NCBI GenBank assembly: GCA_026196875.1
Contig: JAPHTP010000035.1
Span: 1 to 40,682, forward strand
Direction of reading: 5' to 3'
DNA: 40,682 nucleotides
Source: Kangiellaceae bacterium
Lineage (GTDB): Bacteria > Pseudomonadota > Gammaproteobacteria > Enterobacterales > Kangiellaceae
Made by a program: the position numbers and the translations under genes. The notes beneath the pieces were generated by a model, which searched no databases, was not told the origin of the DNA, and saw only the letters and a program-made list of their open reading frames with translations. Below, one piece after another: positions 1 through 40,682 of this stretch. How positions within the stretch are numbered: the stretch's first letter is position 1; every line of letters begins with the position of its first letter.

Positions 1-17
1 CAAAATGGACTATCATA

Positions 18-218
18 ATGACTGATCGACAGTCACAAACAAAATTTGTGAGCGGAGTAGTTTCTTTTGTACAAAACAAAAGGTATGCGATGGACTCTCA
101 ACATAAAACTAAAGTGACGAAACTTAAGGATAAAGTCTTAATTAGAGCACTAGAACGCTGTTTAGTTGACAAGAAATGCCGCTTGCAAAGAAAGGCTCGT
201 GCTATAAAAAATATTTAA
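18..218 (+). CDS. Small basic hypothetical protein (possibly 5'-truncated)
   Basis: This is a 66-residue reading frame, rich in Lys and Arg, with no domain I recognise. The codons upstream of the ATG stay open to the window edge, so it could be the 3' end of a longer gene. No convincing Shine-Dalgarno sequence precedes the ATG. It lies just before another small unknown gene on the same strand. It may be a chance ORF. Confidence 0.3.
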   Translation: MTDRQSQTKFVSGVVSFVQNKRYAMDSQHKTKVTKLKDKVLIRALERCLVDKKCRLQRKARAIKNI

Positions 219-279
219 CAAGGTAAATCAGCACATGCATAAATCACAATGCTGTTTGATACATTAGTAATCATCAAAT

Positions 280-609
280 ATGAAATGTTTAAGTATTCAA
301 GTTCAACCGGAAATAGATTCCAGTTACAACGTAAATGAGCTGGTCGAACTCAGCCGGTCATTAGACCGTTTCCCCGAAGTCGATAGGGATGAAGGTGATA
401 GGAAGTACGTAAACCTCAATTACTTTTCGGAGAATATTCCCGTACTTTGGCAGGAGCTCAAAGTTGGTCTGTATGAAAATAGAAGTATCGGAACATGGCT
501 GAAAAAGGTTTCAATCGCGATCTGTGAAGGTGAAGAAGGATGGGACGACTATGTGCTGTTGTATCACTACGATCAAAGTAAGACTCTTGATGACCTGCCA
601 GACCACTAA
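280..609 (+). CDS. Hypothetical acidic protein, 109 aa
   Basis: This is a soluble 109-residue protein without a signal peptide or membrane segment, rich in acidic and aromatic residues (for example GEEGWDDY near the C-terminus). I do not recognise the family. The size, acidity and high Trp/Tyr content resemble contact-dependent or polymorphic-toxin immunity proteins, but no toxin gene is visible and that reading is speculative. The ribosome-binding site is weak. A small membrane protein gene follows 18 nt later on the same strand, so the two may be co-transcribed. Confidence 0.55.
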   Translation: MKCLSIQVQPEIDSSYNVNELVELSRSLDRFPEVDRDEGDRKYVNLNYFSENIPVLWQELKVGLYENRSIGTWLKKVSIAICEGEEGWDDYVLLYHYDQSKTLDDLPDH

Positions 610-627
610 CAAAATTCAGTTACCTAA

Positions 628-882
628 ATGATAATATTTCGAGAGATAACTTCATTCTTATTATTTTTAACCGGCATAGCCCTCATTGCCGCGCTAGACG
701 AAAATACCAATACTTTGGTTCAAATTATTGCAGTAGCTGCTTGTTTTATTATCGCTTATTTAATATGGCCGAGTAAGCGTAAAGGAAAAAGAAGTAATGA
801 CAATTATTTTTGGGATTGGTTTGAATTGATCTTAGAGCTGCCTTTTCAAATCCTTAGAGGAATATTGAGAATATTTGACTAA
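628..882 (+). CDS. Small two-TM membrane protein, 84 aa
   Basis: The protein has two hydrophobic segments (about residues 7-23 and 29-47), then a basic cluster PSKRKGKR and an aromatic amphipathic tail with repeated FxxIL/ILR patterns. This points to an inner-membrane protein with a basic cytoplasmic loop. I do not recognise a family. It starts 18 nt after the preceding small gene and may share its transcript. It has no obvious link to the collagenase gene, which begins about 350 nt downstream. Confidence 0.5.
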   Translation: MIIFREITSFLLFLTGIALIAALDENTNTLVQIIAVAACFIIAYLIWPSKRKGKRSNDNYFWDWFELILELPFQILRGILRIFD

Positions 883-1234
883 CTACCTTTACTCTAGCTA
901 ATCGCTTTCCAAATAATCTCCCTATTGTATTTCCATTCTCTTTAAAATTGGTGAGTCCTCCTAATCTTCTGCACTAACAATTGAATTGATCGATTGTGAT
1001 CCGCCGGAAGTTGTTCTGTTTTGCTCCCTTAAATCAAAATTCAATTAAAAGAACACTCTATAAAATAAATTTGTAAATTATTTACATTGTATACACAAAA
1101 CTTTATCTCTAGCATTGAATTCATTGTGCACAATATAATAAAAATGCATTTCTCATATAAAACATATAGTTAAGTATAAATATATTAGAAATAGCTAATT
1201 TTTCCAATCACGAGCATAAATAAAGGACCAAACA
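883..1234. other. AT-rich intergenic region before the collagenase gene
   Basis: This 352-nt stretch has no credible ORF. Its right half is very AT-rich and holds the probable collagenase promoter, including TATAAT at 1134-1139 and two short palindromes, TGTATACA (about 1088-1095) and TTGTGCACAA (1124-1133). I see no RNA gene or strong terminator in it. Confidence 0.6.
1124..1139 (+). promoter_or_regulatory. Candidate promoter -10 box with abutting palindrome
   Basis: A perfect -10 hexamer, TATAAT (1134-1139), directly follows the perfect 10-bp palindrome TTGTGCACAA (1124-1133). A TTGAAT at 1115-1120 is only 13 bp away, too close for a standard -35, so the -35 is weak or an activator is needed. 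Placed between -35 and -10, the palindrome would suit a repressor. The predicted leader to the collagenase ATG is about 90 nt. This is inferred from sequence only. Confidence 0.4.
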
Positions 1235-4009
1235 ATGAGACTATCCGCAATTTTCCTTGTGGGTGTTGCGCTAAGCAGCCCCCTAGGAGTCGCACACGCC
1301 CAAGATCGATCAGTAGAATCTGCATCTTCAAAAAAAGGGCATTCTCACACAAAGGTAAATACCGTTATTCCGCCACGGACAATGTCGCCCTCTCAGTTTT
1401 TGCAAATTCAAAAACAACAGAACCACTTTCACCTTAATCGCGAAATAAGTCATCCGCTTCAGCTGGATAAAAAGTCGCTTCAAATCACAAATAACCTAAG
1501 TCTGAATCGCGCCGCTCAACAAGCTTTTAGCACGCTAGACAATAGAGCGGCTAGTCAATGCAACTCGCCAGAGGAACTCTTGGAGTTAAGCGGTGCAGAT
1601 TTGGTCGCAGCCGTAAAAAACGCAAACTTAACCAGTTGTTTATACGGTTTATACAATTCGAGCTTCGCAGGAACTGATTATTTTAGTGATCAAAAGCTTC
1701 TCGATATTGTTAACGCCATTAAGGAACTGCTGGCTGAATACGAAGGGACGACAGAAACGGGCGCAACCGAATTGGAAAAGTTAGTGACCTATTTAAGAGC
1801 AACCCACTGGTCAGAATCTTCGGCTGGAACCAATAGAGTTTACAGCGATGAATACCAAAATGCACTTAAACAATCTTTTGAAAAATATTTTAATGGTGAT
1901 CACTTTGTCACTTTCAATGGTGACAGCTCTCGCGACTTTATGGTCCGCTATGAAATGTTAATTTTATTAAATAGTTCAAACACCAGCAGCTTGCCTTACT
2001 TTAAAAAAATAAGCCAGGCAATTAGCGGATATGCGTCCAGTGTAGACAGAAGTGACGGTTGGGGGGTGACCTATGAAGAAAATGGTATGACCCAATTGCT
2101 CACTCATTACTTCAACGCAGTAACTTATAAACCGGATGAAATCTCCGCCTTAATGCAGAGTGAACCGGAAATTGTTGAAAACTTAGTGAATTTTGTAAAA
2201 GAAGATGCCACCTGGTTAATTGGAAAACAGAGAGAGTATCAATGGTCAGATGCCGTCAGTGAATTAGGTAGACTTTTGCAATTCAAAGGAAAAATTGCTG
2301 ACAAAGTAAGACCGGTGATTCAACAAGTCCTGAATGATTACCAATTCCGTGGAACCGGCTCAAACGGTTGGGTCAATGCACAAAGCATGGTGAAAAACTT
2401 TGATAGTGCCAACTGCGATCAGTATGGTGATGCTTGTGATTTTGATTTAGAGTCCGCAGTTCTGGCAGGTAATCATACCTGCAGCGATACCTTAAAAATT
2501 CGCTACGAAGAACCAATTGCAGATGAAAACCTTAATTCAATTTGCCAAAGCCTGGCGGCTGAAGAAGTTCTCTTTCACAGCAAATTTAATCAACCAACCC
2601 CAGTTAAAAATGACAACAATACCGATCTGGAAGTTGTGATTTTTAGTTCGTCTACAGAATATCAGAACTACGCAGGTAAATTCTTTGGTATCAATACTGA
2701 CAATGGCGGGATGTATTTAGAAGGTGAACCTTCAAGTCAAAATAACCAAGCTCGCTTTATTGCTTTTCAAGCCACCTGGTTGCCAGATTTTACGGTCTGG
2801 AATCTTGAGCATGAATACGTACACTATCTTGATGGCAGATTTAATCAATGGGGCAGTTTCAGTGATCAACCTTCTAATTCTGTTTGGTGGGGAGAAGGGA
2901 TCGCCGAATATCTTTCCAAGCAAGACGACCATGAAAACGCATTGGCAGTCGCACCTAATAAAACCTATTCATTAAGCGAATTATTCCAGACGACCTATGA
3001 AAATGGCGATACAGAGCGCGTCTATTATTGGGGGTATTTAGCGGCGCGATTTATGTTTGAACGGCATATTGAAAAACTTGAGGGACGCTTATTACCGTCA
3101 ATGAGAGCCGCTAAATATTATATCTCCGATGAGCCTTGTCAATTTGACTGGCAGTGGCGCAGCAAACAAGAAGCAACTGAAAACAATTGGTCATGGTTAT
3201 ACGATGATAGCGCGAATGCGAGCGGAAACTGGGTTTGGACTTGCGGTCAGGATAAGACGGCTGAAGAGCCTCTTCCCGAATTCGAACCTTATCAAGATAT
3301 TATCACCGACTGGAATCATCAATTTGATGATGAATTTAGTATGTGGCTTGACTGCATTATTGCCGGAAACAATGATTGCGCAGGAAGCAGCAAGACTGTT
3401 TTAGAAAATGGCAAAGCAATCTCTATTTCTGGTGCTAAATCGAGTGAGCAACGCTTCACCGTTGAACTACCTGATAACGCTTACGATTTAAGAATTGAAA
3501 CCAAAGGCGGTAAAGGCGACTTAGATCTATACGTACGAGAAGGGGGCGAAGCAAGCTTAAATGATTGGGATCATCGCCCTTATTGGATTGGTAATAGGGA
3601 GCACGTTGAAATCTTACAGCCTGTAAATGAATTGGGCGTGATGATTTACGGCTATCGTGATTACTCAGATGCAACTTTAGTTGCAACTTGGAAGGAAGGA
3701 AATTTAAGCCAGCTCAAACAATGGAATTCCATGACCAGCAACCACAAGCAATATCGTTGGGTGTATGTACCTAAAACTGCCAAAGCTCTATATTTTACCC
3801 TGAATGGCGGCAACGGCGATGCCCAACTGTATGTTAAACAAAACGGCTGGCCTGCGAATAATAACTATGACGGCGCCTCAAGTATTACTCGAGGCACAAC
3901 TCAAAAAATTAAAATGGATAATATTAAGCCTGGAAACTACTATCATATTCTGGTTGATACACTGGAAGGCTTTGAGGACGTTACCCTATCTGCGTTTATG
4001 GTCGAGTAA
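1235..4009 (+). CDS. Secreted microbial collagenase, peptidase family M9, with two PPC domains
   Basis: This is a secreted zinc metalloprotease of the Vibrio/Clostridium collagenase family. A signal peptide covers about residues 1-22 (cleavage after AHA). The M9 N-terminal activator region covers roughly 100-430 and the catalytic domain roughly 460-700. The zinc site is HEYVH with His526, Glu527 and His530, and the third ligand is probably Glu554 in WWGEGIAEY, matching the gluzincin pattern of ColG/ColH. Two beta-sandwich PPC domains follow (about 720-810 and 822-924), each with the GDLDLYV/GDAQLYV signature; such domains bind substrate or are trimmed during secretion. A good ribosome-binding site (AAAGGA) supports the ATG. 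At 924 aa it is complete. It presumably acts outside the cell on collagen-like or gelatinous protein. The gene stands alone. Confidence 0.95.
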   Translation: MRLSAIFLVGVALSSPLGVAHAQDRSVESASSKKGHSHTKVNTVIPPRTMSPSQFLQIQKQQNHFHLNREISHPLQLDKKSLQITNNLSLNRAAQQAFSTLDNRAASQCNSPEELLELSGADLVAAVKNANLTSCLYGLYNSSFAGTDYFSDQKLLDIVNAIKELLAEYEGTTETGATELEKLVTYLRATHWSESSAGTNRVYSDEYQNALKQSFEKYFNGDHFVTFNGDSSRDFMVRYEMLILLNSSNTSSLPYFKKISQAISGYASSVDRSDGWGVTYEENGMTQLLTHYFNAVTYKPDEISALMQSEPEIVENLVNFVKEDATWLIGKQREYQWSDAVSELGRLLQFKGKIADKVRPVIQQVLNDYQFRGTGSNGWVNAQSMVKNFDSANCDQYGDACDFDLESAVLAGNHTCSDTLKIRYEEPIADENLNSICQSLAAEEVLFHSKFNQPTPVKNDNNTDLEVVIFSSSTEYQNYAGKFFGINTDNGGMYLEGEPSSQNNQARFIAFQATWLPDFTVWNLEHEYVHYLDGRFNQWGSFSDQPSNSVWWGEGIAEYLSKQDDHENALAVAPNKTYSLSELFQTTYENGDTERVYYWGYLAARFMFERHIEKLEGRLLPSMRAAKYYISDEPCQFDWQWRSKQEATENNWSWLYDDSANASGNWVWTCGQDKTAEEPLPEFEPYQDIITDWNHQFDDEFSMWLDCIIAGNNDCAGSSKTVLENGKAISISGAKSSEQRFTVELPDNAYDLRIETKGGKGDLDLYVREGGEASLNDWDHRPYWIGNREHVEILQPVNELGVMIYGYRDYSDATLVATWKEGNLSQLKQWNSMTSNHKQYRWVYVPKTAKALYFTLNGGNGDAQLYVKQNGWPANNNYDGASSITRGTTQKIKMDNIKPGNYYHILVDTLEGFEDVTLSAFMVE

Positions 4010-4030
4010 CATAATTCTCTAACTGTTGTA

Positions 4031-4066
4031 ATATGAAGCGGGAGGCTATAATCTTTCGCTTCATAT
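4031..4066 (+). terminator. Hairpin downstream of the collagenase gene
   Basis: ATATGAAGCG (4031-4040) is repeated inverted as CGCTTCATAT (4057-4066), giving a perfect 10-bp stem that three further pairs (two of them G-U) can extend around a loop of about 10 nt. A short T-rich run follows. It sits 22 nt after the stop codon, so it is probably a weak terminator or a 3'-end-protecting structure. Confidence 0.5.
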
Positions 4067-4091
4067 ATTTTAACTTAAATTCTAGAATTCT

Positions 4092-4544
4092 ATGCTAAGT
4101 TATCAACAGTGGGATGCAATTGCAGATTCTTATATTCCTCTTCTTTTAACTCTGAGTTTAATCTTTTTATTTGTTAACTTCTGGCAAAAGAAATTTAAAC
4201 GAGGTACTTTCGAGTTATCGTCGCTAATACTTGGAGCACTCTCGATCTATACGATAATGTTTATTGATAATGCGCTTAAGATTTGGCCTAGCTTTAATTC
4301 TGACTATAGCACTCATACTGCACTTGCCTTAGTTTTCGTATTTTATCTCTGTGAAAAACATAAAATAGCACTGGTTGGAGCCGCCGTATCTATGTGCGGA
4401 TATATAGTGCTAATGATGTATCAGGAGTATCATACTTTTCTCGATATCATTACCACAAGTATCGTTGTCTTGCCCACGCTCTATTTAATTCGAACACTCC
4501 TTAAGAAATTCCATTTGCACAATAGACAACTCACTAACGCCTGA
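4092..4544 (+). CDS. PAP2-like integral membrane protein with degenerate motifs
   Basis: This is a 150-residue protein with about five hydrophobic segments. Two segments resemble the phosphatidic-acid phosphatase type 2 superfamily: DYSTHTA near residue 73 stands where PSGHTA is expected, and YHTFLDII near residue 117 keeps the His-x3-Asp of motif 3 (SRxxxxxHxxxD). The Arg of motif 3 and the whole of motif 1 (KxxxxxxRP) are not evident. It may be a small divergent lipid or undecaprenyl phosphatase, or an inactive relative. The start has no good ribosome-binding site. The next gene begins 15 nt downstream, so the two are probably co-transcribed. Confidence 0.6.
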   Translation: MLSYQQWDAIADSYIPLLLTLSLIFLFVNFWQKKFKRGTFELSSLILGALSIYTIMFIDNALKIWPSFNSDYSTHTALALVFVFYLCEKHKIALVGAAVSMCGYIVLMMYQEYHTFLDIITTSIVVLPTLYLIRTLLKKFHLHNRQLTNA

Positions 4545-4559
4545 CGGGGAGAAAGTACT

Positions 4560-5219
4560 ATGGAGTTTGTAAAGCTCAACTCAATTACCGCATTCGAACA
4601 AGCAATCAATGCGATCGACTCTGAAAGCAAGTTAGTCGTTTGCGGTGAAGCTGATAAACAGGAATATATTGAAGAAAATAGTGAATTTGATAATCGCTCT
4701 ACCGAAGAGATTATCAAAGCAACTTCACAAGTCGATGTGCCTCAGTGGTTTGCCTCACGCAAGCAACAATACTTAGAAGAGTGGCAACTAGACTTAGCAG
4801 AAATCGAAGGAGAGTGGCCCGGCGAAATTAAGGAGAAAATGGGATTTACTTTGGCCAATGATATCCTCTCGGGAAAGCCACTCAATGACCTAATTGGAGC
4901 AAAATTACCAGCAAAACACCATTGGCAGCTCCCGGCCTATTTTAAATATGGTGGTTGGAATGAATGCCCTGAAGCAGCGACTCAGTGCGCGGTTTGGAAG
5001 TTTTGGGAAGAAAAATATGGCGCTAAGATTGTCGGTGTAAGTACCGATATTATTGAAGCACAAGTATACGATCCACCCACAACTCAAGCAGAAGCAATGC
5101 AATTGGCTTGGCAACAGTATTTGTACTGCAATGATATTGTTGACCAAGGTGTAGAGACCATTGCTAACCTGGCAGCCACCTTAATAAATGATAACTGTTG
5201 GTATTTTTGGTGGGATTGA
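4560..5219 (+). CDS. DUF4253 domain-containing protein
   Basis: This is a 219-residue soluble protein. Its C-terminal half (about residues 115-219) carries the DUF4253 pattern: FKYGGWNECP, then the W/FWEEKYGA block, YDPPTTQAEAMQLAWQQY, CNDIVDQG, and a final WYFWWD at the very end. The biochemical role of the family is unknown. A strong GGGGAG ribosome-binding site precedes the ATG, only 15 nt after the PAP2-like gene, which suggests translational coupling. The N-terminal 110 residues are acidic and unassigned. Confidence 0.85.
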   Translation: MEFVKLNSITAFEQAINAIDSESKLVVCGEADKQEYIEENSEFDNRSTEEIIKATSQVDVPQWFASRKQQYLEEWQLDLAEIEGEWPGEIKEKMGFTLANDILSGKPLNDLIGAKLPAKHHWQLPAYFKYGGWNECPEAATQCAVWKFWEEKYGAKIVGVSTDIIEAQVYDPPTTQAEAMQLAWQQYLYCNDIVDQGVETIANLAATLINDNCWYFWWD

Positions 5220-5304
5220 AATGTTTACTATGTAAATTGAATTTGAAAATCAAAACAACCTGCCCCAGAGCTTGGCTGCTTTGATCTGCGAATATTAAGG
5301 TAAT

Positions 5305-5973
5305 TTACTGGTTGACTAACTGTCGCGATGACTTTGAATATTGATGAGCATAAAACAACACATATCCAATAGCAGCAGCAACAATCATCGTAACCGGAGT
5401 AAAAGTCGCTTGGCTTATATTTGACATTACATAGAGCACAGGCAATACAATGACACAAGCCAGCGTTATCCAAGGTTGTTTCCTTAACATACCTATAAAC
5501 AAGAAACTCAAAGTAAAAATAAACATCATCAAAATTGTCGGCATGACTACATGTCCTTCAGCAGAGGCCAAAGTTTCTTGTGCACCGATGCTCATCCCCA
5601 GCCATCTGACAACGAAATTCTGACTCGTCGCCAATGAGTTTATCTCAGCATATAAAGCAAGATGAATAAGTAAATAAAAGCCTATAGCAACCGTGCTAAT
5701 ATAATATGATACTTTTTCTATATTAAGGGTACTAAACCAGCTTGCCTGAATTTTCGCTTTAGGCGCAGGCCGGGTTTCCGATTCTAAGACACTTCGCTTG
5801 ACATCAAATGCTGACAACAACGCATTTAATGTTTCAAGTGAACATTTATTGGTATTTTCTAATCGTTGAATAGTCCTTAAATTAACACTACAGATGTCTG
5901 CCAACTGTTGTTGTGACCAACCTCGGTCCGTTCTTAGTTTTTTAGCGATGTCAGATTTTAAATGCATGTACAT
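5305..5973 (-). CDS. XRE-family regulator with C-terminal membrane segments
   Basis: The N-terminus (about residues 5-60) is a Cro/C1-type helix-turn-helix with the signature WSQQQLADICSVNLRTIQRLE. After a short linker, four hydrophobic segments follow (about 88-112, 135-160, 162-180 and 185-206), so the DNA-binding domain would be tethered to the inner membrane. Such fusions are thought to sense a membrane or envelope signal, but the signal here is unknown. The ATG is supported by AGGAG nine bases upstream. A perfect inverted repeat at 6034-6058 lies about 60 bp upstream of the start and is the obvious candidate operator for autoregulation. The divergent neighbour is an LtaS-like enzyme. Confidence 0.85.
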   Translation of the reverse strand: MYMHLKSDIAKKLRTDRGWSQQQLADICSVNLRTIQRLENTNKCSLETLNALLSAFDVKRSVLESETRPAPKAKIQASWFSTLNIEKVSYYISTVAIGFYLLIHLALYAEINSLATSQNFVVRWLGMSIGAQETLASAEGHVVMPTILMMFIFTLSFLFIGMLRKQPWITLACVIVLPVLYVMSNISQATFTPVTMIVAAAIGYVLFYAHQYSKSSRQLVNQ

Positions 5974-6309
5974 AGTGAAATACTCCTGTGGTTGAAAAAC
6001 TTCAATTTAACCGAGTATTTCCTCCTTTTATTACGTTACGACAGCGACTGTCGTAACGATTTCGTATGAAAACGTTCAAAAAACAATCAACTTTCCCTCA
6101 TAACTCACAATTTTCGCATTTTTTATCGTCAAAGCAAATCCCAATAATTCACTAGAGCGACTCTGAAAATTCACCAAGTTGTTGGCAATAAATTAGTAAA
6201 ACTGCCAGCCAGTGGTCATTTTTCATTCAGACACTTGCTTGCTAGCTTGGCTTTACTCATCGTAAACTTGGCCTCTTAGAAGAAAGGATAAAGTGATAAG
6301 AATAATATT
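5974..6309. other. Divergent intergenic region between the XRE regulator and LtaS-like genes
   Basis: These 336 nt hold the promoters of two divergent genes. The left part contains the XRE ribosome-binding site (5983-5987) and the perfect palindrome at 6034-6058. From 6060 to 6300 I see no ORF, hairpin or RNA motif that I can support, apart from a purine-rich AGAAAGGA at 6281-6288, rather far from the TTG start of the plus-strand gene. Confidence 0.6.
6034..6058. promoter_or_regulatory. Perfect 11-bp inverted repeat, probable operator
   Basis: CGTTACGACAG (6034-6044) and CTGTCGTAACG (6048-6058) are perfect inverted repeats around a 3-bp CGA centre. The repeat is more GC-rich than its surroundings, lies about 60 bp before the XRE start codon, and faces the divergent LtaS-like gene. 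This geometry is typical of a homodimeric helix-turn-helix repressor site. A transcript hairpin is less likely because there is no T-tract and no upstream gene. Confidence 0.65.
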
Positions 6310-7968
6310 TTGAAATCGTTAAGGTGGGGTAAAAATAGAATCGTAATTTATATAGGCCAATTCATTTTCGCCTATTTAGCCATCTATTTGTACATCGATT
6401 GGGCAGGCCGATGGGTAGTATTTGGTAATGGACTGCTCAAATTTAATCCAACCGTCTTGTGGTTTGAGATCCCTTTTGCCGCAATTACTAGTTTTCTATT
6501 TTTCTTTTCGTCTATCAAAAATATCGTCGCAAGACACACCCTACCGCTTCTACCAGTTTTTATTTTCTATATACTATTTGATATTTTTTATAACCACTAC
6601 TTCCGCACGCCAAGAACATCTGAGTGGGTCAATTTCTTCTCGCTATTCGATTTCTCTCCGAAGCTTGGAGCTGGCTTATTGCTCATTGGGTCAATAATTC
6701 CGCTAGTTGCAGTGATTAGTTTACTCATCCTGAATAAACAATTACCCAGACTTGAATATCGCAGAACGCTGTTCATTCGAAGCTTCGTATTTGTTGCTTA
6801 TTTTGTAGCACTTACCACAGACACATTCGCCCAAATCCAAAATAATTTCTACCGCTACGTGGTTTGGTCTCAGGAAGACACTATTCGAGAAAGTGGCCGA
6901 CTAAATAGTTTTGTATATTTTTATCATGACGAAAAACGAAATCGTAGAACCTTTGAGAAACTAAAAAGCGATGATGAATTCGCCAATTTGGATATTCATG
7001 CTGAGCTGTATAGCGGCCAAATAACCAAACCTAAAAATATCCACATGGTTGTATTGGAGAGTTTTATTGACCCTCGATTATTTGAAGGTATCAACTACAG
7101 TCGCTCTCCACTAGCAGAAGAGTTATCCCCTTACTTTTCAGCTAGAAAAGACTTTTCACACGCGATATCACCTATTTATGGTGGGGGCACACCACAAGCA
7201 GAATTTGAGTTGTTAGTCGGTCTCAAAGCGCTGGAAAAAATTAATAAAATCGAATTTAACGTAATGCGCGGTGGCCAAGTGAGTGGCCTAATTAAAAAAC
7301 TCCAAACCGAAGGCTATCAATCAATGGCTACGATAAGTACGGGAAAGGAATTTTTCAATTCACAAGATGCATACAAGAGTCTCGGTTTTGATCGTGTTGA
7401 ATTTCTAACTTCAATCGACAAATTCAAACAGGACTATAAAGATGGATTTATCTTTGATGGTGATGTATTTGATTATAACTTAAGCCAAGTAAAGGCTGCT
7501 TTAAATGATAGGCAACCTGTTTTTAATTATGTCCTCGGCATGTATGGCCACCACCCATTCGAGCGAGATAGAGAAAAGCGCCCCGACATAGTCAAGGTAG
7601 TGCAAGGCGATAAAAGCATTGAAAGAATCGCCAATCAGTTTTACTACAGGACCAAAGCTATTGCCTTGTATATCGGCGAGCTTAAAAAATTAGACCCCGA
7701 TGCTATCATCTACGTAACTAGCGATCACTTGCCTCCAATTCTCGGCGACGAGGTAAATTATAAGCCCGATCACAAAACCAACATTGCGTTATTAATCGAT
7801 GAAACACAGGCTATAGACGTAACCGGTAAACATTTTTATCAAATTCCATGGCTTATATGGGATCGACTGATCAAGCGCCACACTCTGCGAGAGATTTCTA
7901 ATAGTAAAATGGAATTACTTTACTATCGAGCCTTACTGGAAAGTCAGCACGAAATAAAAGTAAAATAG
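6310..7968 (+). CDS. LtaS-like membrane sulfatase-fold transferase (phosphoglycerol or phosphoethanolamine transferase type)
   Basis: The N-terminus (about residues 1-185) has five hydrophobic helices. The rest is an extracytoplasmic alkaline-phosphatase/sulfatase-fold domain. Expected metal and nucleophile residues are visible: Glu250 in VVLESF, the candidate nucleophile Thr294 in GGGTPQAE, HH in MYGHHPF, and Asp472-His473 in TSDHLPP. This matches the LtaS/OpgB/MdoB group, which moves phosphoglycerol (or phosphoethanolamine) from lipid to a glycan, lipid or protein. In a Gram-negative the acceptor may be a periplasmic glucan or surface polysaccharide; it cannot be told from sequence. The start is a TTG with no close Shine-Dalgarno and no in-frame ATG nearby, so it is uncertain by a few codons. 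It is 552 aa and complete. Confidence 0.85.
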   Translation: MKSLRWGKNRIVIYIGQFIFAYLAIYLYIDWAGRWVVFGNGLLKFNPTVLWFEIPFAAITSFLFFFSSIKNIVARHTLPLLPVFIFYILFDIFYNHYFRTPRTSEWVNFFSLFDFSPKLGAGLLLIGSIIPLVAVISLLILNKQLPRLEYRRTLFIRSFVFVAYFVALTTDTFAQIQNNFYRYVVWSQEDTIRESGRLNSFVYFYHDEKRNRRTFEKLKSDDEFANLDIHAELYSGQITKPKNIHMVVLESFIDPRLFEGINYSRSPLAEELSPYFSARKDFSHAISPIYGGGTPQAEFELLVGLKALEKINKIEFNVMRGGQVSGLIKKLQTEGYQSMATISTGKEFFNSQDAYKSLGFDRVEFLTSIDKFKQDYKDGFIFDGDVFDYNLSQVKAALNDRQPVFNYVLGMYGHHPFERDREKRPDIVKVVQGDKSIERIANQFYYRTKAIALYIGELKKLDPDAIIYVTSDHLPPILGDEVNYKPDHKTNIALLIDETQAIDVTGKHFYQIPWLIWDRLIKRHTLREISNSKMELLYYRALLESQHEIKVK

Positions 7969-8022
7969 CAGTCATTGTTAACCGTTGGTCGAGTACTAGA
8001 TCCAACAGGAATGGGATAGGAA

Positions 8023-8304
8023 ATGAAAAAAAAGCAAGGCACCTGTCCTATTTGCAGCCACGAAAGGGAACTTACTTTTCATCATTTAATCCCTAAAACT
8101 TGCCATAGTAATAAATGGTTTAAGAAACGTTTTTCAAAAGAAGAAATGACCCACGCCGGCATCGATATTTGCCGTAAATGCCATTCTTATATTCATAAAC
8201 AATTTGACGAAAAACTGCTTGGTAGAAACTACTATAGTTTAGAGTTGCTTCTCGCAGATGAAAGAATTCAGAAATATGCGGCTTGGGCAAGAAAGCAGAA
8301 ATAG
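8023..8304 (+). CDS. Small HNH-type zinc-finger protein
   Basis: This 93-residue protein has a CxxC pair (Cys8, Cys11), a central HHLIPK motif (His20-His21), a second pair Cys50/Cys53, then His54 and His58. This C2-HH-C2-H arrangement is that of the HNH nuclease fold (McrA/ICP4-like), here as a free-standing single-domain protein. Whether it cuts DNA is unknown; such small HNH proteins are common as housekeeping orphans. The ATG follows AGGAA. It is followed within 15 nt by a bidirectional terminator. Confidence 0.8.
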   Translation: MKKKQGTCPICSHERELTFHHLIPKTCHSNKWFKKRFSKEEMTHAGIDICRKCHSYIHKQFDEKLLGRNYYSLELLLADERIQKYAAWARKQK

Positions 8305-8334
8305 AAAACCCCGCACTTAATAACGGGGTTTAAA
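8305..8334. terminator. Bidirectional Rho-independent terminator
   Basis: AAACCCCG (8306-8313) pairs with CGGGGTTT (8324-8331) around a 10-nt loop, flanked by A and T runs on both sides. It separates the convergent HNH gene and fhs and can serve both strands. Confidence 0.8.
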
Positions 8335-8366
8335 AGCCTAGCACTTCGATTTTTGCAACTTCCAGA

Positions 8367-10034
8367 TTAACTTACCCCGACAATTTCGCCATTTTCTAAC
8401 AACTCGACTTTGGTTGCCGCCGGCTCTTTCGGCAATCCAGGCATTCGCATAATATTTCCAGTGAGTACAACCAAAAAACCTGCACCAGCATTAACTTGAA
8501 TGTTTCGAACGGTAACTTGGAAGTCTCGGGGACGGCCATGCAAAAGTGGATCATCCGATAAAGAGCTGGGCGCTTTAGCGATACAAATAGGCAATTGAGT
8601 CAACTTCAAATGCTCGACATGATGCAGATCTTTTTCTGCTTCCTTGGTAAAGGCAACATCCCGTGCACCATACATCGCCTTACAAACCTTTTTGATCTTT
8701 TCGATAACCGTATCGCGCAATTCATAGAGTGGTTTAAAGGGTTGCGATTGCTCCGCCGCCAATTTAACTTTTTCGGCAAGTTCAATCGCACCTTCACCAC
8801 CTTTGGTAAAATGATTGCTTTCGGCAAATAAGATCCCTTTAGCTTCCACATGCTTTCGAATGATCGCAATTTCCTCGTCACTGTCATCGCCAAATCGATT
8901 CAAAGCGACGACCGGCACTTTATTAAACAACTGAACGTTTTCAATATGCTTATCGAGGTTTTCCAATCCAGCTTTAACAAACTCAGTATTAACCGTAGTG
9001 AGGTGCCTTTTGTCCATACCGCCATGCATTTTTAGTGCTCGCACAGTAGTAACTAGTACCACTGCCGCCGGGTCTAACTCAGCCATGCGACATTTAATAT
9101 CAAAAAACTTCTCTGCGCCCAGATCAAAACCAAATCCGGCTTCAGTAATAGCCCACTCGGAATGGTGCATCGCCATTTTGGTAGCCAATATACTGTTACA
9201 ACCATGGGCAATATTGGCAAAAGGTCCACCATGAATAAAAGTTGGAGTACCTTCCAATGATTGTACTAAATTAGGGTGAAGCGCATCTCTTAGCAAGGCG
9301 AGCAGCGCACCAGTAATTCCAAGCGCCTTAACAAACACAGGCTCATCAGTATAGCTATAGCCAACCAGAGTACTGTCCAATCTATTCTCGAGATCTTTAA
9401 AATCTTTCGCTAAACACAGTATTGCCATAACTTCAGATGCAGCAGTGATGTCAAAGCCCCCCTCACGTGGGATCCCTTGCAGCTTGCCACCGAGACCAAG
9501 TACGATTTTACGTAAACTGCGGTCATTCATATCCATTACCCGGCGCCATACAATTTGTCTCGGGTCGATATTGAGCGCATTGCCGTGATAAATATGATTG
9601 TCGATTGCTGCTGAAATTAGATTGTTGGCGGAAGTAATCGCATGGAAATCTCCGGTAAAATGGAGATTGATCCGGTCAACAGGCAACACTTGTGAGTAAC
9701 CACCACCGGTGGCACCTCCCTTCATCCCTAAGCATGGCCCCAGGGAAGGTTCCCGTAGCGCAAGGCAGACCGATTCACCTAACCGTGTAAACGCTTGACC
9801 GAGTCCAATCGTCGTCGTCGTTTTTCCTTCTCCCGCAGGAGTTGGCGTGGTCGCTGAAACTAATATTAATTTGCCACTTTGCTGCTGGCTTTCTTGTTTC
9901 AGGGCATCGACATGAATTTTGGTAATATCACTGCCGTAGGGCATCATAAATTGTTCATCAATCCCCAGTTTATTGACTATGTCTTTAATCGGTTTACTTT
10001 CGAATTGTTTAGCAATTTCTACGTCACTTAGCAT
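8367..10034 (-). CDS. fhs: Formate--tetrahydrofolate ligase
   Basis: This cytoplasmic enzyme makes 10-formyl-tetrahydrofolate from formate, ATP and THF, feeding purine and formyl-Met synthesis. The family signature is clear: an ATP-binding loop TPAGEGKTTTTIGLGQ near residue 65, then EPSLGPCLGMKGGATGGG, HFTGDFHAI and GGPFANIAHGCNS. At 555 aa it has the usual length of the monofunctional enzyme. The ATG follows AAGGAA and lies only 3 nt after the stop of the small membrane-protein gene, so the two are one transcription unit. Many gammaproteobacteria rely on FolD and PurU and lack fhs. A bidirectional terminator closes the operon. Confidence 0.97.
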   Translation of the reverse strand: MLSDVEIAKQFESKPIKDIVNKLGIDEQFMMPYGSDITKIHVDALKQESQQQSGKLILVSATTPTPAGEGKTTTTIGLGQAFTRLGESVCLALREPSLGPCLGMKGGATGGGYSQVLPVDRINLHFTGDFHAITSANNLISAAIDNHIYHGNALNIDPRQIVWRRVMDMNDRSLRKIVLGLGGKLQGIPREGGFDITAASEVMAILCLAKDFKDLENRLDSTLVGYSYTDEPVFVKALGITGALLALLRDALHPNLVQSLEGTPTFIHGGPFANIAHGCNSILATKMAMHHSEWAITEAGFGFDLGAEKFFDIKCRMAELDPAAVVLVTTVRALKMHGGMDKRHLTTVNTEFVKAGLENLDKHIENVQLFNKVPVVALNRFGDDSDEEIAIIRKHVEAKGILFAESNHFTKGGEGAIELAEKVKLAAEQSQPFKPLYELRDTVIEKIKKVCKAMYGARDVAFTKEAEKDLHHVEHLKLTQLPICIAKAPSSLSDDPLLHGRPRDFQVTVRNIQVNAGAGFLVVLTGNIMRMPGLPKEPAATKVELLENGEIVGVS

Positions 10035-10037
10035 GGG

Positions 10038-10361
10038 CTATTCCTTCTGTTGCTCCTTACTCTGGATTTTGCGATCAGTTCCATTGGCTTTCATAAGATC
10101 AAACTGGTATATCGTGTTTATCACTGAGCCTAACGCTACAATGATCGCACCACCAATAAATAACTGTTGCAATCGGACAGGTTCTACCAATCCCGGAAAA
10201 TAAAAATACAGCGTCATAGATGTTATCAAAATTAGAATCCCGATCAGGTAACACCAGACAGCCGGCTTAGGTATTTTTTTGAACGTAATTTTGCTTAGCA
10301 AGACTTTTCTCTTATCAAGAAATTGATTTTCAACAAAACAATTATTCTTCCGGTTCAACAC
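10038..10361 (-). CDS. Small two-TM membrane protein upstream of fhs
   Basis: This protein of up to 107 residues has two membrane helices (about residues 34-54 and 67-86) and a charged Lys/Gln-rich tail. I do not recognise a family. The longest frame starts at a GTG inside the preceding DUF1285 gene (20-nt overlap). A TTG at 10301 preceded by AAGAGA, giving 87 residues, is an equally plausible start. Its stop is 3 nt before the fhs ATG, so it is translationally linked to fhs. Nothing in it points to formate transport; it is too small for a FocA-type channel. Confidence 0.6.
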   Translation of the reverse strand: MLNRKNNCFVENQFLDKRKVLLSKITFKKIPKPAVWCYLIGILILITSMTLYFYFPGLVEPVRLQQLFIGGAIIVALGSVINTIYQFDLMKANGTDRKIQSKEQQKE

Positions 10362-10893
10362 TGCCGAGGTTGAACTCTATGCCATTAGATTGGATAACAA
10401 CTTGATGGACGTCATTGGATTGTTTAATTGACGCTTCTTCGACCAGTCGGTAGTAGCAAGCTCGATTAAAACTGGCAAAAAGATTTCGGCGAATGCAGAC
10501 ACTCGGTAACATCTGCCCTTGAAATTTACCCAGCTGCCATTGGCTCTGCTCGGTTAGTAACACTTGATTGTCGCAATTATCAATAAATCGGTAAGTTGGT
10601 TTAGCATCGTGCTCGACTAACTCAAAATCGATAATTACAAATGGCAAATACTCCACTTGAATACCTAATTTTTCAACTGGAGTAACTAAAAAATACTGCT
10701 CATTTTCCTTTTTGATCACGCGAGAAAAAAGCAATTGCATCTTTCTTCTGGTAAATGGCGTACCGCCATAAATCCAACTACCATCTGCTTTTAAGACAAT
10801 GTCCATTTCGCCGCAATAGTCAGGATCCCATTGTTCAACAGGGGGCATTGGCGACTCGCCAATAGACTTGATTAAGGATTCAGTACTTTTCAA
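10342..10893 (-). CDS. DUF1285 domain protein
   Basis: This 183-residue soluble protein matches the DUF1285 family, with WDPDYCGEMDIVLKADGSW near the N-terminus, then GTPFTRRKMQLLFSRVI, EKLGIQVEYLPFVI and a C-terminal CIRRNLFASFNRACYYRL. The family has no established role; it is common and conserved in proteobacteria. The start is a TTG preceded by AGGA at good distance. It lies 60 nt after tusA and overlaps the next small membrane gene, inside a probable rhlB-to-fhs operon. Confidence 0.85.
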   Translation of the reverse strand: MKSTESLIKSIGESPMPPVEQWDPDYCGEMDIVLKADGSWIYGGTPFTRRKMQLLFSRVIKKENEQYFLVTPVEKLGIQVEYLPFVIIDFELVEHDAKPTYRFIDNCDNQVLLTEQSQWQLGKFQGQMLPSVCIRRNLFASFNRACYYRLVEEASIKQSNDVHQVVIQSNGIEFNLGSVEPEE

Positions 10894-10953
10894 AGACCCG
10901 GTCCTAATTTTTCTAAGACTTTTAATGTCGACTAAATTTTACGCCCTAGCTCA

Positions 10954-11196
10954 TTAGCCTTTTTTAATCCAGTAGGAATAGGGCGTAGCATCGGTCCTAG
11001 CCTTTAATAATTGGTGATCCATAAACTCGCAAAAGTTCGGCACATCACGCTTCGTCGCAGGATCATCAGCGATAATCAGTAAAATCTGTCCTTGCTCCAT
11101 TGATCGAATAGTTTTTCTGATCATCATAACCGGCTCCGGGCACCGCAAACCTTCGACTTCAAGAGTCTTATCGACAACTAATTCACTACTACTCAC
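10954..11196 (-). CDS. tusA: Sulfurtransferase TusA family protein
   Basis: This is an 80-residue protein of the TusA/SirA fold. The active-site cysteine is Cys19 in the hallmark GLRCPEPVM. TusA takes persulfide sulfur from IscS and passes it on, in E. coli to TusBCD and MnmA for 2-thiouridylation of tRNA wobble positions, and it also affects molybdopterin synthesis. The C-terminal block [11 protein letters not shown] is also typical. The start is a GTG preceded by GGAAAG. It lies 59 nt downstream of rhlB on the same strand. Confidence 0.95.
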
Positions 11197-11255
11197 TTTC
11201 TTTCCGTAACTTCAATTAAATCAAGGTTTAAATTGCGCTTAAGCTAATTGGCAGA

Positions 11256-12551
11256 TCAAGACGGATCTCTCGACGTTTTAGGATAATTTTCCGATTTTTT
11301 ACCTCTTTGATGACCACGACGTGGTGGCCTACCACCTTGTGGACGTTGCCGTCTTCTATCTGCTGCAGCTGAGGGTTTTAACTCCGCTACTAGATCCGGC
11401 GTGACATCTGCAGTAGGGATTGAAGCTTCAATATATTTTTCGATCGCGGGTAAGTTAAAGGCGTTATCCTCACCGGCAAATGAAATGGCGTCGCCTTCCG
11501 CGCCAGCCCGTGCTGTGCGGCCAATTCTGTGAACGTAGTCCTCTGCATCGTCGGGCAAATCATAATTAAATACGTGAGTAACACCGGTAATATGCAAGCC
11601 GCGTGCAGCAACATCGGTTGCAATTAAGACATCAATCTTGCCTTGCTTTAAGTCTTCTAATAGTCGAATACGTCTTTTTTGTTGTACATCGCCGGTTAAC
11701 AAGCCTGCTTTGATATCGTTACCTTTTAAGCACAACCAGACTTTCTCTGCCTGGCGGCGAGTATTGGTAAAAATCATCGACTTTTCCGGCTGTAATTTTT
11801 GCATTAATCCCACCAAAAGCGGGAGTTTTTCATGATTGGACGGATAATAGAGTAGTTGCTTAACCCTATCCGCGGTGACCTGTTCAGCTTCGACATGAAT
11901 GTGCTCCGGAGAATTCATATGTTCGTAAGCGAGCTCTTTTACCCGGTGAGATAGAGTAGCAGAAAAGAGCATATTGAGACGCTCAGTTGGTTTCGGCATT
12001 TTACGAAACATAAATCGAATATCGTTAATAAAACCAAGGTCGAACATTCGATCAGCTTCATCTAGCACGACACAATCCAGCCCATAAAAGCTGTAGACTC
12101 GTTGTTTAAAATAATCGATTAGCCTACCGGCGGTACCAATTAATACGTCGCAACCATCTTCGATTGATTGACGCTGTTTTTCATAGTCAGCGCCACCATA
12201 AACAACGCACATTTTTAGATCGGTATATTTGGCGAGTTTTTTGGCGTCTTCATATATTTGGATCACCAATTCACGAGTAGGTGCGATCACCAGAGCCCGT
12301 GGTTCATTTGGCATTCGATGTTCAGTTGCCGGCAGAGTGAGCAGCTCATCTAATATGGCGAGTAAAAATGCATTGGTTTTACCGGTTCCGGTTTGTGCTT
12401 GACCGCATACATCTTGCGAATTGAGCAACAAAGGTAAAGCCTGCGCCTGAATAGGGGTCGCGTACTCATATCCTAAATCATCCAAAGCCCTAAGTAGCTT
12501 TGAATGTAAGCTCATGTTTTTAAATGCTGTTGTTGAAAGGTGGGTTACCAT
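11256..12551 (-). CDS. rhlB: ATP-dependent RNA helicase RhlB (DEAD-box)
   Basis: This DEAD-box helicase unwinds structured RNA for the RNase E degradosome in E. coli. All motifs are present: Q motif (YATPIQAQALPLL), AQTGTGKT, PTRELVIQI, VLDEADRM, SAT, FTNTRRQAE, ATDVAARGLH and HRIGRTARAG. The basic tail (RRRQRPQGGRPPRRGHQRGKK region) is of RhlB type. I chose the ATG at 12551 (431 aa): it follows AAAAAGG and aligns with the E. coli N-terminus, while the frame open back to 12644 adds 31 unlike residues. It is divergent from trxA, the same arrangement as in E. coli, which strengthens the RhlB call over other paralogues. Confidence 0.93.
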   Translation of the reverse strand: MVTHLSTTAFKNMSLHSKLLRALDDLGYEYATPIQAQALPLLLNSQDVCGQAQTGTGKTNAFLLAILDELLTLPATEHRMPNEPRALVIAPTRELVIQIYEDAKKLAKYTDLKMCVVYGGADYEKQRQSIEDGCDVLIGTAGRLIDYFKQRVYSFYGLDCVVLDEADRMFDLGFINDIRFMFRKMPKPTERLNMLFSATLSHRVKELAYEHMNSPEHIHVEAEQVTADRVKQLLYYPSNHEKLPLLVGLMQKLQPEKSMIFTNTRRQAEKVWLCLKGNDIKAGLLTGDVQQKRRIRLLEDLKQGKIDVLIATDVAARGLHITGVTHVFNYDLPDDAEDYVHRIGRTARAGAEGDAISFAGEDNAFNLPAIEKYIEASIPTADVTPDLVAELKPSAAADRRRQRPQGGRPPRRGHQRGKKSENYPKTSRDPS

Positions 12552-12731
12552 TTTTAGCCTTTTTCTCGAGATTTTTAGTGTTTTTACAATCTCTTTGTTG
12601 CAACTTATGCCTTGAGATCGCAGAATAGATCCCAATAATGACAATAATCTATCCCCGAATCATAGCATCTAGCGTGATTGTGGGCGAACTCTGTTTATTC
12701 GTATGAATTGATTTTTAGGAGAAGACATTCC

Positions 12732-13058
12732 ATGAACGACAATATTGTTCAGTTAACTGACGACACTTTCGAACAAGAAGTGCTTAAATCTGACCTACCT
12801 GTATTGGTTGATTTTTGGGCTGAGTGGTGTGGTCCATGCAAAATGATTGCACCAATTTTGGACGAATTGGCAACTGAATACTCTGGTAAAGTGAAAATTG
12901 GTAAATTGAACATCGATGAGAACCAAGCGACAGCTCCTCAATATGGCGTGCGTGGTATCCCAACCCTGATTTTGGTTAAAAACGGCTCGGTTGAAGCGCA
13001 GCAAGTCGGTGCGGTAAGCAAATCTCAACTCGCAGCTTTCCTGGATAGCAATATCTAA
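12732..13058 (+). CDS. trxA: Thioredoxin 1
   Basis: This is a 108-residue cytoplasmic thioredoxin with the active site WCGPC (Cys33, Cys36), the buried Asp27 and the cis-proline motif GIPTL. It reduces protein disulfides with electrons from NADPH via thioredoxin reductase, for example in ribonucleotide reductase and PAPS reductase. The start at 12732 is fixed by AGGAGA about 10 nt upstream; an upstream in-frame codon at 12678 would add unlike residues. It is divergent from rhlB and precedes rho, as in E. coli. Confidence 0.97.
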
Positions 13059-13514
13059 AACTACATTAGCAAAAGCCTGAGTCTTAGCGCAAAGCTTAGT
13101 TGCTTTGCGCTGAAATGCCCTCTTAGATAGATTTAGGTAAAAAGTTGGACAATCGCCTTTTTTAGTGCTACTTTTCAGATTACAAGCATTTTTTAGCATC
13201 TCCTGATGCGAGATTTGATTGTGTTCGGTGTGAGGGTATAACAGAAATTAACAGTAGCTCTCATATTGAAAAGAACTTCTTAATTTGTCATTTTCCTCTG
13301 TGATCAAACTATCAATAATCGATTGCGGTTTTTCGTTATCGCTTTAGCTAAGAGTTTTACAGTGGTTAAGTACTAAACATCAACTTATCACAAAATAGGT
13401 ATTAAATTTTAACGCGTCAATCGACTTTTGATATTTGGATTTCAAAGTTAGATCGCTAGTTCGGTTTGTACGTCACCTTATCCCTATATATCCCATTCTC
13501 AAAAAAGAAATCTT
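13059..13514 (+). other. Long trxA-rho intergenic region / rho leader
   Basis: These 456 nt contain no ORF I can support on the plus strand. At the left is a hairpin (13086-13111) that probably ends or protects the trxA transcript. The rest is AT-rich with poly-T stretches and presumably contains the rho promoter and leader; in E. coli rho is autogenously attenuated by Rho acting in its leader, and a similar mechanism is plausible here. No rhoL-like leader peptide stands out. Confidence 0.5.
13086..13111 (+). terminator. Hairpin downstream of trxA
   Basis: AGCGCAAAGC (13086-13095) pairs perfectly with GCTTTGCGCT (13102-13111) around TTAGTT. It lies 28 nt after the trxA stop. There is no proper U-tract after it, so it may be a Rho-dependent or RNase-protective 3' structure instead of an intrinsic terminator. 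Confidence 0.5.
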
Positions 13515-14774
13515 ATGAACCTAACGGAAATAAAACAACTTTCAGCTGCAAAGTTGAGTGAAATGGCTAAAGAAGCCGGCCTTGATGATGCTGCGCGCAT
13601 GCGCAAGCAGGACATAATTTTTGCCATTCTTAAGAATCACGCCAAAAGTGGCGAAGATATCTTCGGTGACGGCGTTTTAGAGATCTTACCTGATGGGTTC
13701 GGTTTTTTGAGAAATGCGGGATCATCTTATCTTGCGGGACCAGATGATATTTACGTGTCTCCCAGCCAAATTCGCCGCTTTAGCTTGCGAACTGGAGATA
13801 CGATTTCCGGCAAAATTCGCCCGCCTAAGCATGGTGAACGCTACTTTGCACTGCTTAAGATTAATGAGATTAACTTTGACAGCCCGGAAAATGCCAAGAA
13901 TAAAATTCTCTTTGAAAACCTAACGCCGCTTCATCCTGATGAACGCATGGTGATGGAACGAGGAAATGGTTCGAGCGAAGATATTACCGCACGAGTGATT
14001 GATTTAGCTTCTCCTATCGGTAAAGGTCAACGAGCACTGGTGGTTTCCCCACCTAAAGCCGGTAAAACCATGATGATGCAAAATATAGCGCAATCTATTA
14101 CCGCCAAAAATCCTGAATGTGTGCTCATTGTTCTGCTGATTGACGAACGACCGGAAGAAGTAACTGAAATGCAACGCTCGGTTCGTGGCGAGGTTGTTGC
14201 CTCAACGTTCGACGAGCCGGCAAGCCGTCACGTTCAAGTGGCAGAAATGGTGATCGAAAAAGCCAAAAGATTGGTCGAACATAAAAAAGACGTAATTATC
14301 CTCCTTGACTCAATCACCCGACTAGCGCGGGCCTATAACACAGTTGTTCCTTCTTCTGGCAAGGTATTAACCGGTGGTGTTGATGCTAACGCATTGCAAA
14401 GACCCAAACGCTTCTTTGGAGCCGCACGTAACATTGAAGAAGGCGGCAGTTTGACGATAATCGCGACCGCTTTGGTTGATACTGGCTCCAAAATGGACGA
14501 AGTAATTTACGAAGAATTTAAAGGTACCGGTAATATGGAACTTCACCTTGATCGTAAAATTGCCGAAAAACGCGTGTTCCCTGCAATCAATTTTAATCGT
14601 TCAGGTACGCGTAAAGAAGACCTATTAACTACACCCGAAGAGCTTCAGAAAATGTGGATTCTGCGTAAAATTATTCATCCAATGCAGGAGATAGAGGCGA
14701 TGGAATTCCTGGTGGATAAGTTAGCTTTAACTAAGACCAACGAAGAATTTTTCAATTCGATGAAACGAAAATAG
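13515..14774 (+). CDS. rho: Transcription termination factor Rho
   Basis: This hexameric RNA-dependent ATPase ends transcription. The N-terminal helical region (1-47), the OSB RNA-binding domain (about 48-120, with DGFGFLR), and the RecA-like ATPase core are all visible. The P-loop PPKAGKT places Lys181, Lys184 and Thr185 at the same numbers as in E. coli Rho. [13 protein letters not shown], the Q-loop/R-loop region ([23 protein letters not shown]) and the C-terminal LTKTNEEFF are conserved. At 419 aa it matches E. coli and has no insertion. ubiD follows after 27 nt. Confidence 0.98.
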
Positions 14775-14801
14775 ATCAGCAAGTTTGATATTGATTCAAC
14801 C

Positions 14802-16280
14802 ATGCTATCTCAGTCAGTAAAGTATAAAGACCTTCGAGATTTTTTAGATCACCTTGAAAAACAAGGTGATCTAAAACGTATCCAACTTGAAGTCGATCCT
14901 AATTTGGAAATGACCGAAATTTCAGATCGGGTATTACGAGCCGATGGTCCAGCACTGCTTTTCGAAAACCCGAAAGGCTCAAACGTTCCTGTTTTAGCTA
15001 ATCTCTTTGGGTCAACTCGGAGGGTGGCAGCTGCAATGGGTTGTGAGGATGTATCCCAACTAAGGGAAGTAGGTAAATTACTTGCCTTTTTAAAGGAGCC
15101 TGAACCACCGGCAGGGTTAAAGGACGCGTGGGACAAAGCGCCGCTTTTTAAACAGGTACTCAATATGAGTCCCAAAGTTGTTAAAAAAGCCGAATGCCAA
15201 GAGCTAATACTAGAAGGCGAGCAGGTCGATCTCAATCAGATCCCAATTCAGACTTGTTGGCCTGGCGATGCAGCGCCTTTGATTACTTGGGGCTTGGTCG
15301 TGACCAAGGGTCCACATCAGTCGCGACAAAACTTAGGTATTTACCGGCAACAAGTAATCGCCAAAAATAAGGTTATTATGCGTTGGCTTTCACACCGGGG
15401 CGGCGCGCTTGATTTTAAAGCTTGGCAAGAAGAGCACCCCGGCAAACCATTTCCTATCAGCGTTGCTTTAGGCGCAGATCCGGCAACCATTTTGGGCGCA
15501 GTTACGCCGGTACCAGATACTTTATCCGAATATGCTTTTGCAGGATTATTACGCGGCGAAAAGACCAGGGTTGTTAATTGCCTCACTAATGATTTGCAAG
15601 TCCCGGCAAGCGCAGAATATGTACTTGAAGGATACATTTATCCAGACGAAATGGCACCTGAAGGTCCTTACGGTGACCACACTGGCTATTACAATGAAGT
15701 TGAAAATTTCCCTGTTTTTACGATTGAAAAAATAACTCAACGACAATCACCAATTTATCATTCCACTTATACCGGACGGCCACCAGATGAGCCGGCAATT
15801 TTGGGTGTCGCGCTAAATGAAGTATTTATTCCTTTGTTGCAAAAACAGTTCCCAGAGATTGTAGATTTCTATTTACCACCTGAAGGCTGCTCTTATCGTC
15901 TTGCAGTTGTGACCATGAAAAAACAATATCCGGGACATGCCAAACGCGTAATGATGGGAGTTTGGAGTTTCTTGCGACAGTTTATGTACACCAAATTTGT
16001 AATTGTTACTGATGATGATGTTAACGCTCGCGACTGGAATGATGTAATTTGGGCTTTAACCACAAGAGTCGACCCAGCCCGCGACACAACTATGATCGAA
16101 CACACACCAATTGATTATCTTGACTTTGCCTCCCCTGTATCTGGGTTGGGCTCTAAAATGGGTATCGACGCCACTAATAAATGGCCTGGCGAAACCACTC
16201 GAGAATGGGGCGAACCGATAGTGATGGACCAAGCAGTCAAGGACAGAGTTGATGCCATGTGGCAGGAATTAGATTTATGA
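14802..16280 (+). CDS. ubiD: 3-octaprenyl-4-hydroxybenzoate decarboxylase UbiD
   Basis: This prenylated-FMN-dependent decarboxylase removes the carboxylate of 3-polyprenyl-4-hydroxybenzoate in ubiquinone synthesis; it needs UbiX, which is not in this window, to make the cofactor. Family motifs include [18 protein letters not shown] at the N-terminus, [11 protein letters not shown] near residue 286 and the C-terminal [24 protein letters not shown] region. At 492 aa it has the expected length. It is 27 nt after rho and its TGA overlaps the ATG of fre, so ubiD and fre are coupled. The ubiD-fre pair is also found in E. coli. Confidence 0.97.
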
Positions 16281-16999
16281 ACGAGCTTAATTGCGTTACC
16301 CACGATATTTCAAAACTAACTGAAGAAATCCATCGTATAAGAATAGCGCCCGAGTCTGGTGAGCTGTTCGATTTTCAAGGTGGGCAATATCTATATTTAT
16401 TGATGCCAGACGGCAAGCGAATTCCGTTGTCAATTGCCAGTGCAGCACAAGAAAAATCATATCTCGAATTGCATATTCGTTTGATAGAAGGGCACCAATT
16501 GGCCGCTGACATGATAGAGCTTTTTCAAACTGCAAAGCGCATTCATATCGAAGGACCATACGGTAAATGCTTTTTAACTGAAGGCGAAAGACCCGTTGTA
16601 ATTATCGCTGGTGGTACGGGCTTTTCACCGATGAAGAGTTTGCTGGAAAGCCAGTTTGCGAAAAACTCCAAGCGCAGCTTGGCATTATATCTTGGAGTAG
16701 AAAAAGAGCAGGATCTTTATCAGGCAGATATAATCGCCAATTGGCCAAACTCAGCTAACTTTAGCTTTGTTCCAGTTGTCAATAAACCAGGTAACGATTG
16801 GCAAGGTGAGACCGGATTTCCCCACGATGTGGCGATAAGAAAGTGTCAAGATACGCTCTCCGATACAGAGTTCTTTGTTAGTGGCTCAGAGCCAATGGTA
16901 ATGAGTGTTTACCAGTCATTGCTTGATAAAGGCGTACCTAAAATTCAAATTCATTCAGATATTCTGGATATCAAGCGAGAGATGGGAAAAGACATATAA
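16277..16999 (+). CDS. fre: NAD(P)H-flavin reductase
   Basis: This 240-residue flavin reductase uses NAD(P)H to reduce free FMN or FAD. The N-terminal flavin-binding barrel contains [14 protein letters not shown] and RIPLSIAS (the R-x-x-S flavin motif). The C-terminal ferredoxin-reductase-type NAD domain has [13 protein letters not shown] and a late SGSEPMV. There is no 2Fe-2S domain. The start is the ATG inside ATGA shared with the ubiD stop. A possible role is supplying reduced flavin for UbiX/UbiD cofactor formation, suggested by the operon but not shown. Confidence 0.92.
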
Positions 17000-17028
17000 A
17001 AAAAACCGGCCAAGGCCGGTTTTTTTTA
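17000..17028. terminator. Bidirectional Rho-independent terminator
   Basis: A run of A, then ACCGGC (17005-17010), loop CAAG, GCCGGT (17015-17020) and a run of eight T. It starts right after the fre stop codon and also faces the convergent binding-protein gene, so it can serve both. Confidence 0.9.
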
Positions 17029-17049
17029 TAACGTAACTTAGAAACAGAT

Positions 17050-17877
17050 CTAATGACTATATTTATCGAGAATTTTTTGATATTCACCTGTTTGCTTGAG
17101 CGTTGCTAATGCTTTGTTAAACGCGTCGACGGTTTCTTTTTTTACGCTTTTTTTGCTGAACATAATTGAAACAGCACCGCTGTGTACTTCGAGTGTGTGG
17201 GCTTCAATTTCTTCTTGCAGTCCCTTGCGTTTTACTGTGTAAGCTGCAACAAATGGATCTTCTAAAAAGCCATCGATTTGATTTTGAATTAGATTATAGT
17301 AGTTGACCTCAGTCGTTGGAACACTCACGAAGTTATTAGCTAGCACTTCATCATCTTGTAGTTCACTAACTTGGTCGCCATAAATATAATCTTGGGTTAC
17401 ACCTAAACGAAAGTTTTCAGTAAGTAGCGCCTTCAAATCTTTACCAACATATTTCTCGGACTCTCCAGCACGAATGTATAAAATGAATGATTCATGTCTA
17501 TAAGGATCAGAGAAGTGAGCGAATTTTTTTCGTGCTTCCGTTTTCGAAGCGCCGCCGAGTAAATCAATGCTCCCATTGCGGATCCCGTTAAGCAAATTCA
17601 TCCAGTTCTTTTGCACAAATTTTAATTCGCAACCGGCTTCTTTTGCCATAGCTGAAACCAAATCAATTTCCAGTCCTTTAACTTCGTCGCCAGGCGCTAG
17701 GTACTGGTATGGTTCCCACGGATCCCAACCCATATTCAACTGACATTTATTGATCACTGATACTTTTTTAGGTTCAGGCTTTTTTTCTACGGGCTTTGGA
17801 GGTTTTGGAGATTCGCTACATCCAATCAGCATCAGAGAAATAAGTCCGACTAGGCTGTAGGTGATTTTTCTTATCAT
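17050..17877 (-). CDS. Periplasmic solute-binding lipoprotein, SBP_bac_3 family
   Basis: This is an amino-acid-type substrate-binding protein anchored as a lipoprotein: the lipobox LIGC puts the lipid on Cys20. A Pro/Lys-rich linker (about residues 24-38) precedes the two-lobe SBP_bac_3 fold, with MGWDPWEPYQY, GLEIDLVSAMAKEAG, NGSIDLLGGASKTEAR and a hinge near DPYRHESFILYI. No permease or ATPase gene is adjacent, so it may partner with a distant transporter or act as a sensor. The ATG follows GGGAG. Its ligand cannot be told from sequence. It is 275 aa and complete. Confidence 0.88.
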   Translation of the reverse strand: MIRKITYSLVGLISLMLIGCSESPKPPKPVEKKPEPKKVSVINKCQLNMGWDPWEPYQYLAPGDEVKGLEIDLVSAMAKEAGCELKFVQKNWMNLLNGIRNGSIDLLGGASKTEARKKFAHFSDPYRHESFILYIRAGESEKYVGKDLKALLTENFRLGVTQDYIYGDQVSELQDDEVLANNFVSVPTTEVNYYNLIQNQIDGFLEDPFVAAYTVKRKGLQEEIEAHTLEVHSGAVSIMFSKKSVKKETVDAFNKALATLKQTGEYQKILDKYSH

Positions 17878-18031
17878 CCTGCGCTCCCTTGTTGGGTGTG
17901 TTGACGAGGCTTAATTTAAGTGTAGTCCAGCAATTAGGGTTTCACCCGAGTATTTGCATAAAACGAAGGTTTTTAATTCAAATGGAGATGAAGACTACAG
18001 CGAGTAGCAGCTGGAGGTTAGATTGGCAATA

Positions 18032-18057
18032 AAAAAGGCGCCAACTGGCGCCTTTTA
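18032..18057 (-). terminator. Rho-independent terminator of rpoH
   Basis: AAAAGGCGCC (18033-18042) pairs with GGCGCCTTTT (18047-18056) around AACT. On the minus strand the hairpin ends in a T run, 18 nt after the rpoH stop. It separates rpoH from the binding-protein gene. Confidence 0.9.
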
Positions 18058-18074
18058 ACTAAATATTGTGTGAA

Positions 18075-18923
18075 TTAGCTCATCGTATTTTTAAGCTTAT
18101 TCATTGCGTTTTTTTCCAACTGGCGAATGCGCTCTGCCGAAACTTGGTACTTTTCAGCCAACTCTTGCAATGTAGTTTTTTCATCGCTCAACCAGCGCGC
18201 CGCTATAATTTCTTGGCTACGTTGATCGAGAGACTGCATCGCATTAAATAAACGCTTTTGGTGGAAGTCGTCCCAGTTTTGTTGTTCCAAAGCTTGTGCA
18301 GGATCTTCCTCCGGCGATTCCAAATACGCCGCAGGTGCAAAACTAGTCTCTTCATCGGCATCGTTAGGTAAATCGAAGGCCGTGTCACGAGAATTAAGTC
18401 GGCTTTCCATACGCCTCACTTCTACTTCTGAAACACCAAGATCTTCTGCAACAGCTTTGATTTCATCATTGTTTAGCCAATTAAGGCTTTTTTTAGCGCC
18501 GCGCAAATTAAAGAACAATTTACGCTGGGCCTTAGTGGTAGCGACTTTAACAATACGCCAGTTCTTCAATACAAACTCGTGAATTTCAGCTTTGATCCAA
18601 TGAACCGCAAATGAAATTAAGCGAACACCAACGCTAGGGTCAAAACGCTTAACCGCTTTCATCAGACCTACGTTACCTTCTTGAATTAGATCAGCTTGTG
18701 GGAGTCCATAACCAGAGTAGCTACGTGCGATATGCACTACAAATCGCAAGTGCGAAAGGATCAACTCACGAACAGCATTAAGATCTCCTTCTTCTTGATA
18801 GCGAGTCGCCAATGCTCTTTCATTTTCAGCGGATAAAACAGGCACAGAATGTATCGCAGTAATATAGGATTCTATATTCCCTTGAGGTACAGACATAGAA
18901 ACTGCTGTTAATGCTTTACTCAT
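18075..18923 (-). CDS. rpoH: RNA polymerase sigma-32 factor RpoH
   Basis: This is the heat-shock sigma factor. Regions 1.2 and 2 (about residues 17-125) include [19 protein letters not shown] and the -10-recognising helix. The RpoH box QRKLFFNLR, typical of sigma-32, lies near 132-140. Region 4 (about 225-280) contains the helix-turn-helix [20 protein letters not shown]. At 282 aa it is full length. The ATG follows AGAGGA. It lies downstream of ftsX as in E. coli, but two CIRCE operators stand about 95-150 bp upstream of the start, which predicts repression by HrcA in addition to the usual chaperone-based control of sigma-32 activity. Confidence 0.97.
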
Positions 18924-19015
18924 TTAAAAGTCCTCTTGCTTATATACAGCAAGCAATTAAATTCACTTAAAGCCCCTTTAAAACCTGTTAAAGGTGACTA
19001 TCATTGCTTGCTAGT

Positions 19016-19042
19016 CTAGCACTCTATTGTCCAGAGTGCTAA
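19016..19042. promoter_or_regulatory. CIRCE element 1 (HrcA operator) upstream of rpoH
   Basis: CTAGCACTC (19016-19024), nine bases, GAGTGCTAA (19034-19042). The CIRCE consensus is TTAGCACTC-N9-GAGTGCTAA, so 17 of 18 arm positions match and the spacer length is exact. HrcA is the heat-shock repressor that binds CIRCE, usually at groESL or dnaK. The element is about 95 bp upstream of the rpoH ATG. Confidence 0.92.
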
Positions 19043-19046
19043 TTTT

Positions 19047-19073
19047 TTAGCACTTACCTTATAAGAGTGCTAA
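19047..19073. promoter_or_regulatory. CIRCE element 2 (HrcA operator) upstream of rpoH
   Basis: TTAGCACTT (19047-19055), nine bases, GAGTGCTAA (19065-19073); again 17 of 18 arm positions of CIRCE match, with the exact spacer. Its start is 31 bp from that of element 1, close to three helical turns, so both would be on the same face of DNA and HrcA dimers could bind side by side. The spacer includes the candidate -10 hexamer TATAAG on the minus strand. Confidence 0.92.
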
Positions 19074-19234
19074 AAATGACAAAAGTTTCCTTAAGAAACA
19101 ATTTGTTACAGCATTTTTTTCAACTATATTCCAACCGCTTTGAGGTAAATATTTACAATTTTTTGATCATAAATTGATCAAAAACAGAAGAAAAAACGAT
19201 TAAAATATGAGCAGCTAGCCGTTTAAGCCACAAC

Positions 19235-20209
19235 TTATCTCGGTTCAATTTGGCGAATATGCCGACCGACGCTCAGCCATGAGCCTAGCAAGCCAAGGCC
19301 ACAGCTAACCAACAGTAACTGCAGGCTTTGCAGTAAGCTTAAACCGCTTAATTGAAACTGACTTTGATATAAACCAGCCAAATTGGCAACTGGATCCTTA
19401 AGCCAGGCTAAAGAGAAAGTAAGTATTAACCAACATGTAACCCCAGATAGCAAGCCATACCAGAAGCCCGTATAAAGAAACGGCCTACGAATAAATGCGT
19501 CTGTAGCGCCGACCAATTTAACGACTTCAATTTCCTCTCGTCGGTTTTGTACTGATAATCGAATGGTATTACCAACGATCAATAAGACCGCAAGTGCTAG
19601 CGCTAAACCTAGGGCAGATGCAGCCTTTTCGGCAAGTTGTAACATGGCATAAAGCTTACGAACCCAGTCAAGATCTAACTTCGCCAATTCTACTTCAGGT
19701 ATGGTCTGAAACTCTACCAACATTGTTTCGGAAGCTTCTGGTGAGTTGTGGGTGGAAGCTGGTTGCACTACCAAGACTGGAGGCAGAGGATTAGAATCCA
19801 GCTGAGCAATCGCATCCGCAAACCCAGAACTTTGTTTAAAGTCGTCCAGTGCTTGCTGTTGGTTGATAATATCAACCTTTGTTACACCGTCTTGGGTCCT
19901 GACCTGATTTGCAATCTGTTCAAGCTGGCTTTGCTCGAGATCAGTTTTTAAATACAGCGATATGCGACTAGCACCATCCCAACTCTGTGACAAAGACTTA
20001 CCATTATCTAGCAAGATCTGCAGTCCAGCGGGTAATGCCAGTGCTATCGCAATCACTAAGACCGTCATTAAATTGGATATAGGATTGGAAAAAATATCCC
20101 TTATCCCACGCTTGGCTTCAATCTTGTGCAAGCGCCCCAACATTCTAAGTCGAGCACCAATCGTCGCTCCTTGAGACAAAGAGGCACCTGTGAGCTGGTC
20201 GCTACTCAT
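19235..20209 (-). CDS. ftsX: Cell-division protein FtsX
   Basis: This is the membrane subunit of the FtsEX ABC-type complex at the division site, which activates periplasmic amidases through EnvC. It has a cytoplasmic N-terminus, TM1 (about residues 48-68), a periplasmic domain (about 70-180), and three further helices towards the C-terminus (about 195-215, 245-270, 300-318). I chose the ATG at 20209 (324 aa): it follows GAGGAGG and overlaps the ftsE stop (ATGAGTAG), the usual ftsEX coupling. The longer frame to 20239 lies inside ftsE. Confidence 0.95.
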   Translation of the reverse strand: MSSDQLTGASLSQGATIGARLRMLGRLHKIEAKRGIRDIFSNPISNLMTVLVIAIALALPAGLQILLDNGKSLSQSWDGASRISLYLKTDLEQSQLEQIANQVRTQDGVTKVDIINQQQALDDFKQSSGFADAIAQLDSNPLPPVLVVQPASTHNSPEASETMLVEFQTIPEVELAKLDLDWVRKLYAMLQLAEKAASALGLALALAVLLIVGNTIRLSVQNRREEIEVVKLVGATDAFIRRPFLYTGFWYGLLSGVTCWLILTFSLAWLKDPVANLAGLYQSQFQLSGLSLLQSLQLLLVSCGLGLLGSWLSVGRHIRQIEPR

Positions 20210-20897
20210 ATTCGACCTCCTCAACTTGCTCTTCGTCAATTTGATCTTGCACCAAACGACCTTCCTTCATCACTAGCGTCCGGTAGTGCATTTGCGCAAT
20301 CAGACTTAAATCATGCGAGGCAATAAGTAAACTAACCCCTACCTGATTGAATTGTTCAAATAAATGCATAATTTCTGAGGAAAGTTCCGGGTCAAGATTA
20401 CCGGTTGGCTCATCGGCGAGTAATAAAGGTGGTTTATTAACTACCGCGCGCGCAATGCCAACTCTCTGTTGTTCACCACCGGATAGCATAATAGGTGAAT
20501 GTTTTTCTTTTGATAGTAAACCAACTTTGTCTAGAGCCGCCCTAACTCGACGACCTATTTCGCGGTGTGGATAACCCGCGATCATCAAGGGAAGGGCAAC
20601 ATTGTCAAATACACTGCGGTCAAATAAGAGACGATGATCTTGAAAAATCATACCGATATCACGGCGAACCTGGGGGATCTTTCGGCGGCTGGTTTTGTTT
20701 AAATTTTTACCATTAACAATAACCTGACCGGAAGTCGCTCTTTCCATTAAGCAAATTAACTTTAATAATGTACTTTTACCCGCACCAGAGTGACCAGTCA
20801 AAAAAGCCATTTCTCCATCGCCTAAGATGAAGTTAACTTTTTTCAAAGCCTCCTGACCATTCGGGTAGCGTTTTGAGACTTCCGCGAATTCAATCAT
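20202..20897 (-). CDS. ftsE: Cell-division ATP-binding protein FtsE
   Basis: This ABC ATPase pairs with FtsX and links ATP hydrolysis to septal peptidoglycan splitting. Walker A is GHSGAGKST (about residues 36-44), the Q-loop is in [11 protein letters not shown], the signature is [14 protein letters not shown], Walker B is LLLADEPTG and the H-loop is in IASHD. At 231 aa it is slightly longer than E. coli FtsE because of an acidic C-terminal tail ([11 protein letters not shown]). It overlaps ftsX by 8 nt and lies 64 nt after ftsY. Confidence 0.97.
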
Positions 20898-20961
20898 GTA
20901 GTAACCTGATTATTTGGTTTTCTAACCTTTATTATTGTGACGGGCAAAGCAGGCTTTAGTG

Positions 20962-22143
20962 TTATTGTTGGAATAACGCTTCAATATAGTCTTTCGCGTT
21001 AAATCCTCTCAAATCTTGCTTTGCTTCCCCTACCCCGATATATCTGATCGGTAATTTCATTTTATCGGCGAGAGCAAATACCACACCGCCTTTAGCTGTA
21101 CCATCTAACTTAGTGATAGTAACAGAATTTAACGCTACCGCCTTATTGAATTCTTGGGCTTGAACAAGCGCATTCTGACCAGTTCCCGCGTCTACAACGA
21201 GCATCACTTCATGTGGAGCAGTTGCGTCCACTTTGCCCATAACACGCTTTACCTTGCTGAGTTCTTCCATCAAGTTACTCTTGTTATGTAGTCTGCCCGC
21301 AGTATCAGCAATGACGATATCCACATCGCGCGCTTTAGCAGCTTCAACCGCATCAAAAATAACCGAAGCACTATCCGCTCCTGTGTGCTGCGCGACTACA
21401 GGAACATCATTACGGTCTCCCCAGGCTTTTAGTTGCTCCACCGCAGCAGCCCTGAAAGTATCGCCAGCAGCGAGCACTACCGACTTGCCCTCGGCTTTAA
21501 ATTGATGCGCTAATTTGCCGATGGTGGTGGTTTTGCCAACCCCATTAACCCCTACCATGAGTATCACAAAGGGGGTATCTTGTTTAGGAATGGCTAGTGG
21601 CGCTTGGACAGGTTCAACAATTTCGAGCAACAGCTCTTTTAAACGAGCCATTAAAGCCTGGGTATCTTTGAGCTCTTTTCGACCAGCCTTGTCGGTTAAA
21701 TCTTCAATAATCCGGCTGGTGGTATCGACTCCCACATCAGCCATTAACAAAAGGGTTTCAACCTCTTCTAGGACATCATCGTCAATTTCTTTCTGGCCCA
21801 ATACTAAATTAGCCAGCCCTTCAGAAAATTGGGAGCGAGTTTTGGCAAGCCCGGATTTGAGGCGCTGAAAAAGAGATTGCTTGGGCGTTTCGCTAGTTTC
21901 AGTTTTCGTTTCTAAATTACTATCTTCCGCTAAGACAGTCGCTTCGGAGATATTGTCTTGCGCCTCAGTTGTAGTTAACGGCGTTGACTCCTCGCCAGGA
22001 TCAACAGTTTCTATCGACTCGACCTGAGGATCTGACGCATGCTCAGTCGCTTCTGATTCGGCTTCACTTTGAGGTTTGTCATTCGCTTTCTTACTACCAA
22101 ACCAACCAAACAAACCGCGCTTTTCTTTAGATTTTTCGGACAT
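20962..22143 (-). CDS. ftsY: Signal recognition particle receptor FtsY
   Basis: This SRP receptor GTPase brings ribosome-SRP complexes to the SecYEG translocon. An acidic, low-complexity A domain (about residues 20-85) precedes the N domain (about 90-185) and the G domain. GTPase motifs are GVNGVGKTTTIGKLA, DTFRAAAVEQL, DTAGR and TKLDGTAKGG, ending in a typical GVGEAKQDLRGF. At 393 aa it is shorter than E. coli FtsY because of a shorter A domain. It heads the ftsY-ftsE-ftsX series on the minus strand. Upstream is a VOC gene on the same strand, where many genomes have divergent rsmD. Confidence 0.97.
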   Translation of the reverse strand: MSEKSKEKRGLFGWFGSKKANDKPQSEAESEATEHASDPQVESIETVDPGEESTPLTTTEAQDNISEATVLAEDSNLETKTETSETPKQSLFQRLKSGLAKTRSQFSEGLANLVLGQKEIDDDVLEEVETLLLMADVGVDTTSRIIEDLTDKAGRKELKDTQALMARLKELLLEIVEPVQAPLAIPKQDTPFVILMVGVNGVGKTTTIGKLAHQFKAEGKSVVLAAGDTFRAAAVEQLKAWGDRNDVPVVAQHTGADSASVIFDAVEAAKARDVDIVIADTAGRLHNKSNLMEELSKVKRVMGKVDATAPHEVMLVVDAGTGQNALVQAQEFNKAVALNSVTITKLDGTAKGGVVFALADKMKLPIRYIGVGEAKQDLRGFNAKDYIEALFQQ

Positions 22144-22288
22144 CTAAATCACTTCAATAATTACAGACTAAAAAACAGGCGATATGCTACCACTTTATTG
22201 GGGAAGTCACTATGCAGGGCATTAAAAATGTAGCGAATCTACTTCGACAAATAATCCCATTAAGCTGGGAATGAGTTTCTGCTTAAGA

Positions 22289-22675
22289 TCACACTTCTGG
22301 CGGCGTAGTCGGTGGCTGCCACAATTCGACCTTATTACCGTCTGGATCGATAAACCACCCAAAATAGCCAAATTCGCTTTTTTCGGTATCATCCATGATC
22401 TGACAGCCACTCGGTTTCAACTGTTCTAACATAGCATCTAAATCATCGACCATTAAATTGATCATGAAATCTTGTTTACTCGGATTAAAGTACTCAGTGT
22501 CTTTGGCGAAAGGTCCCCAAACCTGATAACCATTGCGAGGGACTGCCTCCGGTGTAAAAGTTGCCCCGTTGGGAAAAGTCAAATCCATTTGTAACCATTG
22601 CTGATACCAATCCGCTAATTTCTGCGGGTCTTCCGATTTAAAAAAGACTCCGCCGAGTCCTACGACCTTTGCCAT
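22289..22675 (-). CDS. VOC (glyoxalase/bleomycin-resistance fold) protein
   Basis: This 128-residue protein has the paired beta-alpha-beta3 VOC fold. It starts with VVGLGGVFFKSEDPQKLADWY and ends with FGYFGWFIDPDGNKVELWQPP; the final Glu in KVELW is the usual metal-ligand position. Members range from glyoxalase I to antibiotic-binding proteins; the substrate here is unknown. The ATG follows AGGAG. It is divergent from hmgA-hppD. HPPD is itself a VOC enzyme, but nothing else connects the two. Confidence 0.85.
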   Translation of the reverse strand: MAKVVGLGGVFFKSEDPQKLADWYQQWLQMDLTFPNGATFTPEAVPRNGYQVWGPFAKDTEYFNPSKQDFMINLMVDDLDAMLEQLKPSGCQIMDDTEKSEFGYFGWFIDPDGNKVELWQPPTTPPEV

Positions 22676-22773
22676 AACTAACTCCTTATATTTCTTAGAT
22701 TTTTACTCAGGTTAGAAGCCATCAATGCAAGATGCAAGCAAATGATTCTGATCGGCTTCAACCTACCTTTTTA

Positions 22774-22794
22774 TCAATCTATTATTTAGATTGA
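22774..22794. promoter_or_regulatory. Inverted repeat between the VOC gene and hmgA
   Basis: TCAATCTA (22774-22781) and TAGATTGA (22787-22794) form a perfect 8-bp inverted repeat around TTATT, in the middle of the divergent intergenic region and about 90 bp before the hmgA ATG. It is a candidate operator. It does not match the TyrR/PhhR-type box TGTAAA-N6-TTTACA known for aromatic amino-acid genes. Confidence 0.4.
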
Positions 22795-22885
22795 AATAGT
22801 AAAAAGAATATCCTTTTTTTTGTTCGTGTTAAACGCTAGACTGCTCAATATTAACTAATCCCATATTTTGATTAGGGTTATTTCT

Positions 22886-24046
22886 ATGCCTTTTTATATT
22901 AAACAAGGAAAAATCCCCTCAAAGCGTCACGTGACATTTTATCGCGATGATGGAGAGCTTTACCGTGAGGAACTTTTTTCTACTCATGGTTTTTCTAATA
23001 TCTACTCGAATAAATATCACCACAATATGCCGACTAAGGTCATACGGGTGGAACCTTATGAAGTTAATCATGGTAAGGAGTGGGAAGACTCACTACTTCA
23101 AAACTATAAGATCCATACCTACCGAGGCGAGTCGAGCGGTAACTTTTTTACTGCCAGGCGCTCTCAAGTTTTCAATAACGATGTTGCGCTTTATACCGCA
23201 AAAGTAACCCAGGATACTGACGAGTTCTATCGTAATGCTTATGCTGACGAGGTAATCTTTGTACATGAAGGAACAGGAACCTTAACTAGCGAATACGGAA
23301 ATTTGGAGATTCAGAAATGGGATTATCTAGTGATCCCGAAAGGTACAACTTATCAATTAAAGTTTGATAGTTATGAGAATGTGCGCTTATTCGTAATTGA
23401 GTCACCAACCATGGTGAGCATCCCAAAACACTTTAGGACACCAACCGGTCAACTACTTGAAAATGCGCCTTACTGTGAACGGGACATTCGCACTCCTGAG
23501 TTACAAGAAGCCCGGGTTGAAAAAGGCGAATTTCCATTGATTATCAAATATGGCGATCGTTATCAAAAAAGTGTTCTTGAATGGCACCCTTATGATTTAG
23601 TCGGATGGGACGGCGCTTGTTATCCCTGGGCATTTAACATTCAAGATTATGCGCCAAAAGTCGGCAAGATCCACTTGCCGCCGAGCGACCATTTAATATT
23701 CACTGCGAACAATTATGTGGTGTGTAATTTTGTACCTCGTTTGTACGATTTCCATCCGGAGGCTATTCCTGCACCTTACTATCATACCAACATTGATAGT
23801 GATGAAATTCTCTACTACGTTGATGGAGACTTTATGAGTCGCACTGGAATAGAGCATGGTTCTATTACATTACACAAAAAAGGCGTTCCGCATGGACCGC
23901 AGCCAGGCAAAACTGAAGCGTCAGTTGGCAAAAAAGAAACCTACGAATACGCGGTAATGGTGGATACATTTAATCCACTCAAAACAACCAATAATTTCCG
24001 TGATTGTATGGAACAGGATTACGACCAAAGCTGGTTAGAAGATTAG
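22886..24046 (+). CDS. hmgA: Homogentisate 1,2-dioxygenase
   Basis: This non-haem iron enzyme opens the ring of homogentisate to maleylacetoacetate in tyrosine breakdown. It is a cupin-fold protein of 386 aa from the ATG at 22886; an upstream TTG at 22868 would add six residues. Candidate iron ligands are His300 and Glu307 in YYHTNIDSDEILYYVDG and His336 in GVPHGP, equivalent to His335, Glu341 and His371 of the human enzyme. It is shorter than the human and Pseudomonas type (over 430 aa) and belongs to the short form seen in many marine gammaproteobacteria. hppD follows after 18 nt. Confidence 0.9.
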   Translation: MPFYIKQGKIPSKRHVTFYRDDGELYREELFSTHGFSNIYSNKYHHNMPTKVIRVEPYEVNHGKEWEDSLLQNYKIHTYRGESSGNFFTARRSQVFNNDVALYTAKVTQDTDEFYRNAYADEVIFVHEGTGTLTSEYGNLEIQKWDYLVIPKGTTYQLKFDSYENVRLFVIESPTMVSIPKHFRTPTGQLLENAPYCERDIRTPELQEARVEKGEFPLIIKYGDRYQKSVLEWHPYDLVGWDGACYPWAFNIQDYAPKVGKIHLPPSDHLIFTANNYVVCNFVPRLYDFHPEAIPAPYYHTNIDSDEILYYVDGDFMSRTGIEHGSITLHKKGVPHGPQPGKTEASVGKKETYEYAVMVDTFNPLKTTNNFRDCMEQDYDQSWLED

Positions 24047-24064
24047 TATATATTGGAGAAAATA

Positions 24065-25108
24065 ATGTCAACGCAACCAATGAACAACCCTCTTAAATTA
24101 CGTGGTATTTTATTCACGGAATTTTGTTCAGCAGATACCAAATTCATGCACGATGTATTTATGGATTTTGGTTTTTCCATGTTGAAAAAATTCAAAGGTA
24201 AAGATATTACCTACTACAAGCAAAACGAAATTCACTTTTTATTGAATGATGAGAAATCTGGTTTTTCTGCTGAGTTTACCAAAACACACGGACCAGCAAT
24301 TTCCTCTATGGGCTGGAAAGTTGACGACGCAGAATTTGCATTAGCGGAAGCAATAAAGCGCGGCGCAAAAGAAGCAGAAAACAAAGATTTTCCTTACCCG
24401 GCGATTTACGGAATCGGCGATAGCTTAATTTACTTCGTCGATAAATGTGAAGGGACAGACAACATTTTCAATACTGACTTTGAAGACTTGGAAGAACAGA
24501 TCCATAGCGAAGATAAAGGATTTATCGAAATCGATCACTTAACCAATAATGTCTATAAAGGCACCATGGAAAAATGGGCTAACTTCTACAAAGATGTATT
24601 TGGATTTGAGGAAGTACGATACTTCGATATCAAAGGCGTTAAGACAGCGCTACTATCATATGCGCTAGCAAGTCCATGCGGCACTTTCTGCATTCCTATT
24701 AACGAAGGTAAGGATGATAATAATAACCAGATTGACGAATACTTAGATATTTATGATGGTCCAGGTGTTCAACATCTAGCATTTAGAACAAAAGATCTTG
24801 TTGCTTCATGCGACGCGTTGAAAGGTTCTTACATTGAAACCTTAGACATCATTCCTGAGTACTACGATACTATTTGGGATCGGGTCCCTTGGGTTAAAGA
24901 AGACAAAGAGAGAATCAAGCACCATCAGATCTTAGTTGATAGCCAAGCGGACAAAACTTATCTATTACAGATTTTTACCAAAAACCTTTTCGGCCCGATT
25001 TTCATTGAAATGATTCAGCGTGAAGGGGATCGTGGATTTGGCGAAGGAAACTTCCAGGCATTATTCGAATCTATCGAACGTGATCAAGAAAGACGCGGCG
25101 TAATTTAA
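24065..25108 (+). CDS. hppD: 4-hydroxyphenylpyruvate dioxygenase
   Basis: This iron enzyme converts 4-hydroxyphenylpyruvate to homogentisate, the substrate of the upstream HmgA. It has two VOC domains (about residues 10-140 and 150-340), with iron ligands His158 (IDHLTNN), His237 (VQHLAF) and Glu315 (FIEMIQR). The C-terminal GFGEGNFQALFESIERDQ helix that covers the active site is intact. The ATG at 24065 follows GGAG; the frame opens 12 nt earlier at a TTG. At 347 aa it has normal bacterial length. A clear terminator follows. Confidence 0.96.
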   Translation: MSTQPMNNPLKLRGILFTEFCSADTKFMHDVFMDFGFSMLKKFKGKDITYYKQNEIHFLLNDEKSGFSAEFTKTHGPAISSMGWKVDDAEFALAEAIKRGAKEAENKDFPYPAIYGIGDSLIYFVDKCEGTDNIFNTDFEDLEEQIHSEDKGFIEIDHLTNNVYKGTMEKWANFYKDVFGFEEVRYFDIKGVKTALLSYALASPCGTFCIPINEGKDDNNNQIDEYLDIYDGPGVQHLAFRTKDLVASCDALKGSYIETLDIIPEYYDTIWDRVPWVKEDKERIKHHQILVDSQADKTYLLQIFTKNLFGPIFIEMIQREGDRGFGEGNFQALFESIERDQERRGVI

Positions 25109-25124
25109 CTTCGCTAAATATCTT

Positions 25125-25152
25125 AAAAAGGAGGCTTCAGCCTCCTTTTTTT
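25125..25152 (+). terminator. Rho-independent terminator of hmgA-hppD
   Basis: AAAAA, then GGAGGC (25130-25135), loop TTCA, GCCTCC (25140-25145) and a run of seven T. It lies 17 nt after the hppD stop. Confidence 0.92.
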
Positions 25153-25310
25153 GTTTATTGTCCATACAACTCAATATTTAGGGCATCCCGCCTTGTCAAA
25201 CCGGCAGCACAAATAAAACTTTAAATCACGCGCCGTTTCTCCTATTCTGCGGCTTAATCGTAAATGGTTGGTAATCTAGGTTGCCGTATAAGAAACCGTC
25301 AAGGGAATAA

Positions 25311-26453
25311 ATGTCTATTTTCACACAGCACCTTTTCGCGATCGGCATATTTCAGGGTATGCTCTTAGCTGTACTATTAGCCTTATCATTGAAAGTATCG
25401 GTAGCGAGCCGAATTTTAGGGATTTGGTGTTTGTTGCTGGCGTTAAGTTTTTTGGGTGTTCTTGTTTCGGTTAACCAAGAACTGTCTTTCCTATCATTTT
25501 TAGTTGGTTGGACTTATTTCTTACCGGCCAGTTTTGGCGCCCTGTTTTACCTTTATTGCCGCTATGCCATCACTGAACAAGCATTTAACCCAAAAGACAT
25601 ATTTCACTTTACGCCTTTTTTAGCCTGCTACTTGTTAAATATTGATATTCTTTTAGCTCCGCTGGAGACGAAACTCAATTACCTGCAAACTGCGCCCCCC
25701 ACCACCGTAAGTTTTACCATAAGCCAAGTGATCTTATTCTCCCAGGCCTTTGCTTATATTGGCTTAAGTGTCCTACTCATTAGACGTCACGAACGAAGAG
25801 CTAACGACCAGCGGGCAGATTTCAACCCGCTTATTTTTCCTTGGCTTTGGAAAATAGCCTGGCTTAACTGTCTTATTTGGACGCTGAAAGTTATATCGAC
25901 TTTCATTCCATTTTTACTTTTTCTATCACGAGTTGCTGACGGACTAATTGTGATATTTATCTATAGCATTGCGATGGCGCAATGGCGTTATCCCCATTTA
26001 TTTAATGTTGGTCAACTCAATAACCTCAACAAGCAAGCTGATCCTGACACGGCTGATGGTTCAACAGATAAGGCCTCGACTGGTAAATCGAGCGCATTGG
26101 ATGAACAGACCCGTAAATTATTACTCGACGAAATTAAGGCCTTTATGGAAAAGGAAAAACCTTACTTGCGAAGCAAATTAACCTTGCAACATTTGGCAAA
26201 ATCCATTGATGTAAGCAGCCATCACTTATCAGAAACGCTTAATCAACAAGAGGGTAAGAATTTTTACCAATTCATAAATCAATATAGGATCGAACATATT
26301 TGCGAGCAGCTCAAGCAGGACAGTAGTCAAAAAATAATCGATTTAGCATTGGCCTCCGGATTTTCGTCTAAAAGCACATTTAATGTGGTATTTAAACAAT
26401 TCACTAATAAAACGCCAAGCCAATATCGAGCCAATCTCAGAGAACATTCGTAG
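25311..26453 (+). CDS. AraC-type regulator with N-terminal membrane domain
   Basis: Residues 1-230 form about seven hydrophobic helices; after a linker rich in Asp, Ser and Thr (about 235-265), the C-terminal 110 residues are an AraC-type double helix-turn-helix with LTLQHLAKSIDVSSHHLSETLNQ and IIDLALASGFSSKSTFNVVFKQF. Such proteins are presumed membrane-bound one-component sensors; the ligand is unknown. The gene is downstream of hmgA-hppD but separated by a terminator, so a role in tyrosine breakdown is only a guess; the DUF2306 gene just downstream is an equally good candidate target. It is 380 aa and complete. Confidence 0.88.
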   Translation: MSIFTQHLFAIGIFQGMLLAVLLALSLKVSVASRILGIWCLLLALSFLGVLVSVNQELSFLSFLVGWTYFLPASFGALFYLYCRYAITEQAFNPKDIFHFTPFLACYLLNIDILLAPLETKLNYLQTAPPTTVSFTISQVILFSQAFAYIGLSVLLIRRHERRANDQRADFNPLIFPWLWKIAWLNCLIWTLKVISTFIPFLLFLSRVADGLIVIFIYSIAMAQWRYPHLFNVGQLNNLNKQADPDTADGSTDKASTGKSSALDEQTRKLLLDEIKAFMEKEKPYLRSKLTLQHLAKSIDVSSHHLSETLNQQEGKNFYQFINQYRIEHICEQLKQDSSQKIIDLALASGFSSKSTFNVVFKQFTNKTPSQYRANLREHS

Positions 26454-26490
26454 TTTAAACGTCCAGTTCGAACAATCTGGACGTTTAAAC
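26453..26490. repeat. Perfect 14-bp inverted repeat after the AraC-type gene
   Basis: GTTTAAACGTCCAG (26453-26466) and CTGGACGTTTAAAC (26477-26490) are perfect inverted repeats around a 10-nt loop TTCGAACAAT. The first base is the last base of the AraC-type stop codon. It could be an intrinsic terminator, though only TTT lies inside the stem and no T-tract follows, or an operator in front of the DUF2306 gene 70 bp on. Confidence 0.7.
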
Positions 26491-26560
26491 TGAGAGATTC
26501 GGACGAAGCCTTCTCTTAAAACCGGCTTAATTTCCTCATTTGATTGAACGAGGAAAGTTG

Positions 26561-27202
26561 ATGCACTTAAACAATATTGGCAGGATAAAATGGTTTGGTA
26601 ATTCACTGCTAATCGTCTCCGCCATAATTTTATGCGGCGGCGTTGCGGTTTACTCCGCGGCCCTTCCATTCTTGGACTTAGCAGGTCCAATTCATTCAAG
26701 GTTAGCTAGTTTGCCTCCGCTCTATTTTCTGGCCCATGCTTTTGGCGGTGCAGTGGCACTCTTACTGGTTCCGGTTCAGCTTTTTACTGCTGCGAAAAAT
26801 AACTCAATACACAGACTTGTCGGACGGCTCTATGTGATCGCTGTTTTAATATCTACCATGGGGGCCTACTACCTTGCATGGGGAGCATTCGGCGGGACCA
26901 GCAGCTGGCTAGCATTGAGCATTTTAGCTACGCTCTGGTGGACAACAACTTTAAAAGCGATACTGGCTGCAATTCAAAAAGATCTTCACTCCCACCGCCG
27001 TTGGATGCTTAGAAGTGCCGCTCTAACCACCTCAGCGATCACCTTGAGAATACTGTCGCCATTTTTCTACCACTACTTTGATTTTGAGACCGCGCAGCAA
27101 GCTCTCTATTGGAGCTGCTGGATTATTAATCTGTTGATAATTGAGTTATGGATGCTAAGACAAGTCCGTCTGAACCACAGCAAATACAAACAATTCGCTT
27201 AA
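26561..27202 (+). CDS. DUF2306 family membrane protein
   Basis: This 213-residue inner-membrane protein has about six hydrophobic segments. The DUF2306 pattern is present: HRLVGRLYV in the middle, then KDLHSHRRWMLRSAALTTSAI and a later aromatic helix. The paired His residues before the helices suggest metal or haem contacts like cytochrome b561-type folds, which is inference. The start at 26561 follows GAGGAAAG; the frame opens at a TTG 21 nt earlier. The TPR gene starts 23 nt downstream and is probably co-transcribed. Confidence 0.82.
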   Translation: MHLNNIGRIKWFGNSLLIVSAIILCGGVAVYSAALPFLDLAGPIHSRLASLPPLYFLAHAFGGAVALLLVPVQLFTAAKNNSIHRLVGRLYVIAVLISTMGAYYLAWGAFGGTSSWLALSILATLWWTTTLKAILAAIQKDLHSHRRWMLRSAALTTSAITLRILSPFFYHYFDFETAQQALYWSCWIINLLIIELWMLRQVRLNHSKYKQFA

Positions 27203-27225
27203 CATTATAAATAGAGAGATTAGTA

Positions 27226-28263
27226 ATGAAGAAATCGACCGCGAAAAGGTTAACTTTTACCTTCTTGGGCTTGTCCCTATGGGGCATAGTAGCAGCGCCA
27301 GGGTTAGCCGATACCGAAAAAGAAATCATTCAGCAAGGCATAGAAGCATATCATTTAGGTAATTATCAAAAATCCAGGCAGATATTTAGCCATGAGCGAT
27401 TTGCGAAAGCAGAAAGCGGCGTATTGAGCCACTATGCCGGACGACTTGCCTATTTAGATGGTAATTTTGACCAAGCCGAAAAGCTATTTAAACAGGCAAT
27501 TAATAAAAACCCACACAATGGCGCTTATTTCTATTGGTTAGCGGTTACTTATGCCGCACAATTCAGGACAGTCAGCTTTTTTAGCGCTTCCTCTCTAGCA
27601 GATCAATTTCTTGAAGCAGCAGAAACAGCCATTCGCCTCGAGCCAAATTCAATTGCAGCTCATTATGGACTATTGCAGTTTTATACCTATGCGCCAGGGA
27701 TAGTCGGCGGCAGCCTCAAGAAAGCCAGAAAAAGAGCGGATATCATATTTTCACTAGATGATGCTGCCGGAAATTTCGCATTAGCGAGTATCGCTCGTTA
27801 TGAAGAAGATTATCTTTCTGCTGAAGAATTTTGCCGGAAGGCGCTAGCAATTGCCCCACAAAAAGTCCGCTACCATTACTTACTAGCATTGATATTAAGC
27901 GATCAGAACAAGCATGCGGAAGCAGCAAAGCACTTTTTTAGGACTTCCGAGCTAGAGCCTGATGGTCCGTTTGAACGTATTCAAATTTGGGCAGCTCTTT
28001 ATTATGCTGGTCGCACATCGGCTGAATCAGGTCTGTTTTTAGCACAGGGGTTATCAGCAATAAAAAAGTATTCTAAAAGACCTTTGAATCATCCTGACCT
28101 GCCGAAACAAGAGTGGGCTGAATTTAGGCTTGCTTCTATTTACGCGCTGCAAGGTCGCAAAGATGATGCTATAAAACAAATGAACCAAATCCTCACGCGA
28201 GAAATCGATAGGAAGTTAAGGAAAAAAATTAAATCGAATTTAAAAAAGCTAAAACGGTCATAG
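27226..28263 (+). CDS. Secreted TPR-repeat protein
   Basis: This 345-residue protein has a signal peptide (about residues 1-28, cleavage after GLA) and several tetratricopeptide repeats: residues 32-65, 67-100 (YLDGNFDQAEKLFKQAINKNP), 120-150, and 185-250. The C-terminus is strongly basic with KLRKKIKSNLKKLKR. TPR arrays bind other proteins; it presumably works in the periplasm, with unknown partner. It lies 23 nt after the DUF2306 gene. I do not recognise an orthologue with known function. Confidence 0.8.
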   Translation: MKKSTAKRLTFTFLGLSLWGIVAAPGLADTEKEIIQQGIEAYHLGNYQKSRQIFSHERFAKAESGVLSHYAGRLAYLDGNFDQAEKLFKQAINKNPHNGAYFYWLAVTYAAQFRTVSFFSASSLADQFLEAAETAIRLEPNSIAAHYGLLQFYTYAPGIVGGSLKKARKRADIIFSLDDAAGNFALASIARYEEDYLSAEEFCRKALAIAPQKVRYHYLLALILSDQNKHAEAAKHFFRTSELEPDGPFERIQIWAALYYAGRTSAESGLFLAQGLSAIKKYSKRPLNHPDLPKQEWAEFRLASIYALQGRKDDAIKQMNQILTREIDRKLRKKIKSNLKKLKRS

Positions 28264-28373
28264 ATAGCAAGATTTGATAGTGTAGCGGGATAGAAAACCT
28301 GACAACAGAGTACTGATTCGCAGAGAGCAACCATAGCTCTCATTGCAGCTCTCATTTCGTTTACCTCTATAAG

Positions 28374-29252
28374 TTACAAACCGCGCTGCCATTCTTGCCG
28401 CAAATGCATCACCTCTGGGCGGCTCATTGCAAGTCTAGTTTTTGCTAACAACATTTCTTTGTCCTGGCCCAGAACACCTTTCAATACCAGGTAATTTGAA
28501 GCGTGATCACTTCTGAAAATAGTTCTTTTAAGTTCTAACTCTGAAAGCAGCCATTCCATTTCTTGAAACAATTCGATTTGTTCGAGTGGTTGGTATTCTG
28601 GAAAATTTTCACGAAATCGCTCTTCCCCCATAGGAAAACTAACCACCAAGGTCGACAAGTACTCTGGCTGAGCGGCGTTCATTAAACGAGCTGAGTTAAT
28701 TGCGTGCTGATTAGAAAGTGTTTTCCCACCAAGTCCATTTAATATCATTACCGAAGATTTTATTCCGGCCATTTTAAGTTTTTGCAGCGCATCTAACGAT
28801 GTATCAAAAGTCTCTCCTTTGTTAACTTTCACCAACACCTCGTCATCACCAGACTCACAACCCACATAGACCATTTTCAGTCCTAACTGTTTTAGTTGGC
28901 TCAGTTCTTCAACCGTCTTATTTTTGAGATTTCTCGGTAAACAATAGCTAGTTACTCGGTTTACCCATGGCAAGTGGGTCTGTATATCTTCTAGTATTTG
29001 CGATAATCGTCGGGTCGATAAGGTCATAGCATCGCCGTCAGCCAAAAAAATGCGCGAGACCTTCTGGGGGTAGTTTGCGACCAACTTTAATTCGGCTTGA
29101 CACCTTTCTCTAGTTTTAAAATGAAAGTCTTTTTGCGGAGCGGTATACATTTCGCAAAAAGTACACTGATTCCATGAGCAACCATTGGTTACTTGAAAAA
29201 TATAGGATTTCCATTCACTGGGAGGTCTGAATACAGGTTCTATATAGTTCAT
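28374..29252 (-). CDS. Radical SAM protein
   Basis: This 292-residue radical SAM enzyme binds its 4Fe-4S cluster through NGCSWNQCTFCEMY (Cys25, Cys30, Cys33). The spacing is CX4CX2C, one residue wider than the classic CX3CX2C, as in a subgroup I know with CSxNxCTFC. Downstream are VSRIFLADGDAM (radical-SAM strand 2 region) and a SAM-contacting YVGCESGDDEVL. There is no B12 or extra cluster domain. The substrate is unknown. The ATG follows AAGG. It is 24 nt after the four-TM gene on the same strand and probably shares its transcript. Confidence 0.88.
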   Translation of the reverse strand: MNYIEPVFRPPSEWKSYIFQVTNGCSWNQCTFCEMYTAPQKDFHFKTRERCQAELKLVANYPQKVSRIFLADGDAMTLSTRRLSQILEDIQTHLPWVNRVTSYCLPRNLKNKTVEELSQLKQLGLKMVYVGCESGDDEVLVKVNKGETFDTSLDALQKLKMAGIKSSVMILNGLGGKTLSNQHAINSARLMNAAQPEYLSTLVVSFPMGEERFRENFPEYQPLEQIELFQEMEWLLSELELKRTIFRSDHASNYLVLKGVLGQDKEMLLAKTRLAMSRPEVMHLRQEWQRGL

Positions 29253-29276
29253 GGTGTAACAGCCTTGTCAAAATCT

Positions 29277-29792
29277 CTAATAGGGATTAGCAAGCCCAAG
29301 AAACATGGCTATAGCAGTCGCTAAAATTGCGCCAAGGCCCAACATGCAGACCACGCCGATACCAATCGCACGAAATATAGAGTGAAACGGTTTTTCATTT
29401 TCTTCATGGGCTTCAATTAAATTGCCTTGAAGCAGCATAGTCAGCGGCATCATTACCGCCGCTAAAACGAAATTAGTCAAAATATAAACTAAAGTAGAGC
29501 CCAATGAAACGAATAAACTCGCAAATAAAAAAACTATTGTCGCAAAGATCGTAAAAATAATGGTTACAATGCCCTTAGTCTTTTTTCCATAATTATCAAA
29601 GTTGGCATAGATCAGCAATCCGGCAGCTAATACCGAACCAAATAGCGTTGCTAGAGATACTGCGAAAGCATTATACATTTTGCCGTCGTAATCGACTTTT
29701 TCAGCGTCTTTTTCTATCTCTGCTTCAGGCGGTAGATAGGGATCATCAACTTGCTCTTTAGCTCTTGATTGCAAAGGGTTTATAATGCTCAT
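29277..29792 (-). CDS. Four-TM membrane protein, unknown function
   Basis: This protein of about 171 residues has an acidic N-terminal cytoplasmic stretch (DDPYLPPEAEIEKDAEKVD) and four hydrophobic helices (roughly residues 42-64, 75-97, 98-122 and 145-168). I do not recognise the family. I chose the ATG at 29792; a GTG two codons upstream is possible, and neither has a good ribosome-binding site. It precedes the radical SAM gene and is divergent from the GST gene, with a 14-bp palindrome in between. Confidence 0.7.
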   Translation of the reverse strand: MSIINPLQSRAKEQVDDPYLPPEAEIEKDAEKVDYDGKMYNAFAVSLATLFGSVLAAGLLIYANFDNYGKKTKGIVTIIFTIFATIVFLFASLFVSLGSTLVYILTNFVLAAVMMPLTMLLQGNLIEAHEENEKPFHSIFRAIGIGVVCMLGLGAILATAIAMFLGLANPY

Positions 29793-29839
29793 TATCACAA
29801 TTAATGCTTATATGTTTAAAATTGGCAGTTAACCATGTT

Positions 29840-29853
29840 AGCGCTCGAGCGCT
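29840..29853. promoter_or_regulatory. 14-bp perfect palindrome in a divergent promoter region
   Basis: AGCGCTCGAGCGCT is a perfect palindrome without spacer, GC-rich in an AT-rich 82-nt region between the four-TM gene (minus) and the GST gene (plus), 22 bp before the GST start codon. It is a candidate binding site for a dimeric repressor acting on one or both genes. Confidence 0.5.
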
Positions 29854-29874
29854 GACAAAATTAAGGACATTCTA

Positions 29875-30474
29875 GTGGATTTCTATTACACCAAATCATC
29901 GCCCTACGCCAACTGCGTTAGAATGGTTATATCAGAGATTGGAATTCAAGAGCAAATAAACTTCATAGAGTCTCATCCTTTTAAAAATGATTCGGCATTT
30001 TTACAAGCGAGCCCTTTGGGTAAGGTTCCTTGTCTAGACGCGGATGGCGAAATTATTCTCGACAGCGAAGTCATTTGTGACTTTTTAGACGCGTCTTTTA
30101 CTGGCGGTGAGCTCTTTAATCCTGTGTATGCCGACTGGCGGCTAAAATCGCTTTATTCGATGGTGTCGGGATTAATCGATACTTGTGTAGCGAGGCAGGT
30201 AGAAAATCTAAGGCGCGACGATAATTGCTTCTCCGAATTTTGGTGGAATAGGCATAATTCAGCCATATCTAGAGCGCTCAAAGCAATTGAAGAGCGGCAG
30301 CCTCTAATGCCGGAAGAATTTACAATTTTGCATATCAATTTATTGAGCGCGCTTACCTATTTGGATTTCCGTCACAAAGATATTGAGTGGCGCAAAGACT
30401 ACTCTGGATTGTCTGATTTCTTTAACACGTGGAAATCAAGAGAGAGTTACACTGCTAATCCGTTGCAGGGTTAA
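29875..30474 (+). CDS. Glutathione S-transferase family protein
   Basis: This 199-residue protein has the thioredoxin-like N-terminal GST domain (about residues 1-78, with YTKSSPYANCVRM, the glutathione-binding LGKVPCLDADG and the ILDSEVICDFLD turn) and an all-helical C-terminal domain. It lacks the SSCSWRVR motif of zeta-class maleylacetoacetate isomerase, so it is not obviously the missing step of the HmgA pathway. The start is a GTG with AAGGA upstream. The reaction it catalyses is unknown. Confidence 0.88.
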   Translation: MDFYYTKSSPYANCVRMVISEIGIQEQINFIESHPFKNDSAFLQASPLGKVPCLDADGEIILDSEVICDFLDASFTGGELFNPVYADWRLKSLYSMVSGLIDTCVARQVENLRRDDNCFSEFWWNRHNSAISRALKAIEERQPLMPEEFTILHINLLSALTYLDFRHKDIEWRKDYSGLSDFFNTWKSRESYTANPLQG

Positions 30475-30519
30475 CTCTATAAAATCTAATAAGTAAAGTG
30501 GATTTTTTAGATTTGCGGG

Positions 30520-30563
30520 AAAAACTGACTGCCCTGTTCTAAAACGGACAGGGCAAGTTTTTC
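30520..30563. terminator. Bidirectional terminator between GST and ydbL genes
   Basis: TGCCCTGTTC (30530-30539) pairs with GGACAGGGCA (30546-30555) around TAAAAC, with one G-U pair, and outer AAAAACT/AGTTTTT arms. It lies in the convergent region about 30-50 nt from both stop codons. Confidence 0.8.
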
Positions 30564-30591
30564 TAGAACGTATTTAAAGTTAAATGGAAAT

Positions 30592-30933
30592 TTACTTCCG
30601 ACTCCAACCTTTGCCTTTCAAAAATATAAAGTTACCTTTCTTTGTTTTCTTAATTGCTGCTGCGCCGGCAATTAATTCAACTTTGCTCAATGGTTGTTGA
30701 CGCTTCTTAGCAATTTGTTTATATCTTGCTTTGCGCTTAGCATTGACGGACTTAACCAGGGCTTTAATATTTGCCGGTGCACTATTGACTATCCCAAGAT
30801 AGCCATCAAATCGCTCACCAATAATTCCCTTGGCTTTAGGCTCGGTTAATTCCGATGCAGCAACAGTAAAGCTTGCACCAGCAATCAATGCCGAAAATAT
30901 TAAGACGTAAAATGATTTTAGTATAAGTTTCAT
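30592..30933 (-). CDS. ydbL: YdbL family (DUF1318) periplasmic protein
   Basis: This 113-residue secreted protein has a signal peptide (about residues 1-25, cleavage after VAA) and the DUF1318/YdbL body: KAKGIIGERFDGYLG, then VKSVNAKRKARYKQIAKKRQQPLSKVELIAG. It resembles E. coli YdbL, encoded with the intermembrane proteins YdbH and YnbE and reported to act as a periplasmic chaperone for their assembly. It lies 22 nt after ynbE and has a clear AGGAG site. Its position at the end of the ydbH-ynbE-ydbL set supports the call. Confidence 0.92.
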   Translation of the reverse strand: MKLILKSFYVLIFSALIAGASFTVAASELTEPKAKGIIGERFDGYLGIVNSAPANIKALVKSVNAKRKARYKQIAKKRQQPLSKVELIAGAAAIKKTKKGNFIFLKGKGWSRK

Positions 30934-30955
30934 TGGTTAATCTCCTACAAATCTT

Positions 30956-31138
30956 TTAAAACAAGTCGTCTTCAGCAAGGACTTCTTCCACGTCCTTTTC
31001 GACTTTGATCTTAATTTCATGGCTGATCGTAATATTCGCTTCGATGCGAATTGGTTCACTACCAGCCTCAACTCGAACTGTTGGGTTGCAAGCCGAATTG
31101 AGAAGGACTAACGCTGTAATCAAAAATATTCGCTTCAT
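30956..31138 (-). CDS. ynbE: YnbE family lipoprotein
   Basis: This 60-residue lipoprotein carries the candidate lipidated Cys17 in LLNSAC (the -3 position is Asn, so the lipobox is slightly off consensus). The mature part, PIRIEANITISHEIKIKVEKDVEEVL, closely follows E. coli YnbE, an outer-membrane lipoprotein whose beta-strand stacks as a multimer on the end of YdbH to complete an intermembrane bridge. AAGG precedes the ATG. It sits between ydbH and ydbL. Confidence 0.93.
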   Translation of the reverse strand: MKRIFLITALVLLNSACNPTVRVEAGSEPIRIEANITISHEIKIKVEKDVEEVLAEDDLF

Positions 31139-31230
31139 AGTTAACCTTTTAGTTTGACGGTATCAAACATAGTATCCCGTAACTTAAAACCAATCATAGC
31201 TTAGTTTGATGAATAAAAACTGAATTCCAT

Positions 31231-33699
31231 CTAATTTTTACCAGAATTGGTTACTTCGTCTAGCTTTTCTAGCTTTCCTTTAGAGAGCGACTCGAGGATG
31301 CTCTGCTCAAAATTACCACTTAAAAAGAGTGATTTAAATAGTCCCGGTAAATTACCATCAATATTGAAAGTAAAATCGACCGGATGTCCATTATATAAAT
31401 CTGGGTTAGCGCCCAAAAGGTGTATTTTGATTAAATAATTGCCTCCAACGTCGTAATCTATCGTTCCGTCCAGTTCTTTATACTGAAAATTTTGCAACGC
31501 CTTAAGCGCAATGTTACTCGATTCACTTAGATCTTCTGCTGAGTTGTATTTGATTACCCCAGGCTTAGTATTTTTGAACTTTCCTTGTTTAACAATGACA
31601 CTCTCACCTTTATTTTGAATTGGGAGTTCAATATTAATGTTCCCATCAGCATAAAGCGCTTCTAAGTTGAGAAAAGAAATTAGCTCAAACAGTGAGATTT
31701 GCTCGAAACTTATTTTAGACGGCTGTAGCTTTCCATCTTGAGTGGTGATGGACTTACTTTTAACTTTGCCTTCCATCAGTTTCGCAGTTAAATTTTCTAT
31801 ATTGTTTATTTGTGGCGAAGCTCTCAAGTTAAAATTCACATCGCTCACTTCCAGGCCACTGGACAAAATCACTTGCTCGAAATAGTGCGTTGAATTTGTG
31901 GAGAATGAACCACTTGAAAGATTCAGTTTTGTTTTGCTGCTAATCGAGTCAACGACACTTTCGTCAAATTTGTAGCTACCACTCTCTATCGACATATTGA
32001 CTTTTGCATTGATTGTCTTACCAAGTGAGATTACTCCGGAGTGCTTGATTATCCCATCTTCCAATTCAGACTGACTAAAAAAGTCTTTAGTCAATTGGCT
32101 CATAAATGGATTTAATGCGCTAAGCAAATTTTCCTTAGGAGTGAGGGAAATTTTTGCGGACGTAGAATGTAAGTCATAACTCGATTCAAAAGGAATATCT
32201 AGCTCATTATTGATAACTATGGTTCCGCTAGAGACTACATTTTCCGAGCTCAAATCGCCTGAAGCATCTATAAATACGCTATTGTAGTCAAACCTGTTAA
32301 CACTCCCATTCGTATCAAATATCGACACGACAAATTCGCCTTTCTTCGAGTCAACATTAAAGTCGCTAAGTTGAAATTCTATTGATGTCTCGCCGGAAGA
32401 TGATAGATTAGGTAGATTGAGTTCAGTTAGGACTGCTTGGCTATTAAGCGTAATCTTATTTAAATCTTTGACTGATGCGCTAAGAGAAAAATTTGTCGAG
32501 ATTAATGGTGAAGATGATTGCTTTTCCTGGTCAAACTTTAGCACTCTAACTTTTGAATCTTTAACTATCAACTCTAGCTCAAAAGTTCTATTGACAAAGT
32601 CATCTAACAAAAAAGTTTTGGGTTCGGAGTGAACAATAAGATCTTCAATATTTATTGTATGTTCTCCCATTTTAAACGGAGTATTTCTTATTCCGGACTT
32701 TACTAAAAAATCCTTAAATGTGACTTTTCCATGATTAATCTGGAGGTCAAATTCGATCCCTGTATCAAACCGTTGAGTAGTCGATTGGAAATTATCTGAG
32801 CTTCCGCCATGTGCCCCCAGCCATGTTCTGAAGTGAAGTGTAGGATTTACTGGATCTTGTCTGGGCATTAATTCAATAAAAAGTAACGCTTTCGAATATC
32901 CAAACTTCTTTAATCCAAATTCTGAAACTAATTTTAACTCGGTAAATTCCTGAGCTTTCCAACCTTCAACATTGTCTAAATTTTGAACCAGTTTAATTTC
33001 AATGGGGTGCGAGGGATTAGCAATTGTCATATATTGCTCAGGAAGAAAACGATTCAGACTTTTATGATCAAAAGAGATATCTAATTTAATGCTTCTATCT
33101 TCAATTTTATAGTTTCCCGTTAAAGCATGCTCCTTAGCTAGAATGGAAAATTCTAAGCTTTTATGGCCAGGTATAAGTTCAATTCGAGGTTGTTCTACAA
33201 CAACAAAATTCGACAAGTTTACCTTGTCAGCGGTAAGGATAACGGCATCGTTTTTATTATAAACAACGCCTATGTTGGTGCTCGAATACATCTCGCTACC
33301 ACGACTAATCAAAATCTCTTTGATGGCAATCTGTTTATTTTTTAAGACCAAAAACGCTTCTTTTGGATTAATTACCGGTAAGGGAGGAATAACTGGCAAC
33401 TGCTTGAATGAGGGATCTGACGCAGGGAGATTAATTTTTATACTTTTAGCAGCAATTGTTTGCAGCGCTAAGTTGGTTTCTAAAGAATGAACCTCAAACT
33501 CAACTTGCTCAAAAACTGCTTTTGCTTCAACAATATTGACACCCGAAAAAGACGGATAGCCAATATCCAATTTCAATAATTGAACTCGGTCATCCAGGCG
33601 TGATTCAATTATCGGCTTTGCTATCCAAGGAAATAGCAGGTACAGCAGAGCCAAAATGCTGAAAATGATAACTAAGATTAGTTTGATTCTTCTTATCAT
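31231..33699 (-). CDS. ydbH: YdbH-type AsmA-like intermembrane lipid-transport protein
   Basis: YdbH, TamB and YhdP are AsmA-like proteins, anchored in the inner membrane, that span the periplasm and move phospholipid to the outer membrane; they are partly redundant in E. coli. Here a single N-terminal helix (about residues 3-23) is followed by roughly 780 residues of extended beta-rich sequence with the C-terminal YdbH/dicarboxylate-like region containing IDYDVGGNYLIKIHLLG and the NIDGNLPGLFKSLF end. I chose the ATG at 33699 (822 aa), since it puts the helix right at the N-terminus; an in-frame TTG at 33762 would add 21 residues. The ynbE and ydbL genes follow. Confidence 0.9.
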   Translation of the reverse strand: MIRRIKLILVIIFSILALLYLLFPWIAKPIIESRLDDRVQLLKLDIGYPSFSGVNIVEAKAVFEQVEFEVHSLETNLALQTIAAKSIKINLPASDPSFKQLPVIPPLPVINPKEAFLVLKNKQIAIKEILISRGSEMYSSTNIGVVYNKNDAVILTADKVNLSNFVVVEQPRIELIPGHKSLEFSILAKEHALTGNYKIEDRSIKLDISFDHKSLNRFLPEQYMTIANPSHPIEIKLVQNLDNVEGWKAQEFTELKLVSEFGLKKFGYSKALLFIELMPRQDPVNPTLHFRTWLGAHGGSSDNFQSTTQRFDTGIEFDLQINHGKVTFKDFLVKSGIRNTPFKMGEHTINIEDLIVHSEPKTFLLDDFVNRTFELELIVKDSKVRVLKFDQEKQSSSPLISTNFSLSASVKDLNKITLNSQAVLTELNLPNLSSSGETSIEFQLSDFNVDSKKGEFVVSIFDTNGSVNRFDYNSVFIDASGDLSSENVVSSGTIVINNELDIPFESSYDLHSTSAKISLTPKENLLSALNPFMSQLTKDFFSQSELEDGIIKHSGVISLGKTINAKVNMSIESGSYKFDESVVDSISSKTKLNLSSGSFSTNSTHYFEQVILSSGLEVSDVNFNLRASPQINNIENLTAKLMEGKVKSKSITTQDGKLQPSKISFEQISLFELISFLNLEALYADGNINIELPIQNKGESVIVKQGKFKNTKPGVIKYNSAEDLSESSNIALKALQNFQYKELDGTIDYDVGGNYLIKIHLLGANPDLYNGHPVDFTFNIDGNLPGLFKSLFLSGNFEQSILESLSKGKLEKLDEVTNSGKN

Positions 33700-33897
33700 A
33701 AAGCCGGAAAGGTCAACTTCTTTAGTACCTAATGCGTTATATTTAGCAGAATTTGTTAACAATTGATATTGTCAGCGTCAATTCCAATGTAAAATCATTT
33801 TGCTGAACCCCATCTTAATCTACAGGGCTTTTTTGTGACAGATAGGCAGCAAATTAACTATATTTATAAAAGAGATAACTTTAGGCGGTGTAGTTCT

Positions 33898-35076
33898 ATG
33901 GCGATTAGATTGAATTTCTACAAACCTGTTGTTTTATTTGGCTTAATCGGCATATTCACTGCTTTTAACTCGGTAGCTAAGCCTTCGGAAGAGCCCTTGC
34001 CTTTGGATGAGTTAAGAGCATTTACCGAGGCTTATTATCAGATTAAGTCGTCTTATGTTTCCGAAATTGATGATATTACTTTGCTTAGAGCAGCAATCAA
34101 AGGCATGGTTAAGGGCCTGGATCGTCACTCCAAATACTTATCCCCTAGCGATTTCGCAAGCTTTAACACAGATAATCAAGGCGAATACGCGGGTATAGGC
34201 CTAAGCTTTAATGATCACAAACAGGGGATTGAAGTTGCCCAAGTAATTAAAAACAGTCCGGCGGCAAAGGCGGGAATTCAAGTTGGCATGTTGGTGACTC
34301 ACATAGACGACACCAAACTGCAGTTCGTACCCTTAGAAGAAGCTTTCGAAATGCTTAAAGGCGTGGAGGGGTCAACCGTATCTTTGACTATCAGTAATGC
34401 TGCGACTAAAAAAGCGCAGGTTTATGACCTTGAAAGGGAGGTCATCCTACTTGAAAGCGTTTCTAGTGAACTTTTGCCGGCAAGTGTAGGTTATATATCT
34501 ATCTCTCAATTTACCTTAAACAGCTACCAAGAATTCAACCAAGCTATTGGCAAGATGCAAAAGCACAAAAAACTCGAAAAACTCATTATTGATTTACGAG
34601 ATAATCCCGGCGGGGTAATGGATGTAGCAGTCGAACTTTCGGACTTGTTTATCAATCAAGGTAAGCTGTTGATCTCTTCGGGTAGAACTCAAGATTCAAA
34701 CCATACCTACTATGCAAAGAAAGAAGCCCCATTAAAGGATCTGGAAGTTTTGATAATGATTAATGCTGGTTCGGCTAGTGCTAGTGAAATAATGGCTGCC
34801 GCGCTTCAGGACCACAAAAAAGCCATTATCTTTGGTGAAAGCTCTTATGGTAAAGGTACCATCCAATCTATTATTCCGCTCAACCAGGATGCAGGTCTAA
34901 AGCTAACCACTGCAGAATACTATTCTCCGTTAGGGCATAAAATTCAAGATATCGGTATTACTCCCGACTATAGTTACCAACAGAAAATAGCGAAAAACAC
35001 TTACAGTGTGAGTTTGCTCGATGATCCGCAGCTACTTCAAGCTTATAATTTACTTTCACGAACTAAAGTTCATTAA
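33898..35076 (+). CDS. C-terminal processing protease, S41 family (CtpA-like)
   Basis: This periplasmic serine protease has a signal peptide (about residues 1-27, cleavage after SVA), a PDZ domain (about 95-170, with the IGLSF carboxylate loop region) and a tail-specific protease core. The Ser-Lys dyad is Ser294 in GSASASE and Lys319 in SYGKGTIQ, 25 residues apart as in E. coli Prc. I chose the ATG at 33898 (392 aa), with AGGCGG upstream, because it exposes the signal peptide; a GTG at 33835 would add 21 unlike residues. The yibQ-like gene follows by 23 nt. It is divergent from ydbH. Confidence 0.92.
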   Translation: MAIRLNFYKPVVLFGLIGIFTAFNSVAKPSEEPLPLDELRAFTEAYYQIKSSYVSEIDDITLLRAAIKGMVKGLDRHSKYLSPSDFASFNTDNQGEYAGIGLSFNDHKQGIEVAQVIKNSPAAKAGIQVGMLVTHIDDTKLQFVPLEEAFEMLKGVEGSTVSLTISNAATKKAQVYDLEREVILLESVSSELLPASVGYISISQFTLNSYQEFNQAIGKMQKHKKLEKLIIDLRDNPGGVMDVAVELSDLFINQGKLLISSGRTQDSNHTYYAKKEAPLKDLEVLIMINAGSASASEIMAAALQDHKKAIIFGESSYGKGTIQSIIPLNQDAGLKLTTAEYYSPLGHKIQDIGITPDYSYQQKIAKNTYSVSLLDDPQLLQAYNLLSRTKVH

Positions 35077-35099
35077 AAACCAAGAAGCAGGCAGAAGTT

Positions 35100-35927
35100 T
35101 TGTCTAGATTACTTTACATTTTTTTTATAGCGCTATTATCACCTGCTCAAGCAAACGATCTTGAGCGAAATTACGCCAGTGCAAATCAGGCCAAACCGAA
35201 AATTTCGATCGTAGTCGATGATTTAGGTGACAATTCTATAATTGCCAAACAAATTACGGAACTACCTGTGAATTTGACAATGGCCATTTTGCCGAAAACA
35301 CCACACGCTCAAAAGATTTCTAACTGGGCTCATCAGAATGGCCATGAAGTTATTATGCACTTACCAATGGAAGCTTCCTCCAGACCCGATTTACTTGGGC
35401 CGGGTGCGATTTTCTCGGATATGAGCCAAGATCAAATCACCGACATAATTCTAGAAAACGCACGCAGTATCCCCCATTTAGTGGGAATAAATAATCATAT
35501 GGGGAGCTTATTAACTAAAGATGTGGAAAAGATGACCTGGGTGATGTCATTGGCCAAAAGTCAGAACTGGTATTTCCTGGATTCTAAAACGAGTGAAGAA
35601 TCTATCGCGCAAGATATTGCCTTGAAAAATGGGCTTCCCAATCTAGGTCGGGATATATTTTTGGATCATCATTCAGAATCCCAAAAGGGCGAATTGCCTA
35701 AAATAATTAAACTGCGTATGAATAGAGCTTTAAGTATTGCCCAGAGAGAAGGACATGTAGTTGTTATTTGCCATCCTTACGCGGAAACCCTGGCGTTCTT
35801 TGAAAAGCACCTAGCAGCACTCGAAGAGCAATATGAGTTTGTAAGAGCAAGTGATTTATTGAGTTCAGATAGTTACCAGATTGCGAGTAAAAAACAGGTT
35901 CCCCAATCCGGTAACTTTAATCGTTAA
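35100..35927 (+). CDS. yibQ: Divergent polysaccharide deacetylase (YibQ-like)
   Basis: This 275-residue secreted protein has a signal peptide (about residues 1-18, cleavage after AQA) and a polysaccharide-deacetylase-2 domain. Recognisable blocks are ISIVVDDLGD, LTMAILPKTPHAQ, VIMHLPMEA, GINNHMGS and VVICHPYAETL. The family is a divergent deacetylase fold of unproven activity that often accompanies EnvC and CtpA; here the ctpA-yibQ pair is present without envC. The start is a TTG with a purine-rich AGCAGGCAGAAG just upstream. Confidence 0.88.
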   Translation: MSRLLYIFFIALLSPAQANDLERNYASANQAKPKISIVVDDLGDNSIIAKQITELPVNLTMAILPKTPHAQKISNWAHQNGHEVIMHLPMEASSRPDLLGPGAIFSDMSQDQITDIILENARSIPHLVGINNHMGSLLTKDVEKMTWVMSLAKSQNWYFLDSKTSEESIAQDIALKNGLPNLGRDIFLDHHSESQKGELPKIIKLRMNRALSIAQREGHVVVICHPYAETLAFFEKHLAALEEQYEFVRASDLLSSDSYQIASKKQVPQSGNFNR

Positions 35928-35928
35928 A

Positions 35929-35952
35929 AACTTCCTATCTTTTTAAGGAAGA
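35929..35952. terminator. Weak bidirectional hairpin between convergent genes
   Basis: CTTCCT (35931-35936) pairs with AGGAAG (35946-35951) across a T-rich loop in the 31-nt gap between yibQ (plus) and the small lipoprotein gene (minus). It is short and may serve as a weak terminator. Confidence 0.4.
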
Positions 35953-35958
35953 CTTTAC

Positions 35959-36351
35959 TTATTTACCATTTAACAATTGGTAAAATTGTTTTACCTCAGT
36001 TACCTTGAAAATTTGTGTCTTTTCAGGCTCATCTAAGCGCAAGTAACCTCCCTTTGCATATTGATATCGAGTAGTTTTATTTGCTTCAATAATTTCAATC
36101 CGTAAGTCAAGTAAAGGCATTATTTTTTCCTTCATAATCTGACGATCTTGAATTTGCGAAGCCAAAAAAGTAAAAGCCTCTGGATCAGAAACCTGATGAA
36201 TAAGACTGCCATTCTGATCTATCAATTTAATCATCATAGATTGAGCTTCTGACTCACTAGAATTCTGCGCCGGCTTGTTATTGCAGCCCGATAGGGCTGC
36301 AAATAACAAAATTGAAACAACTTTAAGTACTCTACTAAATGAAGCGATCAT
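35959..36351 (-). CDS. Small predicted lipoprotein
   Basis: This 130-residue protein has a signal peptide ending in the lipobox LSGC (Cys23) and a mature domain of about 105 residues that I do not recognise. The start at 36351 is fixed by AGGAG upstream; the frame is open five codons more. Its gene begins one base after the stop codon of the large secreted protease, on the same strand, so the two are almost certainly co-transcribed. A role as chaperone or inhibitor of the protease is possible but not shown. Confidence 0.75.
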   Translation of the reverse strand: MIASFSRVLKVVSILLFAALSGCNNKPAQNSSESEAQSMMIKLIDQNGSLIHQVSDPEAFTFLASQIQDRQIMKEKIMPLLDLRIEIIEANKTTRYQYAKGGYLRLDEPEKTQIFKVTEVKQFYQLLNGK

Positions 36352-36352
36352 A

Positions 36353-39133
36353 TTACACTCCTGCACGCTTCATAAATTTCTTTCTTGCTAAAGTCAAAGA
36401 TGCTAATAACACGGTAAACCAGCCAAACGAGCCGCCACCACTTCCTCCAGAAGCAGGAGGAGGAGTCGTATCACTAACGGAAACAGTGACCACAGCTTCA
36501 CTAGAGACATTTGATGTGTCGGTAACAGTTACCGTAAAAGTTAGGGTTGTATTTTGACTGACTTCCGGTGCCGTGAATGAAGCAACAGCTTCAGTACCAT
36601 TGGTTAACGTTACACCTGGCGAGCCTCCCGTTTGAGCCCAAGAGTAAGTTAGAGTGTCATTGTTAGGGTCAGAGCTTGAACTTGCATCTAGGCTAACTGA
36701 AGAACCTTCATTAACAGAAATGCTTGACATAGCAACGCTAGCGACAGGTGCTTCATTTCCAGCAGCATCAGTAATCGTTACAGTGACATTCTCAGTGTCT
36801 GAGTTACCAGCCTCATCTGTTACCGTTACTGTAAACTCAAGTACCGTAGAAGCTGCAACTGAAGGTGCAGTAAATGTTGCAACAGCGGTATCAGCAGCAT
36901 TGATGGTAACACTTGGTCCAGAAGTTTGTGTCCAACTAAAAGTAAGCGTTTCATTTTCTGGATCGGAGCTTCCGCTCGCGTCAAGCGTAACACTGGTATC
37001 TTCAACAGCACTAATCTGGCTTTGAGCGACTGACGCAGTAGGCGCCATATTTGCACCCTCGAGAGTTACTCCTGTTACACCATCAATCCAAGCAGTATCG
37101 GCACCGTTACTTGTATTTGAGTCTTTTGCATAAGTCCAACGCAAAGTATGGCTTCCTTGACTTACATTATAATAAGCCGATTGCCATCCGCTATCCCCAC
37201 TCCACGAACCTTTTAACTCGCCATCGATATAAAAACTAAGAATATCCCACCCTTCTTCAGATGATGTTCTTGCCATAAATGCTACAAAACTATTAGCGTC
37301 TGTAAAATTATTGGTCATTTCAACAGATGCTGTTTGGCTATCGGTAATTGTGTCTGCTTTAAGAGAGTAACTTCCTTCAAACACGGTGGAGTTGTTTACA
37401 CTCCAACCGGCATTCGCTCCAGAAGGCTGCGTCCAACCAGTGGGCATTTGGTCGGATACAGGAAACAGTTCATTTCCTGAATTGCTAATTGTGATCGCGC
37501 TACTATCGGAACCTGAACACGAATTTCCATCGGTCACGCGCAGTCTCACGTTACCCTGATAAAGGAAGCCATAGCTAAAAGCAGGATTACTCTCTGTCGA
37601 GTCAATAATACCATCATCGTTAAAATCCCACTCATACTGATACGTACCGCTAGTACCACTTGCGGTACCGACGAAATTTAAGCTCTGGTTGATCTCGCCA
37701 GTTGTTGGTGCTGTTGTGATTGAAACAGTAGGCCGTGTACAATCATCTATTCCATCGACTTGCGTAGCCCCGCTATTGCTAGGATCCAGCCAAAATTTAG
37801 CTTGTGTATTTGGTGTACCTCCACCTTCCCAGTGAACAGCCATTCGACCATACCAGTCCGATTCAGTAGTTGCGTCACATGAAGCACCACCACCATGAAG
37901 TGTACCGACGATTCTATGAGCAGCATTCCATAATCCGGAACCTGACGATCCTCCCTCAGTGGTACCTTCATCCCATGCAGAAACTCTTAGATGCGTTCCG
38001 TTAGAAATTTCGGTGTTTGATGAATAATTGGTAATTGTTAGTGGATCATTTTCTAAACTGATTCTTTTTTCGTCACCGGATGGGTGGTGAATAGCTACTG
38101 CAGAGCCAGGCGCAACGTCTGCAGCATCCCAACCAGCGTAGTGCACATTAAAACTTGAATTTGGATTTTCATCTAATTCAGCTATCGCAAAATCTGATGG
38201 CGCGCTACTAGCCAAGTATCTTGTCCCATTTTGGAACTGGTTTAATTGACCATCAGGCGTTCCTCCACAAGCAGAAGTTTCATAGTTCCAATAAATAACT
38301 AATGATGAATCTGTTTGAGAGTTAATTCCGCAGTGATTAGCCGTTAAGAATAGCGGCCGACGGTTTCCACTGGTGTTATTAACTAAAGAACCGGTACAAA
38401 GAAAAGTACCTTGAGAGTTTGTAATTGTATATCTTGCTACTGATCGAATTTCGTTTCGCCAAGCATCCCCCTGAGAGCAAACAACATCAATGTTACAGCT
38501 GCCAGACTTAGCCATATCATGTGTCTTAATTCCACGATATCCCAAATTTACTTGAGCAAAATCAAAAGTTAACTGTTCTTTAAGTTTTACTGGAACATTT
38601 ATTTCCAGGGTAACTAAATCAGCTTCAATAACCGGTGTCCATAGTTCTTTATGAGCTTTGTTTGATTTATGTGTATATGGTCCCACTACAGTCGATAAAT
38701 CGGAATTGTAGAAAAATAGTTTTGTGCCTTTAGGTAAAAATAAATTCTTTAGACCTAGGCTAAGAGATTTGGCATTCGAGGCAGAAAGTGACAATCTATA
38801 CACTGCTTGCTCTTCGCCTATCTCCCATTTGCCTAAACTTTTTAAATTACCCTCGTATTCAAGCGGTACCGCAAACCTAAAAGGCAAATTTTGTTCAGCT
38901 CGTAACTTGTCTTCTTTTAGTAGGGCGCTCACATCCAAAGCATTGGCCCTTATCATAGGGATATCAGTTGAAACTTGTTTTGAAATCTGACTAATCGGTC
39001 GATCTGCCAATTCAAGTTCATTGATAGAGGTAAATTGAGTTGCATATGCACTAGAAGTGAGTAATGCCAGTGATAATACGCTTGTTTTCAGACTAAATGA
39101 AAAAGCGTTTTTTCTTGAAGATCTTAACTTCAT
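36353..39133 (-). CDS. Secreted trypsin-like (lysyl-endopeptidase-type) protease with PKD-type repeats and GlyGly-CTERM tail
   Basis: This 926-residue protease has a signal peptide (about 1-31, SAYA), a propeptide (about 32-205) and a trypsin-fold catalytic domain (about 208-460). The triad is probably His267 (LTANHCG), Asp314 (SDFAIAELD) and Ser397 (EGGSSGSG), as in Lysobacter/Achromobacter lysyl endopeptidases. A PKD domain (about 467-550), a beta-sandwich of MAM/CBM type (about 555-692), and two similar PKD/REJ-like repeats (about 697-790 and 795-888) follow. The C-terminus has GGSGGGSFGW, a hydrophobic helix and basic ARKKFMKR: a GlyGly-CTERM sorting signal, which implies type II secretion and rhombosortase processing. 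The primary specificity is not decided by sequence. Confidence 0.93.
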   Translation of the reverse strand: MKLRSSRKNAFSFSLKTSVLSLALLTSSAYATQFTSINELELADRPISQISKQVSTDIPMIRANALDVSALLKEDKLRAEQNLPFRFAVPLEYEGNLKSLGKWEIGEEQAVYRLSLSASNAKSLSLGLKNLFLPKGTKLFFYNSDLSTVVGPYTHKSNKAHKELWTPVIEADLVTLEINVPVKLKEQLTFDFAQVNLGYRGIKTHDMAKSGSCNIDVVCSQGDAWRNEIRSVARYTITNSQGTFLCTGSLVNNTSGNRRPLFLTANHCGINSQTDSSLVIYWNYETSACGGTPDGQLNQFQNGTRYLASSAPSDFAIAELDENPNSSFNVHYAGWDAADVAPGSAVAIHHPSGDEKRISLENDPLTITNYSSNTEISNGTHLRVSAWDEGTTEGGSSGSGLWNAAHRIVGTLHGGGASCDATTESDWYGRMAVHWEGGGTPNTQAKFWLDPSNSGATQVDGIDDCTRPTVSITTAPTTGEINQSLNFVGTASGTSGTYQYEWDFNDDGIIDSTESNPAFSYGFLYQGNVRLRVTDGNSCSGSDSSAITISNSGNELFPVSDQMPTGWTQPSGANAGWSVNNSTVFEGSYSLKADTITDSQTASVEMTNNFTDANSFVAFMARTSSEEGWDILSFYIDGELKGSWSGDSGWQSAYYNVSQGSHTLRWTYAKDSNTSNGADTAWIDGVTGVTLEGANMAPTASVAQSQISAVEDTSVTLDASGSSDPENETLTFSWTQTSGPSVTINAADTAVATFTAPSVAASTVLEFTVTVTDEAGNSDTENVTVTITDAAGNEAPVASVAMSSISVNEGSSVSLDASSSSDPNNDTLTYSWAQTGGSPGVTLTNGTEAVASFTAPEVSQNTTLTFTVTVTDTSNVSSEAVVTVSVSDTTPPPASGGSGGGSFGWFTVLLASLTLARKKFMKRAGV

Positions 39134-39281
39134 ACTTCTGCCTTTGTAGAAAAATACAATATTCGATATAACAAGTAATTATAGTACTTTAGTTCATCCA
39201 CCAATGAATGTGAAAAAGTACCGGTTTTAAAAATTCAATAATTACCATATTTTTCGTAAATTATTGTTTTGTCAAAAGAAA

Positions 39282-39875
39282 TTACTTTTGCCACACCAAG
39301 ATCTGATTATTCGACGGCATAGCAACGTCATTAACAAAAGTAAGTCCGTTAAGTTCTGCGAGATCATCAAGCTTTTCGAAATCACGAATTCCTTGGTGCT
39401 CAGCCCTTTCTTTTAACCATAGATCAAATCGCTGATTACTTTCGCTGGTAAATTTTCCTTCGTATTTAAATGGGCCATATAGTGCGAATAATCCACCTTT
39501 ATCCAAATGCCGCCCTATACCTTCGAACAACTTTGGAACTGCTGTCCAAGGCATAATGTGGACGGTGTTCGCTGAGAATACTCCATCATAAAGCTGTTCG
39601 CTCCATACTGTTTGTGTTACATCCAATTCTATTGGTGGAAGAGTATTGGCTAAATTAGCTTCCTCCAGCCACATATTAATTCCTGGGTGATTTTCCAAAA
39701 GGTCGCTCGTTTGCCACTTCAGCCAGGGCATTGCATTGGCGAAATAGACCGCATGCTGGCCTGTCCCGCTACCCAGCTCCAAGATTGAATACTTATCTCT
39801 AAAAAGTTCTTCAATTGTTTCTAGTATGGGTTGCTGATTTCTTACACAAGCCTCTGCGACAGGTTTCTCGGTCAT
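39282..39875 (-). CDS. DUF938 class I SAM-dependent methyltransferase
   Basis: This 197-residue protein of the DUF938 family has a methyltransferase motif I (SILELGSGTGQHAVYFA, about residues 29-45), an acidic loop (SDLLEN) and the family block FSANTVHIMPW. The conserved YGPFKYEGKFTSESNQRFD segment is also typical. The substrate is unknown. The frame ends in ILVWQK. The ribosome-binding site is weak. It has no clear operon partner; 148 nt separate it from the protease gene downstream on the same strand. Confidence 0.92.
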   Translation of the reverse strand: MTEKPVAEACVRNQQPILETIEELFRDKYSILELGSGTGQHAVYFANAMPWLKWQTSDLLENHPGINMWLEEANLANTLPPIELDVTQTVWSEQLYDGVFSANTVHIMPWTAVPKLFEGIGRHLDKGGLFALYGPFKYEGKFTSESNQRFDLWLKERAEHQGIRDFEKLDDLAELNGLTFVNDVAMPSNNQILVWQK

Positions 39876-40079
39876 TTTGGAATGATTATTGGATTATCTA
39901 GGGGTGATATCAATATAACCTTAATCAGACTATTGATCACTCGAATTTGCCTCATGCCATAGTTAAGCACTTGGTAATAAGTATTTGTTCAAGCTAGAAA
40001 ATATTTCTTTGACTCAATTATGATCTTTATAGAAATGGCACATTAACCAATAAATTATAACCCTCTTAAAACGAATTCT

Positions 40080-40682
40080 TTAATTAAGCAGTGGATGGGT
40101 TAGTTTTTTTATATCGGCCTGAGGGTAATCGCTAACGGTAAAAATAAGTTGTTGTTCTTGTTCAATTAAACTTAAAGCACCGTAAGATTCAAAAGACTTC
40201 CAAGGTAATTTAACCAGGGGGACTATTTGCTTGGTTGCAAAGTCATAAAAATTAATTTGTTGATGCATATCCACGTTTTTACGATAGTAAATTCCTTTGG
40301 TTGAATAACTCCAAGTATATCTAGAAGAAAACTCTTCTGAGTCGATTAATAATATGGATTTATGGTTTTCTTCTGAGCCATCTTCGGCGATCTCTCTTTT
40401 CCACAGGCTGCTATCCGCCGTCGTATATAATAAAGTTGATTTATCTACCATAACGCCAAATCTACCACCATCGTTTGTGAGCCTTCTTGCGTCCCCTGTT
40501 TGAATATCAATCTTATAAAGATCAGTAAACTCGTTATCATAGATTGCCGAAATTATTGCAGAATCGTCAAATGACCAACTCGGTCTGTTATGCAATAAGT
40601 AAGGCGCTTTTAAAAACGATAGTTGTCCGGAATTTACATCAATAATATAAATCCGATCGCCAACTTCGTCTTCAATCGGAGC
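40080..40682 (-). CDS. C-terminal part of a TolB-like beta-propeller protein (partial)
   Basis: The frame is open to the window edge, so only the last 200 residues are seen; a TTG inside is not the real start. Repeating units such as NRPSWSFDDSAIIS, LYKIDIQTGDARRLTNDGG and YTWSYSTKGIYYRK are TolB/WD40-like PD40 blades. In related bacteria such blades are often the periplasmic part of CadC-type winged-helix regulators; the missing N-terminus would decide this. No neighbour inside the window explains its role. Confidence 0.7.
   Translation of the reverse strand, partial: APIEDEVGDRIYIIDVNSGQLSFLKAPYLLHNRPSWSFDDSAIISAIYDNEFTDLYKIDIQTGDARRLTNDGGRFGVMVDKSTLLYTTADSSLWKREIAEDGSEENHKSILLIDSEEFSSRYTWSYSTKGIYYRKNVDMHQQINFYDFATKQIVPLVKLPWKSFESYGALSLIEQEQQLIFTVSDYPQADIKKLTHPLLN

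Follow-up and report, generated by a model that had tools for sequence, protein, structure and literature searches.

The window, by which we mean the whole stretch of DNA analysed here (40,682 bases), is one contig of a 6.28-Mb Kangiellaceae assembly in 188 contigs, and carries on its minus strand an rpoH gene for sigma-32 (positions 18075-18923, 282 aa; TIGR02392 rpoH_proteo, 409.1 bits, above the cut-off of 323.1). Upstream of it lie ftsX, also on the minus strand, as an open reading frame with a TTG start (19235-20239; TIGR00439, 359.6 bits), and ftsE (20202-20897; TIGR02673, 291.6 bits). Among the matches listed, the nearest named rpoH loci were those of an uncultured Kangiellaceae bacterium (79% identity) and then of Pleionea (70%). 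Within the 311 bp that separate ftsX from rpoH are two copies of the CIRCE element, both predicted HrcA operators with no strand assigned, the proximal one at 19016-19042 and the distal one at 19047-19073, which start 119 bp and 150 bp upstream of the rpoH start codon, respectively. In a motif scan of the window with the consensus TTAGCACTC-N9-GAGTGCTAA (18 arm bases, 9-bp spacer), each copy matched 17 of 18 arm bases with the exact spacer, and the two were 31 bp apart from start to start, or about three helical turns. Dinucleotide shuffles gave a mean chance expectation of 0.01 such matches in the window, and no other CIRCE-like match with up to three mismatches was found in it, confirming the tandem arrangement that had been described in the original prediction.

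The rest of the genome holds further components of an HrcA system. A single hrcA gene was found (PF01628, 208.3 bits against a cut-off of 22.2), followed by what we take from the translations to be grpE, dnaK and dnaJ, and rpoE was likewise present (TIGR02939, 313.2 bits; cut-off 236.15). With up to two mismatches allowed, the genome contained three CIRCE sites, namely the two at rpoH and a perfect one before groES-groEL (G000:C138:73190-73216, L006), whereas the reversed-pattern control gave none; no site at this threshold preceded hrcA itself. A fourth candidate with three mismatches was rejected, as it lies inside an open reading frame and four sites against five in the reversed-pattern control is chance level. 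The original prediction had placed HrcA above rpoH in a feed-forward hierarchy, and the site before groES supplies the proposed hierarchy with both of its ends, which supports that arrangement as far as sequence can. Sigma-32-like promoters were also found at grpE (CTTGAAT-N13-CCCCAT) and dnaK (GTTGAAT-N13-CCCCAG). As a separate observation, an rpoD-like gene in this genome (G000:C52:16555-17238, L129) has one in-frame TAG between ...LRLVI and IAKKYTNRGL, which most probably reflects a mistake in the assembly or in the consensus.

Conservation was followed in a family set of 40 genomes that included the window's own, of which 37 had hrcA, 37 had rpoH and 35 had both; the three genomes without a match of RpoH strength were G375, G376 and G378. 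A CIRCE with two or fewer mismatches preceded rpoH at all 35 rpoH loci of hrcA-positive family genomes. When the second site was allowed up to five mismatches, the pair was present at 31 of 37 family rpoH loci, spaced by 31 bp at 26 of them, by 30 bp at three, and by 32 bp and 33 bp at one each, so that both elements are indeed kept in close relatives. Two of the findings that the original prediction had named as refuting it, a genome lacking hrcA and poor conservation of the elements among close relatives, were thus looked for and not found. Four hrcA-positive loci had a single CIRCE only (G374, G382, G405, G406). In a profile built from the 26 loci whose two sites are 31 bp apart (three or fewer mismatches), the CIRCE arms carried 1.73-1.96 bits of information per column, compared with 0.34 in the upstream sequence and 0.51-0.86 in the spacers. 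One family genome, G379, has an intact rpoH and in addition a second, frameshifted copy (G379:C30:5496-6323, L128) that is preceded by a perfect CIRCE of its own (C30:6454-6480).

The association with hrcA extended well beyond the family. In the named set, which comprised the best 80 of at least 593 rpoH relatives and in which a CIRCE was accepted with up to four mismatches, hrcA and a CIRCE at rpoH coincided in 80 of 80 genomes, 18 having both and 62 neither. Among these best 80 of at least 593, the entries with both included Pseudoalteromonas, Rheinheimera, Alishewanella, Ketobacter, Haliea, Woeseiaceae and Thiohalobacter, and neither was found in the Pseudomonas, Halomonas, Aeromonas, Shewanella and enterobacterial entries. 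Four Pseudoalteromonas loci (L015, L019, L026, L039) combined a perfect CIRCE at rpoH with an HrcA match of 33-47 bits, compared with 129-224 bits in the other hrcA-positive genomes of the same best 80 of at least 593; a much diverged Pseudoalteromonas HrcA may thus still read the same operator.

An evenly drawn sample of the class contained hrcA in 268 of 369 genomes. For a further comparison, 64 of the 268 were taken, roughly one from each family, together with 16 of the 101 hrcA-negative genomes. An rpoH gene was found (E 1e-60) in 75 of these 80, with four hrcA-positive genomes and one hrcA-negative genome dropped. With a criterion of three or fewer mismatches within 500 bp upstream of rpoH, a CIRCE was present before 56 of 61 rpoH copies in the 60 hrcA-positive genomes, against one of 15 in the hrcA-negative genomes, and in none of 1520 shuffled upstream regions (shuffles that keep base composition only). 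As 56 of the 60 sampled hrcA-positive class genomes have such a site, a CIRCE before rpoH is no special trait of Kangiellaceae. The hrcA-positive exceptions were G113, G202, G072 and G037, although inspection by eye suggested a CIRCE-like sequence with a spacer of 8 bp in G113 and a remaining right arm in G037; the second rpoH copy of G032 also had no CIRCE, and the hrcA-negative genome G128 had one. With these exceptions, the element at rpoH is present where hrcA is present and lost or degenerate where hrcA is not.

Fisher tests of hrcA against CIRCE at rpoH gave 3e-18 and 2e-10, on rows that are related to one another, and this relatedness weakens the co-occurrence counts. On the RpoH tree, the labels of the named set (best 80 of at least 593) changed only four times. 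A larger tree of 167 rows, built from the single gene RpoH, combined 13 of the 37 family loci with 76 class and 78 named rows, leaving out L009 and L010, whose hrcA scores and sizes equal those of G380 and G405, as apparent duplicates of these. On this tree hrcA changed 17 times; the best tree gave 17 independent pairs, and only five when restricted to well-supported branches. When a CIRCE was counted with at most one mismatch, 4.8 of the five well-supported pairs went the same way and none the opposite way (sign test p 0.06); with two or three mismatches the tally fell to 2.9 of five, again with none opposite, since the looser limits score degenerate sites as present. The link between hrcA and the operator at rpoH is therefore wide in extent, but independent events do not yet prove it.

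The promoter region of rpoH suggests what the paired sites would act upon. On the minus strand, a sigma-E-type -35 element (GAAACTT, 19083-19089) is followed after 16 nt by a sigma-E-type -10 element (TCTTA, 19062-19066), fitting the sigma-E pattern of GGAACTT, about 16 nt and TCTGA at six of seven and four of five positions. By position, the distal CIRCE overlaps this predicted -10 through its left arm in the direction of rpoH, whose last two bases are the TC of the -10. The original prediction had instead pointed to TATAAG as the -10, and this hexamer does lie within the distal CIRCE spacer (19058-19063, minus strand); as a promoter, it fared less well. Of the 19 family loci that share this layout (counting that of the window), TATAAG occurred in the window's locus alone and TATAAT in one other (two of 19 together), whereas a sigma-E -35 was found in 18 and a sigma-E-type -10 in 17 (TCTTA in 15, TCTGA in two). 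The rpoH promoter is thus probably the sigma-E-type GAAACTT-N16-TCTTA and not TATAAG. An inverted repeat, GTTTCTTAAGGAAAC, at 19085-19099 overlaps the -35, and just upstream of it the sequence TGTAACAA-TTGTTTC is one that also occurs in the closest relatives.

HrcA could still act here through an ordinary sigma-70 promoter, with the sigma-E-like motif being incidental or secondary, a reading that we regard as unlikely. Besides TATAAG, a weak candidate for a second promoter element, known from sequence alone, is the extended -10-like TGCTAGACT (19013-19021, minus strand), which consists of the right arm of the proximal CIRCE and the next bases and reads TGCTAATAT (right arm plus TAT) in several relatives; several promoters are also a feature of rpoH in E. 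coli. Against this stand the poor conservation of TATAAG, a sigma-70 scan of 18900-19300 that found no promoter on the minus strand, and the position of the sigma-E -35 across the class. Scoring any 7-mer that matches GGAACTT at six or more positions, a -35 was found 15-17 bp before the start of the CIRCE at 29 of 57 class loci, 24 of 37 family loci and eight of the 18 CIRCE-bearing named loci (best 80 of at least 593). From the other offsets, none of which held more than three matches, 0.40 were expected in the class set at these three offsets together, and a peak of this kind at a fixed offset is hard to explain under a sigma-70 promoter. Autoregulation of rpoH by sigma-32 was considered as well and rejected, the best sigma-32 promoter match being 9 of 13.

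The offset of 15-17 bp means that the left arm of the CIRCE ends in the TC of the sigma-E -10. At the 29 class loci with the offset -35, the -10 read TCTAA in ten, TCTCA in six, TCTTA in two and other forms in 11. At groES the right arm of the CIRCE overlaps the sigma-32-type -35 of GTTGAGT-N13-CCCCAT, so that each of the two predicted HrcA targets has an operator with bases in common with its promoter. At rpoH, promoter and operator are nonetheless separable, as a sigma-E-type promoter occurs without a CIRCE, for example before rpoH of Kosakonia (L082, GGAACTT-N16-TCTGA); the four Pseudoalteromonas loci have the perfect CIRCE without a sigma-E-type promoter.

A different layout was found in seven genomes of genus g276, which belong to the 26 with a 31-bp pair. 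Here, the sigma-E -10 comes before the pair, with the promoter reading GAAACTT-N16-TCTTA in six and having the -10 TCTAT in one, and five family -35 matches at offset -39 fit these seven genomes with their promoter upstream of the pair. Occlusion of the -10 fails in them because of this position. As the 31-bp spacing was kept with the promoter moved upstream, the distance between the two CIRCE sites may matter in itself. Both repeats would also be transcribed in these genomes and each repeat could form a stem, which would agree with a role mainly as RNA, either as hairpins of the rpoH leader affecting mRNA stability or thermosensing or as a terminator behind ftsX. We consider such a role highly improbable: the one terminator-like match is on the plus strand and points away from the ftsX-rpoH direction, no Rfam family reached its gathering score in 18700-19400, the left arm of a distal repeat that overlaps the promoter would stay outside the transcript from that promoter, and the presence of the repeats tracks hrcA.

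Two family genomes with rpoH had no detected hrcA, G404 (100% complete) and G372 (98%, in 330 contigs), and their rpoH sites had two and six mismatches in G404 and two and eight in G372 (taking the best match no more than 2 bp from where it was expected), with the promoter kept in both (GAAACTT-N16-TCTTA in G372, GAAACTT-N16-TCTAT in G404). The rpoH site was the sole remaining CIRCE with up to two mismatches in either genome; the loss of the others was not counted, because the hrcA-positive genomes G373, G381 and G382 likewise have none outside rpoH. In G376, in which neither hrcA nor rpoH was found, one perfect CIRCE was present elsewhere with a spacer resembling those of groES sites, which would be accounted for by a gap in the assembly or by a recent loss.

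The sites could be genuine HrcA operators and yet matter little for sigma-32 output, if rpoH were expressed by readthrough from ftsX and the control of sigma-32 were mainly post-transcriptional, as it is in E. coli. The position of rpoH downstream of ftsE-ftsX would permit such readthrough, and the stability and activity of E. coli sigma-32 depend on chaperones (PMC6032397). This is, in our judgement, quite improbable, as the sites in the promoter region are conserved in the family and have become degenerate in G404 and G372. E. coli is no guide here, moreover, because the enterobacterial genomes among the best 80 of at least 593 have no hrcA match.

The tandem form is more restricted than the single site. 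A search of the class with the exact tandem pattern returned two of 369 genomes, the window's and G159, which has its pair at rpoH, 42 bp apart (L213); a further pair at rpoH, 32 bp apart, in G010 (L192) was missed by this pattern. These two pairs rule out a tandem CIRCE unique to Kangiellaceae, of which it is mainly a feature. In the phylum, three of 398 genomes matched, consisting of the window's, G655 and G727. The match in G655, from another class, lies before what we take by eye from its translation to be groES (L215), and that in G727 has poor arms and no recognised heat-shock gene nearby.

Taken together, it is likely that the CIRCE pair constitutes HrcA operators in the rpoH promoter region, through which HrcA would block sigma-E-driven transcription of rpoH with GroEL as the sensor. 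The operators, promoter motifs, hrcA and rpoE genes, conservation and co-occurrence with hrcA are read from the DNA, and from them we infer HrcA binding, repression, GroEL titration, the use of sigma-E and cooperativity of the pair. In the proposed circuit, free GroEL would activate HrcA, whose dimers would occupy both rpoH operators, and HrcA on the distal CIRCE would cover the sigma-E-type -10 such that sigma-E polymerase would be unable to start rpoH. Unfolded protein would draw GroEL off, leading to release of HrcA and transcription of rpoH, which would be strongest with sigma-E active. The resulting sigma-32 would switch on groESL, grpE and dnaK, giving a second push to groESL, which would also be directly repressed by HrcA via its own CIRCE. 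Newly made GroEL would then reactivate HrcA and restore repression, closing a loop that would join the three stress regulators HrcA, sigma-E and sigma-32. The HrcA switch would thereby probably control the sigma-32 switch, and related HrcA-bearing bacteria mostly have such a site as well.

HrcA and sigma-32 are usually described as separate modes of heat-shock gene control. If HrcA stands above rpoH in most hrcA-bearing gammaproteobacteria, the two would form one circuit with GroEL as its sensor, and E. coli, on which the standard picture is modelled, would be a reduced case. We propose only tentatively, with slightly more doubt than belief, that HrcA repression of sigma-E-driven rpoH, with the operator fused to the -10, is the ancestral gammaproteobacterial wiring and that the E. 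coli scheme is a remnant left after repeated loss of hrcA. Were this true, rpoH would act as a gate, which envelope stress could open only if the cytoplasmic chaperonin were overloaded too. The locus also illustrates compactly how a repressor site can share bases with a stress-sigma promoter, and the genomes without hrcA show the fate of such an operator.

In the open-access literature searched, of which coverage was partial, no report of a CIRCE at rpoH was found beyond a prediction for Geobacter sulfurreducens, and the accessible parts of PMC10696704, PMC3989490, PMC6032397, PMC8103513, PMC11764788, PMC3135505 and PMC10490939 reported none; HrcA had no occurrences in the available text of PMC5343134. 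Within that literature, the composite operator, the tandem form and the class-wide linkage to hrcA look new. The closest precedent there (Rodionov et al. 2004, PMC545781) is the CIRCE predicted before rpoH of G. sulfurreducens, with further copies at groESL and hrcA-grpE-dnaK-dnaJ. That case involves one site, at -51, in a deltaproteobacterium, and no other species in Table 8 of that paper is listed with a site at rpoH, whereas the present locus, in another class, has a tandem pair that overlaps a sigma-E-type promoter and belongs to a class-wide link with hrcA.

The promoter itself resembles the P3 promoter of E. coli rpoH, which is driven by RpoE (PMC8103513), in that a sigma-E-type promoter stands before the same gene. 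The enterobacterial loci differ, since that of Kosakonia and L043 (TGAACTT-N16-TCTTA) have no CIRCE and their genomes no hrcA match. Likewise, HrcA is activated by GroE and inactivated when unfolded protein titrates GroE in B. subtilis, and findings in H. pylori and Chlamydia are in line with this (PMC6032397). The repressor family and the operator are the same here and GroE dependence is assumed to be, whereas the target would be an activator sigma factor besides the chaperone operon. Finally, the groE operon of Agrobacterium tumefaciens is under both RpoH and HrcA according to PMC11764788, so that HrcA and sigma-32 meet at groESL there as they would here. The title of a work cited in that paper speaks of independent roles for the two regulators, whereas in the genome described here HrcA would also control rpoH itself.
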